Source: a virus. Taken from it: 51,755 nucleotides of DNA. Every line of letters starts with the position of its first letter. Within the stretch, counting starts at the first letter, position 1. Position numbers and translations under genes: made by a program. The notes under the pieces were generated by a model, which saw only the letters and a program-made list of their open reading frames with translations, ran no database searches and was not told where the DNA came from. Positions 1-51,755 of this stretch are shown piece by piece. The stretch covers positions 1 through 51,755 of IMG/VR virus record IMGVR_UViG_3300025070_000049. One strand, written 5' to 3'.

Positions 1-575
1 AAAATAGACCAATTATATTCTGCCCTGCAGGAAGCATGTCTTTTAAAAATATCGATCAAACGTTACCTGTTATGGCAAAGATGATTGAATCGATATGTGA
101 CCATCACAAAGATGATAAAGGCATTATACATACTCATAGCGTTAAAATAGCTAAAGCAATTGTCAACAGCGTTCCTAGTAAATACAGAAAAAGGTTCATT
201 GTTGCTTATGGAGATAATAGAGATGAAATGCTCAAAAAACATATTAATTCTAATAAGCCAACAATACTTGTGTCGCCTTCAATGTCTGAAGGTGTCGACC
301 TAAAAGGAGACCTTTCAAGATTTCAGGTCATATGTAAAATTCCTTTCCCGTACTTAGGTGACAAAGTCGTAAAAAAGAAAATGAACAAGTGGGATTGGTG
401 GTATAACACCCAAACAGTAAGAACCATCATACAAAGTGTAGGTCGCAGTATAAGATCTGAAGATGACGTTGCTGTGACTTATATACTTGACAATGACTGG
501 AATAGGTTAAAGTCGCGAATTAGAAATCTACTCCCGGATGACTTCTATGATAGTTATAAAGAAGTCAACAGTTGA
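1..575 (+). CDS. XPD/DinG-type superfamily 2 DNA helicase, C-terminal part (5' end outside window)
   Basis: The frame is open from base 3 with no start visible, so this is the last ~190 codons of a longer gene. The internal ATG at 36 is probably not the true start. The visible part is the second RecA-like domain. It has a motif-IV-like IIHTHS segment, a motif-V-like SEGVDLKGD segment that ends in an IPFPYLGD stretch, and a motif VI of form QSVGRSIRS followed by an acidic pair. That arrangement is typical of the DinG/XPD/Rad3 branch, whose members are 5'-3' helicases. The Fe-S domain and Walker A/B motifs would lie upstream and cannot be checked. It likely serves phage replication or repair (inference from family). 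It ends with TGA 18 bases before the Nudix start. Confidence 0.8.
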   Translation, partial: NRPIIFCPAGSMSFKNIDQTLPVMAKMIESICDHHKDDKGIIHTHSVKIAKAIVNSVPSKYRKRFIVAYGDNRDEMLKKHINSNKPTILVSPSMSEGVDLKGDLSRFQVICKIPFPYLGDKVVKKKMNKWDWWYNTQTVRTIIQSVGRSIRSEDDVAVTYILDNDWNRLKSRIRNLLPDDFYDSYKEVNS

Positions 576-592
576 TTGAGAAAGAAGATATT

Positions 593-1054
593 ATGAGTTT
601 TGAAAAAAACGTTACTGGGTCTGGTATTGTATGTTATTATGACAATAGAAATAGTTCTGTTAATGAATTAGAAAGTGACATATTATTTTTATGTTTAATT
701 GACTATGAAAATCTTTATGATATTCCTAAAGGAACAATAGACGAAGGTGAGACATTTTTAAACTGCGCAATCAGAGAGACTTACGAAGAATCTGGTCTTG
801 AGTACACAGACTTTACTAAAATAAGCGATCATTATGCTCATTTTGGACAATCAATGGTGACTTTTCTTGGTAATTTAAAAGTAGAAGTCCTCTTAAATAA
901 GTCTATTTTTATAAAGCCTAATCCTAAGACGAAAATTATAGAGCATAAAGGTTTTAGATTTTTAAGTTTAAAAAACATTCTCAATAAAACACCTGACTAC
1001 TTAAAAGAAGTGTTTACGTATTACGATAATTTTATACGAGAGGAAAATGTATAA
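593..1054 (+). CDS. Nudix hydrolase
   Basis: The 153-residue protein has a nearly canonical Nudix box at about residues 47-69: G-x5-E, seven residues, then RETYEESGL. This fits GX5EX7REUXEEXGU except for Thr at one hydrophobic position. The glutamates bind the metal used to cleave nucleoside diphosphates linked to another moiety. A longer frame opens with TTG at 572, overlapping the helicase stop. I prefer ATG 593 because a GAGAAAGAAG purine run lies just upstream and the fold does not need the extra residues. T4 and many marine phages carry Nudix enzymes (such as NudE in T4) that act on ADP-ribose, NADH, Ap3A or nucleotides. The substrate here cannot be read from the sequence. Confidence 0.88.
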   Translation: MSFEKNVTGSGIVCYYDNRNSSVNELESDILFLCLIDYENLYDIPKGTIDEGETFLNCAIRETYEESGLEYTDFTKISDHYAHFGQSMVTFLGNLKVEVLLNKSIFIKPNPKTKIIEHKGFRFLSLKNILNKTPDYLKEVFTYYDNFIREENV

Positions 1055-1066
1055 TATAATTTATAT

Positions 1067-2275
1067 ATGATTAATAAAGACTTAATAAAAATACATAACG
1101 AACTCTCTAGTTTAATATCAATGTGTAAGCGTAAAAAACTAAGACACTACTATAATAAAAATATCTATCAAAGCAGATTTTTATTTTTTAACAACATACT
1201 CGTATCAGAAGAAATTAATAACAGTCCTTACAGGAATATTATTCTTAATTTTCTAAAGACGTCTGAAAGATGTATGCCAGGTGGTTCTTTAATAGCAGCA
1301 GACATGTTTTGTAAAAAAATTATTTCAAATAGAAAATATGTTCCAGAATTTAACAAAGAAGTTGTTAACAAAGAATCTTTGACTAACATTATTGATGATT
1401 TTATTTTTGATGACAAAAATAAAGATATTATTTTAAACTGTCTTTCTTTTGCCGGACCAAATGGTTCTATATACTGTAAACCAAGCAAGAATGATATCGT
1501 CGCTGTAACTAAGACTTGCAGCCCTAGGATTTACACAAGTCTCGATGAAAGCTTTACAGACGTGTATTTTCGTAACATCGATGAAACATCAAAAGCTTTT
1601 ATTTCTATAGCTATGGATGCTTATCTTGAAAGAGAGTCTGAAATCATGACTCTTTTAGAGCATGCTAAAAAAGAAAATTTACCAATTGTTGTTTTTTGTA
1701 GAGGAATGTCAGAAAACTTTAAAAGGAATTTAAAAGAAATAATTCTTAAAAACAGCATATATGTTTATCCTTATATCGTCAAATTTGATAATGATGATCC
1801 TTTTCTTCTTGATGACATATGCTCAGCGCTTAACGTAGAAAAAGTTTCCGCAGAAGCTGGAGATGTTTTCTATAAAGACTTGTTAAAAAAGTCGAATATT
1901 GTCAAATTAAAACTAAGCAAAGACTTTATTGAGTTTTATGATAAACCAGTAAGTGCAGTTAATAAAATAACAGAAAAAATATCTAAAAGCTACGACCCCA
2001 GCTTGCAGCAATATTTAATAAAGAGAAAAAACAGGCTTTCTCCAAACATTACAAAAATTTCTATTCCAGAAAAAGAAATAAAATTAATACAAGACATGAA
2101 GTCTGCTGTTAGACTTTATAATCAAATAGCAACAGGAGGAGTAATCAAGCATGATAATGTTCATTATCCAAAAAAATCTTTTGATTACATTAATCAAATG
2201 ACTGATTCTATAGTTAACAGTATAAACCAAATAGGTTGTGTTGTCAAAATAAAAAGTGAAGAAAAAAATGTCTGA
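1067..2275 (+). CDS. Divergent, shortened GroEL/Cpn60-like protein (intermediate plus apical domain)
   Basis: The protein is 402 residues; GroEL is about 548. From about residue 183 it follows the GroEL apical domain in order. A helix of form EIMTLLEHAKKENLPIVVF matches the GroEL segment ending in KPLLIIAED. A strand-helix region containing IILKNSIYVYPYIVKF matches TMRGIVKVAAVKAP. LLDDICSAL..VEKVSAEAGD matches the MLQDIATLTGGTVISEE region. Next come a KLSKDFIEFYDK segment and a YDPSLQQYLIKRKNRL helix matching GroEL SDYDREKLQERVAKL. Near the C-terminus AVRLYNQIATGGVI resembles the ATRAAVEEGVVAGGG region. The canonical GDGTTTATVL nucleotide motif is absent; only a weak GGSLIAADMF echo is seen. 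I infer a substrate-binding apical module that has lost ATPase activity. These alignments were made by eye from memory. Shine-Dalgarno support is poor: GAGAGG is about 22 bases from the ATG. It overlaps the next gene by 8 bases. Confidence 0.6.
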   Translation: MINKDLIKIHNELSSLISMCKRKKLRHYYNKNIYQSRFLFFNNILVSEEINNSPYRNIILNFLKTSERCMPGGSLIAADMFCKKIISNRKYVPEFNKEVVNKESLTNIIDDFIFDDKNKDIILNCLSFAGPNGSIYCKPSKNDIVAVTKTCSPRIYTSLDESFTDVYFRNIDETSKAFISIAMDAYLERESEIMTLLEHAKKENLPIVVFCRGMSENFKRNLKEIILKNSIYVYPYIVKFDNDDPFLLDDICSALNVEKVSAEAGDVFYKDLLKKSNIVKLKLSKDFIEFYDKPVSAVNKITEKISKSYDPSLQQYLIKRKNRLSPNITKISIPEKEIKLIQDMKSAVRLYNQIATGGVIKHDNVHYPKKSFDYINQMTDSIVNSINQIGCVVKIKSEEKNV

Positions 2276-2744
2276 TCATGTTAAACATCTAATAGAATGC
2301 CAATGTGTCTTATCTATTTTTAAAAACAAGTCCAAACCTATTTATCATAAAATACCTGTTTTCTCTCAAGTAGATGAAAACGGTGATATTAAAGAAAAGT
2401 ATGTGGCGTGTAATAACTGTGGTATTATTCATAGAGTCTATGAGGTATTTAAAAGTGAGGTTAAATGGGGACAAGAAGACGTAAAAAGTTTAATTACGTC
2501 AAAAGACGATATAAAATTTAACTTAGAAGCTCAAGGCTTTGAAAAAATTGTATCGCTTCTAGAAAAGTCCAGTCTAGACGTATCAGACTGGGAAATGATA
2601 GAGCACATATTAGAAAACAACATTTCAGGCAGTGTTGTTTTAGAAAGAAAAGAGTCTGATAATAACGTTATTTTAAAAGCTTTGAATATAGACGAAGACA
2701 ATAGTTTTAAACTTAAAAAAGAAATACTCCAGAGGTACTTATAA
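2268..2744 (+). CDS. Conserved phage protein with zinc-ribbon-like Cys motif, function unknown
   Basis: The 158-residue protein has an N-terminal HLIECQC segment and a CNNCGIIHRVYE knuckle around residues 46-57, suggesting a bound metal ion. The C-terminal half is acidic and helical with no family I can name. From memory, proteins with this N-terminal pattern (HLIECQC, a segment ending YVACNNCG) recur in marine T4-like phages; I cannot verify that here. The frame opens with GTG at 2256, but ATG 2268 is preferred because GTGAAGAA lies upstream. It overlaps the 3' end of the GroEL-like gene and its stop TAA overlaps the next ATG. Translational coupling suggests one operon. A nucleic-acid or RNA-polymerase binding role is possible but unsupported. 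Confidence 0.65.
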   Translation: MSDHVKHLIECQCVLSIFKNKSKPIYHKIPVFSQVDENGDIKEKYVACNNCGIIHRVYEVFKSEVKWGQEDVKSLITSKDDIKFNLEAQGFEKIVSLLEKSSLDVSDWEMIEHILENNISGSVVLERKESDNNVILKALNIDEDNSFKLKKEILQRYL

Positions 2745-2968
2745 TGAATTTAAATCCAAATGAATTAACAGACTTTAAGTCAATTCAAAAATGTAGAGAT
2801 ATCCATCAAGAAATTATTAGTTTTGGTGTTAACGAGCAAGAGATTGTTAAAATTATTGAGTTTCTAGCTTTAGAGCTAGAAAATGCTGATATGATGAGAG
2901 AAATAACGTCTATTGTGAAACCAGGCCAAAATTCTGATTTACAAAAAAAAGAATCTTTGATACTATAA
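2744..2968 (+). CDS. Small helical protein, function unknown
   Basis: The 74-residue protein is mostly helical by appearance, with NELTDFKSIQKCRDIHQEI at the N-terminus and VKIIEFLALELENADMM in the middle. No signal peptide, membrane segment or recognised motif is present. ATG 2744 shares bases with the TAA of the preceding gene (TAATG), the usual sign of translational coupling in this genome. It is probably a real gene because of that linkage and its tight fit in the operon. The role is unknown. Confidence 0.55.
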   Translation: MNLNPNELTDFKSIQKCRDIHQEIISFGVNEQEIVKIIEFLALELENADMMREITSIVKPGQNSDLQKKESLIL

Positions 2969-2972
2969 CACT

Positions 2973-2983
2973 ACTAAAATATT
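2973..2983 (+). promoter_or_regulatory. ACTAAAATATT element before the Hc1-like gene
   Basis: The 11-mer ACTAAAATATT lies in the short gap upstream of ATG 2998 and is repeated exactly at 3490-3500 upstream of phoH. A shorter ACTAAATATT form appears at 18657 and 20306. It could be part of a phage promoter or a regulator site. AT-rich sequence makes chance matches likely, so the call is weak. Confidence 0.2.
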
Positions 2984-2997
2984 GAAAGGAACAAAAA

Positions 2998-3234
2998 ATG
3001 TCAGATCATGTTGACGACCAAATTGACTCATTAGATAACGATACCACGATTGATCCAGCTTCTGTCACAGAGCATTATTCTAGGCTTAAGGTTTTGCTAG
3101 AGTCTATGGAGACAGATATGCTAAAAAACTCCGGTGGAAACAAGGCTGCAGGAACAAGACTTAGGAAAAGCTTGCGACTTTTAAAGAACTATTCCGGAGA
3201 CTTTGTTAAGTTTACCTTATCATCAGACAAGTAA
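2998..3234 (+). CDS. Histone H1-like Hc1-family small protein
   Basis: The 78-residue protein has an acidic N-terminus (about residues 1-26). A basic helical part follows at about residues 28-75, containing LKVLLESMETDM and GNKAAGTRLRKSLRLLK. The latter resembles the N-terminal helical part of chlamydial Hc1-type proteins and bacterial homologues (LKELLESM..D, GNKAAGTRLRK..), which bind DNA. Unlike chlamydial Hc1 it lacks the long Lys/Ala-rich tail. A GAAAGGA Shine-Dalgarno site precedes ATG 2998. The 3' end overlaps the convergent minus-strand gene by 46 bases. Possible roles are phage DNA compaction or transcription silencing (inference). Confidence 0.65.
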   Translation: MSDHVDDQIDSLDNDTTIDPASVTEHYSRLKVLLESMETDMLKNSGGNKAAGTRLRKSLRLLKNYSGDFVKFTLSSDK

Positions 3235-3467
3235 GACTTTTTTCTTAGCTTATCTAAAGAAGCTTTTTCAATCTGACAAACTCTCATTCTTGTAATGCCA
3301 AAAAAATTTCCTACTTCTTGTAGGGTAATATCTTCTGTTTGATTAACTTTATTGATCATACAGTCATTTGAATCAGACAAGTCGTGCCAGAATCTACATT
3401 TTTTATTCTGGCACGACTTGTTTTTTTGTTTGTGTGCTGTAAAGCATGTTGTATCTTTAATACTCAT
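3189..3467 (-). CDS. Small sigma-70 region-4-like HTH protein with Cys cluster
   Basis: The 92-residue protein has a region-4-like helix-turn-helix at about residues 47-76 (ITLQEVGNFFGITRMRVCQIE, then ASLDKLRK), the signature that in sigma factors reads the -35 element. Before it lies a Cys cluster with C8, C19, C24 and C36 in a C-x4-CRFW-x10-C arrangement, probably binding metal. I recall stand-alone phage proteins of the type C..N..CR......D..NC followed by region 4, but cannot search. A GAAAGG Shine-Dalgarno site lies 11 bases from the start. It is divergent from phoH and its 3' end overlaps the convergent Hc1-like gene. It may redirect or modulate host RNA polymerase. A 17-bp palindrome overlaps codons 16-31. 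Confidence 0.75.
   Translation of the reverse strand: MSIKDTTCFTAHKQKNKSCQNKKCRFWHDLSDSNDCMINKVNQTEDITLQEVGNFFGITRMRVCQIEKASLDKLRKKSYLSDDKVNLTKSPE
3377..3427 (+). terminator. Intrinsic terminator-like hairpin inside the antisense sigma-like gene
   Basis: The left arm ACAAGTCGTGCCAGAAT (3377-3393) and right arm ATTCTGGCACGACTTGT (3405-3421) are perfect 17-base complements separated by an 11-base loop. Seven T residues follow (3421-3427). On the plus strand this has the form of a strong Rho-independent terminator, well placed to stop transcription of the 1-3234 operon before phoH. On the minus strand no T-run follows, so it should not terminate the sigma-like gene, within which it lies. Confidence 0.75.
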
Positions 3468-3538
3468 AATAATATAAACCTTTCTTATTACTAAAATATT
3501 TACTATTATAGTTTATAACTTTTGGAAAGGTTTTATAA
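3468..3538. promoter_or_regulatory. Divergent promoter region between the sigma-like gene and phoH
   Basis: This 71-base, very AT-rich gap separates two divergent start codons, so it should hold a promoter in each direction. Each gene has a near-identical leader (GAAAGGTTTATA on the minus strand, GAAAGGTTTTATA on the plus strand), forming an imperfect inverted repeat at the two ends. The ACTAAAATATT element is at 3490-3500. No unambiguous -35/-10 pair is visible. Confidence 0.4.
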
Positions 3539-4897
3539 ATGTCTGATCGAAAAATATTTGTTATTGATACTAGCGTGCTGCTTTATGACAGGAACTGTAT
3601 CTTTAATTTAAAAGATAACGATATATACATTCCTATGACAGTCTTAGAAGAACTAGATAGGTTTAAAAGCAGAGAAGGAATTTTAGGAGAAAACTCAAGA
3701 TACTTCAATAGATTTCTTGATGAAATAAGAAGCGAAGGAAGCCTAAATGAAGGCATATACCCATCAGAGATTAAAGACAGCAAAACTCTTATTAAAGTCA
3801 TAACAGACCAATGTTGGGAAGGTATTGATACTCTAGACAAAACTAATAATGACAACATGATCTTGTCTAATGCAAACTATGTAAAACGAAATCAAAACGG
3901 TTTGTCTAATCAAAAGGTAATAATAGTTACTAAAGATATAAACCTAAGAGTTAAAGCTGATGCAGCTGGTCTCGATGCTAATGACTACTATGCTGATTAT
4001 TCTTTTATTAAGAACAAGAAAGACAATGATGGCATTTTCAAAGGATACAAAGAAATTCACGTAGATGCCGGCGTAATTAATTCTCTATATAGTCATAAGT
4101 CTTTGGCAATGAGTACACTTGTTAAGACAGTAGGTATTGATCCTTTAACAATATCGCAAAATGAATTTGTAGTGTTAAAATCAATTGACAACAATTCAGG
4201 ATCAGCGCTTTGCGCCAAACGTGGTAACGCTTTAGAGTTAATTAAGTCTAAGTCTGAACTTTATAGCAAGTTAGGAATTGAAGCGAAAAACAAAGAGCAG
4301 ATATTTGCATTAAATCTTTTAGAAGATGACAATATTCCACTGGTTACGTTGACTGGTGTGCCTGGAAGTGGCAAAACCTATTTGACACTCATGTCTGCAC
4401 TTAAAAAAATAGAAAGAGAACAAAAGAACAGAATTATTTTTACTAGACCAATCCAGACTGTTGGTAAAGATATAGGTTTTCTCCCAGGAACATTAAACGA
4501 AAAAATGTCACCTTGGTTAGCACCTATTGTTGATAATTTTAGAAATCAATTTGGTGACTTATCTTACTTCGACATCATGATGGAAAAAGGAACTATTGAT
4601 ATTGCACCTCTCTCGTATATAAGAGGTCGAAGCTTTAATGATGCAGTCATCATTGTAGACGAAGCACAAAATGCAACAGTTCATGAACTTAAAACTGTAA
4701 TTACGAGGACAGGCAAAAACTCTAAAATAGTTTTGCTTGGAGATATAGAGCAAGTTGATTTGCCATATATAGATAAAGACTCAAATGGTTTAACAATTAT
4801 CATAGAGAAACTTAAGAATGAAATTGTCACTGGTCACGTTAACTTTGAAAAAGGATACAGATCAGAATTGGCAAACGTTGCAGCAAAACTTCTTTAA
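3539..4897 (+). CDS. phoH: PIN-PhoH fusion ATPase
   Basis: The 452-residue protein has two parts. An N-terminal PIN-type nuclease domain (about residues 1-150) shows VIDTSVLLYD, LEELDRFK and VTKDINLRVKADAAGLD, with acidic residues at the positions expected for metal binding. The PhoH ATPase domain (about 240-452) shows Walker A GVPGSGKT near residue 273 and Walker B VIIVDEAQNA near 371, then a VLLGDIEQVD sensor-like segment. This is the PhoH2/YlaK layout, whose bacterial members act as RNA helicases with ribonuclease activity. PhoH-type genes are frequent in marine phages, but their role in infection is unsettled. SD GGAAAGG precedes ATG 3539. It has its own upstream region after the terminator-like hairpin, so it may be separately regulated. 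Confidence 0.93.
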   Translation: MSDRKIFVIDTSVLLYDRNCIFNLKDNDIYIPMTVLEELDRFKSREGILGENSRYFNRFLDEIRSEGSLNEGIYPSEIKDSKTLIKVITDQCWEGIDTLDKTNNDNMILSNANYVKRNQNGLSNQKVIIVTKDINLRVKADAAGLDANDYYADYSFIKNKKDNDGIFKGYKEIHVDAGVINSLYSHKSLAMSTLVKTVGIDPLTISQNEFVVLKSIDNNSGSALCAKRGNALELIKSKSELYSKLGIEAKNKEQIFALNLLEDDNIPLVTLTGVPGSGKTYLTLMSALKKIEREQKNRIIFTRPIQTVGKDIGFLPGTLNEKMSPWLAPIVDNFRNQFGDLSYFDIMMEKGTIDIAPLSYIRGRSFNDAVIIVDEAQNATVHELKTVITRTGKNSKIVLLGDIEQVDLPYIDKDSNGLTIIIEKLKNEIVTGHVNFEKGYRSELANVAAKLL

Positions 4898-4912
4898 CTA
4901 ATAGGATGATAC

Positions 4913-5233
4913 ATGTTTATTAAAAGCAAATATGATTTAAACAGATACAAAAAGGTGTATCCTTTGATTAGAACTAGGCCTATCTATGATGAGATAAACA
5001 TGCTTGGTCAGGGTGCGTCAGAAGTTACTATACTAGACTTTAATAACTCTCATGAAGAAACGTACACTTTTACTGAAACGTACACTCAAATTCCTGTTAT
5101 TGCTGCTACGCCTGCAGATGACAATGTTAATGTTTTCATCACGTCATTGACAAGTACAACAGTAACAATAGAGTCTTCATCAAACTTTACAGGCAAAGTC
5201 CACGTTCAAGTGTTTATAAACGAGGAAAACTGA
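4913..5233 (+). CDS. Small beta-sandwich virion protein, H-type-lectin-like
   Basis: The 106-residue protein has an N-terminal segment of about 35 residues followed by a beta-rich domain, with HEETYTFTETYTQIPVIAAT, then NVNVFITSLTSTTVTIESS and a SNFTGKVHVQVF end. This strand order resembles the short H-type-lectin-like beta modules found in phage tail proteins, where a sentence such as 'TVTF..PF..TPVV..TP' leads into 'VNVYISSVTTTGFTV'. It starts the structural block, 15 bases after phoH, with AGGATG before ATG 4913. It is a likely minor fibre or receptor-binding component. It resembles the next gene and may be a diverged duplicate. Confidence 0.6.
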   Translation: MFIKSKYDLNRYKKVYPLIRTRPIYDEINMLGQGASEVTILDFNNSHEETYTFTETYTQIPVIAATPADDNVNVFITSLTSTTVTIESSSNFTGKVHVQVFINEEN

Positions 5234-5234
5234 T

Positions 5235-5453
5235 ATGAGCTTTGCTAGAGGAATAATAAGCTTTTCTGCTGGAGAAAGAGAAAAAACTGTTACTTTCGAA
5301 GAAGCGTTTGCAAGCTTACCTGTAATTAAACTAACACCTAATAACAATACAAGCTTATATTTAGCAGACGTTCAAAATAGTTTTTTTGTTGTACAGAAAA
5401 ACAATGATTTAGAATTAACTGTTAACTATATTGCAATAGAAAGCGAATCGTAA
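5235..5453 (+). CDS. Small beta-sandwich virion protein related to its upstream neighbour
   Basis: The 72-residue protein is almost entirely one beta domain. GEREKTVTFEEAFASLPVIK corresponds to the TYTFTETYTQIPVI segment of the preceding gene, and LELTVNYIAIE forms the last strand. It lacks the N-terminal leader of its neighbour. The ATG at 5235 follows the previous stop by one base and its own TAA overlaps the ATG of the giant fibre gene (TAATG), so all three are probably translated together. It is likely a small tail or fibre-associated lectin-like subunit (inference). Confidence 0.6.
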   Translation: MSFARGIISFSAGEREKTVTFEEAFASLPVIKLTPNNNTSLYLADVQNSFFVVQKNNDLELTVNYIAIESES

Positions 5454-8400
5454 TGGCAAAAGACTTTTTAAGTGATCAGATTAGAACCAAAGCCTTAATT
5501 GGCTCAGGATCCGCACCGAATCCTAAAATAACAGTTTATGCAGACACAGATGCACCTGACAATGAAGGATCAGTCCCGTCAGGACTTTTATCTAACGTTG
5601 GATCTGATGTTTTCCTATTTGTCAGTGGAGCAATAGATGGCAAAGAAAATAACTCAGATAAGTCTGTAACTTTGTTTGGCGGCGATGTAGTAGTAAGTGG
5701 AACTTTATATACTGAAAATCATGTCGTTGAAGTAGATGCTGTTTCAACAGGCTCTCTATCAGTTTCTGGTTCTATTATACATTCTGGAGGAATAAATATA
5801 GGGACAGCAGAAGACGGTAGTTATTTAGACGGACTCTTTACAGACTTTACAGACAATACTTCTGTTGGGACTGTAGTCGACAGATTTAATGAAGTTTTAA
5901 AAGGCTTAGCACCAAGACAAGCTCCGGAACTCCAAGACTTCACAGTCGAAGATCCGTCACCACCTGCACTAAGCTCTTATTTATCTTTTGGGCTAAATAA
6001 TGATCAATCACCTGGATATACTTCTGTTATTGCGCTCGAAGGATACCCAGTCGTTGATGTCAATGGTTTGTATCAGGCAGAAAATTCACAAACAACTAAT
6101 GATAAACTTCATTACAAGCTCGGTGTTTTTCGAAAAACAACAAATATTGAAGGAGTACTGAACGACCTACAGAGCAGTGATGTTTATACAAATAATATTG
6201 TAAACTATCCTGAGAACTCCTTTTCTTCAGCAAATGAAGGAGAGCTCAAGCTTTTTCTAAATGGTAATGAAATCCATTCTATTGATTTAACGACTTCTGT
6301 AGGACTAGGTGCCCCAGGATCGGGAACAGGAAACCATTTAAACTCTAACGGTAGCGGTTTCAAAAACTTAAGTGAATCATCTCCAGGAAAGTTTGCATCT
6401 GAACAAGAATTTTCTACTTTTACTCATAGAACTGGCAACTGGATTATTCATCATGCAGATCAAGTCAATGGTTTTAACTATGTACAAGTTAAACATGTAA
6501 TACCTGGTCAGGTCGATAAAATAACTGGGTTTGCGCAGTGGGTAAATGACGACAATAACGAAAATTTATCTGTTTTATCTTCTGGATTAACTTTAAATCT
6601 AGCAGGTAGTAAACATCTAAGCGGAGTAGAATATTTTACTGGCGGTACTGCAGATTACTCTGCAAGTATATCTAATTTCTATAAATATACTTACAGCACA
6701 ATTGCGTCTAGCATTGATGCTTCTTCCATGCCTAGCGGATCTTCTATTTTGTTTCCTGATTCTAGTATTAGTCAAATTAATATAGCAACTGAAGATCATA
6801 CTAAAAACTTGAATGTACAAAGCACAGGAACAATAAGTCTACCAAGTTCAGGTAGAATTATTACTGAAGCAAACCCAGGTATTGAAGTAGGCTGTAGTGT
6901 TTTTCACCCATACAAATCGATTAACCAGAGTTTAACTTTGTCAAGCCAGTCAGAAATTTTAATTGACAATTCATCAAGCTTTAGTAACAATACTAGTGAG
7001 GAGTTTAGAGATGAAAGTCACAGACTAATTAGTACAACATTTAACAATCAATCTGATATCAGCAACACATCAAATCAATGGTCCTCAACACAACGAATAA
7101 CATCCGGTAATTCTGGATATGACGACGGTCTTCTTGTCTATAATGACAAACTCATGTCTACGAAAAATACAAACATTATAAATAGTGGAAATTTTTCTAC
7201 TTTGTTAAACGGACCATCAGGTAATCCAGATTATTCTAACGGGAATATAAACGCTGGCACTAAAAGATATATAAGAAAATATACAAATACTACGGGAAGT
7301 GAAGTCAGAGACATTCGCTATAATATTAGTGGTGTAGGTCAAATACTTTCTCATTCTACTAGTTTAGGAAGTAACAATAACAACTTTAAGCTTTATTTTA
7401 AACTCCCAGGGTCTTCATCTTGGTTAGACACAGCAACAGACTTTTCTTATAACACAATAAATCCAGATGGTAGTGGTGGTAAGATTGGATCTTTTACTAA
7501 CAATATATCACAAAACCCAAATAACTACTTAACGTTTGGAACATCTGCAATTGGTAACAATGAATCGATTCTTGTCAAAGTAGAGTCTAACAAGACTTGG
7601 CTTGGAGAAATAGATTACTTGAATGTTAACTTTGGAGCTGTTGGTTCTGTTTTGCCGTCTCCTGACACAACCAATATAGATTCTAATAACTCAGGTGTTA
7701 CAGGAAATCTAAGCTTTGGTGCAAACCTTGCTAAAAGCTCATACCAAAATGTTGGAAGTTTAGGTAGCTCAAACCAAGTTAATGCTAATGATGAATATAG
7801 GATGACGTCATTTTCTAATAATCTTAGAAGAGGCATATTTGATGGATCTGTATCGATAAACGGGGAAATAAATGAAACAACGTCGTCACAAGGAAATAAC
7901 TACCCAGCAAACGCTTGGGGAGGCGGAAAAGCAAATGTTGGAGAGTTAAAGCTTGAAGTCAACGGAACAATCATCCCCCAATGTACAGTTAACTTATTTA
8001 CGTTTTCCAGCGGTAACTCTTTAAACTCAAACAACACAGGTTTCCTTAATATAACAGAAGCACTTGTAGGTAGAGACAATAATAACTTGCCTGATTATCG
8101 ATACTTTTACAGAACAGGAAGTTATCAAATCAACACTTCAGATCAGAGATACGGATGGAATTATGCAAGAGTAATTCACGATCTTGATGGAGGAACAAAT
8201 GTATTTGAAACAAACTATGTTGAATGGGTAAATAGCGAATATTCATCTATGTCATTTACCCCGCTTGCAATTCCTACAAATACTTTTGTGCAAGGAACTA
8301 CACCACCCAACTATCTATCAGGAGTAAATTACTTCTCTTCAGCTCGAGCAACTTGTCAAACAACAGTATCTAATGCTTATAAAAATATTTATGACAGCTC

Positions 8401-9358
8401 AAGCACGGCTATTTCTTTTCCAATCACAAGTAATTCTACGGTTACATCAATCGATGTAAATGGAACAGGCATTGTCAACAGTATTTATAATGCATCATCA
8501 AGTGTGTTACCTGATTTGGACGTAAATGTTTCTTCTGCTTACGACGAAGACATAAATATTAATGCATTAATTGATTTTGATATTGTTAAATCAATCCCTG
8601 GGAGCTTGTTGAATGCTGAAGTGTCTTGTCGTGTTAGACATCCTTTGAGCGTATCTTTTACAAGCAATAGTGTACAGTCTGCAAGTCCTTTGATTTACAC
8701 AGTTAACGATACTGAGACTGCTTTGGTTGAAGATTTTTCTGCAGAGACTTATAGACTCAAAGACGACGTATACAACGGTCAAACAGACATTAGTAATGGT
8801 TCTTGGTCTTCATTAGAAAGCTTGACAGGTTTAAATGCAAACTTTAATACAGGATTGCAGTTTTTTGATAATAAATTGATTTACCCAACATCAAACTTTA
8901 GTAATAGTGCATCACTAGTTGGACCTACTGCAAACCCTAATTACTCTATAACATCAGGCAATAGAACTTTTTATAGAAAATTTGAAAACAACTCAGGTGC
9001 ATCAAAATTCGGTTTTAGTTTAAAAATCAAAGGAAATAATGCATCTATAGTTGACAACACTGTTTCTTTAACAGGAAATAATATTAATGTATTTATTAAA
9101 TTACCTACTACTACAAACAGTCAAAGTACTGGTTTTCTAGATTTAGCAATACCTTTTGCAACTGCACAGTTTCAAGACAACGACGGCTGTTTAAGTGGAA
9201 GTTTGACTTCTACTGTAGGAAATTCTGGTTTAGGTATAACAAATAACGTAACTTTTGGTACTGTTTATGTTTTTCCGGGAGACGAAGTTATCGTTAAAAT
9301 CGTAGCTGGACAAAATTGGTCTGGTGATATAAACAGAATAGAATTAGTCTGGAGCTAA
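5453..9358 (+). CDS. Large fibre/adhesin-like virion protein built of two tandem copies
   Basis: The 1301-residue protein is rich in Asn, Ser, Thr and Gly, without signal peptide or membrane segment. A head of about 170 residues (VSGTLYTENHVV, SGSIIHSGGI) resembles fibre attachment regions. The rest is two diverged copies, roughly residues 173-740 and 750-1301. Paired landmarks are GELKLFLNG/GELKLEVNG, HLSGVEYF/YLSGVNYF, NQSDIS/GQTDIS and LLNGPSGNPDYS/LVGPTANPNYS. Each copy ends with a 'VKVES..TWLGEID'/'VKIVAGQNWSGDIN' strand pair. I read it as an adsorption fibre or spike (inference from composition and location); no enzyme motif is visible. Confidence 0.7.
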   Translation: MAKDFLSDQIRTKALIGSGSAPNPKITVYADTDAPDNEGSVPSGLLSNVGSDVFLFVSGAIDGKENNSDKSVTLFGGDVVVSGTLYTENHVVEVDAVSTGSLSVSGSIIHSGGINIGTAEDGSYLDGLFTDFTDNTSVGTVVDRFNEVLKGLAPRQAPELQDFTVEDPSPPALSSYLSFGLNNDQSPGYTSVIALEGYPVVDVNGLYQAENSQTTNDKLHYKLGVFRKTTNIEGVLNDLQSSDVYTNNIVNYPENSFSSANEGELKLFLNGNEIHSIDLTTSVGLGAPGSGTGNHLNSNGSGFKNLSESSPGKFASEQEFSTFTHRTGNWIIHHADQVNGFNYVQVKHVIPGQVDKITGFAQWVNDDNNENLSVLSSGLTLNLAGSKHLSGVEYFTGGTADYSASISNFYKYTYSTIASSIDASSMPSGSSILFPDSSISQINIATEDHTKNLNVQSTGTISLPSSGRIITEANPGIEVGCSVFHPYKSINQSLTLSSQSEILIDNSSSFSNNTSEEFRDESHRLISTTFNNQSDISNTSNQWSSTQRITSGNSGYDDGLLVYNDKLMSTKNTNIINSGNFSTLLNGPSGNPDYSNGNINAGTKRYIRKYTNTTGSEVRDIRYNISGVGQILSHSTSLGSNNNNFKLYFKLPGSSSWLDTATDFSYNTINPDGSGGKIGSFTNNISQNPNNYLTFGTSAIGNNESILVKVESNKTWLGEIDYLNVNFGAVGSVLPSPDTTNIDSNNSGVTGNLSFGANLAKSSYQNVGSLGSSNQVNANDEYRMTSFSNNLRRGIFDGSVSINGEINETTSSQGNNYPANAWGGGKANVGELKLEVNGTIIPQCTVNLFTFSSGNSLNSNNTGFLNITEALVGRDNNNLPDYRYFYRTGSYQINTSDQRYGWNYARVIHDLDGGTNVFETNYVEWVNSEYSSMSFTPLAIPTNTFVQGTTPPNYLSGVNYFSSARATCQTTVSNAYKNIYDSSSTAISFPITSNSTVTSIDVNGTGIVNSIYNASSSVLPDLDVNVSSAYDEDININALIDFDIVKSIPGSLLNAEVSCRVRHPLSVSFTSNSVQSASPLIYTVNDTETALVEDFSAETYRLKDDVYNGQTDISNGSWSSLESLTGLNANFNTGLQFFDNKLIYPTSNFSNSASLVGPTANPNYSITSGNRTFYRKFENNSGASKFGFSLKIKGNNASIVDNTVSLTGNNINVFIKLPTTTNSQSTGFLDLAIPFATAQFQDNDGCLSGSLTSTVGNSGLGITNNVTFGTVYVFPGDEVIVKIVAGQNWSGDINRIELVWS

Positions 9359-9361
9359 AAA

Positions 9362-10195
9362 ATGAGTTTTACAAGTGACACTCGACAACAAATTTCCTTA
9401 AAAAAGCTTTCTGGGAAAGCACATACAAAAAATCAAGCTGAAGTTTTTAACGAACCTAAAACTACAGGTATTACAATTAGTGCTCAGACTGTTTTTGGTG
9501 AAGTAATACCTGCCAACCCATTAAATGAAAATCTTTATGACGTAACTGACGACATTGTTGAATATGTAAGGCTTCCTCTTTCCTTTGCTCCAGAAGCTGT
9601 GCAACCTGGGCCTCTATATCATGGTTACTTTTCTAGTCTTCCTGCGAACTACTCATCTTCGTCAACAAGCGATAAGTCAGGAGAAGGCAACTTTATAAGT
9701 AACAAAGCAATTCATTCATCTGCAGGAGATGTTCAAATAGTTCCACCCTCTTTTGGTGTAGTATATGAGGTTAAAGCTTATATTGGCGGAGATGCTACTA
9801 CGAAAGGTAGTGGAGAATTAATAACAGTCACAGATGAAAGATACTGGTATTTTGATTATTTCAACGGTGTATTCTTTCAACAAAACCCAGGAGAAGGTAC
9901 AAACAGCGCTGATCCTGACTATATTGAAGCTTTTATTTATATTGGAAAAAAGTCTAACGAAACAAGTAATTCATCACTAAGTTCTCTTTGGGAGCCAGAC
10001 CCGGCTAATAGTGACAATTTAAGAGCAACTAAAATTTTGGACGGTGACACCGGACTATTTTCTCTTGACTTCAATATGACGCTAGATAACGACAACATAA
10101 TAAATACAATAAAATACGTTACTACTAAAAGAAACGATGCTAGAGACTTGTATTTTGAGTTTGATGACAACGGAAACATAACAACAAAGGAGTAA
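9362..10195 (+). CDS. Virion structural protein, probably fibre-associated
   Basis: The 277-residue protein has no family I can name. The N-terminal 60 residues contain KTTGITISAQTVFGEVIP. The middle is beta-rich, with VVYEVKAYIGGD and DERYWYFDYFNGVFFQQNP, a Trp/Tyr/Phe-dense patch that looks like a structural core. The C-terminus is polar. It sits three bases after the giant fibre stop and five before the next structural gene, so its job is probably in the same particle substructure. An AAAAA run rather than a strong Shine-Dalgarno precedes ATG 9362, so translation may depend on coupling with the upstream gene. Confidence 0.55.
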   Translation: MSFTSDTRQQISLKKLSGKAHTKNQAEVFNEPKTTGITISAQTVFGEVIPANPLNENLYDVTDDIVEYVRLPLSFAPEAVQPGPLYHGYFSSLPANYSSSSTSDKSGEGNFISNKAIHSSAGDVQIVPPSFGVVYEVKAYIGGDATTKGSGELITVTDERYWYFDYFNGVFFQQNPGEGTNSADPDYIEAFIYIGKKSNETSNSSLSSLWEPDPANSDNLRATKILDGDTGLFSLDFNMTLDNDNIINTIKYVTTKRNDARDLYFEFDDNGNITTKE

Positions 10196-10200
10196 TTTAA

Positions 10201-11301
10201 ATGACGGACATTAGTAAATTTAGCTACTATGATAACGGAAGAACAAAAGTAATCAAGCCTACAGATAGGATGGTTATTAGTAGCGGCGGCTTAGCTTTTG
10301 AAGGTTCAACAGATAATAATTTTGAGCTTGAGATAGCAATCACAGACCCAACAAGTGATAGAACAATTACTTTCCCAGACGAAGATGGAGATATCGCTCT
10401 TCTTCAAGGTGATTCTTTACCTAAAGCACTTTCTTTTCCTGTTAAGAACCCGTCATCAACAACTACGCTTTTGAAAGGACAAATTGTGTGTATTACAGGT
10501 CATAGTGGAAATAAGCCTGAAGTTTCTTTGGCTTCTTCAAGCTCATCCGCAACAATGCCTGCATTTGGATTTGTACAGCATGACATTGCAGCTGAGCAAG
10601 AGGGTTATGTTGTCTACAGTGGTCTTTTTAAAGGAATAGACACAAATACATCTTATAGTGAAGGTGACACTCTTTATGTAAGTGATTTAACTCCAGGTGG
10701 TTTTGTTAACACACCGCCAGCAGGCAGTAGTCTAATACAAAATATAGGGAAAATAATAAAATCACACAGCAGCAATGGTGAATTGATTGTAGGGGGAGCA
10801 GGTAGAACAAATGCAACGCCTAATCTGGATCAAGGATACTTTTTTATAGGCGATGTCAATGATCAATCTAGTGCTAGTCCCTATACGCTTCCAACATCTG
10901 ATGGCAGTAGCGGTCAATTTTTATCGACAGATGGATTAGGCGTGGTAAGTTTTAGTAGTTTACCTGAGTCTATTGTGACAGAACTTAGTATTCCAGGTTT
11001 AGATGTTCAAACAGATACAAACGCTTTTAGATTTAACTGTCCATATGGGTTGACAGTTACAGGATTAGACCTTTATCTAGATCAACACACGACGAGCGGA
11101 AATGTAACTATAACTGTTACAAATACAACAGATAGTAATTCTATGATAAGTTTATCACTATCAGGAACAAACACTTCTGCAACCACAACCACTGTTACTA
11201 ATGCAGTCTGTGACAGTGGTGACGTAATTACATTTGCAATAACAACAACTCCTGCAAACGCGCAAGGTTTAAGAGCTAACTTGCACTTAGTGAGGACTTA
11301 A
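10201..11301 (+). CDS. Fibre-like virion protein with C-terminal beta-sandwich
   Basis: The 366-residue protein contains short modules typical of phage fibres. These are TSDRTITFPDEDGDIALLQG near residue 50 and YTLPTSDGSSGQFLSTDGLG near residue 230, both variants of the 'tLP..DG..gqvL.TdG.G' linker. Between them lies a compact region resembling capsid-decoration or fibre domains (LLKGQIVCITG, YSEGDTLYVSD). The last ~110 residues alternate Thr/Ser with hydrophobics, suggesting a jelly-roll receptor-binding domain like that of the 14855 gene. AAAGGAG precedes ATG 10201. Confidence 0.6.
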   Translation: MTDISKFSYYDNGRTKVIKPTDRMVISSGGLAFEGSTDNNFELEIAITDPTSDRTITFPDEDGDIALLQGDSLPKALSFPVKNPSSTTTLLKGQIVCITGHSGNKPEVSLASSSSSATMPAFGFVQHDIAAEQEGYVVYSGLFKGIDTNTSYSEGDTLYVSDLTPGGFVNTPPAGSSLIQNIGKIIKSHSSNGELIVGGAGRTNATPNLDQGYFFIGDVNDQSSASPYTLPTSDGSSGQFLSTDGLGVVSFSSLPESIVTELSIPGLDVQTDTNAFRFNCPYGLTVTGLDLYLDQHTTSGNVTITVTNTTDSNSMISLSLSGTNTSATTTTVTNAVCDSGDVITFAITTTPANAQGLRANLHLVRT

Positions 11302-11307
11302 TCCAGA

Positions 11308-11889
11308 ATGATTGTGTTTAGAAAGAAATTAGTAAGTGGTTTGTATATAAGGAAGTTCGATCGTTATATAAACACAGACAATTCTGGTGATCATGAAGGT
11401 ACAAATGACGATCCTAGTAGATTAGAAGGATATTTAGACGAGTCTTGGGTTGACGAAGGCGTGCTAGCGCAAGTCAACAGATCAGGAACAATTTCAGACC
11501 TTGATACTCATGTGATCTGTGGTTTATTTAGACCTGATGTCTCTGGGACATGGCACTTTAGAATAAGATGTGATGATGCAGGTTATTTATGGGTTGGTTC
11601 AAACGCAGAGCCATTAGAATGGAACTTAAATAAAAACAATGCACTTTGTGATGCTGGTGGTGCGCATGGCGAAATTAATAGCGACGGGTCTGTTACGCTT
11701 ACTGCAGGAGTCTTTTATGCTATTAAAGCAATGGTGGGTGACAGAGGTGGAGGAGATGCATTTAGAATAGACTTTAGCGGCCCAACAGGATCATTACAGT
11801 CCGCAGAGTTATCTAATACAGGTCGTGATGGCACTGGATTTTATTTTCATAATCCTTATGCAAATAACGGGTATAATTTAAATAGTTAA
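11308..11889 (+). CDS. PA14/GLEYA-like carbohydrate-binding virion protein
   Basis: The 193-residue protein has a core of about residues 70-175 that reads like a PA14/GLEYA fold. CGLFRPDVSGTWHFRIRCDD and AGYLWVG give the first strands and the DD-x-GYLW turn. A Gly/His-rich stretch (AGGAHGEI) follows, then VTLTAGVFYAIKAMVGDRGG and the final FRIDFSGP strand. In yeast adhesins and bacterial PA14 proteins this fold binds sugars through a calcium-coordinating Asp pair. It is therefore a good candidate for host glycan recognition (inference). It lies between two fibre genes. Only a weak purine stretch precedes ATG 11308. Confidence 0.7.
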   Translation: MIVFRKKLVSGLYIRKFDRYINTDNSGDHEGTNDDPSRLEGYLDESWVDEGVLAQVNRSGTISDLDTHVICGLFRPDVSGTWHFRIRCDDAGYLWVGSNAEPLEWNLNKNNALCDAGGAHGEINSDGSVTLTAGVFYAIKAMVGDRGGGDAFRIDFSGPTGSLQSAELSNTGRDGTGFYFHNPYANNGYNLNS

Positions 11890-11928
11890 CAGATATAAAG
11901 CATAAACATATTTGTGTTAATAATTAGT

Positions 11929-11936
11929 ATTAAATA
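11929..11936 (+). promoter_or_regulatory. Possible late promoter box ATTAAATA
   Basis: ATTAAATA lies 18 bases before ATG 11955, with CTGGAG between them. It differs from the T4 late consensus TATAAATA at two positions. A gp55-like sigma factor is encoded in this window, which makes such boxes plausible. The element follows AATAATTAGTAT at 11919-11930. AT-rich background makes this weak. Confidence 0.2.
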
Positions 11937-11954
11937 AACTGGAGCAAATACAAT

Positions 11955-14819
11955 ATGACGACAAAAAATTTAGTTCCTCGCGCAGATGGCGAAGGAAAAA
12001 TAGGTATAAAAGGTAGTAGTAATCTTACGTGGAAAGAAATCAATGCTGTTTCCGGATCTTTTGATGAATTAGTTAACACTGAAGGCAGTGACTTAATTGC
12101 AGCAGGTAACAACATTACTATAACTAAGACAACAACTGCAGGTAGTCAATATACAATCTCATCGCAGTCTAGCCCAATCACTGGCACGTTAGAGGATCTA
12201 AATCAATTATCAGAAGTTGATGCTGCAGATAAATTTATAGTTTCAACAGCACAGGGTGCATTTGGATATGAAGATCCTTCAACAGTTAGATCTACTCTCG
12301 GTTTATCAACAAGTGACACAGTTACTTTTGGCAATATTGTAACTGACACTTTATTAATTAATAATGTTCCTACTGCTGACCAGCATGCTGCAACAAAAAG
12401 TTATGTAGACTCCGTAGCATCAGGTCTTGACATATATGACTCTGTTAGAGCAGCAACAACTACTTCTTTTACAATGTCTTCGACTGCTAGTAGTACAACA
12501 TTAACTCTAGTAAATGGTGAAGGAGGATTTGATTCATCGACGAACTCATATGAAGTTGACGGTATTAATTTAGACGATGGGGATAGAGTCTTAATTAAAG
12601 ACGGTGTTGATTCAAACAGCTCTGGCGTTTCAAATAGATGGAATGGCATATATACAGTAGGTGATAAGTCTGGAAGCACGTTAACTTTAACAAGAAGTTC
12701 TGATATGGATGTGCCAGCTGAGTTTAACTCAGGTGCTTTTTTCTTTGTTGAAGAGGGGAATAACAATGCAGACGCAGGATTTGTTCTGTCTACTGATAGT
12801 ATCGTAACAGTTGGTACGTCTGACGTTGAGTTTGTAAAATTTTCAAGTGCAGGACAAATCTCAGCAGGAGATGCTTTAACAAAAACAGGTAATACACTAA
12901 ACGTCGATATTAACGGTCAAACAGTTGAAACATCGGTACAAGATGCAGACGAAATTTTGATTTATGACAGTTCAGCTTCTGCAATTAAGAAAATGACACG
13001 TGCTAATTTTGTTGCAGGCCTTGGCGCTGGCAGCCTTTCAAATATTGTTGAAGACACCACACCACAGCTTGGTGGAAACTTGGATGTCAACGGAAATCTT
13101 ATAAGCTCGGTTTCTAATGGCAATATTGAGGTCGCACCTGATGGCTCGGGTTCATTTAAGATTCGAGGCAATACTACTAGCGGTAGCGGTCGAATTGTTC
13201 TAAACTGTGAGAACAACAGTCATGGTATTACACTTAAAGGCCCACCCCACAGCGCGGGAGCTAATTATACACTTACACTTCCAAATACAGACGGAAATGC
13301 AGACCAAATACTTAAAACTAATGGTAGCGGTGCGCTATCATGGGTCGATCAAAGTTCTGGAGGAGCTAGCACACTTTCAGCACTAACAGATGTGACAACA
13401 TCTTCTCCGGAAAATTATGATGCACTTTATTACGATGAATCTAGTAGTAAATGGTTATCTGGAAACCTAAACTCAAGGTCAATAACTTCCACCGGTAGAA
13501 ATACTTACGCATTTGGTAATAGTATTTATTCAACACATGAGAGAGTCATAACTGTAGCAGACTTTGATAACAGCAGAATATTTTGGCCGTCCGGAATTAC
13601 TGCTTCCTCAATTGGTACTTATACATTTACTCTTCCTGACGTTACTGCAACGGGTTCTTCTCGATTAAAGGCCGGCCAAAAAATAAAAATTGCATCTACT
13701 TTTATAGATCAAAATAATCATACCATAATAATTAGACCACACGATTGGAACGCATCAACTAAAGACACATACATATACTCAGCTGGCGCAGGAAGTACAG
13801 CCCACCCCGGGGCAACTTCTGTCACACTAAATAAGTCATCAGGTTTCATTGAAATAGAAGTTTATGACAATGATTATACACATCCAAACTTTTTTTACAA
13901 CAGAGGATATATTCCTCCCGTTACACCTAATGAAATAGGCGATCTCTCTGACGTTAATGTTGCTTTACCAACAGACAACGCTGTGTTAACATACAGCAAC
14001 ACAAGCGCTGAATGGGTTGATAGTCAAAGTCTAAATTTAACTGGAACTATTACATGCTCACAGTTTAGATTGGGTGGTTCAACTAAAAGACTTGTGCACG
14101 CAGTATTTGACAGTGACTTTTATGCAAACTATGGTGTTGGACTAAGCGGCCAGGAATCTACAATTTTACAGTCAGATCATCTTATTTCTGTGATGCCTGA
14201 TCTTGGTGCCTTGTCAGTTATACCACAAGACAATAGTGGTTCGAACGTTTACAATAGCTCTTTAAGACTTTACGACGGAGGCGATGGCTCATCTAACCCT
14301 GTAGGACAAAACAAAAACTATATTTCTTTGTCAACTCCCGGTAAGCTTAGTGCTACAACTGAATATAAACTCCCAACAGACGCAGGAACTGCAGGTCAAA
14401 TTTTAACAACAGACGGTGGAAATAGTGGTTCGCCTGTAGATGAAGTTAATTTATACTGGTCAACTGTTTCTGGTGGTTCATCGTCATCATCTTTACCAAG
14501 TTTAACATCCACTTCAGCAGCTACAGGTACATTAGCAGCACCAACCTCAGGAGAAATAGAAAAAATCTATGTTTTTGATAGTACAAATGCTTTAGCTTGG
14601 ACAGTTCCAAACATAGCAAACAATTCAATCTCTGCAGGATTTAAATATAATATTAAAAATATTGGTTCTGGTCAAGTAACTATAAACGCAGAGCAAAGAG
14701 GCTCCTTGGGTGGAACTGATGATCTTATTGACGGTCAAACAAGTATTACGATGAGTCAATACGATAGTTATACGATCGTTTCTGGTGGAAGTTCTGGTAA
14801 AGACTGGTACATTATTTAA
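11955..14819 (+). CDS. Long tail fibre protein
   Basis: The 954-residue protein has an N-terminal attachment-like region, then a widespread fibre module at about residues 135-300. That module opens with ATKSYVDSVASGLDIYDSVR and continues with GINLDDGDRVLIKDG, RWNGIYTVGD and GAFFFVEEGNNNADAGFVL. Repeated stalk segments follow, in two classes. One has the form YTLTLPNTDGNADQILKTNG or YKLPTDAGTAGQILTTDGG. The other is a 'LSALTDVTTSSPENYDALYY' or 'IGDLSDVNVALPTDNAVLTY' unit. The C-terminal ~100 residues look like a terminal knob. This is a clear fibre architecture of the kind found in marine T4-like phages. CTGGAG precedes ATG 11955. Confidence 0.85.
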   Translation: MTTKNLVPRADGEGKIGIKGSSNLTWKEINAVSGSFDELVNTEGSDLIAAGNNITITKTTTAGSQYTISSQSSPITGTLEDLNQLSEVDAADKFIVSTAQGAFGYEDPSTVRSTLGLSTSDTVTFGNIVTDTLLINNVPTADQHAATKSYVDSVASGLDIYDSVRAATTTSFTMSSTASSTTLTLVNGEGGFDSSTNSYEVDGINLDDGDRVLIKDGVDSNSSGVSNRWNGIYTVGDKSGSTLTLTRSSDMDVPAEFNSGAFFFVEEGNNNADAGFVLSTDSIVTVGTSDVEFVKFSSAGQISAGDALTKTGNTLNVDINGQTVETSVQDADEILIYDSSASAIKKMTRANFVAGLGAGSLSNIVEDTTPQLGGNLDVNGNLISSVSNGNIEVAPDGSGSFKIRGNTTSGSGRIVLNCENNSHGITLKGPPHSAGANYTLTLPNTDGNADQILKTNGSGALSWVDQSSGGASTLSALTDVTTSSPENYDALYYDESSSKWLSGNLNSRSITSTGRNTYAFGNSIYSTHERVITVADFDNSRIFWPSGITASSIGTYTFTLPDVTATGSSRLKAGQKIKIASTFIDQNNHTIIIRPHDWNASTKDTYIYSAGAGSTAHPGATSVTLNKSSGFIEIEVYDNDYTHPNFFYNRGYIPPVTPNEIGDLSDVNVALPTDNAVLTYSNTSAEWVDSQSLNLTGTITCSQFRLGGSTKRLVHAVFDSDFYANYGVGLSGQESTILQSDHLISVMPDLGALSVIPQDNSGSNVYNSSLRLYDGGDGSSNPVGQNKNYISLSTPGKLSATTEYKLPTDAGTAGQILTTDGGNSGSPVDEVNLYWSTVSGGSSSSSLPSLTSTSAATGTLAAPTSGEIEKIYVFDSTNALAWTVPNIANNSISAGFKYNIKNIGSGQVTINAEQRGSLGGTDDLIDGQTSITMSQYDSYTIVSGGSSGKDWYII

Positions 14820-14854
14820 GTTAGGTTGAAGAGGAAAGGTATTAATTAAATATA

Positions 14855-15235
14855 ATGACTTATATACAACAAATTCAATATAAAGAAACGTTTCAAAAAG
14901 ATCTTTATATTAAAAAGAAGTTTAATGTCGGTAATAGTAGTACTCCTTGGGTGCCTAAAATCGATATTGTTTTAAACAAGATCGTTTGTGAATTGAAAGA
15001 TAATGCAACGGGAACGGGAAGTACTATTTTAAGATTTTATAAAAACATTGGCTCTTCAAGTCAAGCTATTATTTTTGATGCTGTTTTTGCTGCAAATGAT
15101 GTGAGTCAAGAAACGAACGCAGTTTTTTCTTTTCCTATTAGTGCAGGTGACGAAGTAACATATAGTGTCGTATCTACAACATCAAGCGACCCTGGTGGAG
15201 AAGCAATAATTAGCTTTCTCTATAAAAATTCTTAA
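14855..15235 (+). CDS. Small beta-rich virion protein
   Basis: The 126-residue protein has a basic leader of about 30 residues and then a beta-sandwich-like pattern (IDIVLNKIVCELKDN, STILRFYKNIG, AVFSFPISAGDEVTYSVVS). The pattern resembles the C-terminal domain of the 10201 gene, where GDVITFAITT occupies the place of GDEVTYSVVS. It probably belongs to the fibre tip set. The purine-rich GAGGAAAGG is 15 bases from ATG 14855, an unusually long spacing filled with AT-only sequence. Confidence 0.55.
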   Translation: MTYIQQIQYKETFQKDLYIKKKFNVGNSSTPWVPKIDIVLNKIVCELKDNATGTGSTILRFYKNIGSSSQAIIFDAVFAANDVSQETNAVFSFPISAGDEVTYSVVSTTSSDPGGEAIISFLYKNS

Positions 15236-15261
15236 AGATAGAAAGTGAGTATTTAAATATT

Positions 15262-15510
15262 ATGAAACATCAAATAAATGTCGATGAAAACGGCTTACCT
15301 ATTTATGTAAATCTAGAAATAATTAGCGGTGACCTCTTGATCAAAGATCACAATGGTATTCTCATTAAAAAGACTATTGGTAATCCTTCTATTCCCGGAT
15401 CACCTAGAAATGCGCCTTTTGCTAATATTAATGAAGCTTACAGTTGGTTTTTAACAAATAGTCTTGCTAGAAGAATTGACACTGAGTCACCTTTGGGAGA
15501 AGAAGAATAA
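15262..15510 (+). CDS. Small protein of the fibre block, function unknown
   Basis: The 82-residue protein has an N-terminal beta-rich half (ENGLPIYVNLEIISGDLLI) and a C-terminal helix (NINEAYSWFLTNSLARRID). No recognised motif, signal peptide or membrane segment is present. Its TAA overlaps the ATG of the following 650-residue structural gene, implying coupled expression. It could be a fibre-assembly chaperone or a minor virion protein; nothing decides between these. Confidence 0.5.
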   Translation: MKHQINVDENGLPIYVNLEIISGDLLIKDHNGILIKKTIGNPSIPGSPRNAPFANINEAYSWFLTNSLARRIDTESPLGEEE

Positions 15511-17462
15511 TGGCAATATTTAAAAAATTTAATGTAACAAAAAAAGGCAACAGATATTCAGCAGGAGAAACTAATACGGGTGTAGTTATTAACCCAAGTG
15601 ACAGCACGTTATGGATAGACAGTCGTCCATACGATGCTAATACACTCTATCCATTATTTGAAAAACCATGCACAGCGCTTTTAAATAACAAAGTTAAAGA
15701 AGAATTAGTCAATGGATTTATTGCCTCAGCTCTTATTGCTAAAGCGCCTAGCTTGCAAACAGGTCAAAATACAGGAAACTCTCTAGGTGGCCCAATAAGT
15801 TTCTATAGCAGTATGGGTAGCAGAGATCATAATTTAGAATCAGATCAAACTCTGAATATGTCTTCAAACGTTTTTAGTTTTACTTCTACAGGTGGAAAAA
15901 ACTTTCATTTGATTATGCTGCCTTACGGTGTTCAAACTTATATGCCTTATGCACAAACATATTTCTTTGTAGAAGGAAATGATTTTTCCAACCCAGATGC
16001 CGTTGCTACTGGCTTGTCAACTATTCAAAGCCAAAATTTCCACGGTCACAAATATCCTGTTTATGTTGATACAGCAAACAAGTATATATACTTTATTTCT
16101 TATCACGCGCGATATGATTCTCACAGTTCTTATTATTTCAAAACACTAGCTAATCACGTTTCTAGAGCTTCTTATGAGACTGTAGAAGATGACGGGAGTT
16201 TGGTTTTAAATGATCAAACTACAATATTAAGTCCTAATCAAGGTGCCTCGAGTATTGGCGGCGCTTACGACGATTTTGAGCCAAATAATTTTTACTATTG
16301 CGGTAAAAATAACGACAACACTCTAATGTTTCTAGAAACTCATGAAAACTCAAATAGTTACGCTCAACAAAATGCTACGTTTGAAAATAGAGTAGATAAT
16401 ATATTCACTGCAGAATCTTATGACGTTTCAAGTGGAACAATAAACACTGTTGCAACAATAACAAAGTCTAATATTACCACAGCATCAGCAGCTGTAAAGG
16501 TTATGCTTAGAGCAAGAGCTTCACAGTTTATAGATTCGCCTATTAGCGGTGAAACTGATATTTGTTATGCTTACTATCCAGTAGCTAATGAATCTTTTGA
16601 AATCAGCTTTCTCTATCTACAGTGGGATAAATCATCAAATTCTAATGCAGGATCATTAACAGCAAATAACTGCTCTATGGTATACCCATCAGGCTCAGTT
16701 ACAGACTATTTAACTTATCCACTAACTTCTAGCGATAATTTGGGAGCGATGACGCGTTCTAATCTTTTCATTACAGAAGTTAGTGGCAGTTATTATCTAC
16801 ATTATTTGCCATCATACAGCTCTCCAGCAGGAGTCGCACGTCAAAGCGCTACTGCGAAAAATATGGTATCATATCAAATTGATAGCACAGACTTTTCAAG
16901 TTTAACTTTTCATAGCTCAATCCAAGTGAATGCATTTGATTTTGTTCACTTGAATACAGACAGAAACAAAATAGCAGTTGTGACTTCTGGTGAATTAAAG
17001 ATTTATACATGGAATAACGGCTGGTCTGAGACAGCTTCTGAGCCTGGAGACTTTGTAGGAGTTACACAGGATAGTAGTGGAAGAATAATAGGGCTTTCTT
17101 CAAAAGCAGACAACACTACAGCAGTATCAAATTCTATTGATAGTACTTTTGCTGTCATCGATCATAAAGTGCACTTAATAGCAGACGCTTTACCGAGCAC
17201 AGTTACAATAGACTTTGCAAATACATCCCTAACTTACTCAGGTTCAAACATCTCGACGTCTGTAAATGTTAATGCATATGATAGTAGCAGTGCTAGGATC
17301 GCAAAAAGCGTACAACTTAAAATTGACGGCGCCAATGCACAGTTTACAAGTAACAGTTCTACTTCAATCACAGTAACAACAACAACTACAACTGATACAA
17401 ACGTTCCTATTACTGTGAGTGGTCCCGGTCCAATATCAATATCAGCAGCATTCAGTCTTTAA
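15510..17462 (+). CDS. Virion structural protein with C-terminal Ig-like domain
   Basis: The 650-residue protein is Ser/Asn/Tyr-rich. The middle contains repeated strand-turn segments with aromatic pairs (KYIYFISYHARYDSHSSYYF, DFEPNNFYYCGKNNDNTLMF, GSYYLHYLPSYS, NKIAVVTSGELKIYTWNNGW). This spacing is suggestive of a beta-propeller, though I cannot confirm blades. The last ~85 residues (VTIDFANTSLTYSGSNIS to PISISAAFSL) read like an Ig-like or invasin-type domain with a Thr run. The role is probably surface adhesion. TAATG overlap with the previous gene and GGGAGAAGAAG upstream support the start. Confidence 0.6.
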   Translation: MAIFKKFNVTKKGNRYSAGETNTGVVINPSDSTLWIDSRPYDANTLYPLFEKPCTALLNNKVKEELVNGFIASALIAKAPSLQTGQNTGNSLGGPISFYSSMGSRDHNLESDQTLNMSSNVFSFTSTGGKNFHLIMLPYGVQTYMPYAQTYFFVEGNDFSNPDAVATGLSTIQSQNFHGHKYPVYVDTANKYIYFISYHARYDSHSSYYFKTLANHVSRASYETVEDDGSLVLNDQTTILSPNQGASSIGGAYDDFEPNNFYYCGKNNDNTLMFLETHENSNSYAQQNATFENRVDNIFTAESYDVSSGTINTVATITKSNITTASAAVKVMLRARASQFIDSPISGETDICYAYYPVANESFEISFLYLQWDKSSNSNAGSLTANNCSMVYPSGSVTDYLTYPLTSSDNLGAMTRSNLFITEVSGSYYLHYLPSYSSPAGVARQSATAKNMVSYQIDSTDFSSLTFHSSIQVNAFDFVHLNTDRNKIAVVTSGELKIYTWNNGWSETASEPGDFVGVTQDSSGRIIGLSSKADNTTAVSNSIDSTFAVIDHKVHLIADALPSTVTIDFANTSLTYSGSNISTSVNVNAYDSSSARIAKSVQLKIDGANAQFTSNSSTSITVTTTTTTDTNVPITVSGPGPISISAAFSL

Positions 17463-17476
17463 GAAGGATTATAGAT

Positions 17477-17998
17477 ATGAGTCTTACAGGTATAAGTAGA
17501 GCTAAAAACTCAGCATCGATTTTTGTTGACAATGAGAAAAGAGGAATGGCTAACAGTAGCGAATATTCTTCTGCGTATAGTAATGTTGAGTATACTCCAA
17601 CTCTATCTTATACAAACAGTAAAAGTCTGATTCGAACAAACAGTTCTATATCAATCAATGTTATTCAAAACTTATCTCATCCTGCTGTTAGCTATGTCAA
17701 CCTAGGTTTCGCATTCGCTAACGTTTCCTCTTCAAGTTCTCAAAGGCAGCTTTCTGATTCTTTCATAGGAAATGAAAGTACTTTGACTGTAGACAACAAT
17801 TTGTCTTATTCATATACAAACAACGTTGTTGCAAAAAACAATATTTCAACTAAAACAATTAATGTTTTAAGCACAAACGAAGAGCATAGTATAACTATTG
17901 ATTTAGACAATAAAGCGCTGCCAGAAGTTGAAACATTCTATCAGAATTATGAGGTTGCAAATGACATTGAGTTAGATGAAGATGACATTTGGTCTTGA
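17477..17998 (+). CDS. Polar protein closing the fibre block, function unknown
   Basis: The 173-residue protein is Ser/Asn-rich with long alternating polar-hydrophobic stretches (SLIRTNSSISINVIQNLSHP, TLTVDNNLSYSYTNNVV) and an acidic C-terminal tail (DIELDEDDIWS). No recognised domain. AGAAGGA precedes ATG 17477. It is the last plus-strand gene before the inverted island; its stop lies only seven bases from the stop of the convergent minus-strand gene, with no hairpin between them. Probably a minor virion or fibre-related protein (inference from location). Confidence 0.5.
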   Translation: MSLTGISRAKNSASIFVDNEKRGMANSSEYSSAYSNVEYTPTLSYTNSKSLIRTNSSISINVIQNLSHPAVSYVNLGFAFANVSSSSSQRQLSDSFIGNESTLTVDNNLSYSYTNNVVAKNNISTKTINVLSTNEEHSITIDLDNKALPEVETFYQNYEVANDIELDEDDIWS

Positions 17999-18005
17999 TT
18001 GTTCT

Positions 18006-18281
18006 CTATTCTTCTATTTTTTGTACAAAGACATCTAGAACATAACAGAAGCATGCGCTAGCAAAAGAGTACAGTATTAAATTTTTTAAGTTGCTACTGT
18101 CTTTGACGTCTAGTTTGTTGAGATATGATATTAAATATATGATCCATCCACTGTGAAATCCTGTACAGTAAGAGCAGTTCAATAAAGATGAAGCAAATTG
18201 TGATCTGTTTTGAAGCCACAATGTTTTATTCATCAATCCAAAGGTTAGGCCATAACAAGCCAAAAGTTCAAACAGTGTCAT
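18006..18281 (-). CDS. Small membrane protein, DUF1360-like
   Basis: The 91-residue protein has three likely membrane segments (about residues 3-18, 42-56 and 66-86). A CSYCTGFHSGW motif at residues 36-46 matches the C-x-x-C-x-G-F-x-x-G signature of the DUF1360 group of small phage and bacterial membrane proteins. The function of that group is unknown. GGAG lies about nine bases upstream of the ATG on the minus strand. It is the last gene of the inverted island and follows the Asp-loop protein by 12 bases. A lysis-related or envelope-modifying role is possible but not shown. Confidence 0.7.
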   Translation of the reverse strand: MTLFELLACYGLTFGLMNKTLWLQNRSQFASSLLNCSYCTGFHSGWIIYLISYLNKLDVKDSSNLKNLILYSFASACFCYVLDVFVQKIEE

Positions 18282-18293
18282 TTCTGGTTACTC

Positions 18294-18638
18294 CTATGAT
18301 TGCTTCTTTGATTTTTTGCGTCTGCCGCGGGCAGACTTCTTAGGAACCTCAACAGGCTTAACTTCCACCTTTTCAGCAGACGTTTCTGATAGGCTTGATA
18401 TTCTACAGCATGATGTGCTAGCACTTTGTTCAAATATCTCAACTGTGTCTGGTACGCCATCACCGTCACAATCGAAGCCTAAATTAATTTTAATCTCATT
18501 TAGCGCTTCAAAAAGCATGTCTCTTTCTTTAACTGCTAGCTCAGGCATCTTGTAAAGACCATTAATTCTAGTCAGTTCAAGCTTGAGAAGTCTAGAAACA
18601 GCTTCACCTAAGCCAATTTTTACTTCTTTGTTATACAT
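18294..18638 (-). CDS. Small protein with Asp-rich calcium-type loop and basic tail
   Basis: The 114-residue protein has an N-terminal helical half and then a DCDGDGVPDTVEIFEQS segment at about residues 56-72. That loop is close to thrombospondin type 3 or EF-hand-like calcium-binding sequences. A CC pair follows at 77-78 and a strongly basic tail (GRRKKSKKQ) ends it. From memory this loop next to a serine/cysteine patch recurs in marine phages, unverified. CAGGAG precedes the start. It is co-directional with the membrane protein and the fibre gene. Function unknown; it may bind metal in or on the virion. Confidence 0.6.
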   Translation of the reverse strand: MYNKEVKIGLGEAVSRLLKLELTRINGLYKMPELAVKERDMLFEALNEIKINLGFDCDGDGVPDTVEIFEQSASTSCCRISSLSETSAEKVEVKPVEVPKKSARGRRKKSKKQS

Positions 18639-18734
18639 AAAAACTCCTGTTTATTAACTAAATATTAATTATATCTGTTAATAGACTAAGAGTTTAAATG
18701 ATTAGACACTTGTGTTGCTAATTATTTACCTTAA

Positions 18735-20243
18735 TTAACCAAGATCAGCAATAAATTGCGGCCTCCAGAGAATTGATGCTGTAGATGCAGAGCTCACTAC
18801 AGCTAGTGAGATTCCAAGCTCGTAAACATATCCTGAAGTCGGGACTGTCCCTGTGGCTTTTCCTGCTGTAGTCGAAAGATAAACAGGCATACCTAGATCA
18901 ATTGTTTCAGCAGATGCTAAATTAACAGTAATTTTTGATCCGGAAATTGTATGACAGTCTAAAGTGCCGCCTGATGCACCACTAACAGCATCTAGTGCAA
19001 CCCCAGCCGGTATTTGCACAGTCTCTGCACCAGCGTCTGCATCTGCCAAGTCAGCTCCCGCAGACGCTCCGCCGCCAATCGAAAGAGAAATAATATCGCC
19101 TGAAGAGATCGCTGAGTTTGCAGGACTAACAGGTAGTGTGATTCCTGCGCTAGCATCAAGAACAAGTTTTTGACTTATAGTTACTTCATCACTTGCAATC
19201 TCTACAACGTTACTATTATTAACTTGAAGATCAATGCTTTGACCAGATGGCGCATCAATCAATATGTTACCCGAAGTAGTTGTGATCTCGACCGCGGCAT
19301 CACCTGCACCAATATCATCAGCGGCGATTGATGAAGCTGTTACATTTGTCTGGAAATAGGATTTAAGTGTTGAAGCTGCAACTTGCAGCATCGTCCCATT
19401 GTCATTCATGACAACTCTATCTCCATCAACAACTGTAATAGAACTTGCGCTTGTGCCACCATCAAGGGTGTTGAGTTCTGCTGCAGTTGCTGTTACGCCA
19501 TCTAAAATGTTTAAATCTGCTGCTGTTGACGTAACATTTGTCCCACCAATATCAAGAGTAGTTACACTTATTTCTCCTGCAACTGTAACGAGTCCATCTG
19601 TTAATGTAATAAGATCAATATCATCAACATGACCAATTGTAGTACCATCAACTCTAATGTTATCAACAGCAAGTGATGTAAGTGTACCAACACTAGTTAG
19701 CGAAGAAGAAACTACAGCTGAGCCTAATGTTGTAGCACTCAGAACTGAACTGTTTGCAATTTTAAAATCTTTACCACTAGCAAGATCAAGGTGCTCAGAA
19801 GAAGTCCATGAGTCTGTTGAGTTGACCCAAGATAATGTTTTGTCTGTTGCACCTTTTAGCGTAATACCCCCACCATCAGCGGTGGTGTCTGTTGGGGTGT
19901 CAACACTTCCAAGCTCAAGGTTTTTATCATCGACTGTCAAAGTTGTTGAATTAACAGTCGTAGTAGTACCGTTTACTGTTAAATTGCCAGTAATATCTAG
20001 ATTGCCAGTAATATCTAGATTACCACTCGTTCCTAGAATAGCAGCTTTGTCTGCTGTATTGTTAGCAGAAGTCGCGCCGTCAAGAAAGTTAAGTTCATCT
20101 GCAGTTGAAGTTACTACAGTAGATGCAAGTGTTAGACCACCATCGGGAACTGTAATTCCGTGAATTTCGATCGTTTCACTGTCTCCCATCTTCTTTAACG
20201 ATCCTGCACTGTACACAACCAGTTGATCTGTATATGTTGCCAT
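18735..20243 (-). CDS. Fibre-like virion protein on the minus strand, higher GC than its neighbours
   Basis: The 502-residue protein consists largely of short repeated stalk units. These are 'TADELNFLDGAT', 'AADLNILDGVT' and 'AAELNTLDGGT', plus GNLDITGNLDITGNLTVNG near residue 75. The segment NLELGSVDTPT with TADGGGITLKGA at about residues 110-130 is a pattern frequent in marine phage fibres and neck whiskers. The C-terminal ~100 residues form a separate domain (GAETVQIPAGVALDAVSGA, GSKITVNLASAETIDLGMPV). Its base composition is visibly richer in G and C than the flanking genes, hinting at separate ancestry. AAAGGA precedes the ATG by eight bases. Confidence 0.8.
   Translation of the reverse strand: MATYTDQLVVYSAGSLKKMGDSETIEIHGITVPDGGLTLASTVVTSTADELNFLDGATSANNTADKAAILGTSGNLDITGNLDITGNLTVNGTTTTVNSTTLTVDDKNLELGSVDTPTDTTADGGGITLKGATDKTLSWVNSTDSWTSSEHLDLASGKDFKIANSSVLSATTLGSAVVSSSLTSVGTLTSLAVDNIRVDGTTIGHVDDIDLITLTDGLVTVAGEISVTTLDIGGTNVTSTAADLNILDGVTATAAELNTLDGGTSASSITVVDGDRVVMNDNGTMLQVAASTLKSYFQTNVTASSIAADDIGAGDAAVEITTTSGNILIDAPSGQSIDLQVNNSNVVEIASDEVTISQKLVLDASAGITLPVSPANSAISSGDIISLSIGGGASAGADLADADAGAETVQIPAGVALDAVSGASGGTLDCHTISGSKITVNLASAETIDLGMPVYLSTTAGKATGTVPTSGYVYELGISLAVVSSASTASILWRPQFIADLG
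19983..20018 (-). repeat. Two exact 18-base tandem units in the minus-strand fibre gene
   Basis: The plus-strand unit ATTGCCAGTAATATCTAG occurs twice back to back, followed by a degenerate third copy. It encodes the repeated ITGNLD stalk unit. Exact in-frame repeats of this kind allow stalk length to change by slippage or recombination (inference). Confidence 0.85.
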
Positions 20244-20404
20244 ATTGTAATTCCTTTCTTAAGAATATGAATTTTAATCGATTAAATATATATAAAGCTG
20301 TACATACTAAATATTAAACAAGCTAAGCATTTACTAAGTATTCATATTAAGTTTTTAAAATATTCGTTGGCATCATACAATATTATTTGAAAGCGAGGTC
20401 TATA
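20244..20404. promoter_or_regulatory. Divergent intergenic region between the fibre and nuclease genes
   Basis: This 161-base gap is among the longest non-coding stretches in the window and lies between divergent starts, so it should carry promoters both ways. It is almost entirely A and T. It includes ATTAAATATATATAAAG near 20280, ACTAAATATT at 20306-20315, and CTAAGCATTTACTAAG, an imperfect dyad around 20323-20338. No unambiguous promoter can be picked by eye. Confidence 0.35.
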
Positions 20405-21244
20405 ATGACTATTTTAAAAGAACATATCTCATATTCAGAAGTACGACAGTGGAAAGAATGTGGATGGCGCCACAAGCTCTTATATGTTGATAAGCTAAAA
20501 ACTTTTGAGGAATCTCCTCATTTGCATTATGGAACGATTATTCATGACGCATGCGAGCATTTCTTAAAAACAAAAGAATTAAAAATAGATGAAACTAAAG
20601 AAAAAATTCGTCTTGCTTGGGAAGAACATGGATTTGACTCTGAAGATTTTATACAATTACAAAAGATAAGAGCTGAACTTCAAGGATGGAAGTACAAGCA
20701 TAACAAACAAAAAGACTGGACTGATTGGTCTGAAGCTAGTTTATTATCTTTACCTGACTTTTTAGACACAACATTTCCTGGATGGGAGTTTGTAAGTGCT
20801 GAGGAAGATTTGTATGAAAATATTCCAGGTTTAACAACAAAGTTTAAAGGCTTTATCGACTGTATTATCAAAGTTCCACATGCAGGCGACTATAAGTACT
20901 GGGTTATTGACTGGAAGACTTCAAATGGAAGAGGTTGGTCTTTAGACAAACAAAGAGACTTTTTGACCCACGCTCAAGTCGTACTATATAAATATTTCTG
21001 GGGAACAAAAAATCATATTGATATGAAAAAAATACAGTGTGGTTTTGTTTTACTTAAAAAAGTAAAAAAAGTCGGAAAATCATGTCAGTTAATAAAAGTT
21101 TCTAGTGGCCCTAAAACTTTAGATAAAAGTAACAAACTTGTAAGAAGTATGATTAAAACTGTTGAAAAAGGAATGTATCTCAAGAATAAAAATTCTTGTA
21201 TGTTTTGCGAATTCAATAAACCTGAAACTGACCATTGTACGTAA
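20405..21244 (+). CDS. PD-(D/E)XK nuclease with probable Fe-S cluster (Cas4/RecB-like)
   Basis: The 279-residue protein begins with the HISYSEVRQWKECGWRHKL motif typical of this superfamily. It then shows HYGTIIHDACEHFL, the catalytic FKGFIDC segment (D152), WVIDWKTS (D169, K171) and a QVVLYKYFW helix. Cysteines C19, C265, C268 and C278 give the one-plus-three layout that holds a 4Fe-4S cluster in Cas4, AddB and Dna2-type nucleases. It is probably a single-strand exonuclease for replication, recombination or DNA processing. The frame opens at TTG 20387, but ATG 20405 has GCGAGG just upstream. It leads the operon carrying the glycosyltransferases and the late sigma factor. No cas1/cas2 or CRISPR array is present. 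Confidence 0.88.
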   Translation: MTILKEHISYSEVRQWKECGWRHKLLYVDKLKTFEESPHLHYGTIIHDACEHFLKTKELKIDETKEKIRLAWEEHGFDSEDFIQLQKIRAELQGWKYKHNKQKDWTDWSEASLLSLPDFLDTTFPGWEFVSAEEDLYENIPGLTTKFKGFIDCIIKVPHAGDYKYWVIDWKTSNGRGWSLDKQRDFLTHAQVVLYKYFWGTKNHIDMKKIQCGFVLLKKVKKVGKSCQLIKVSSGPKTLDKSNKLVRSMIKTVEKGMYLKNKNSCMFCEFNKPETDHCT

Positions 21245-21250
21245 GGAAAC

Positions 21251-22495
21251 ATGAAAAAGAAAATACTAATAATTTCAGACCATGCTCAATCACCTAGCGG
21301 TGTAGGTGTTCAAACAAACTATTTAGTTAAAGGTCTTCTTGGAAAGAAAGACATGACTTTTATACAACTAGGGGCTGCTATTAAGCATAGCAACTATGAT
21401 ACTGTTAAGGTATGTGATAACTTTTTAATTAAACCAATAGATGGTTTTGGTAACAAAACGCTGTTAAGATCTGTTCTTTTAAATGAAAAGCCTGATGCTT
21501 TAATTATTTTTTCTGATCCTAGATTTTTTGAGTGGTTATTTGAGATTGAAGATGAGATTAAACAAGTGTGTCCTATTTTGTGGTGGCATGTTTGGGACAA
21601 TGAACCATATCCAAACTTTAATGACGCCTTATATGATGCAACTGACGCAATTAATTGTCACTCTTATTTGACATATAAACTTTGTAGCAAAAAATATCCA
21701 GAGAAAACAAGATTTATTCCTCATGCATTTCCTCAAGACGAGTTTTTTAGAATGTCTATTGATAAAATTCAAGCAGAAAAAGAAAGAATTCTAGGGGAGA
21801 AAAGAAAAGACAACTTTGTTTGTTTATGGATGAATAGAAATTGTAAAAGAAAGCGACCAGCTGATGTTCTTCTTTCCTGGAAGTATTTTGTTGACATGTT
21901 AAGTGACGTAGAAAGAGACAGAGTGACTCTTTTGTTACATACAAATCCGAACGATAAAGCAGGACAAAATCTCATTGCAGTTGCTGAAATGTTAGATATA
22001 ACTGATACTTTAGCATTGTCTGCTGAGAAGTTAAGTGATGAGTTGATCAATACAATTCATAATATTTCTGACGTGTGTATTAACATCAGTTATAACGAAG
22101 GCTTTGGACTAACAACATTACAGTCTATGCAAGTTGGAAACCCAATTATAGCTACCAAAACTGGAGGCTTATATAGACAAGTTGTTGATTTTGAAGACAA
22201 CTCAGAAAATGGAGTTGCTCTTGAACCAAAAGTTAAGTCAATTGCTGGAAGCCAAAGTATTCCTTACATATATGAAGATTATGTTGACTGTCACGACGTA
22301 GCAAAAGCTATTTTTTCTTTGTTTAAGATTAGTCCAGAAAACATGTCTGTATTGAGTAAAAAAGTTGAACAATACGCCAAAAAAGCTTTTGATTATGACA
22401 CAACAATTGATCTTTGGCATGAGTCAATTCACAACACTATTCAAAAACATAACATTAAAAAAGAATTTGGATTGGAGATAGTAAACTTTGATTAA
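21251..22495 (+). CDS. GT4-like glycosyltransferase
   Basis: The 414-residue protein has a GT-B fold pattern. The N-terminal nucleotide-fold start is KKILIISDHAQSPSGVGVQT. The linker strand contains FVCLWMNRNCKRKRP. The C-terminal donor-binding region reads NISYNEGFGLTTLQSMQVGN and PIIATKTGG. In the retaining GT4 family an E-x7-E pair binds the donor sugar nucleotide; here the first Glu is present and the second position is Gln. Such enzymes in phages glycosylate DNA bases, virion proteins or host surface sugars. AAGGAAA precedes ATG 21251. It overlaps the next glycosyltransferase by eight bases, so the two probably act together. Confidence 0.85.
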   Translation: MKKKILIISDHAQSPSGVGVQTNYLVKGLLGKKDMTFIQLGAAIKHSNYDTVKVCDNFLIKPIDGFGNKTLLRSVLLNEKPDALIIFSDPRFFEWLFEIEDEIKQVCPILWWHVWDNEPYPNFNDALYDATDAINCHSYLTYKLCSKKYPEKTRFIPHAFPQDEFFRMSIDKIQAEKERILGEKRKDNFVCLWMNRNCKRKRPADVLLSWKYFVDMLSDVERDRVTLLLHTNPNDKAGQNLIAVAEMLDITDTLALSAEKLSDELINTIHNISDVCINISYNEGFGLTTLQSMQVGNPIIATKTGGLYRQVVDFEDNSENGVALEPKVKSIAGSQSIPYIYEDYVDCHDVAKAIFSLFKISPENMSVLSKKVEQYAKKAFDYDTTIDLWHESIHNTIQKHNIKKEFGLEIVNFD

Positions 22496-23657
22496 GAAAA
22501 AAGTTTTATTAAAAGGACCAATTTTAACAGTTTCAGGATATGGTGAACATTGCAGGCAGGTGTTCAAAGCTTTGTTAAAAAGACCAAACATAGACCTTTA
22601 TATAATACCGACAAATTGGGGAAATACTTCTTGGGTATTAAATCAAGAATATAACTGTGGTATTGTTAAAGATATTTTGGCATATGCAAAAAAACCTACG
22701 AGTAATGTTAATTTTGATGAATCTTTTCAAGTTTTGTTACCCGATGAATGGAAAAACTTAGCAAAGAAAAATATTGGAATTACTGCAGGATTTGAAGCAG
22801 ACATAGTAAAATCATCGTGGATTGACGAAGCAAACAAGATGAGCAAAATAATTGTTCCTTCTGAGTTTACAAAAGCAGCTTTCGTTAAAACTTCTAAGAA
22901 AACAGGTAAAAAACTATACACGAAGATCAAAGTAATAAACGAAGCCTACTTCGGTTACATTGACAATCATGAAGATTTTAAGACTGACGTATTGCACAAG
23001 CTAAAATATAACAAAAACATATATGTGATATCACAAGTTACAAGCAATGACAGTAGGTCAGACAGAAAAAACATTATTAAAACCATTAAGTGTGCTTTGG
23101 ACTTTGTAGAAGACAAAGATATTGGTGTTGTTTTAAAAATCAACTACGGAAAGCATACAAAAAGTGATCTAAAGAGTATAAAATTGCTTTTGGAAGATGA
23201 GTTCGGTATAGATAAGTTAAGCAAAATTACTATGCTTTTTGGAAGTGCTTCTATTAAAGATTTAGTTAAAATATACAAATCAAGTAAAATATCTTGCATA
23301 CTGTCTGGGACAAGAGCTGAAGGTTTTGGTTTGCCTATATTAGAAGCAGCTGCTTGTGGTCTCCCTGTCATTGCAACAAACTATTCAGCTTATAAAGAAT
23401 TTATGCATGATGACTTTGTAAAGATTGACTATGACTTAATAGATTTTGATCATGATAGCAGATTTGTTGATTTAGATTCTACGCCTAAGTGGGCAGAGTT
23501 TAAAGGAGAAAGTATGATGAAATGCCTTGAAGATTTCTTTGAAAACGAAGAAAAGTACAGGAAAGTAGCTAACTATCGGAAAAATTTTATTAAACAAAAT
23601 TATTCTATTGAGAATATAATAGATAATTATAAAAAATTTTTTAAGAGTGATTTATAA
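22488..23657 (+). CDS. Second GT4-like glycosyltransferase, TTG start
   Basis: The 389-residue protein begins with LKGPILTVSGYGEHCRQVF, a start common in marine phage glycosyltransferases. The GT4 donor site is intact: GTRAEGFGLPILEAAACGLP gives the full E-x7-E pair. PVIATNYSAYKEF follows. No ATG is available near the beginning. TTG 22488 has TTGGAG ten bases upstream inside the previous gene and overlaps it by eight bases, so I accept TTG. It is only distantly similar to its neighbour. With two transferases in tandem, sequential addition of two sugars or transfer to two acceptors is likely (inference). Confidence 0.85.
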   Translation: MIKKKVLLKGPILTVSGYGEHCRQVFKALLKRPNIDLYIIPTNWGNTSWVLNQEYNCGIVKDILAYAKKPTSNVNFDESFQVLLPDEWKNLAKKNIGITAGFEADIVKSSWIDEANKMSKIIVPSEFTKAAFVKTSKKTGKKLYTKIKVINEAYFGYIDNHEDFKTDVLHKLKYNKNIYVISQVTSNDSRSDRKNIIKTIKCALDFVEDKDIGVVLKINYGKHTKSDLKSIKLLLEDEFGIDKLSKITMLFGSASIKDLVKIYKSSKISCILSGTRAEGFGLPILEAAACGLPVIATNYSAYKEFMHDDFVKIDYDLIDFDHDSRFVDLDSTPKWAEFKGESMMKCLEDFFENEEKYRKVANYRKNFIKQNYSIENIIDNYKKFFKSDL

Positions 23658-23658
23658 G

Positions 23659-23973
23659 ATGAGTATTTTAGAAATAATATTGGCTTTCACAACAGTCTTC
23701 TTTGGTTACTTCTGCTTTAAGTTTGCTATAGCAGTCTTAAGAGTTCAAGAAGCTATAGAAGATTCTTTGGACGCAATAGATCAGAAATATCAAAGCCTCA
23801 GTGAAATCCTTAAGATACCTGTTTTTTTTGATAGTCCTGAGATTAAGAGAATAGTAGAAGAAATTTATGAAGTCAGACTATCTATTTTGTATGTCGCAGA
23901 AAGACTTTCTAATTCTGTAGAGATAAAAGAAAAAATAGAAGAAGAGTCAGAAGAGACAGAAGAAGTGAAATAA
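23659..23973 (+). CDS. Membrane-anchored coiled-coil protein
   Basis: The 104-residue protein has a single hydrophobic segment at about residues 4-27 (ILEIILAFTTVFFGYFCFKF). A charged helical region with two likely amphipathic helices follows, and the C-terminus is strongly acidic (KIEEESEETEEVK). It has no cleavage site, so it is likely anchored in the inner membrane with the body in the cytoplasm. The frame opens at GTG 23647, but ATG 23659 with AAGAG upstream is preferred. Similar small anchored proteins next to gene 55 recur in marine T4-like phages, from memory; the role is unknown. Confidence 0.6.
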   Translation: MSILEIILAFTTVFFGYFCFKFAIAVLRVQEAIEDSLDAIDQKYQSLSEILKIPVFFDSPEIKRIVEEIYEVRLSILYVAERLSNSVEIKEKIEEESEETEEVK

Positions 23974-23990
23974 ATGGAAAGTCAACCAAA

Positions 23991-24725
23991 ATGAGTGAAA
24001 CGATAGCTTTAACTAATAAGAAAAAGAAAAAGAAAAATTACTATTTCACAGCATTAACACAACAAAAAATTGCCGAATACCAGAAATTAGATCACAAGAG
24101 AAAAAAAGATCAAACATATTCTGAGCACATTCAGCCGGCTTTTGAGGAATTAGTTAATAGTCTGGTTTCAGTATATCAATTTAAGTCAGCTATTGAGGAT
24201 ATTAATCACTTGAAGCATGACTGTGTAACATTTCTATATGAAACAATACCAAAGTGGAAACCTGATAATGGTACAAAAGCCTTTTCTTATTTTAATGTTG
24301 TTGCAAAAAACTGGCTCACAATCCATGCAAGACGTCATTATAAGCACGCACGAAGAAGCGTCAACATAGACTGTAAAGATGACTTTACTTCTTACGAAAA
24401 GCACCAGCTTAATAGAATAGAACCAGATGTTGCCAAAGCTTATGAAAATAATATTGATCAAGAAATCTTAGTACCTATGCTTATGGAGATGACAAACAGA
24501 ATACGTCACAAGCTTAAGGATCAAAGAGACTTGAATTGCGTTGATGCAATACAGCAAATATTTAATAATGTTGACGACTTAGACTTCTTAAATAAACGTG
24601 CAATATTTGTCTATCTCAGAGAAATATCAGGTCTAAACAGCACAGAACTTAGTGCTAGTTTGTCTAATATTAGAAAACACTTTAAGAAAATGTCTGGGCC
24701 TAATACAGACTTTTATTTATTTTAA
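23991..24725 (+). CDS. gp55: Late-transcription sigma factor, T4 gp55-like
   Basis: The 244-residue protein has a basic Lys-rich N-terminus. A sigma region-2-like core lies at about residues 73-110 (LKHDCVTFLYETIPKW, GTKAFSYFNVVAKNWL, ending in IHARRHYKHARRS). In T4 gp55 the corresponding region binds the RNA polymerase clamp and melts late promoters. The AFSYF..VAKNW pattern matches the marine T4-like version. The C-terminal half is helical, with a possible HTH (LREISGLNSTELSASLSNIR), although T4 gp55 itself lacks a region 4. GGAAAG precedes ATG 23991. It should direct transcription of the structural blocks in this window; a matching TATAAATA box is at 49369. Confidence 0.78.
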   Translation: MSETIALTNKKKKKKNYYFTALTQQKIAEYQKLDHKRKKDQTYSEHIQPAFEELVNSLVSVYQFKSAIEDINHLKHDCVTFLYETIPKWKPDNGTKAFSYFNVVAKNWLTIHARRHYKHARRSVNIDCKDDFTSYEKHQLNRIEPDVAKAYENNIDQEILVPMLMEMTNRIRHKLKDQRDLNCVDAIQQIFNNVDDLDFLNKRAIFVYLREISGLNSTELSASLSNIRKHFKKMSGPNTDFYLF

Positions 24726-24735
24726 GGACAAGAAA

Positions 24736-25104
24736 ATGAATGTTGAAAAAATATCAAAAAATATTGATAAAAATGATGAAAAAGAAAATCAAATAAAGAA
24801 TTTTTCTGATATTCTTGACAATATTGACTCGCTAGAAGACAAGAAAAAGATGCTCTGGAAAGAGATATATGAAAATGCTTTAGAGGACAGAGAAAAGTCA
24901 AAAATGATGTTCAATGATGCATATATTTCTATGCAAGGTGGGATTAACGAACACATGAATATTGGTGCGATTATGTCAAAGTATATTGAGAGAATGAGCA
25001 AATCAAACGATCAAATACTTAAGTTAGCTGAGCTGATTGCAAAAGAAGAAGAAAAAACAGAACAGATATCAGATGATGATATCTTTAACAAAATTAACGT
25101 TTAA
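24736..25104 (+). CDS. Conserved small helical phage protein, function unknown
   Basis: The 122-residue protein is mainly helical and highly charged. Its central LWKEIYENALEDREKSKMMF and IGAIMSKYIERMSKSNDQIL segments, from memory, are conserved in marine T4-like phages between gene 55 and the baseplate genes. The frame extends upstream into the sigma gene, but ATG 24736 with AAGGACAAG before it is the evident start. A gp33-like late co-activator role would fit its size and position, but I see no diagnostic motif. It follows the sigma gene by ten bases. Confidence 0.55.
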   Translation: MNVEKISKNIDKNDEKENQIKNFSDILDNIDSLEDKKKMLWKEIYENALEDREKSKMMFNDAYISMQGGINEHMNIGAIMSKYIERMSKSNDQILKLAELIAKEEEKTEQISDDDIFNKINV

Positions 25105-25125
25105 GTTAGATTAAGTGATGTCTAT

Positions 25126-27030
25126 ATGTTTATAAAGTCAAGATGTTTATATATTATAAATAGTGAAAAAAGTAATGGTAATGCTGTATATAGCGAGTTG
25201 TCAAAGCTAGATCTAACTACTAAGTTCTTTAACGACAGTAAAAAGTCTAAAAACTTAGTTGACTTTTTAAGCATATTACCAGATCAAACTGTTTTTTCTA
25301 AATCTATTGTTCATAGAGACGGAGAAAGCTCTAGCTACTTTATATCCCTTCCATTCTTTTCTTCACACTTTAAAATGCCTCTAAAAGTTGGTGAGTATGT
25401 GTGGATTTATAAGTACGAAAAAGACCCAACCCTTTTTAACTCTAGTTTTGATATTAACTCTTATTGGGTAAGCAGAATTCATGCATTTTCAACATCTGAA
25501 GATGTTAATTATACATACGGCGACAGAGATAGCTTGATTGGAATAATCAATAGTACACTTTCAAAAGATCTGGAAAGACAAAATAAAAACGTAAAAGGCG
25601 CAAACAAAAAAAGAAATCAAAAAAGCCATAATGAGTTTTTAGAAACAAAAATGGTTATGCCTTATACTTCCTTTGCAGAAAAAACTTTTGAGTTAGACGA
25701 TATTGAACTTTCTTATATAAACAATTACATAAACAACAGAAGACACAGATTTGTCCCGCATGTGACTAAGCTACCTGGGGATACGATTATACAAGGATCA
25801 AACAATACTTTAATCAGACTGTCTTCTGTTAACTCTAGTAATAGTCAATATAGCAATGTTAGTAATCAAGGTGAAGTAACAATATCAGCTGGTATTGGTA
25901 AGTTTGTTAAAAATGATTTTAGAGAAATCAAAGGAACGCTAATAGACAAAAAAGGCTTAGAACATGTTGGTAAGGAGTTTATTGTTAAGCAGTTCAAGAG
26001 TAAAAAATTACCTAATGTAGTTGCATATGACAATAAAGAAGAAAGATTAAAGCACCCAGAATTCTATAGCACACAGGATAAAGATTATAAAAGTAGCTTT
26101 TCTGAGGGTGCTACTAGTGTAATAGAGGATGCATCTCGACTCACTTTGACAGAGTCATATGACTTTTATGATGATGCAAACCAATTTCTGGACAAAAAAT
26201 TAAATCTTACAGCTTACAGTCATGACTTAGAAGAGACTGAGGTGAGTAGTAGCTTAAAAGATGACCAGAAAAAATTTAATTTAGGAAAGTTTTCAAAAAT
26301 AGTTGAAGATCAAAATCTTAATAAAGATATTCCAAATATCAACATGACATCAAGCAGTATTTCTTTGCTTTGTAGAAAAAGCGATGGAGAAATTGGAATA
26401 ATCAAAGAGTATAATGACAAAGAATCTAATAAAGACACCATTTCAGCAATTAGGATTAATAGAGACGGCGATATATTAATAGACGGAAATAGGATATTTA
26501 TCGGAAGTTCCGACTTAGAAAAAAGCAAAGGAACTTTTAAAAACGGCAAAGGATCGCTTATAAGATTAGGTGAAAGCGAAGAAATGCAATCTCTTGTCTT
26601 GGGTGAGCAACTTAAATCTTATTTGCAAGAAATATTAGACGTTTCTAGGGAAGATATGCATGTAACTAAAACTTTACTAGAAAGCGTCTTGTCGACTAGA
26701 AAAGACATAAACAAATCAATTTCAAATGAGTTTACTTTAGCGCTATCGAGTATTTCAAGCAAAATAACGTCACAGAGCCCAGCAGCTATCGCAGGAGCTG
26801 GGACTGCTGCAGTTAGTATCGGCATTATTATTGAACTATTAACTTCTTTGAATCTAAGTCTAACTACAGCAGTCAAAAACATAGAAGTTAAAAGCATATC
26901 TGCGACGACTGAACTGGAGAGAAGTATTAGTCAAGCGCAAATGAAAAGAGAACAAGATTTATCACAAAGACTGTCAAAAATAGAAGACAATATTGATAAA
27001 ATTTTAAGTAAAATAAGCAAAACATCCTAA
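25126..27030 (+). CDS. gp5: Baseplate hub protein, gp5-like without lysozyme domain
   Basis: The 634-residue protein has an N-terminal OB-fold-like part at about residues 60-145. It contains SYFISLPFFSSHFKMPLKVG, EYVWIYKYE and a DVNYTYGDRDSL segment, as in gp5-type hub proteins. A GDTIIQGSNNTLIRL strand starts the needle-side region near residue 218. T4 gp5 carries a lysozyme domain between these parts; none is seen here. The C-terminal quarter has a hydrophobic stretch (AAIAGAGTAAVSIGIIIELL) and a coiled coil (QRLSKIEDNIDKILSKI). It starts the baseplate operon with gp25 and gp6, the expected partners. No strong Shine-Dalgarno site is visible before ATG 25126. Confidence 0.7.
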   Translation: MFIKSRCLYIINSEKSNGNAVYSELSKLDLTTKFFNDSKKSKNLVDFLSILPDQTVFSKSIVHRDGESSSYFISLPFFSSHFKMPLKVGEYVWIYKYEKDPTLFNSSFDINSYWVSRIHAFSTSEDVNYTYGDRDSLIGIINSTLSKDLERQNKNVKGANKKRNQKSHNEFLETKMVMPYTSFAEKTFELDDIELSYINNYINNRRHRFVPHVTKLPGDTIIQGSNNTLIRLSSVNSSNSQYSNVSNQGEVTISAGIGKFVKNDFREIKGTLIDKKGLEHVGKEFIVKQFKSKKLPNVVAYDNKEERLKHPEFYSTQDKDYKSSFSEGATSVIEDASRLTLTESYDFYDDANQFLDKKLNLTAYSHDLEETEVSSSLKDDQKKFNLGKFSKIVEDQNLNKDIPNINMTSSSISLLCRKSDGEIGIIKEYNDKESNKDTISAIRINRDGDILIDGNRIFIGSSDLEKSKGTFKNGKGSLIRLGESEEMQSLVLGEQLKSYLQEILDVSREDMHVTKTLLESVLSTRKDINKSISNEFTLALSSISSKITSQSPAAIAGAGTAAVSIGIIIELLTSLNLSLTTAVKNIEVKSISATTELERSISQAQMKREQDLSQRLSKIEDNIDKILSKISKTS

Positions 27031-27042
27031 GCAATATACTTC

Positions 27043-27050
27043 ATTAAATA
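27043..27050 (+). promoter_or_regulatory. Possible late promoter box ATTAAATA before the gp25-like gene
   Basis: ATTAAATA lies 18 bases upstream of ATG 27069, the same spacing as the box before the 11955 gene. It runs into AATAATTAGCAT (27047-27058), which is shared with 38479-38490. It is a plausible gp55-dependent promoter variant but unproven. Confidence 0.22.
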
Positions 27051-27068
27051 ATTAGCATTGAGGTATTT

Positions 27069-27563
27069 ATGACTATTTTTAAAAATACAGGCAAAAGCAT
27101 TCAAGAAGTAGAAAGTATTAAGAAGAATATTGAACAAAGCAATTCTTCAGAAGATCTTCCGCTTGGAATACGTATGCCTTTAGAGAAAAGCTTTTCTCCG
27201 AACGAGACTTTGTTTAAAATGAATAAAAACATTAAGAGTCAAGTTTCAAATAATTTCAAAACTTTTTTATTAACAAAAAAAGGAGAACTTTTATGCAAGC
27301 CTGATTTTGGAACAAGTATATCTTCTATTTATAATAGAACTGATTTGACTGTCGAACAAATTGAAAGCATAGTTATGGAAGAAGTAAGTATCAGTGTAAG
27401 GAAATATTTTCCTTTCATACAACTATTAGATTTTGAAAGCAAAAACATAACAAACAACGAAGAAGACAGTGCTGACTTTTTCAAAGTAGTTATAAGATAT
27501 TCAATAGAAGGCTTTGAAAATGAAACTAATAGCATAGAATTGACAATTAGGAGGTCCGCTTAA
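27069..27563 (+). CDS. gp25: Baseplate wedge protein, gp25-like
   Basis: The 164-residue protein carries the gp25/lysozyme-like baseplate signature. LPLGIRMPLEKSFSPNETLF is followed by the helix NIKSQVSNNFKTFLLTKKGE and the LLCKPDFGTSISSIY motif. The last two match the '..dNlk.LLlT.kGEr...PdFGt.l' core that defines this family in T4, P2 and type VI secretion. In T4 gp25 joins the inner wedge ring and primes sheath assembly. GAGG precedes ATG 27069. A strong AGGAGGT for the next gene lies inside its 3' end, and the two genes overlap as TAATG. Confidence 0.9.
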   Translation: MTIFKNTGKSIQEVESIKKNIEQSNSSEDLPLGIRMPLEKSFSPNETLFKMNKNIKSQVSNNFKTFLLTKKGELLCKPDFGTSISSIYNRTDLTVEQIESIVMEEVSISVRKYFPFIQLLDFESKNITNNEEDSADFFKVVIRYSIEGFENETNSIELTIRRSA

Positions 27564-29437
27564 TGTCAGCTAATATAACAAAAAAGCTTAAAAACCAAAG
27601 AAAAGATCAATATATCAATAAAACCTTTGATGAGTTTAGAGGTGAGTTATTAAATTATGCTCGCTCAAACTTTTCAAATCAAATACAGGACTTTTCTGAA
27701 AGTTCTTTAGGTGGAATGCTTCTTGATTTTGCTTCAATTGTTGGTGACTCTTTAACTTATTACGTTGACCAGCAAATGAACGAATTAAACTATGAAAACT
27801 CAGTTAATTCTGAGAATATAATTAGTCACTTGAGACGTGCTGGAATAAAAGGTGGTGGCGCAACAGCGTCAAGTGTCAATGTTAGCTTTTTTGTTGAAGT
27901 TGATATTGACGACGCAGCTCCACTTAACGCTTTGCAACCTTTAGAATATCAACTGCCTATTGTTAAAGCTGGCACGGTCTTGACATCAGTTAGTGGAATA
28001 AACTTTATTCTCGCTGAAGATGTTGATTTTGGTTTTGGATACGAAAAGGAGGTTGCAGAAGTTGATGATGATGGTTCCCCTCAAACATTAATCCTTAAAA
28101 AGAAGGGCCTTTGTACAAGCGGAGACTTTGCAACTGAGACTGTGTCTTTCCCATCAGACGATCAAGATTTGTTTTTAAGCTATAATTTACAAAACCCTAA
28201 TATACAAAAAATTACTAGCATATTAGACAACGACTTAAATGAATACTATGAAGTAGACTTTTTGAGCCAGAGCACAGTTTATTTAAAAGTTGAAAATGCC
28301 AAAGAAAAATATTTCTATCCAACTGTTGCACCATTCAGATATACGGTTGAAAGAAACTTTTTAAACAACACCTCAGCAATTAGATTTGGAAATGGTAGAG
28401 GTAAAACTATAGAAGATAACTTACTAACGAATCCTGAAGATTTTATTTTGCCTTTAAAACATAGAGATTATGACAACAGTATTTCAATTGATCCAGGCGC
28501 ACTTTTAACTTCTAACTCTCTAGGCGTTTCACCTGCAGGCAAAACCGTCACAGTAAAGTATGTTCATGGTGGTGGTGTTAATCATAATGTTCCAGAAGAA
28601 TCTATAGAAACTATTGTCAGGCCTATAATAGTTTTTCCTTATTACAACATAGAGAGTCCGCCATCAGGACAGTCTTTGGAAGAAATTACAGATCAAATCT
28701 TAGAGTCTTTAGATGCATTAAATGAAGAAGAAGCTGTGGGTGGATCTAATAGTTTATCTTTAGAAGAGATGAGAAATCAAATCCCAAATGCAATTACGAT
28801 GCAAAACAGAATTGTCAACCAGAAAGATTTAATATCAAGAATTTATACAATGCCTTCGGACTTTGGAAAAGTTCACAAAGTTGCTGTCTTAAATAATGAG
28901 TATACAAACCTTGCTAAAGATATTTTTGTCATATGTCGAAACCAAGAAGGACAATATGTCTATGCAAACGATGCATTAAAGATTAACTTGAAAAATTACA
29001 TTGATGAACATAGAGTTTTAGGTGATAGTTTCAATATTATAGATGCACCAATTTTTAACTTTGGTATTGACTTAACATTGAAAATCAAGTCAAACTATAC
29101 TGTCGAAGAAGTACTTGACAATGTAATTTCTAGAATAGTACAAAATATGAGATTTGAAATACTCCAGATAAACGAGGCAATTAATGTCAATGATATTGTT
29201 AATATAGTACTGAATACTCCTGGGGTTTCTAGTATTGTTACTTTGCCTGAAAATTTTATAACGTCTAAGAATTTTCAAGACGACTTTTTTGATGATGAAG
29301 AAGAAATTGATATTGAATATGCAAGAAACTCTTTTTCTCCACAACAACAGTTTCAAGACGGATTTATATTTCCCAATAGAGGTGGAATATTTGAACTTAA
29401 ACATTTAGACTTTGACATTGTTGTTAGGAACGGATGA
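27563..29437 (+). CDS. gp6: Baseplate wedge protein, gp6/baseplate-J-like
   Basis: The 624-residue protein begins with a helical region FDEFRGELLNYARSNFSNQI and then SSLGGMLLDFASIVGDSLTY, YVDQQMNEL, the typical start of gp6 and baseplate-J proteins. The middle is a beta-rich spacer. The region TMQNRIVNQKDLISRIYTMP with GKVHKVAVL (about residues 410-440) matches the conserved gp6 core. In T4 gp6 forms the continuous ring of the baseplate and contacts gp25 and gp53. Perfect Shine-Dalgarno AGGAGGT (27549-27555) lies seven bases before ATG 27563. Confidence 0.88.
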   Translation: MSANITKKLKNQRKDQYINKTFDEFRGELLNYARSNFSNQIQDFSESSLGGMLLDFASIVGDSLTYYVDQQMNELNYENSVNSENIISHLRRAGIKGGGATASSVNVSFFVEVDIDDAAPLNALQPLEYQLPIVKAGTVLTSVSGINFILAEDVDFGFGYEKEVAEVDDDGSPQTLILKKKGLCTSGDFATETVSFPSDDQDLFLSYNLQNPNIQKITSILDNDLNEYYEVDFLSQSTVYLKVENAKEKYFYPTVAPFRYTVERNFLNNTSAIRFGNGRGKTIEDNLLTNPEDFILPLKHRDYDNSISIDPGALLTSNSLGVSPAGKTVTVKYVHGGGVNHNVPEESIETIVRPIIVFPYYNIESPPSGQSLEEITDQILESLDALNEEEAVGGSNSLSLEEMRNQIPNAITMQNRIVNQKDLISRIYTMPSDFGKVHKVAVLNNEYTNLAKDIFVICRNQEGQYVYANDALKINLKNYIDEHRVLGDSFNIIDAPIFNFGIDLTLKIKSNYTVEEVLDNVISRIVQNMRFEILQINEAINVNDIVNIVLNTPGVSSIVTLPENFITSKNFQDDFFDDEEEIDIEYARNSFSPQQQFQDGFIFPNRGGIFELKHLDFDIVVRNG

Positions 29438-29441
29438 TTAA

Positions 29442-31619
29442 ATGATTATTACTAAAATTGCAAAAAAAGACACGTTTATAACAGATCTTTCAACGTCATT
29501 AAATCAAGGCGTTTCAGCAAACTTTGGTCAAGCATCGACACTTGATCTTTTTAAGATATATCAAGAAAACAAAAATGTAAAGTCTAGAGCACTACTCATA
29601 GTGAGTAATCTTACAGACGGAAATACTGTGACAATTATTGATTCACTAGGAGTTTCTAAAACATTTGAATATGATACTGGTCTACAGGCAGACTTTAATG
29701 GCCAAAATACAAGATTTATTTCTTTTGATAGTTTGATCACAGAAATAAACAACGTTGTTGGCTTTGCTATTAGCGCATATAAACTAAGCAGTACAGAAAT
29801 CTTATTAATACAGGACAATCCTGGAGCTTCTGGCGACACTATAATCACCGTTCCAGAAGGACAAGCATCGATTAGTATAAAGAGTTTTAAAAGGTTTGAA
29901 CATTCAGCAGTTTTGATTAATTTTGATTTAGCAAGTATACTAGACGATCACATTTCGGACAAAGAAGAATCTATATTTAATACCGATCAATATAAAACTT
30001 TTATTACACTATCAGATGTCGGTGCAGCTGCAACTTCGAGCAAAGACTATACTTTAAGAATTAGACCTCTTAATTATGACTTTGACGAAGGCATTGGCAG
30101 GGACACCCTGCACTTTTCAGACAAAGGAGGCGCTAGCTTTGAGACAATTAACAAAAGCAAAAACTGGAGTGTTCCGGGGTTTGTAACAGACGCTGAAGTG
30201 TATGCTGGGTCCACATATGAGTCTACATTCACAGTAGTTAAAGGTAATGAAGATGTAGTTTTTGATATAACAAGTTATGTCGAACACTTCTTATCCGCGC
30301 CAGCTCCAGAAAATAAGACACAAACATTTGTCATAGAAATAGCTTATGACAATTTGTTTGATGAAAACACTTATTTCTTAAAAAGACTAGGAAGCAGAAA
30401 TCTGTCTTATATGTTTAACAGACCAAAACTTCAAGTTAAGACAAAAGATGAAAATTTTGAAATTGTTAATTTTGATAACAAAAAAAGGTTCTTAGATGTC
30501 AAAGAAGACTTTTACGTAACAAATCTTATTAATAAAAAGTTGACTTCTTTTCCTGGAGAGGATACTCATCTGCAGATGAGATACGAGGACGAAACAATAA
30601 GTGAAACGGTTTTGAGACTTCTAAGAACACCTGCAGCAGGTGATTACTTATCAATCACTAACACTTCAGGTACACTAACAACATTTGGATTTAACACTAA
30701 CGGATCGACAATCGACAATGTAGTTGACGCAGCGAGAGTTGTCAATATTTCTAGTTTTACGCTAACTTCAGGAACAACATCACTTGACAGTCTTTCTACA
30801 CTAATTTCAACTGCTGACTTTAACGTTAACTCAAGTGTTGATAACATTAAAAAAGAGATTAAAATATCACATTCTGAACCGACTTTAACACAGGAAAGTT
30901 TTGTAGTTAAAAATGTTGATGCCAACAACTCAATTATTTTAAAAGAAAACAAGACCAATTTTAATATTTTTGCTGCAACAATATCATCAACTACAGTAAG
31001 TGACTATAAGGGAAGCACACTATCAGGAATTAAGAAATTTACTGTTCCTGGTCCAAACGGTGCCACATTGTCTACAATAAGTAGATTTAATAGCAGCAGT
31101 AAGTTTCAAAGTGATTTAGAGAAAAATAGTAAAGTTGAAATCGACTTTAAATACTATGTTGCAAATGGTGGAAAAAAATATCTTCTTAAAAATGAAAAAG
31201 TAGATTTTCATTTGCCTGAAACTTCAGAAGAGGACTTGTTTAAGAAGCTCAGGGTTGTTTTAGATACACAGCAAAAAGAAATTAGTGCTGATGATGCTAT
31301 AAAAACTTTAAAGTTTAGTTTTATTGACATGGCAAGACAATACAAATCTATCAAGGTACCTTTTGACTTAGTATCTGAAGATTTGGGTATGATAAGTTAT
31401 AAAATGTATGATGTCGATACAGGAAAAACTTTATTAGAAAACGATGCATCTTTTGACGATACTTCAATGTTTTTTAATGGTAAATTTTATATAGCGAACT
31501 TACATGCATCAAAAATATATAAAGGACTCCGTGTAGGATTTGTATTTGAGTATACAGATCCCTTAACAGGCCTTAAAAAGAAAATCGAAGATAGAAAGTT
31601 GATTGTGAGGTTTAAATAA
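29442..31619 (+). CDS. Baseplate/tail structural protein with DNRLRE-like N-terminus
   Basis: The 725-residue protein opens with KKDTFITDLSTSLNQGVSAN, FGQASTLDLFKI and, further on, SAVLINFDLASIL. That is the 'dt.i......n.GsastL.v..........lirFdls' sentence of DNRLRE-type stalk domains, here in phage form. A second part contains YTLRIRPLNYDFDEGIGRD and a YEDETISETVLRLLR segment, with Ser/Thr-rich beta strands beyond. It follows gp6 by four bases and its stop overlaps the next start. By position it could replace T4 gp7 or gp8 in the wedge, but I see no sequence link, so this stays inference. Confidence 0.6.
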   Translation: MIITKIAKKDTFITDLSTSLNQGVSANFGQASTLDLFKIYQENKNVKSRALLIVSNLTDGNTVTIIDSLGVSKTFEYDTGLQADFNGQNTRFISFDSLITEINNVVGFAISAYKLSSTEILLIQDNPGASGDTIITVPEGQASISIKSFKRFEHSAVLINFDLASILDDHISDKEESIFNTDQYKTFITLSDVGAAATSSKDYTLRIRPLNYDFDEGIGRDTLHFSDKGGASFETINKSKNWSVPGFVTDAEVYAGSTYESTFTVVKGNEDVVFDITSYVEHFLSAPAPENKTQTFVIEIAYDNLFDENTYFLKRLGSRNLSYMFNRPKLQVKTKDENFEIVNFDNKKRFLDVKEDFYVTNLINKKLTSFPGEDTHLQMRYEDETISETVLRLLRTPAAGDYLSITNTSGTLTTFGFNTNGSTIDNVVDAARVVNISSFTLTSGTTSLDSLSTLISTADFNVNSSVDNIKKEIKISHSEPTLTQESFVVKNVDANNSIILKENKTNFNIFAATISSTTVSDYKGSTLSGIKKFTVPGPNGATLSTISRFNSSSKFQSDLEKNSKVEIDFKYYVANGGKKYLLKNEKVDFHLPETSEEDLFKKLRVVLDTQQKEISADDAIKTLKFSFIDMARQYKSIKVPFDLVSEDLGMISYKMYDVDTGKTLLENDASFDDTSMFFNGKFYIANLHASKIYKGLRVGFVFEYTDPLTGLKKKIEDRKLIVRFK

Positions 31620-34600
31620 TGGCACCACCTGGATCAGCATCCCTTGAAAAAGTTTTAAGAAACGATGCAAAACTTAAAAAAACCTCGTACAACAGAACAA
31701 TTCAAAACAGTTCTGTTGAAAGAAATAGAAAGTCAAAGCATACTGTAAAAACTAGCGACGAAGTTAATTCACAAAATATTAATGAATTTTTTGGAAGACT
31801 AGACGGCTATGATGGCTTTTTCTCAACACAGCAACTTGAAGACCTAGACTTTTCAAAGTTTGAAAACCATGTATTTTTTGACTCTGCAGTAAGCAAAGTT
31901 CATTATGCATATGAAAAGATCTTCAATGAGTTTCCTTATGACAAGTCTGAATATGAATTCTTCCAGTATTACAAATCATTAGATGGATTTACGAAATATA
32001 TTCTTGACAATAAAGTGCCGAAATCTTTAAATTACCTTAGATTTAATGGTGATAACGAAGTTTTTGTAATAGACAAGACTGGAAATATTTTAGATGACTT
32101 TAAAGGGCAAAAGAAACAAGGGCTTTTCGACTTTAATAAAAGAAAGTTCTCGTTTGATTTTTGGCTATGGGTTGATACTGATACTACAGAAAACGCTGTG
32201 CAAATAGTTTTTCAAAAAAAGAGTGAAAACAAAGGAATCACAATATTTCTAAATAACTTTAATGATACAACTAATACATGTCAATTAAACATTTTAATTA
32301 ACCATGAAAACGAATATCAAAAATGTTATGCAACGATACCTGTTAATGAGTTTGTTCACATAAACACTTCAGTTTTGTCGTTAAAAGGCAAGAGACTCAT
32401 TAGAATATATAAAAATGGTTTAAAGGTTCAAGCTACAAGCGAAGGGTCAATATCAAGTAACTCAAAGTTCGAACAGTCTGTCTTGACGTCTAATGTTAAT
32501 ATAGGAAATGGAGCTAGTCATTTATACGCCGCAGGTGGAACGCTTGATACGGGTAAAACTTCTGGGCTCAAGGGTGCCTTAGACGAATTTAGATTTTTCA
32601 TAGGAAATAGAACAATAAATGACATCTATGACGAAAGTCAAAAAGAAATACATGCAAGAGGAAGTCTTCAAGTATATTACAAGTTTAATGAACCAAGTGG
32701 TGCTTTTACAAATAATCATATAACACTCGATAGCAGTGGAAATAGAGTACATGGACTTATAAGAAAAAACTCTGATAACAGTCTTTACCCAGAATCTTCT
32801 GTGTCAAGTAGTTTTAGAACAAAATTTTCTTATAACAATATAGAGATCAAAACCCCTGTCATTTATGAAAAAGAAGACTATGCACCTGTGATATTTTTAA
32901 ATTATTCTTCTATTAAAGATCAACAAAATCAAATACTATTAGCAGCTGAAGAATATGACAAAGAAAACCCAAACTCATTCTTCAAATTATTTCCAAAATA
33001 TATATTTGTTGATGGGTCAGACTTTGATGGTTTACCAGACATATATGCATCAAAAGAGTCAATTCAAATCAAAGGAAATGAAATTGAATTAATGGGAATA
33101 ACAAAGCCTAACAATTCAACAATTTTTAATTTACTTTCAATATGGTCTAGGTTTTTTGATGGGCTTAAGTGTTATGTTGATCATATTGTTAAAATACTTA
33201 AAATTGACTATGATGATCTTAATGAGAACTCGAATCATGCTGGCGTCATATTACCTTATGCCCTTAAGCAGATCGGTATAGATTTTAAGGAGATATTTCC
33301 AAGTCCGATAATTGAAAAACTAGACAATAAAAATCTTACTTATGACAAAATGTTTAGTCCTACGTCTATAAGGCAGATTCAAAATAATTTATGGAAAAGA
33401 TTTTTAATTAACTCACAAGACTTTGTTAGAAGCAAAGGAACTATAAAGGGTCTAAAGTCTGTGTTTAATTCTTTCGGACTTGAATCTGATACTTTCATCA
33501 GATTTAGAGAATTTAATTCTCAAAACAAGTTAAACATATCAGAAGGTTTCGTGAGAAGCGTTGAAAATGTCAAGTTTGTAAACTTCTTTGATGCTTATAT
33601 TTCTAATTTAATTGCTACGTATGACGACACCGGCCTTCCAATAAATAGAGTTTTGCTGAATTCTAACAGAATAAACTTTCAGCCTACAGACTTAGGAGCA
33701 TTCGATAAAGATTTTTCTATAGAAGCTTTTTTAAAGTTTAACAAGGACGATATTTCTTCGTTACCTAATGAACAGTCTTTATTTAGACTAGACGCAGGAG
33801 ATGAGTCGACTGTTGATGTTCATCCACTTATTAATCTAGTTTTTAAGAAAAATACAAATAATAGCAACTCACCAAAAGGAAAGCTTTCGTTATATGTTAA
33901 CGAAACAAATATCAATAGTCAAATAAAAGTACTAGAATTAAATGACGTTGATATTTTAACTGGAAAACTGGTATATATATGTGTTAACAAAAAGAAAAAA
34001 ACAGACAACTACTCTGTTTACGATCTTATTATATCTGGGATGGACTTCGGGTCTAAAAACTGTGAGTCTCAAAAAAAGAGTTTAGTAGTAAATATTCCTA
34101 ACAAGGTGCCATCGAGTTCACTAAATGTTATTAAGCTAAAAATAGGGCAGCAAAGTATATATCCTATATCTGCGAATCAATATGCCAATATGAGTTATGT
34201 AGTTGAAAACGCTTGTCATCTTGCGGGAGTTAGGGTCTGGAAAAAACATCTTTCAGATCAAGATATTAAAATTCACAAAACTGATCTTTTTTGTTATGGT
34301 TTAAAAAACGACAACATGAACCCAAGTCCTTTTAATTCCAATAACGACTTGTTATATAATATTAATTTAAAAGAAAGATTTAACACAGTAATCAATAATT
34401 TGCCCGAGATTGTTAATGGTGATAAAATAACATTGATTAATGACACATCTAAAATCAATAAAGACAATAACGTGCTATATCTCCACATACCTGACGATTT
34501 ACAAAATTCTAGTCCAATAAATAGTTTTGACTATGTCAATCTGAGACAAGCTAGTAGCGTTGATTTTCCAGAAAACTATTCTAGAGTTAATATTAATTCA

Positions 34601-35197
34601 TTTGAATCAGAAGAATTAATAACTGAACATGGTATTGTTAACAAAAGTCCGGATTTTTCTACTGAGAGCAGGTTTGTGGATTTCGAAGATGTAAGATTTA
34701 CAATTGACTTTTCAATAAGTAACTTTATTAACAACGAAATGTCAAAAATGATTCAAGTCAATGACTTTTTTACAAAAACTTTAAGTAACCGTTCTTCTCT
34801 TTATGAAGACAGATATCAAAGTTTAGAAGAGTTAAAATCAGTATTTTTTAACAAACTTGAAAGCGAAATAAACATAAGACAACTTTACCAAATCTATAAA
34901 TACTTTGACAACATACTTGAAGGAATTCTTGATGATGCAATACCAAGTAAGGTTCACTATAATGGGTTTAACTTTGTATATGAATCTCATATAGCTGAAA
35001 GACCTAAATATACTTACAAAAACAGCGACAGTAGATTTTCTGTTGTCGATAGAAACTTAGATTATTCTAGATATGATACAAGATATCTTAATACGACTTA
35101 CTGGGATAATTCTGATATTAGAGAAGATATCTTTGTGGGCTCTTCTAACATGTTTAATAGAGACAATGCAGTCAGAGTTTTTTCAAGGAACAAATGA
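31619..35197 (+). CDS. Large tail protein with two LamG-like domains and a P2-gpI-like centre
   Basis: The 1192-residue protein has a first laminin-G/concanavalin-like domain at about residues 145-345 (KFSFDFWLWVDTDT, NVNIGNGASH, GALDEFRFFIGNRT), followed by YYKFNEPSG and LDSSGNRVHGL. A second, weaker one lies at about 680-880 (DFSIEAFLKFNKDD, LAGVRVWKKHL). Between them, around 500-630, sits a helical segment with IQNNLWKRFLINSQDFVRSK and GTIKGLKSVFNSFGLES. It recalls the 'RsKGT...i..ll..lGi' region of tail protein I-like baseplate proteins in marine phages. LamG domains often bind sugars, so this may join baseplate assembly to host contact (inference). ATG 31619 overlaps the previous TAA. 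Confidence 0.65.
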   Translation: MAPPGSASLEKVLRNDAKLKKTSYNRTIQNSSVERNRKSKHTVKTSDEVNSQNINEFFGRLDGYDGFFSTQQLEDLDFSKFENHVFFDSAVSKVHYAYEKIFNEFPYDKSEYEFFQYYKSLDGFTKYILDNKVPKSLNYLRFNGDNEVFVIDKTGNILDDFKGQKKQGLFDFNKRKFSFDFWLWVDTDTTENAVQIVFQKKSENKGITIFLNNFNDTTNTCQLNILINHENEYQKCYATIPVNEFVHINTSVLSLKGKRLIRIYKNGLKVQATSEGSISSNSKFEQSVLTSNVNIGNGASHLYAAGGTLDTGKTSGLKGALDEFRFFIGNRTINDIYDESQKEIHARGSLQVYYKFNEPSGAFTNNHITLDSSGNRVHGLIRKNSDNSLYPESSVSSSFRTKFSYNNIEIKTPVIYEKEDYAPVIFLNYSSIKDQQNQILLAAEEYDKENPNSFFKLFPKYIFVDGSDFDGLPDIYASKESIQIKGNEIELMGITKPNNSTIFNLLSIWSRFFDGLKCYVDHIVKILKIDYDDLNENSNHAGVILPYALKQIGIDFKEIFPSPIIEKLDNKNLTYDKMFSPTSIRQIQNNLWKRFLINSQDFVRSKGTIKGLKSVFNSFGLESDTFIRFREFNSQNKLNISEGFVRSVENVKFVNFFDAYISNLIATYDDTGLPINRVLLNSNRINFQPTDLGAFDKDFSIEAFLKFNKDDISSLPNEQSLFRLDAGDESTVDVHPLINLVFKKNTNNSNSPKGKLSLYVNETNINSQIKVLELNDVDILTGKLVYICVNKKKKTDNYSVYDLIISGMDFGSKNCESQKKSLVVNIPNKVPSSSLNVIKLKIGQQSIYPISANQYANMSYVVENACHLAGVRVWKKHLSDQDIKIHKTDLFCYGLKNDNMNPSPFNSNNDLLYNINLKERFNTVINNLPEIVNGDKITLINDTSKINKDNNVLYLHIPDDLQNSSPINSFDYVNLRQASSVDFPENYSRVNINSFESEELITEHGIVNKSPDFSTESRFVDFEDVRFTIDFSISNFINNEMSKMIQVNDFFTKTLSNRSSLYEDRYQSLEELKSVFFNKLESEINIRQLYQIYKYFDNILEGILDDAIPSKVHYNGFNFVYESHIAERPKYTYKNSDSRFSVVDRNLDYSRYDTRYLNTTYWDNSDIREDIFVGSSNMFNRDNAVRVFSRNK

Positions 35198-35206
35198 GGT
35201 TTAAAA

Positions 35207-36259
35207 TTGAAAGTAATTAATATTAAGGGTTTTGAAAGTCATCTTTTCAAAGAAGGTTTTGGATACATTGTCAACTATAGCAATATTGAAAGACACTTCA
35301 ATAAAAGCAAATCAAGTTTCAAGGAAGATACAAATAAGAGGATTAAAATAGGCTTTGACGTTAGAGAAGAAAATGAAAGAATACAGAAAAATATTCTTGA
35401 TCAAAGATATAAAGAAGTAACAAGAGAAGATCAAAGCTATAAAATTAAACCTTTCAAGGAAGAAAAAGAAGGACAAGTTCAACTTAAGCCTTTTCAAGAG
35501 GTTTATAGAAAAAGATATGGTGAAGCTAGTAAAAACGAGTTGTTTCTTGAACTTGATAGCGTAGCATATCAGGATAGACCTAGGCTGAATATGGTTGATT
35601 TTGTATCACTTGACGAAAGTGACATTCAACGATTTATATATCCAATACAGTTTAATAGGACTAATATTCATAAAAGAGGAAATAATATTGATCATTTCAA
35701 TATATTAAGCAATATTAAGTTTACTAGTATAGGAGTCGACAAAATAAGAGGTTTAAGAGGGTTTGCAACAAAAAATGGTACTAACTCTTTAGAAGAAAAT
35801 GTTTCTATACAAGATTATTTTACTAAGGAAGAAAAACAATCTTTTCCATTTGAAGACAATTTATTGCCAGGTATTTTGTACAATAGATCAAAAAAAGTTG
35901 TTCTTGAGAGTATCAACTATGATTATAACCCGATTACAAAAACTACGTCTAATGTTGTAGCAAAATTTAAAAATACAACAAAAATAAGTAATGAACCAAG
36001 ATTTGTTAAGTTTGAATCACAAAAAATAAAACCGTATAATGACATCGACAATCAAAAAAACAACCCAAAAATAAAGAATGACCCTCATATATTTTACGAC
36101 AAGCTTTCAGATGGTAGTATGAATGACATTTTAATGCAGAACAAAAAATATTATAATGTAATAGAAGAAGAAAGAATTTATGCAGCTAGAGGAAGATCAA
36201 TTGACTACTCTCTTAATAACGGACATGATTCTTTATTTTACTATGAAAGTATAGATTGA
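35207..36259 (+). CDS. Structural-cluster protein with TTG start, function unknown
   Basis: The 350-residue protein is highly charged and has many Asn/Lys/Asp residues, with a helical N-terminal third (FDVREENERIQKNILDQRYK) and a less ordered remainder. No recognised domain. The only sensible start is TTG 35207, supported by GAGG eight bases upstream, which overlaps the preceding stop. An ATG at 35194 leads to a stop after eight codons. The next gene follows by one base. It is probably a minor baseplate or tail protein by location. Confidence 0.55.
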   Translation: MKVINIKGFESHLFKEGFGYIVNYSNIERHFNKSKSSFKEDTNKRIKIGFDVREENERIQKNILDQRYKEVTREDQSYKIKPFKEEKEGQVQLKPFQEVYRKRYGEASKNELFLELDSVAYQDRPRLNMVDFVSLDESDIQRFIYPIQFNRTNIHKRGNNIDHFNILSNIKFTSIGVDKIRGLRGFATKNGTNSLEENVSIQDYFTKEEKQSFPFEDNLLPGILYNRSKKVVLESINYDYNPITKTTSNVVAKFKNTTKISNEPRFVKFESQKIKPYNDIDNQKNNPKIKNDPHIFYDKLSDGSMNDILMQNKKYYNVIEEERIYAARGRSIDYSLNNGHDSLFYYESID

Positions 36260-36260
36260 T

Positions 36261-38483
36261 ATGCCAAAAATAAGAAATAAGCCTAATTTATTTTCAAACG
36301 GTTCATACAGGAAAAAGTCGGGTATCTTAACTAGATCTTTAAAGAACATAGTAAAGAAAGAAAAGTCTTATGATAGATTTACGCTTCCAGACTACAATTT
36401 TTCAAGTGTATCTAAAAAAGTAAATATCAATCCTTATAACGACAATAATACAATAAATTTTGTATATGACAATGTTAATCCAGTCTTTTGTGTAAATGAC
36501 AGATTTAAGTCAAACAACAAAGTCCTGCATTCTCCTAACGAATTTAACACTATAGACACAGTCAGTAAATTAGTTACAAGAGGTATCTGTAGTAATTTTA
36601 TCTTGGAAAATCATGAAGATCTAGACACATACTCGACTCCTTTTGTTGATAATAAAAATAAAAGAACAGATCAGGAAACAACGTCTTCACATGTAATTCC
36701 TATTGACTTAGAGTTTTCTAGTGACTGTCGACTCTCCTTCAATAAGAAATCTAGCGATCCTAGTCAAGTTTCATTATTAGGTGAAAACTACAATACTCAC
36801 AACGGAAACGTTGTGTTTTTTAATTTTGAAGATAAAAACTGGGAATACGTGCTAGATGTTGATAAAAACTATTTTGAAAACATTGATGAATTTCTAAAAG
36901 CGCCGATTGCCTTTAACAGCTTAGAATCAAATAAGCAGAATAAAATTTTGCAATCAAGTAATGCAACACCAATCAACACTTTTGGATTTCCTTACGAAAA
37001 AAGATTTCAAGGCATGAAAAGGCACTTTTTTCCACTCAAACATCACATAACAGACGTCTTTGTTTTAGAAGGTATTAGAGTTAATATATGCAATACATTG
37101 AAGGCAGAGTCAACTACCACAGACAATTCTTCAATTCTAAATTCACTTACTTTTTTTGTTATTAATCAAAGGTCAAACTTAAATGGAATATCATTTGAAA
37201 ACTTAGAAGACAACACTAAGACAATTGAGTATTATAATACAAGTCAAATTAGCACGAAACTTATAAATCATGAAATTGGTGGTGTTTCTCCTTCGACATA
37301 TAATACATACACAGTAATGACAAATACAGGTACTGTAAGTGAATCAACTCAAGTAATTACTGGATCTATAGATCAAGAAAGCATAACTTATCCAGAAAAA
37401 CAGTCTTCTCAAAGAGAATTAGTTGCCTACACTAATTTTGTTAACTACTCAAGCTCTATTAATACTGATAGTGTAATAGATAAACAAAAAATTAAAAGTG
37501 ATGCAAACTATTATAGCGAGACAATACAGCAGCCTTCTTTGTCTTCTAATTTTGCTGAAATTGATTTTGTTAGAAAAAGTATTGAATCATATGGCACTGT
37601 GGCAATGCCTGTATATAATGATAGATTAGAAACAATTAGTCAATTCCAGATATATCCTTCTTCTAAATTTGAGACTAGGTCGGGTTGCATTTATAGGTCA
37701 GAAAGATCATTAAGCACAGTATTTGAGCCTCAAAAAAACCTAAAGACATCTACAGATGATAATAATGTTACTTTGTCGTTTGGAAGTGAGTCCAAAAAAG
37801 AAAATGGATATGTTTTACATCCTAGCGACAACTTAATTTTAGGATTTTCTTTTGATACAAACAAAAATATAAGTCATCTCAATACTTCAAAATTAGGAAA
37901 AGACATTTCAATATTACATGACAAAGTATCTATCGAGCTAGTAGGTAGATACATGAGAAACTCAAAATACTTTTCTAATAATAGACAGAATTATAGTCTT
38001 AAAGGAACTGTTAACGTTCTAGGAAATACAGACAATATTGTTGACAGTGTTGGTATGAGTAACATTTATCTTAATAAAGGTGCATATTATGATGCAAATG
38101 TATATGTGTCTTTACCGCTGCCTATTGGTGGTGCTTTAAGTATACCTAATATTGACTCTGGCTCACTTTTTAACTCTAATAGCAAATCTTTCAACAATTA
38201 TTTGAAAGTTAAAAATAGCAACGAAAAACTTGTAGACAACGACCCATCTTCAGTTGGTGGTGCTGTTTTTTACAACAGCAGCTATCTAAGCTATTTAAAG
38301 TTTGGTCAACCAAAAGACAAACTTTATTATTTTAAATCATCAGCTTACAGGAAAGACAAAAATAAAGTCTTTTTAGTCAAAAAACTATTTATGACTAACT
38401 TCTTGACTAAAAAGACTTCTACAATTACTCAAAATCCGACACGAAACTCAACAATTGACTACCCAAATCCTTTTGTCGAATAA
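36261..38483 (+). CDS. Large structural-cluster protein, function unknown
   Basis: The 740-residue protein starts with a basic segment (PKIRNKPNLF, KKSGILTRSLKNIVKK). Its body is Asn/Ser/Thr-rich, with a histidine-containing patch MKRHFFPLKHHITDVFVLEG near residue 255. The C-terminal region contains LSFGSESKKENGYVLHPSDN and LILGFSFDTNK, then a Gly-rich hinge and a basic end. I recognise no family. It is packed between two structural genes and is probably a virion component. A terminator-like hairpin with a GAAA loop lies inside it at 36798-36821. Confidence 0.55.
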   Translation: MPKIRNKPNLFSNGSYRKKSGILTRSLKNIVKKEKSYDRFTLPDYNFSSVSKKVNINPYNDNNTINFVYDNVNPVFCVNDRFKSNNKVLHSPNEFNTIDTVSKLVTRGICSNFILENHEDLDTYSTPFVDNKNKRTDQETTSSHVIPIDLEFSSDCRLSFNKKSSDPSQVSLLGENYNTHNGNVVFFNFEDKNWEYVLDVDKNYFENIDEFLKAPIAFNSLESNKQNKILQSSNATPINTFGFPYEKRFQGMKRHFFPLKHHITDVFVLEGIRVNICNTLKAESTTTDNSSILNSLTFFVINQRSNLNGISFENLEDNTKTIEYYNTSQISTKLINHEIGGVSPSTYNTYTVMTNTGTVSESTQVITGSIDQESITYPEKQSSQRELVAYTNFVNYSSSINTDSVIDKQKIKSDANYYSETIQQPSLSSNFAEIDFVRKSIESYGTVAMPVYNDRLETISQFQIYPSSKFETRSGCIYRSERSLSTVFEPQKNLKTSTDDNNVTLSFGSESKKENGYVLHPSDNLILGFSFDTNKNISHLNTSKLGKDISILHDKVSIELVGRYMRNSKYFSNNRQNYSLKGTVNVLGNTDNIVDSVGMSNIYLNKGAYYDANVYVSLPLPIGGALSIPNIDSGSLFNSNSKSFNNYLKVKNSNEKLVDNDPSSVGGAVFYNSSYLSYLKFGQPKDKLYYFKSSAYRKDKNKVFLVKKLFMTNFLTKKTSTITQNPTRNSTIDYPNPFVE
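36798..36821 (+). terminator. Intragenic terminator-like hairpin with GAAA tetraloop
   Basis: CACAACG (36798-36804), loop GAAA, CGTTGTG (36809-36815), then six T residues. The stem is seven perfect pairs and the loop is of the stable GNRA class. It lies in frame inside the 740-residue gene, so if active it would stop part of the transcripts early. Confidence 0.4.
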
Positions 38484-38519
38484 TTAGCATCGTTGTTTAA
38501 GAAAAGTAAAGGAAGATAA

Positions 38520-39527
38520 ATGTCAGGTTTTTTAAATAAAAAAAGTAGGATTTTAGACTACAAACTCACTGAAAATGGTAGAAATCAACTAGCGTCAGGG
38601 GACATAAGGTTTAAGTATTACACTTTTTCTGATAGATCAATTGTGTACCAGAGCAAGACTGCTGTTGATGGTCAAAGAGTATCTGATTCTGAGATTTATT
38701 ATCTTCCTTTTGAGACTACTACTGATCCAGGACTTCAAACCAATCCTGAGTATTTTTTGTCAAGCAAGCTCACATATGATAATCCAGTTAATAGTTTTTT
38801 TTCTGTGACTCAGGCTCAAAATCTAACAGTCGAAAATCTTGCATCTAGAAAGTTTTTAATTAACAAAACTTTAACAAACTCAAAAGGTATTTTCGAAACT
38901 AGTTTTATATTTGATGAAATAACAATAAGCACTAACTTTGATTTTTATGACAGCATTATTTCTAGAAAGTATCCAACAGTTAAAGTTTTAAATGAAAACA
39001 TAGAAAACATAGCAGAAATTAAAGATGACAAGAGATTTAATGAAATATTAAAGTTTAAAAAAATGATGCCGATCAATCAAGACGGATTACCTTTAATCGA
39101 AAATAGTATTGATTTAGAAGGTAATAAAACTTCAATATTCAAGACATTCGACATCAAAAATAAAATATTAGAAACAGATTCTAGATCAGAAGTAATTTCA
39201 AAAACAATTTCAATACTCGAAAAAGAAAGTTCGACAAAGTTTCACTATTTAAGATATAAACTAGATTCTTCTACGTTGAAGTCTGATGATGTTTTTCACT
39301 TTGAAATGCATGAAGTTGTTTCTGGCAGTCTAAGAAAACTTCCGTTTATTAATCTAGGAAAAGTTTTTGATAAAAATAGAAATCGATTTATTAACGTTTT
39401 TCTTGTAGGCAAGTTTATTGTCGATAAAAATATTGAAGAAAAGTTTAATATTGAAAACAGGACAGGCGGAAGAAAAAGTATAGTTAATTATAAATTTGTA
39501 AATATGTTTACAGTTGTAGTAGAGTAG
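38520..39527 (+). CDS. Virion structural protein with 'LT..GR..L' N-terminal domain
   Basis: The 335-residue protein opens with MSGFLNKKSRILDYKLTENG, then RNQLASGDIRFKYYTFSDRS. This is the same N-terminal sentence as in the 49402 gene (LTDKGRELLS...FNITKFKLGDDE) and in many marine T4-like structural proteins of unknown position. The remainder is mixed charged and beta-rich (FKTFDIKNKILETDSRSEVI, YLRYKLDSSTLKSDD) with no recognised fold. AAAGGAAG precedes ATG 38520. The preceding 36-base gap contains AATAATTAGCAT, possibly a regulatory element. Confidence 0.65.
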   Translation: MSGFLNKKSRILDYKLTENGRNQLASGDIRFKYYTFSDRSIVYQSKTAVDGQRVSDSEIYYLPFETTTDPGLQTNPEYFLSSKLTYDNPVNSFFSVTQAQNLTVENLASRKFLINKTLTNSKGIFETSFIFDEITISTNFDFYDSIISRKYPTVKVLNENIENIAEIKDDKRFNEILKFKKMMPINQDGLPLIENSIDLEGNKTSIFKTFDIKNKILETDSRSEVISKTISILEKESSTKFHYLRYKLDSSTLKSDDVFHFEMHEVVSGSLRKLPFINLGKVFDKNRNRFINVFLVGKFIVDKNIEEKFNIENRTGGRKSIVNYKFVNMFTVVVE

Positions 39528-39530
39528 TCA

Positions 39531-41963
39531 ATGCTAGCAAAGTCAAAAACAGGTCAGGTTTTAAAAAAAATAAAATTAAACAGCTCATTTTCTGCATCAG
39601 CGGATGGTAAGTTTTATATACCAATAGAGATGTCGAAAAATAGCTCTAGTTTTTTTAATGTAAAAAAAATACTGGTTACTTTTACACCTGTTTCTTTTAC
39701 AAACACAGTTAAAAAACCTTATCATATAAAGAACAATTCAGACAACAAAAAGTCTTACAAAATCAATGATGTTGTAGATGAAAAAAATAGCAATATTTAT
39801 AAAAGTATTTACGCAAAAAATATCGTTAATTCAAAAGATCAAGTTAGTTTTAAAGGAAATATTTTTAATGTTAATATTCCTGCCGCTGACGTGGATATGT
39901 TTGAAGTTGTCACTTCTACTGATTTACAAGATATTGTTGACGCAACTATAATAACAAGCGGTAAATTTAAGCCTGGTACAGATCAAATAACAAACATTAA
40001 AGAAGAATTTAATGACTTTTTCATTAGAGTATATGCGTTAAACGAAAAAAACGAAGTTGTAGACAATATTGAGACTAGATCACGTAATATTCAAAATTAC
40101 ATTGAAAGTGAGTCTGAGTTAAGTCAAAAAATAAAATTAAATGTTTTATCTAGTCGACTTAACGAAGTCTTAGATGGTTTTAGATTAAGACTTAGTAAGT
40201 TTAGTTTTAGTAGTTCGTCTAGCAATGAAAATATAGTATTTGTAGAAGATACCGGTACTGAGATTATGGTTAACGAACAAGCTATTCAAGAAATTGTCAA
40301 TAGCGAAGAATCTGGAGGTTTGCTAGTAAATTTGAGCTTTTATTTAGTAGACAATTTAGACACCCCTAGACCGTCAGAATTGAAATTAATTTCTGTTGAC
40401 ACATCAAGAATATCAGATTTTCTAGAAGAAGATATATCACTTATAAGCATATTAAAAAGAAATTTTAAACTTAATTGCTTAAAAAATCAAGACTACAAAG
40501 ACGTAATAACAAAGTTATACAACAGATCAATTAATGAAAACTTGAGCAAAATAAAAGTGTATTACAAAGTAGTGCTTAGTGCATCAAGTACGTTGTTTAA
40601 TAGTATTAAAATTGAAGACATGACGTTAATAAAAGAAGAAAGCTTTAGTAAAGAAAATTTAACTCAAGCATTTGAAGATATTCAAAGATTCAATTTTAGT
40701 AATGACATCAAAGACAAGAAAGTTTTTGTTTTAAGCATATTAAAAGACAACAATAATGAGAGTAGTTTCTTAAACAAATTAACTTTGTCTTTTAACAATT
40801 CTTTGCATAAAAAACAAAAAGTTTTTAAAAACGCAATAAGCTTCGACTTCGTCGTTTATGACGATACAGAAACTACTGGACAAAGAAATGTGTCTGTTGA
40901 AGAGTTTTATTTTGACAAAAGCCTCTCAGAAGAAAACTCAGTTCTAATTAATTCTAACAATAAAATAGAAAGTTATAATGATAGTAATAATATTAATTTG
41001 TATTTTAATCTAGATAATATTAAAGAAGTTTTTGTTAATTTTTATAACACTCTCCAGCCTTCAACAAGTGCAAGTCCAAACGTGATAAGGGTTGGGCCTT
41101 TCAAAGCAGAAGGGGAAATTATTACAAGTGAATTTAGGCAGAGTATAAGTTCGTTTAGATTTTTAGAAAATAAGATGAAAGAAAAAATTCAAATAGTTTC
41201 ACAAAAAAACACGACAAACGTGGACGATCTTTTAACTTTAATTAGTGGAGAATCAATTGATCAGACATTTGAGTTCATGTTGAAGGATTTTATTAATGAT
41301 AACTTGCCAAGTATTCAAAAATTAGACTTTTTTCCTGATATGATTTTAAATACGCTTGTTAATCCTTTGAGCTCTGTCGATAGTAGGAGAGAAGTTTTAG
41401 GATCTATACTTGTAAAAATAGAAAAAACCTTATCTGTTAACAATAACATGACGCTTTTCAGCATACAACATTATTGTTTTTTAAGTGACATACCTTCTAT
41501 AAGTACTGATTCGAAGACAGATTATAACATAAAAAATCAAAGCAAAACTGCTAATCTGGTAAATTTAAATATTCTTGATGTAGAAGCTACAATCAAAAGA
41601 GACTTATTGTTTGTAAAAGAAAGAAACTTTAATGGTTTATCTAGAGATTTTAATTGTAGTTTTCGAACAACATTAGAACCTATATTACTTAGTCAAAAAG
41701 TTACAAAGTGTCTAGGCTCTCCAAAGAACAAGAGTTCGGAAGAGATAAATGAAAGTAAAAGTAAGATAGTAGAAATAATTTCTAATTTAAATCCTAACTA
41801 TAGCACTTCTGAGCTAACAGACGTTTTCAATCTAGGATATAAAAAGACTTTCAATTCAAACAGAGAAGATTTTGTTAGAAAAGTTTTTGGTATAACTAAT
41901 CTTTCTAATAGTCAAGGAAAAATTTTGCAAGAGATATCAATTACAAAAGAAGATTTACTATAA
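39531..41963 (+). CDS. Large structural-cluster protein, function unknown
   Basis: The 810-residue protein has an N-terminal beta-rich region (SFSASADGKFYIPIEMSKNS, VKKILVTFTPVSF) and long Lys/Asn/Asp/Ser-rich stretches. Several FxFxxSxS-like strands occur (RLSKFSFSSSSSNENIVFVE). No domain, signal peptide or membrane segment is recognised. It begins four bases after the previous gene with only a weak purine site, so it is probably translationally coupled. By location it is a virion or baseplate-associated component; it could be a peripheral fibre-network protein like the next gene. Confidence 0.5.
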   Translation: MLAKSKTGQVLKKIKLNSSFSASADGKFYIPIEMSKNSSSFFNVKKILVTFTPVSFTNTVKKPYHIKNNSDNKKSYKINDVVDEKNSNIYKSIYAKNIVNSKDQVSFKGNIFNVNIPAADVDMFEVVTSTDLQDIVDATIITSGKFKPGTDQITNIKEEFNDFFIRVYALNEKNEVVDNIETRSRNIQNYIESESELSQKIKLNVLSSRLNEVLDGFRLRLSKFSFSSSSSNENIVFVEDTGTEIMVNEQAIQEIVNSEESGGLLVNLSFYLVDNLDTPRPSELKLISVDTSRISDFLEEDISLISILKRNFKLNCLKNQDYKDVITKLYNRSINENLSKIKVYYKVVLSASSTLFNSIKIEDMTLIKEESFSKENLTQAFEDIQRFNFSNDIKDKKVFVLSILKDNNNESSFLNKLTLSFNNSLHKKQKVFKNAISFDFVVYDDTETTGQRNVSVEEFYFDKSLSEENSVLINSNNKIESYNDSNNINLYFNLDNIKEVFVNFYNTLQPSTSASPNVIRVGPFKAEGEIITSEFRQSISSFRFLENKMKEKIQIVSQKNTTNVDDLLTLISGESIDQTFEFMLKDFINDNLPSIQKLDFFPDMILNTLVNPLSSVDSRREVLGSILVKIEKTLSVNNNMTLFSIQHYCFLSDIPSISTDSKTDYNIKNQSKTANLVNLNILDVEATIKRDLLFVKERNFNGLSRDFNCSFRTTLEPILLSQKVTKCLGSPKNKSSEEINESKSKIVEIISNLNPNYSTSELTDVFNLGYKKTFNSNREDFVRKVFGITNLSNSQGKILQEISITKEDLL

Positions 41964-42077
41964 TAGGAATGCTTGGTTATAATAATACTTAGCATTATAG
42001 TTTATGAATAATCAGTTTTAAGTCTGCGATTACTTTCAAAGAGACTTAATAATCTATAAGGAAAGTTGTAAAAACAA
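41964..42077 (+). promoter_or_regulatory. Leader region before the 1876-residue protein gene
   Basis: This 114-base non-coding stretch is the longest gap inside the baseplate cluster. It has TTATAATAATACTTAGCATTA in its first half, similar to the AATAATTAGCAT element at 27047 and 38479, and a Shine-Dalgarno AAGGAAAG 13 bases from ATG 42078. A promoter here would give separate control of the giant gene. No exact T4 late box is seen. Confidence 0.3.
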
Positions 42078-45000
42078 ATGCCAGTAATCAAACAAAGCAC
42101 AGGGTCTTCAAGTATATTAGTTCGTTCTTCTGGTAAAAGCTCAGGACTTAAGTCTGTTAATGATAGTCCTATTAATGATCTTAACAGTCAAAAAGAAAAA
42201 GAGTATCAAATTAAACTAGACCCTATTATTTTTAAAAAAAACTTAGAGTCTAAAATACTGAGTCAGCAAAATCGAGTATTAAGAACATTCACAAAATCAA
42301 GTTTAGAAATAGAAGACTTTAGTGACTTAGAAAACGCTGTGAGTAATGTTGACAATCAACAAACAAATGAAATACAAAATCCTAACACTGTGGTTGATAG
42401 ACTAACGTCATCTTTTTCGGGAAATAGAATAACCTCAACGAGTCAAGACAGCATTGATGATACAAGAATAAGTCAACTCGTTGAGGTTGTGGATTTATTG
42501 CCAGATGATACTTTTTTGTTAGATTTTACTGAAGGGGATTTTGTTGAAGGTGACTTCAGTATTGATGAGTTTTCTTTTACTAGTTTAGGAAAGTTGATCG
42601 AAAGATCAAGAAAGAGCATGCAAAATACAAATATCAAAGTTCTTTCGCATGAAATATTCAAGATAAACAAACTGTCATCTGGGGAATTTGATACAAATTT
42701 GCTTTTCTTGGACTTTAGAAGTCAAGAAAACTCAACACTACTTAATTTGAAAAACAGTGAAATAGAAATTAAAGAGTCACATTCTGACAGACTGTTTTTA
42801 TACGTTGACGACTTCAAACATAACGAATTAATTCAAGAAAGTTACAATAAATCGATAAGACTTGTAAATAAAATCAATAAAACTTCAAAATTAAGTAATA
42901 GACTAGAAAACGAAATTAATTACGGAAATATAATTGAAAACTTCATAAAAGAAGGAAAAAGTGATTTTATTGGAAAAATATCAAATCAAATACTTTTAAA
43001 TAGTAACAACTACAAAAAACTAACTGGAGGAGATGACGAAGTACTTTTAGACTTACAGCATAAGTCTTCAAAGTCTATATTAAGCAAGGAAAATTTAGAA
43101 ATATTCTACAAAAATATCTCAGGATTTGACTACAAAGAAAAAGACGTTAGATTTAGTAATAGTGTGTCAAACTTTAAAATTGTTAATACTGATAGACTTG
43201 TAGGACAATTTATGGTAAATTATGCTGTTGGTCAAAACAGCATTTACCCAAATTCTGATGATGTGTTAAACTTAAATTATTACAGTTCAAGTATAAGAAA
43301 AAAAATAAATGGTGATGCTTTTAACAAGTACCCAATAATACAGTTTAAAGATTTAAATATTAACTCTAGGATATTTAGCAATAAAAAACTAGAGTTTTTA
43401 GCAGTTACAGGCAATACTTTAAATATTGACAAAGTATTGAAAAATATTGATGAGACGTTAGTAAACGAAAACTATGAGCCTTTAACTGTTATTAACTCTC
43501 TTTTGTTTTTTTCTGGAAGTGATATTATTGATACTGGTGAAAAATATAACGAAGGCGAAGATACTAATACAAGAGGGACAAGTTATAAAAACAGAAAAAG
43601 CTTGGCTGGTAAAAAAAGTGTTAATCGTTCCAATCAAAATGAAATAGACAATAATATATTTTCTATTAAAGCAGTAGATAAAGATCCAAATAGAGTGACA
43701 GGAGATCAGAGCTTTAGCAGCAATGAGTTTTTATTTGAGAAAATATATTTGGACGTCGATACTAAATATAATTCTAGTAATGCGTATTTATTACCTTGTT
43801 TTTTAAAGCTACCTACGAGATATTTTACAAAAAACACATCACCTAATTCTATTGAAAGACTAGAGGAAGGAAATGATGTTACACTGACTAATAGATCGAT
43901 AGCAGACTTATCATCACATAATAATCGGAGCAGTATTGACAGTGAAAGTGAAATTAAGGATAAAATAAAAGAAAGTCTGTTTAGCGGTCCTTATAACTTT
44001 TCTGAAGATGTTAACACTGGTGGTAATGATGTTGGGTCATTATTAAATAATAGCAGTTTTGGGTTATCTTATATAAACGCTGTGGATTCTTTTCTTGATT
44101 TTTTAAAAGTAAAATACTCTAAATTTATAAATGGAGGAGAAAATACTTTAAATAACACAGTAAAAATTACAAGCACTAGTTCGTCAACATCTTTTGAAAG
44201 CTATTTGGATGACTATGTTATAAGAACAAAAGACAACATAAGCATAACAACTTTTAGCGACTTCGCCACAAAATTACAAAATATTCGAGATAGTGATGAT
44301 GATGTTGACAATATTTCTTCTTTGTTTAATACGTCTTTAAAAGACAGAGGTAACATATATGAAAGTGATATTGAAAAAATAAAAAACGACTGTTTTGTTT
44401 TTAGTACAAGCAACAGCTTTTTAAATTCAAAAGAAATTAAAGATGTCATTTTGTCTAACTACAGTAATAAAAAAATAAAAGACTTAGGTTTAAATGATAT
44501 CAAAATAAAATCAATAAAGGATGCTGACGAAAGATTTTTGAACAAAAGAAACACAACTGATAATGTTTTAAGTGTCTTTAGTGAAAAAAATAATGTTGCA
44601 CATTTAACTTTAAAAATATCAAACGTTATTAATTTAATAAGAAAAAAACGTTCAGACAATAAGATATTTCAATCTATATTTGACAAGGTAAAATCTAAAA
44701 TAGTTCAACAAGACAACTTTACTCTTCTTTATGATACATTTAAAGAAAATTGTATTGATACTTTTGAAGAAAGCCCTTTTATAACAAGTAAAGGATTTTA
44801 TAAGAACAACTTCGTTGAAGAATTTAACTCAGAAAATAAAAATACGACAAAGTTAGTTATTGACAAAGACAATGACATTGAAGACAATAAGCTTTTTACT
44901 TCAAAAGAGTTTAGAAAATATTTGTCCAAAATTTATACAAAGTCTTTTGTTAGAAGTAAATCAACTTTATTAAACAGGATATTAAGCGACAATATTGACA

Positions 45001-47708
45001 TGTTTGAATTAGAAAGCGATTATCCTCGTAGCTTTTCAAACATATCTAATTATTTTGGATTTGATGTTTTATTAGCAAAATCACTCTCTGGTATAAATAG
45101 AAACAATGCAAACGAAGTTAAAGATGTTTGTAAGATTATACTAGCTAATTCAATCATTAAATCATGTGGAATAGATAGTCAAATAAAGTCTGTATATAAA
45201 TTGCCATCTTCTCGTTTTGGAGGAAAATCAAGTAGTAAAACATTAAACAAAGACATTAGTGATGATTTAAGAAAAATTTTTGGTGAAGAAATTATTAACA
45301 ACTTTGTTAACGTGATATTCAATAAAGAAAACATTTACAGCATGAACAACAAGATCATCAGATCAGTTCATACTAACAGTATGAATAATATTAAATCTTT
45401 TAATTTAACTTCTGTAGATGCTATTAATGGTTTAAGTCTAGATTATGTAGACGGAAATATGTGTGAGTTAGTTTTTCCTGGACATTATGTAGTCAAAGAA
45501 TTTGGAAAAAAAGAAGATGCAATTAAATCTGTGTCTGGCAGTGCTATAAGAAAATCTTCGACTATAAATGACAACTTCTTTAGTAGTCAAGCCAACATAA
45601 ACAATAAAAAAAGAGAGTTAAGAGAAAACCTGTACCAGGCTAGTTCTAACATGTCATACAACTACGATGTTTTTATCAATGAAGAAGAAACAGGTACTGT
45701 TTTTTACGAAAAAAGCGAAGAAGACTCATCTTACTCAAAAAAAGGCTTTAACTTTGCAAAAGATGAAATAAACAAAGGCATTGATTTAAAAATAACGTAT
45801 AATTTGTTTAAAAGAGTATTAAAAAGTGATATTAGAGGTTTGAACAATGATGGCTTAGGAAAGCTTGTAGTCCCATACCGCAACTCATTTGTCTATATAC
45901 CTATGAGTTATTTTTATCTTTCAACAAAAAGAAATACCTTTTCTAGAAAAATAACAGATATCTGTACAGACTTGTTATCTGTTTTTGATATAAAATATGA
46001 CAATATAAACAACGTTGAAGAAGTATTTAAATTCATAGATAACAATACTTATTTGACAAGAATAACTCAAGATATTCTTGAAGTTTTTTCTATCATATAC
46101 TTACAAAGTTTTGAAAGTTACAATACGTATACAGAAGAAAAAATAAGACTAGAGTCTATAAATAAAGACATGTCTATTGACGAGTTCAGGTTTTTTGTTA
46201 AAGACTACAATATTTTGAATTCTAGCATAGAAAATCGTTCTTTTGTAGTTAGTGATATAAAGTCAATACTTAGTCAAAATTCTGAACAGTTGGAAAATCC
46301 AGAATATCAAACTAGCGATATTATTTTACAAAACTCTCCTGCGGTTATCAATAGGGATGTTATACACACAAAAAGATTCTTTGAATTACAAGTAGTAAAT
46401 AAAATACTGCAAAACAGCGATATATCTGAATCTTTGTGTTTGGATATTATACATGGTTATTTTGCAAATCTAGAGTCGAATAAAATTCTAGAGATAGAAA
46501 ACAAAAAAGAGCTCGAAAAAAACATAGAAGAAATTAGCAAAACAATAAATAGTATTCAAGGAATAAGCTCAATTAATATACAAGACCATATATTTGACGA
46601 GTTCTATCAGAACAAGTTATCTAAGGATATTCAAGAAATAATGTTTTATAAAAATATTTTTAACGAAACGTTTATAAGAAACAACCTTTATAATAGTAAT
46701 AGACAAAAATATGAAAACGAAAACATGTTTAATCATAGAAAGCTTTTTTATAATAATAGCTACAACAGAGGACTTCAAAGTTTAAACTTAATAGGAAATT
46801 ATTCAAGTAGTGAAGTGAATAGTTTACTAGACATATTAAAAATACCAATAGATTTTAAAATTGCAAACAAAATCGGTACAAGAGGTTTTTTGAAGATAAA
46901 TATTCAACCTGTTAATTTAAAATATCCTGAAATTGAATACAAGTCTATCTCAAAGTATTATACTCCAATGTTAACAGGATTGACAAGTAATTTTATGTCT
47001 AGTTTATCTAGTAACTTTTTTGACTTTTGCGGAATATACAATGATACACAAAAAATATCTGAGAGGTATAATGTTGTGTCTAAGGATATCGCAATATCAG
47101 AAGTTAAAAATCTTTTAAGTGATATTTTTAGTCTAGCCGCTGAAGAGGGTCGAGTAGTTTTAAACGCAAATACTAGCTTGTTATCTTCAAGTGTTTATGA
47201 TGACAATATTATTTCTTCTGCTATAAGCCATCTAGACTTTATCACACAGTCTCCTTTAAACGAGAACATTAAATTAAACGGAGAAAAATTAGACAATTTA
47301 ATAAATAAAGAAACAATCAGCTTATTAAATTCAGTTGATATTGAAAGCTTGAAAAATGCTATAGGAAAAATTGATGAAAATATTTTAAGTGATGACTTTG
47401 TTGAAAATGACAAAGAATACACTCAAACGCTAGGAAATAGTAAAGTTTTAAAAAATAATGAATTTTATCATAAGTTTATAAAAGACTTAGACAGAGACAT
47501 GTCACAACAAGATCTTATTTTAGCTATGATACCAAACAACATATATGATGTTTTTAACATAGTAGTTAACAGAGACCTAATTAGTATAGACACAGGATCG
47601 AGCAGCAACGAAATAATCGATATGGGACTAGGTTCTTTTAATAGTCCCGTTGGATCTCTTAATAAAAGCCTGTGCATAAGTTATTACATAAGCTTTGAGG
47701 TACTTTAA
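42078..47708 (+). CDS. Giant 1876-residue virion-cluster protein, function unknown
   Basis: This is the longest gene in the window and it has no domain I recognise. It is rich in Asn, Ser, Lys, Ile and Asp, lacks membrane segments and shows no long heptad repeat, unlike a typical tail tape measure. The N-terminus is Ser/Gly-rich (IKQSTGSSSILVRSSGKSSG). The middle alternates loops with short helices. The C-terminal part has clear helices (LEKNIEEISKTINSIQ, IFDEFYQNKLSKDIQEIMFY). The gene lies between large structural genes and its 3' end touches the next start. Candidates are a baseplate-periphery scaffold, a long fibre or an ejected protein; the sequence does not decide between them. Confidence 0.55.
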   Translation: MPVIKQSTGSSSILVRSSGKSSGLKSVNDSPINDLNSQKEKEYQIKLDPIIFKKNLESKILSQQNRVLRTFTKSSLEIEDFSDLENAVSNVDNQQTNEIQNPNTVVDRLTSSFSGNRITSTSQDSIDDTRISQLVEVVDLLPDDTFLLDFTEGDFVEGDFSIDEFSFTSLGKLIERSRKSMQNTNIKVLSHEIFKINKLSSGEFDTNLLFLDFRSQENSTLLNLKNSEIEIKESHSDRLFLYVDDFKHNELIQESYNKSIRLVNKINKTSKLSNRLENEINYGNIIENFIKEGKSDFIGKISNQILLNSNNYKKLTGGDDEVLLDLQHKSSKSILSKENLEIFYKNISGFDYKEKDVRFSNSVSNFKIVNTDRLVGQFMVNYAVGQNSIYPNSDDVLNLNYYSSSIRKKINGDAFNKYPIIQFKDLNINSRIFSNKKLEFLAVTGNTLNIDKVLKNIDETLVNENYEPLTVINSLLFFSGSDIIDTGEKYNEGEDTNTRGTSYKNRKSLAGKKSVNRSNQNEIDNNIFSIKAVDKDPNRVTGDQSFSSNEFLFEKIYLDVDTKYNSSNAYLLPCFLKLPTRYFTKNTSPNSIERLEEGNDVTLTNRSIADLSSHNNRSSIDSESEIKDKIKESLFSGPYNFSEDVNTGGNDVGSLLNNSSFGLSYINAVDSFLDFLKVKYSKFINGGENTLNNTVKITSTSSSTSFESYLDDYVIRTKDNISITTFSDFATKLQNIRDSDDDVDNISSLFNTSLKDRGNIYESDIEKIKNDCFVFSTSNSFLNSKEIKDVILSNYSNKKIKDLGLNDIKIKSIKDADERFLNKRNTTDNVLSVFSEKNNVAHLTLKISNVINLIRKKRSDNKIFQSIFDKVKSKIVQQDNFTLLYDTFKENCIDTFEESPFITSKGFYKNNFVEEFNSENKNTTKLVIDKDNDIEDNKLFTSKEFRKYLSKIYTKSFVRSKSTLLNRILSDNIDMFELESDYPRSFSNISNYFGFDVLLAKSLSGINRNNANEVKDVCKIILANSIIKSCGIDSQIKSVYKLPSSRFGGKSSSKTLNKDISDDLRKIFGEEIINNFVNVIFNKENIYSMNNKIIRSVHTNSMNNIKSFNLTSVDAINGLSLDYVDGNMCELVFPGHYVVKEFGKKEDAIKSVSGSAIRKSSTINDNFFSSQANINNKKRELRENLYQASSNMSYNYDVFINEEETGTVFYEKSEEDSSYSKKGFNFAKDEINKGIDLKITYNLFKRVLKSDIRGLNNDGLGKLVVPYRNSFVYIPMSYFYLSTKRNTFSRKITDICTDLLSVFDIKYDNINNVEEVFKFIDNNTYLTRITQDILEVFSIIYLQSFESYNTYTEEKIRLESINKDMSIDEFRFFVKDYNILNSSIENRSFVVSDIKSILSQNSEQLENPEYQTSDIILQNSPAVINRDVIHTKRFFELQVVNKILQNSDISESLCLDIIHGYFANLESNKILEIENKKELEKNIEEISKTINSIQGISSINIQDHIFDEFYQNKLSKDIQEIMFYKNIFNETFIRNNLYNSNRQKYENENMFNHRKLFYNNSYNRGLQSLNLIGNYSSSEVNSLLDILKIPIDFKIANKIGTRGFLKINIQPVNLKYPEIEYKSISKYYTPMLTGLTSNFMSSLSSNFFDFCGIYNDTQKISERYNVVSKDIAISEVKNLLSDIFSLAAEEGRVVLNANTSLLSSSVYDDNIISSAISHLDFITQSPLNENIKLNGEKLDNLINKETISLLNSVDIESLKNAIGKIDENILSDDFVENDKEYTQTLGNSKVLKNNEFYHKFIKDLDRDMSQQDLILAMIPNNIYDVFNIVVNRDLISIDTGSSSNEIIDMGLGSFNSPVGSLNKSLCISYYISFEVL

Positions 47709-47709
47709 T

Positions 47710-49356
47710 ATGATTTTAGATAATGTAAGTGACGTCATTGTATCAATAGCAGACAAGTTTGATTCTAGGGAGATAGAGTGCAAGTTTGATTTCATATACA
47801 ACAGTTATGATGACAAAGAATCTATAATAGATGATAACATTATAACTAACAGAGAAACAAACTACAGTAAAAACAGATTCATAAGAATTAATTTAGAACA
47901 TCCTAAAAGTATAGGAATCACTTCAGAAGCAAATATCTTTGAAGAGATATTTGCTTCTTTTTTGTCTGATTTATCTAATAGAAATTTATATGAAGAAGAT
48001 AGAAGTTTTTTTAATAGAATCGATATGCTTTCTCCTTCGAAAATATCTTTAATACAGGATCATAAAATAAATGACTTAAAATCTTTTTTCAAGATATATT
48101 CAGGAAAAAACTCAGACTTTGACGAAAATGACTTTAGAGGTTTAGATAAGTCTAAAAAAGTAAGTTTTGAAATGGATATGCTATATGAGACTGCGTATGG
48201 AAATAAAGAGTATGTTGAAGTTTTCAACTCAGAAAACATAAAAAATTACCAACAACTTATCAACAGTGAAGAAGTTTATAACGCAAGAAAAAACAAAAAA
48301 GACTCTGTTGAAAAATTTAAGTCTGGAGTATTACTTCCTAATTTAAAACCTATTTCTAAGTCTATTAATTTTGGTGATGTACAAGATTATATTGACAAAA
48401 ATGCAGTTTTTTGTGGTTTGTATGTTGAAAAGTTTTGTAAAGAAGATGACATTTATAATTTTAAGTGTGCTAAGTTTGTACCAAGAGATAGTAAGTCTAA
48501 AAGTATTTTCAATGAAACTTTAGAAGACGAAGCTATTAAATACGGGGAGACGTATAGATATGTTTGTCACTACGTCTATCATTTTATGTGTTTAAGTGAA
48601 GAAAACAGATTTATGTTAGATCATTTTCTATTATGCACCGAACCATATATCAGTAATGATTTAATTTGTAAGGAATTTAATCCGCCTCCTCCTCCAACAG
48701 GCATCTCAGCTGAATATGATAAGCTCGTCGACAAGCTTTTTTTAAAATGGCGTCATCCTACAGACTATGAGAATGATGTCAAAGGATACCAAATATTAAA
48801 AAGGAAAAGCCTTGAAGAGCCTTTTGTATTAACACGCCAGCTTGAAGGTCACCTTCAAACAGATGCGTATGAATTAATAGAATTGGTCTCTGCTAACAAT
48901 ATAGACAAAACACCTGGATATATACCAGACTTCTTCGAAGATAAAACGTACAATAAAAACATACTTTGTATCTATACAGTTAGATCTATTGATGCACATG
49001 GCATGGTATCAAATTACAGTGAACAAATAGCTATATATTATGATTTTCTTAGAGATGAACTCATAGTTGACTCTGTTGCATCTCATGGTGCAAGAGTAGG
49101 TTATCCTAACGAAACTATTAGAAATAAGTCTATGTTTTTTGAAAACAAAGTTGATGTTGTAGACAATATGCCTATTGTTAAAAATCCTAAAAAAATAAGT
49201 GTATACATAACACCTGATTATGGTTCAGTTTTGTCAAGTAGCGAAGATGAAAAACTATTCCCACAAGAAAAAAATGTAGAGTACCAGTTTACTTTTAGTA
49301 ATCTAAATAGCTTAGTTTATCGAAGTGATAAATTTACTATTAGTAATTTTGGTTAA
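47710..49356 (+). CDS. Structural protein with fibronectin type III-like domain
   Basis: The 548-residue protein has a C-terminal fibronectin type III-like domain at about residues 324-440. A proline run (FNPPPPPTGISAEYDKL) leads into LFLKWRHPTDYENDVKGYQI and later YTVRSIDAHGMVSNYSEQIA, the expected B, C, F and G strands. The N-terminal 320 residues are unassigned, with helical and acidic segments and several Cys (FCGLYVEKFCKEDDIYNF). The frame opens at TTG 47695, but ATG 47710 with TTTGAGG upstream is preferred. FN3 modules are common decoration domains in phage tails. A 14-bp terminator-like hairpin lies within codons 72-84. Confidence 0.65.
   Translation: MILDNVSDVIVSIADKFDSREIECKFDFIYNSYDDKESIIDDNIITNRETNYSKNRFIRINLEHPKSIGITSEANIFEEIFASFLSDLSNRNLYEEDRSFFNRIDMLSPSKISLIQDHKINDLKSFFKIYSGKNSDFDENDFRGLDKSKKVSFEMDMLYETAYGNKEYVEVFNSENIKNYQQLINSEEVYNARKNKKDSVEKFKSGVLLPNLKPISKSINFGDVQDYIDKNAVFCGLYVEKFCKEDDIYNFKCAKFVPRDSKSKSIFNETLEDEAIKYGETYRYVCHYVYHFMCLSEENRFMLDHFLLCTEPYISNDLICKEFNPPPPPTGISAEYDKLVDKLFLKWRHPTDYENDVKGYQILKRKSLEEPFVLTRQLEGHLQTDAYELIELVSANNIDKTPGYIPDFFEDKTYNKNILCIYTVRSIDAHGMVSNYSEQIAIYYDFLRDELIVDSVASHGARVGYPNETIRNKSMFFENKVDVVDNMPIVKNPKKISVYITPDYGSVLSSSEDEKLFPQEKNVEYQFTFSNLNSLVYRSDKFTISNFG
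47925..47963 (+). terminator. Intragenic terminator-like hairpin with 14-bp stem
   Basis: AGAAGCAAATATCT (47925-47938) and AGATATTTGCTTCT (47945-47958) are perfect complements separated by six bases, and five further T residues follow. It has the form of an intrinsic terminator on the plus strand, 215 bases inside the FN3-like protein gene. A perfect 14-base dyad with a T-run is unlikely by chance in a sequence of this size. Confidence 0.55.
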
Positions 49357-49368
49357 ACTTTATCACTA

Positions 49369-49376
49369 TATAAATA
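49369..49376 (+). promoter_or_regulatory. T4-type late promoter box TATAAATA
   Basis: An exact TATAAATA lies in the 45-base gap before the 49402 structural gene, 25 bases from its ATG, with AAAGGAG between. T4 late promoters consist of this box alone and are read by gp55-bound RNA polymerase. The spacing leaves room for a start about six bases downstream and a ribosome site. Confidence 0.5.
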
Positions 49377-49401
49377 TAATTAAATAAAAGGAGAAAGCTA
49401 A

Positions 49402-50145
49402 ATGGGTTTTTTAAATCATGCGACTAACAATATTATTATTGATGCAGTTTTAACTGATAAGGGTCGTGAGTTACTTTCAAGAAATGACGGATCTTTCAAC
49501 ATTACAAAATTTAAATTAGGAGACGACGAAGTCGATTACTCGATTATCGAGCAGTACGGTATTGCTCTAGGCAAAGAAAAAATAGAGAAGAATACACCTA
49601 TTTTTGAAGCTATTACAAATGAGAATCTTGCAATCAAGTATCCACTAATCACACTTTCAAATGATACAACCCGAGTATTAGCATATCCTGATGTTGTTTT
49701 GGATGGTACTACGTCTCCTGTGCAGCTTTCATCTTTATCTTCTTCTTCTGAAGCATTTAAAAGGGTAACAATTAGAGTCAAAACAACAATCAATCAAGAT
49801 GAAGATTTTGATCTCAATAATGCTAAAATTGTTGACGATTTCTTTAAAGTAAGAGTCTTTAATAAGCTATTATCAGTTAATAATGCTAAAGGTTTAACTT
49901 CAATTAAAAATGATATTGCAACATACAACGTTGGGTTGTCTAAAACTTCAAGTAATGAGTTTAACGGCCAAGTTTCAGCTGAAATTGTTATATCGTCAAT
50001 TGACGTCACTACAGACTCTAGTTTTAAATACTATTCTTTAGAAGCTGACAGGACAACAATAAGAACACAAGTAGAAATTATTGGTAATAGAACTAATGCA
50101 ACGCTTATTGTTCCTGTGACAATTTCCAGCAATAAACTAACTTAA
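49402..50145 (+). CDS. Conserved marine-phage structural protein with 'LTDKGRELL' N-terminal domain
   Basis: The 247-residue protein has an N-terminus that reads MGFLNHATNNIIIDAVLTDK, GRELLSRNDG and FNITKFKLGDDEVDYSIIEQ. This is a well-repeated sentence in marine T4-like phage structural proteins ('.DAVLTD.GR..L..GDGSF.I.KFaLgDDEi.Ys'). The C-terminal two thirds are beta-rich (FKRVTIRVKTTIN, FNGQVSAEIVISSIDV). The same N-terminal module starts the 38520 gene. AAAGGAG precedes ATG 49402 and an exact late promoter box lies upstream. It probably forms part of the tail or baseplate exterior; the exact location in the particle is unknown. Confidence 0.75.
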   Translation: MGFLNHATNNIIIDAVLTDKGRELLSRNDGSFNITKFKLGDDEVDYSIIEQYGIALGKEKIEKNTPIFEAITNENLAIKYPLITLSNDTTRVLAYPDVVLDGTTSPVQLSSLSSSSEAFKRVTIRVKTTINQDEDFDLNNAKIVDDFFKVRVFNKLLSVNNAKGLTSIKNDIATYNVGLSKTSSNEFNGQVSAEIVISSIDVTTDSSFKYYSLEADRTTIRTQVEIIGNRTNATLIVPVTISSNKLT

Positions 50146-50162
50146 TATAAGGTAATCAATTA

Positions 50163-51509
50163 ATGAGTGATTTACAAAACGCAATATTCCCAATTAGAGA
50201 TCAAGATGTTGTTAGAAATACGTCTAGAGTTAAGCAATTAGTAGACATACTACAAGTAGACATAGCTAGTGTATCAGGAGAATCTTCTCAAACTCCTCAG
50301 ACAGATACAAAGACAAGAAAAAAATATGAAGTCTTTGTAACAGGAGGACTTGATCCAAATACTTCAGCAGTTACTAGCTCTCTTTTTCAAACAGTTTTTG
50401 ATCAAGATCATGAGACACAAACTGCTAACGAACTTCTAGACATTACGATTGGTTGCTTTTCAGAAAGTACAGCAGTTACAAATGCTTTAGACTTAACGAA
50501 GGGTCTAGAAGATGAAAATGGCAATCCAACAGGAATCGATGCACATGGAAAGAAAATATTCAAAAATAGCGTATTGATGATGAGAGAGAAGATCAACGTA
50601 TATAAACAATATGCGCAGTATCTTCTCGGAGATTCAGAAAATTACTTTACGGCGCCGTATGAGTCTTCTTTTGTAGATGTAGAGTCTGGTACTAGTAATT
50701 TGTCTTATGATGAGAGAATTGATGAAGCATTGTTTGTTAATATTAAAAGACTCTTTACACGAGACGCGATTGTAAAAGATGAGTTTGTAATAAAGTTATT
50801 CGAACATGCAAATGACACATCCACGGGGCCAAACATAGGAATCAATACAAATGATGCAACAGCGTTATTATTATCTGATAGTGGGGCTAGTACTGCACTT
50901 AGAGTAACAGGTTCTGGTGGGAGTATTGGTACGCTTAAAAGGTCAGGTTCGTCAGGCGATGATGGAAATGTAGGATTAATTTTCTACGAAAAAGGTGTAA
51001 TTGTATTAGACGCAAAAAAGATATTTGACGTTGATCAAAACATTTCCGGATCTATTTCTGCTGTATCTTCAAATACCGACTCTACGACTATTGCTGATTC
51101 TTTTAATTCCGGGACACTTACATTTAGTGGTAGTTTTATTCCTAACTTCTGGGTTTCTGGCTCAATTGATGATATCGTAGATCACGTCTGTACTACAAGA
51201 TTTGGAAGAACAAATGCAACTGCTGCTGGATTTTTAAATCATACATTCATTAACTCTTCTGTTTACATTTGCAGAGTAGCACCGAGCCAAGCAAATTATT
51301 CTAGAAACCCGTCTTACAGAAAAGACGATGGTACACTTAGATTTATAGAAGACCCAGATGATCTAGGCGGGAGCAATCCTTTCGCTTATATTACTACAGT
51401 AGGTCTTTATGATTCAAACAATAACTTATTAGCTGTGGCTAAGACATCTAGACCCATTGAGAAAAATACTGAGACTGATTTATCAGTTAGTGTAAGAATA
51501 GATTACTAG
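50163..51509 (+). CDS. Conserved marine-phage structural protein
   Basis: The 448-residue protein has a helical N-terminal part (IFPIRDQDVVRNTSRVKQLV) and a central region with ALFVNIKRLFTRDAIVKDEF. The Gly/Ser-rich section around residues 240-300 looks like an inserted beta domain. The C-terminus contains VYICRVAPSQANYSRNPSY, NPFAYITTVGLYDSNNNLLA and VAKTSRPIEKN. From memory this ending is conserved in structural proteins next to the 'LTDKGR' protein in marine phages. AAGGTAAT precedes ATG 50163. It is probably a tail or baseplate component; I could not assign a T4 counterpart. Confidence 0.7.
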   Translation: MSDLQNAIFPIRDQDVVRNTSRVKQLVDILQVDIASVSGESSQTPQTDTKTRKKYEVFVTGGLDPNTSAVTSSLFQTVFDQDHETQTANELLDITIGCFSESTAVTNALDLTKGLEDENGNPTGIDAHGKKIFKNSVLMMREKINVYKQYAQYLLGDSENYFTAPYESSFVDVESGTSNLSYDERIDEALFVNIKRLFTRDAIVKDEFVIKLFEHANDTSTGPNIGINTNDATALLLSDSGASTALRVTGSGGSIGTLKRSGSSGDDGNVGLIFYEKGVIVLDAKKIFDVDQNISGSISAVSSNTDSTTIADSFNSGTLTFSGSFIPNFWVSGSIDDIVDHVCTTRFGRTNATAAGFLNHTFINSSVYICRVAPSQANYSRNPSYRKDDGTLRFIEDPDDLGGSNPFAYITTVGLYDSNNNLLAVAKTSRPIEKNTETDLSVSVRIDY

Positions 51510-51521
51510 CTTGGAAAAAAA

Positions 51522-51755
51522 ATGACTCTTAATATTATCAATAGAAACATGAAAGTTCATACAAAAGTTGAACTTGAACCGGAAATCAACTACGTTTCAG
51601 CATCAAACGATAGTTTTCTTGATAGACTTGAAATAGATAGTATTGGAGAGCACGGATTTAGAAACTCTAAAGCTATTAGTCTAGGATCGTTAGGTAAAGA
51701 AAAAGTTTTCAACGTCAATGCAACAATCTACAAATCTTTTAAGCACTCACTAGAC
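51522..51755 (+). CDS. Structural-cluster protein, N-terminal part (3' end outside window)
   Basis: The reading frame opens at ATG 51522, 12 bases after the previous stop, with TTGGAAA upstream. It stays open for 78 codons to the window edge. The visible part begins MTLNIINRNMKVHTKVELEP and continues with NYVSASNDSFLDRLEIDSIG. Same orientation and spacing as its neighbours support a real gene of the structural cluster. No family can be assigned from this fragment. Confidence 0.65.
   Translation, partial: MTLNIINRNMKVHTKVELEPEINYVSASNDSFLDRLEIDSIGEHGFRNSKAISLGSLGKEKVFNVNATIYKSFKHSLD

Follow-up and report, generated by a model that had tools for sequence, protein, structure and literature searches.

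A probable unidirectional intrinsic terminator fitted into the coding sequence of an opposing sigma-like gene in a virus

Intrinsic (Rho-independent) terminators are nothing unusual where two genes converge, and they are often bidirectional, for example in Zymomonas mobilis and Escherichia coli (PMC7566282). In E. coli, the ribosome represses a terminator that follows a stop codon by only a few base pairs, and efficiency rises as the distance grows (PMC4824070). Perfect inverted repeats can also reside within genes, as demonstrated by the mitochondrial genes of Nematomorpha, whose coding palindromes reach 284 bp (PMC6649704). Among the open papers we surveyed, there was no described terminator placed in an opposing coding sequence like the one analyzed here. 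This element is found in a stretch of 51,755 nucleotides of viral DNA (IMG/VR record IMGVR_UViG_3300025070_000049), hereafter the window, where a plus-strand hairpin is located inside a minus-strand gene for a sigma-like protein of 92 residues (Table 1).

Table 1. Positions of the features discussed in the text (window coordinates unless a related contig is named)
Feature	Position	Strand	Remarks
Hairpin, 5' arm (ACAAGTCGTGCCAGAAT)	3377..3393	+	17 nt, 100% complementary to 3405-3421
Hairpin, loop	3394..3404	+	11 nt
Hairpin, 3' arm (ATTCTGGCACGACTTGT)	3405..3421	+	pairs with 3377-3393
T7 run (U-tract)	3421..3427	+	more T-rich sequence up to about 3431
Sigma-like gene, 92 aa	3189..3467	-	four-Cys N-terminal segment and sigma-70 region 4 helix-turn-helix; Pfam PF04545, 3e-10; codons 16-31 under the hairpin
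Hc1-like gene	2998..3234	+	Pfam PF07432, 2.3e-10; convergent with the sigma-like gene, 46-nt overlap
PIN-PhoH gene	3539..4897	+	Pfam PF02562 and PF13638; 3' of the presumed terminator; transcribed divergently from the sigma-like gene
Perfect 14-bp stem, then T6	47925-47958	+	score 19.9, second-best terminator in the window
Inverted repeat, 19 nt, 95%	38365-38418		minus-strand T tract; near the end of plus-strand gene 36261-38483
Perfect inverted repeat, 17 bp	L022:3714-3750		3-nt loop, without a T tract; close to where the homologues of orf402 and orf162 meet

A preliminary description of this DNA had reported a perfect 17-bp hairpin with a T7 run at 3377-3427, and both the position and the form were borne out by our analysis. 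Position 3421 belongs both to the stem, as its last base, and to the run, as its first T. The minimum free energy of the RNA hairpin is -29.3 kcal/mol, as compared with -10.0 ± 2.7 for shuffled sequences (z = -7.2), and none of 200 shuffles was as low. The U-tract score (nT) of the site is 5.57, where the background probability of nT ≥ 4.6 is 0.002. The sequence has two hallmarks of an intrinsic terminator, namely a stable hairpin in the nascent RNA and a U-tract directly after the stem. Because a standard terminator scan with a loop limit of 8 misses this hairpin with its 11-nt loop, we wrote a separate scoring script, which is our own simplified implementation of a d'Aubenton-Carafa-type score (d) combining hairpin energy per length with the U-tract. 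The hairpin scored 41.8, the highest value in the 51.7-kb window, followed by 19.9 for the runner-up. On the minus strand, the sequence past the stem (CTGATTCAAATG) contains no T-rich tract and the sense-strand score is under the threshold, so the element does not have the makings of a bidirectional terminator. Perfect repeats of at least 17 bp with a loop of 3-15 nt occur only twice in 312 kb comprising the window and related loci; one is the window hairpin and the other lacks a T tract.

The runner-up at 47925-47958 probably ends the gene at 42078-47708, in which case the next open reading frame would start later than the listed TTG at 47695. This genome seems to use such terminators, since the second perfect repeat of at least 14 bp in the window also carries a T6 run in the plus direction. 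The repeat at 38365-38418 is terminator-like but opposed to the gene in which it lies, and we saw no minus-strand gene there. The repeat in L022 does not look like a terminator. No known RNA family or tRNA was detected across the window.

The open reading frame under the hairpin is a real gene with some fifty homologues in viral contigs. Residues 45-76 of its product match PF04545 with 39.9 bits (cut-off 24.1). Region 4 is the sole match in Pfam and sigma region 2, which binds the promoter -10 element, is absent; the protein is not a complete sigma factor. Among cultured phages we obtained only two weak matches, both to Vibrio phages, and no relatives were found in bacterial and archaeal genome contigs. 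Four cysteines, C8, C19, C24, and C36, are invariant across 31 homologues; C19 and C24 fall within the stem-loop and C8 and C36 outside it. The earlier statement that the dyad encodes residues 16-31 of the minus-strand protein (ORF 3467-3189), including C19 and C24, is correct. It had further been proposed that the same bases serve as a terminator in one direction and as a protein metal site in the other. The terminator-like form, the coding role, and the invariance of the Cys cluster all held up, and the four invariant cysteines suggest a metal site, which we regard as a candidate only, with two of its four cysteines under the hairpin. The predicted structure of the Cys part has a pLDDT of about 61-71, which is too uncertain to judge how close the Cys side chains would come around a metal. 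Besides this virus and its relatives L002 and L003, the C-R-F-W-H-D motif occurred in unrelated open reading frames only.

How much of the stem is dictated by the protein? In the register of the hairpin, third codon positions of one arm oppose third positions of the other. From the amino acids and the codon usage of the window, about 12 of the 17 pairs are expected on average, which makes the 17-bp repeat less surprising than a free 17-mer would be. Given the protein and this codon usage, the probability of all 17 pairs is 0.0015 (0.15% of the synonymous versions), and that of the inner 15 is 0.0046. Whereas 13% of the synonymous versions of the gene scored above zero, a score of 41.8 did not occur in any of the 2,000 versions made by codon sampling or the 2,000 made by codon permutation. 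The protein sequence by itself favours a weak structure resembling a terminator; the strength of the one in the window comes from codon choice.

The preliminary description had suggested a comparison of related phages to see whether synonymous sites keep the pairing. L001, which matches the window without a difference across 5,276 bases, represents the same virus and was left out as evidence of conservation. The nearest independent relative is L002 (together with L003), the protein of which is 65% identical. It is also the sole independent lineage sharing the stem of the window. All of the inner 15 pairs are kept in L002, the residues encoded on both arms are the same, and two compensatory wobble-wobble changes distinguish it from the window (AAG:GAC to AAA:GAT and CAG:TTC to CAA:TTT). 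Synonymous sites between the two are saturated, with 0.505 identical codons vs. 0.469 expected if independent, so descent alone is unlikely to have preserved the stem. The chance of 15 perfect pairs in L002 is 0.0046 with the codon usage of the window and about 0.016 with the frequencies of L002 itself, the latter calculated by hand. As a terminator, L002 is only mildly unusual: its U-tract is weaker than that of the window, its score is d = -6.9, and scores at least as high arose in 56 of the 2,000 versions with sampled codons and in 384 of the 2,000 with permuted codons. At L002:2549-2589, AAATCGTGC occurs twice (Lys-Ser-Cys codons) with the second copy in the loop, making alternative pairings of the HDL codons possible; in L009, the pairing copy is the second KSC. 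Farther out in the family, most homologues pair only 1-12 of the 17 positions, and we rejected the stem as a family-wide feature conserved in one register. Synonymous sites keep the pairing in the nearest independent relative and not in most homologues, and a lack of stem conservation, which had been named as speaking against the terminator, applies to most homologues but not to the nearest one.

We also scored the antisense strand of 48 distinct homologues of the sigma-like gene for terminators with d > 0, located in the gene or across its end. Such antisense terminators were found in 5 of the 48, namely the window virus, L025, L037, L049, and L052. That of the window virus spans codons 17-31. 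In L025, a different stem of 19 pairs covers codons 22-37 over the Cys segment and is followed by TTTTTATTT. The related L037, L049, and L052 have theirs at around codons 71-83, toward the C terminus, where the pairing is kept though both the stem sequence and the amino acids differ; the terminator of L037 was not significant under codon permutation. In L029 and L030, a terminator is located immediately beyond the stop codon of the sigma-like gene and is intergenic. Resampling predicted about 0.3 in-gene cases (the total of 1.31 includes 1.0 from the intergenic L029). Of 480 control windows in other genes, one had an antisense terminator; sense-strand terminators with d > 0 were absent from the controls and from the sigma-like gene itself in the 48 homologues. 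Fisher's test, calculated by hand, gave about 3e-5 for 5/48 vs. 1/480, and about 2e-3 when only three independent lineages were counted. Among homologues that share the gene order, the majority lack a scoring terminator inside the sigma-like gene. An in-gene antisense terminator is recurrent but not obligatory, and the comparison suggests that antisense terminators are favoured inside this gene, with a position that shifts between lineages. We also considered whether, across the family, the Cys segment in particular shows excess antisense folding, and rejected this as weak and unspecific (mean z of -0.94 vs. -0.67 for the helix-turn-helix control segment).

The gene neighbourhood bears on what the element would terminate. 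Common to more than 20 homologues are a Nudix gene, two unknown genes, an Hc1-like gene, the inverted sigma-like gene, and phoH. The block 36-4897 (DinG helicase, Nudix, orf402, orf162, Hc1-like, the inverted sigma-4 protein, and PIN-PhoH) is kept across many viral contigs, which are without a close DNA relative among sequenced phages. For window positions 1-8000, no DNA-level relatives were found among cultured phages, and orf402 and orf162 did not match any Pfam or PHROGs family. The Hc1-like gene is probably the last gene of the terminated transcript. Its overlap with the sigma-like gene, 46 nt in the window, is 4-17 nt in most close relatives with a locatable Hc1 end. In the gap 3468-3538 between the divergent sigma-like gene and phoH, ribosome-binding sites are arranged as mirror images (AAACCTTTC...GAAAGGTTTTAT), likewise in several relatives. 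The ACTAAAATATT motif, common to the regions upstream of the Hc1-like gene and phoH, was rejected as a signal, as it is no more frequent than by chance.

Taken from the sequence, the element is likely a unidirectional intrinsic terminator, consisting of hairpin and U-tract, that serves the left-hand gene cluster and has been fitted into the opposing gene. RNA polymerase leaving this cluster (DinG-type helicase, Nudix, two unknown genes, and Hc1-like) would be stopped at the hairpin, 142 nt past the Hc1 stop codon and within the opposing coding sequence, ahead of the sigma/phoH divergent promoter region and of phoH. A terminator would be inside the opposing gene because the ends of the Hc1-like and sigma-like genes overlap and leave no intergenic room. 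Synonymous codon choice on the motif KSCQN...RFWHDL, already quasi-palindromic, would fit the terminator into the gene. By analogy with E. coli, repression by the ribosome near stop codons may explain why the site that serves lies so far into the opposing gene. We infer that polymerase would stop there in infection, that the left-hand transcript is the one served, and that selection, not only mutation, would keep the stem.

Could the stem instead be a by-product? The protein motif would then give a quasi-palindrome, template switching during replication would have perfected the arms without any selection for termination, and the T run would represent Lys, Asn, and Gln codons read from the other strand. 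The protein does supply about 12 of the 17 pairs, template switching is able to form perfect stems, to preserve them, and to bring about double compensatory changes (PMC8794818), L022 holds a 17-bp perfect repeat without a T tract, shorter T-less perfect repeats also occur in these viruses, and the stem is absent from most homologues. Template switching could thereby account for the origin of the stem, but not for the antisense terminators at other gene positions in other lineages, given that the sense strand has none and controls have them rarely, and we consider a pure by-product unlikely. A role of the dyad on the minus strand or as DNA, either as an operator or as a hairpin in the sigma-like mRNA, close to the beginning of the gene, that slows translation, is very improbable. 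A perfect dyad could bind a protein, and the sense RNA of the hairpin segment folds unusually well too (z of -4.35 in the window and -1.82 in L002). However, the T tract is one-sided in the orientation of a plus-strand terminator, the sense strand does not score as a terminator, and among viral contigs the exact dyad pattern is limited to this virus and L002/L003, with no second copy seen among the repeats of the window.

Another possibility is that the terminator also regulates. The preliminary description had a transcript from the left running antisense through part of the sigma-like gene, which could couple the two; ending at the hairpin, such RNA would span 3189-3427, or about 86% of the gene, which is more than a minor portion. 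An active left operon could then lower the sigma-like protein through RNA antisense to most of its mRNA, resembling an excludon, an established concept (PMC7154746). Convergent overlap is common across the family. The antisense extent is unconserved, however; in L037, L049, and L052 the transcript would end near the far end of the gene and in L029 and L030 just past it, leaving this coupling quite unlikely. Returning to termination as such, a broader conjecture, to which we give little credence, would make the lone inverted sigma-like gene of this phage group a standing site of the left operon's terminator, re-evolving at different coding positions with the turnover of stem and codons; for the lineage of the window, its position might also set the antisense cover of the regulator, with the left operon tuning a transcription factor.

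On the terminator reading, the locus would be a compact and testable example of two functions sharing one set of bases on opposite strands: the terminator of one operon appears to constrain the synonymous sites in a conserved regulator next to it. It suggests how packed phage genomes place terminators when intergenic space runs out, and it serves as a reminder that, where phage genes converge, signals on one strand can shape codon choice on the other.

The element is an ordinary one in an unusual placement, as becomes clear from comparison with known systems. The overlapped protein shares with solved RpoD/SigA structures the helix-turn-helix of sigma-70 region 4, yet it is short and has a four-Cys N-terminal segment in place of regions 2 and 3. 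As in the coding palindromes of Nematomorpha, both arms of a perfect inverted repeat encode conserved residues, but those palindromes are far longer and mitochondrial, while the stem in the window has 17 bp and an antisense U-tract. As in an excludon (PMC7154746), the geometry would allow an operon's transcript to cross an adjacent gene in antisense, whereas the extent of overlap is unconserved in the phage family and regulation is hypothetical here. The intrinsic terminators of convergent genes likewise have a hairpin and a U-tract where two such genes meet; the one in the window differs in lying about 140 nt within the coding sequence of the opposing gene, in being unidirectional by score, and with its stem running through conserved codons of the Cys cluster.
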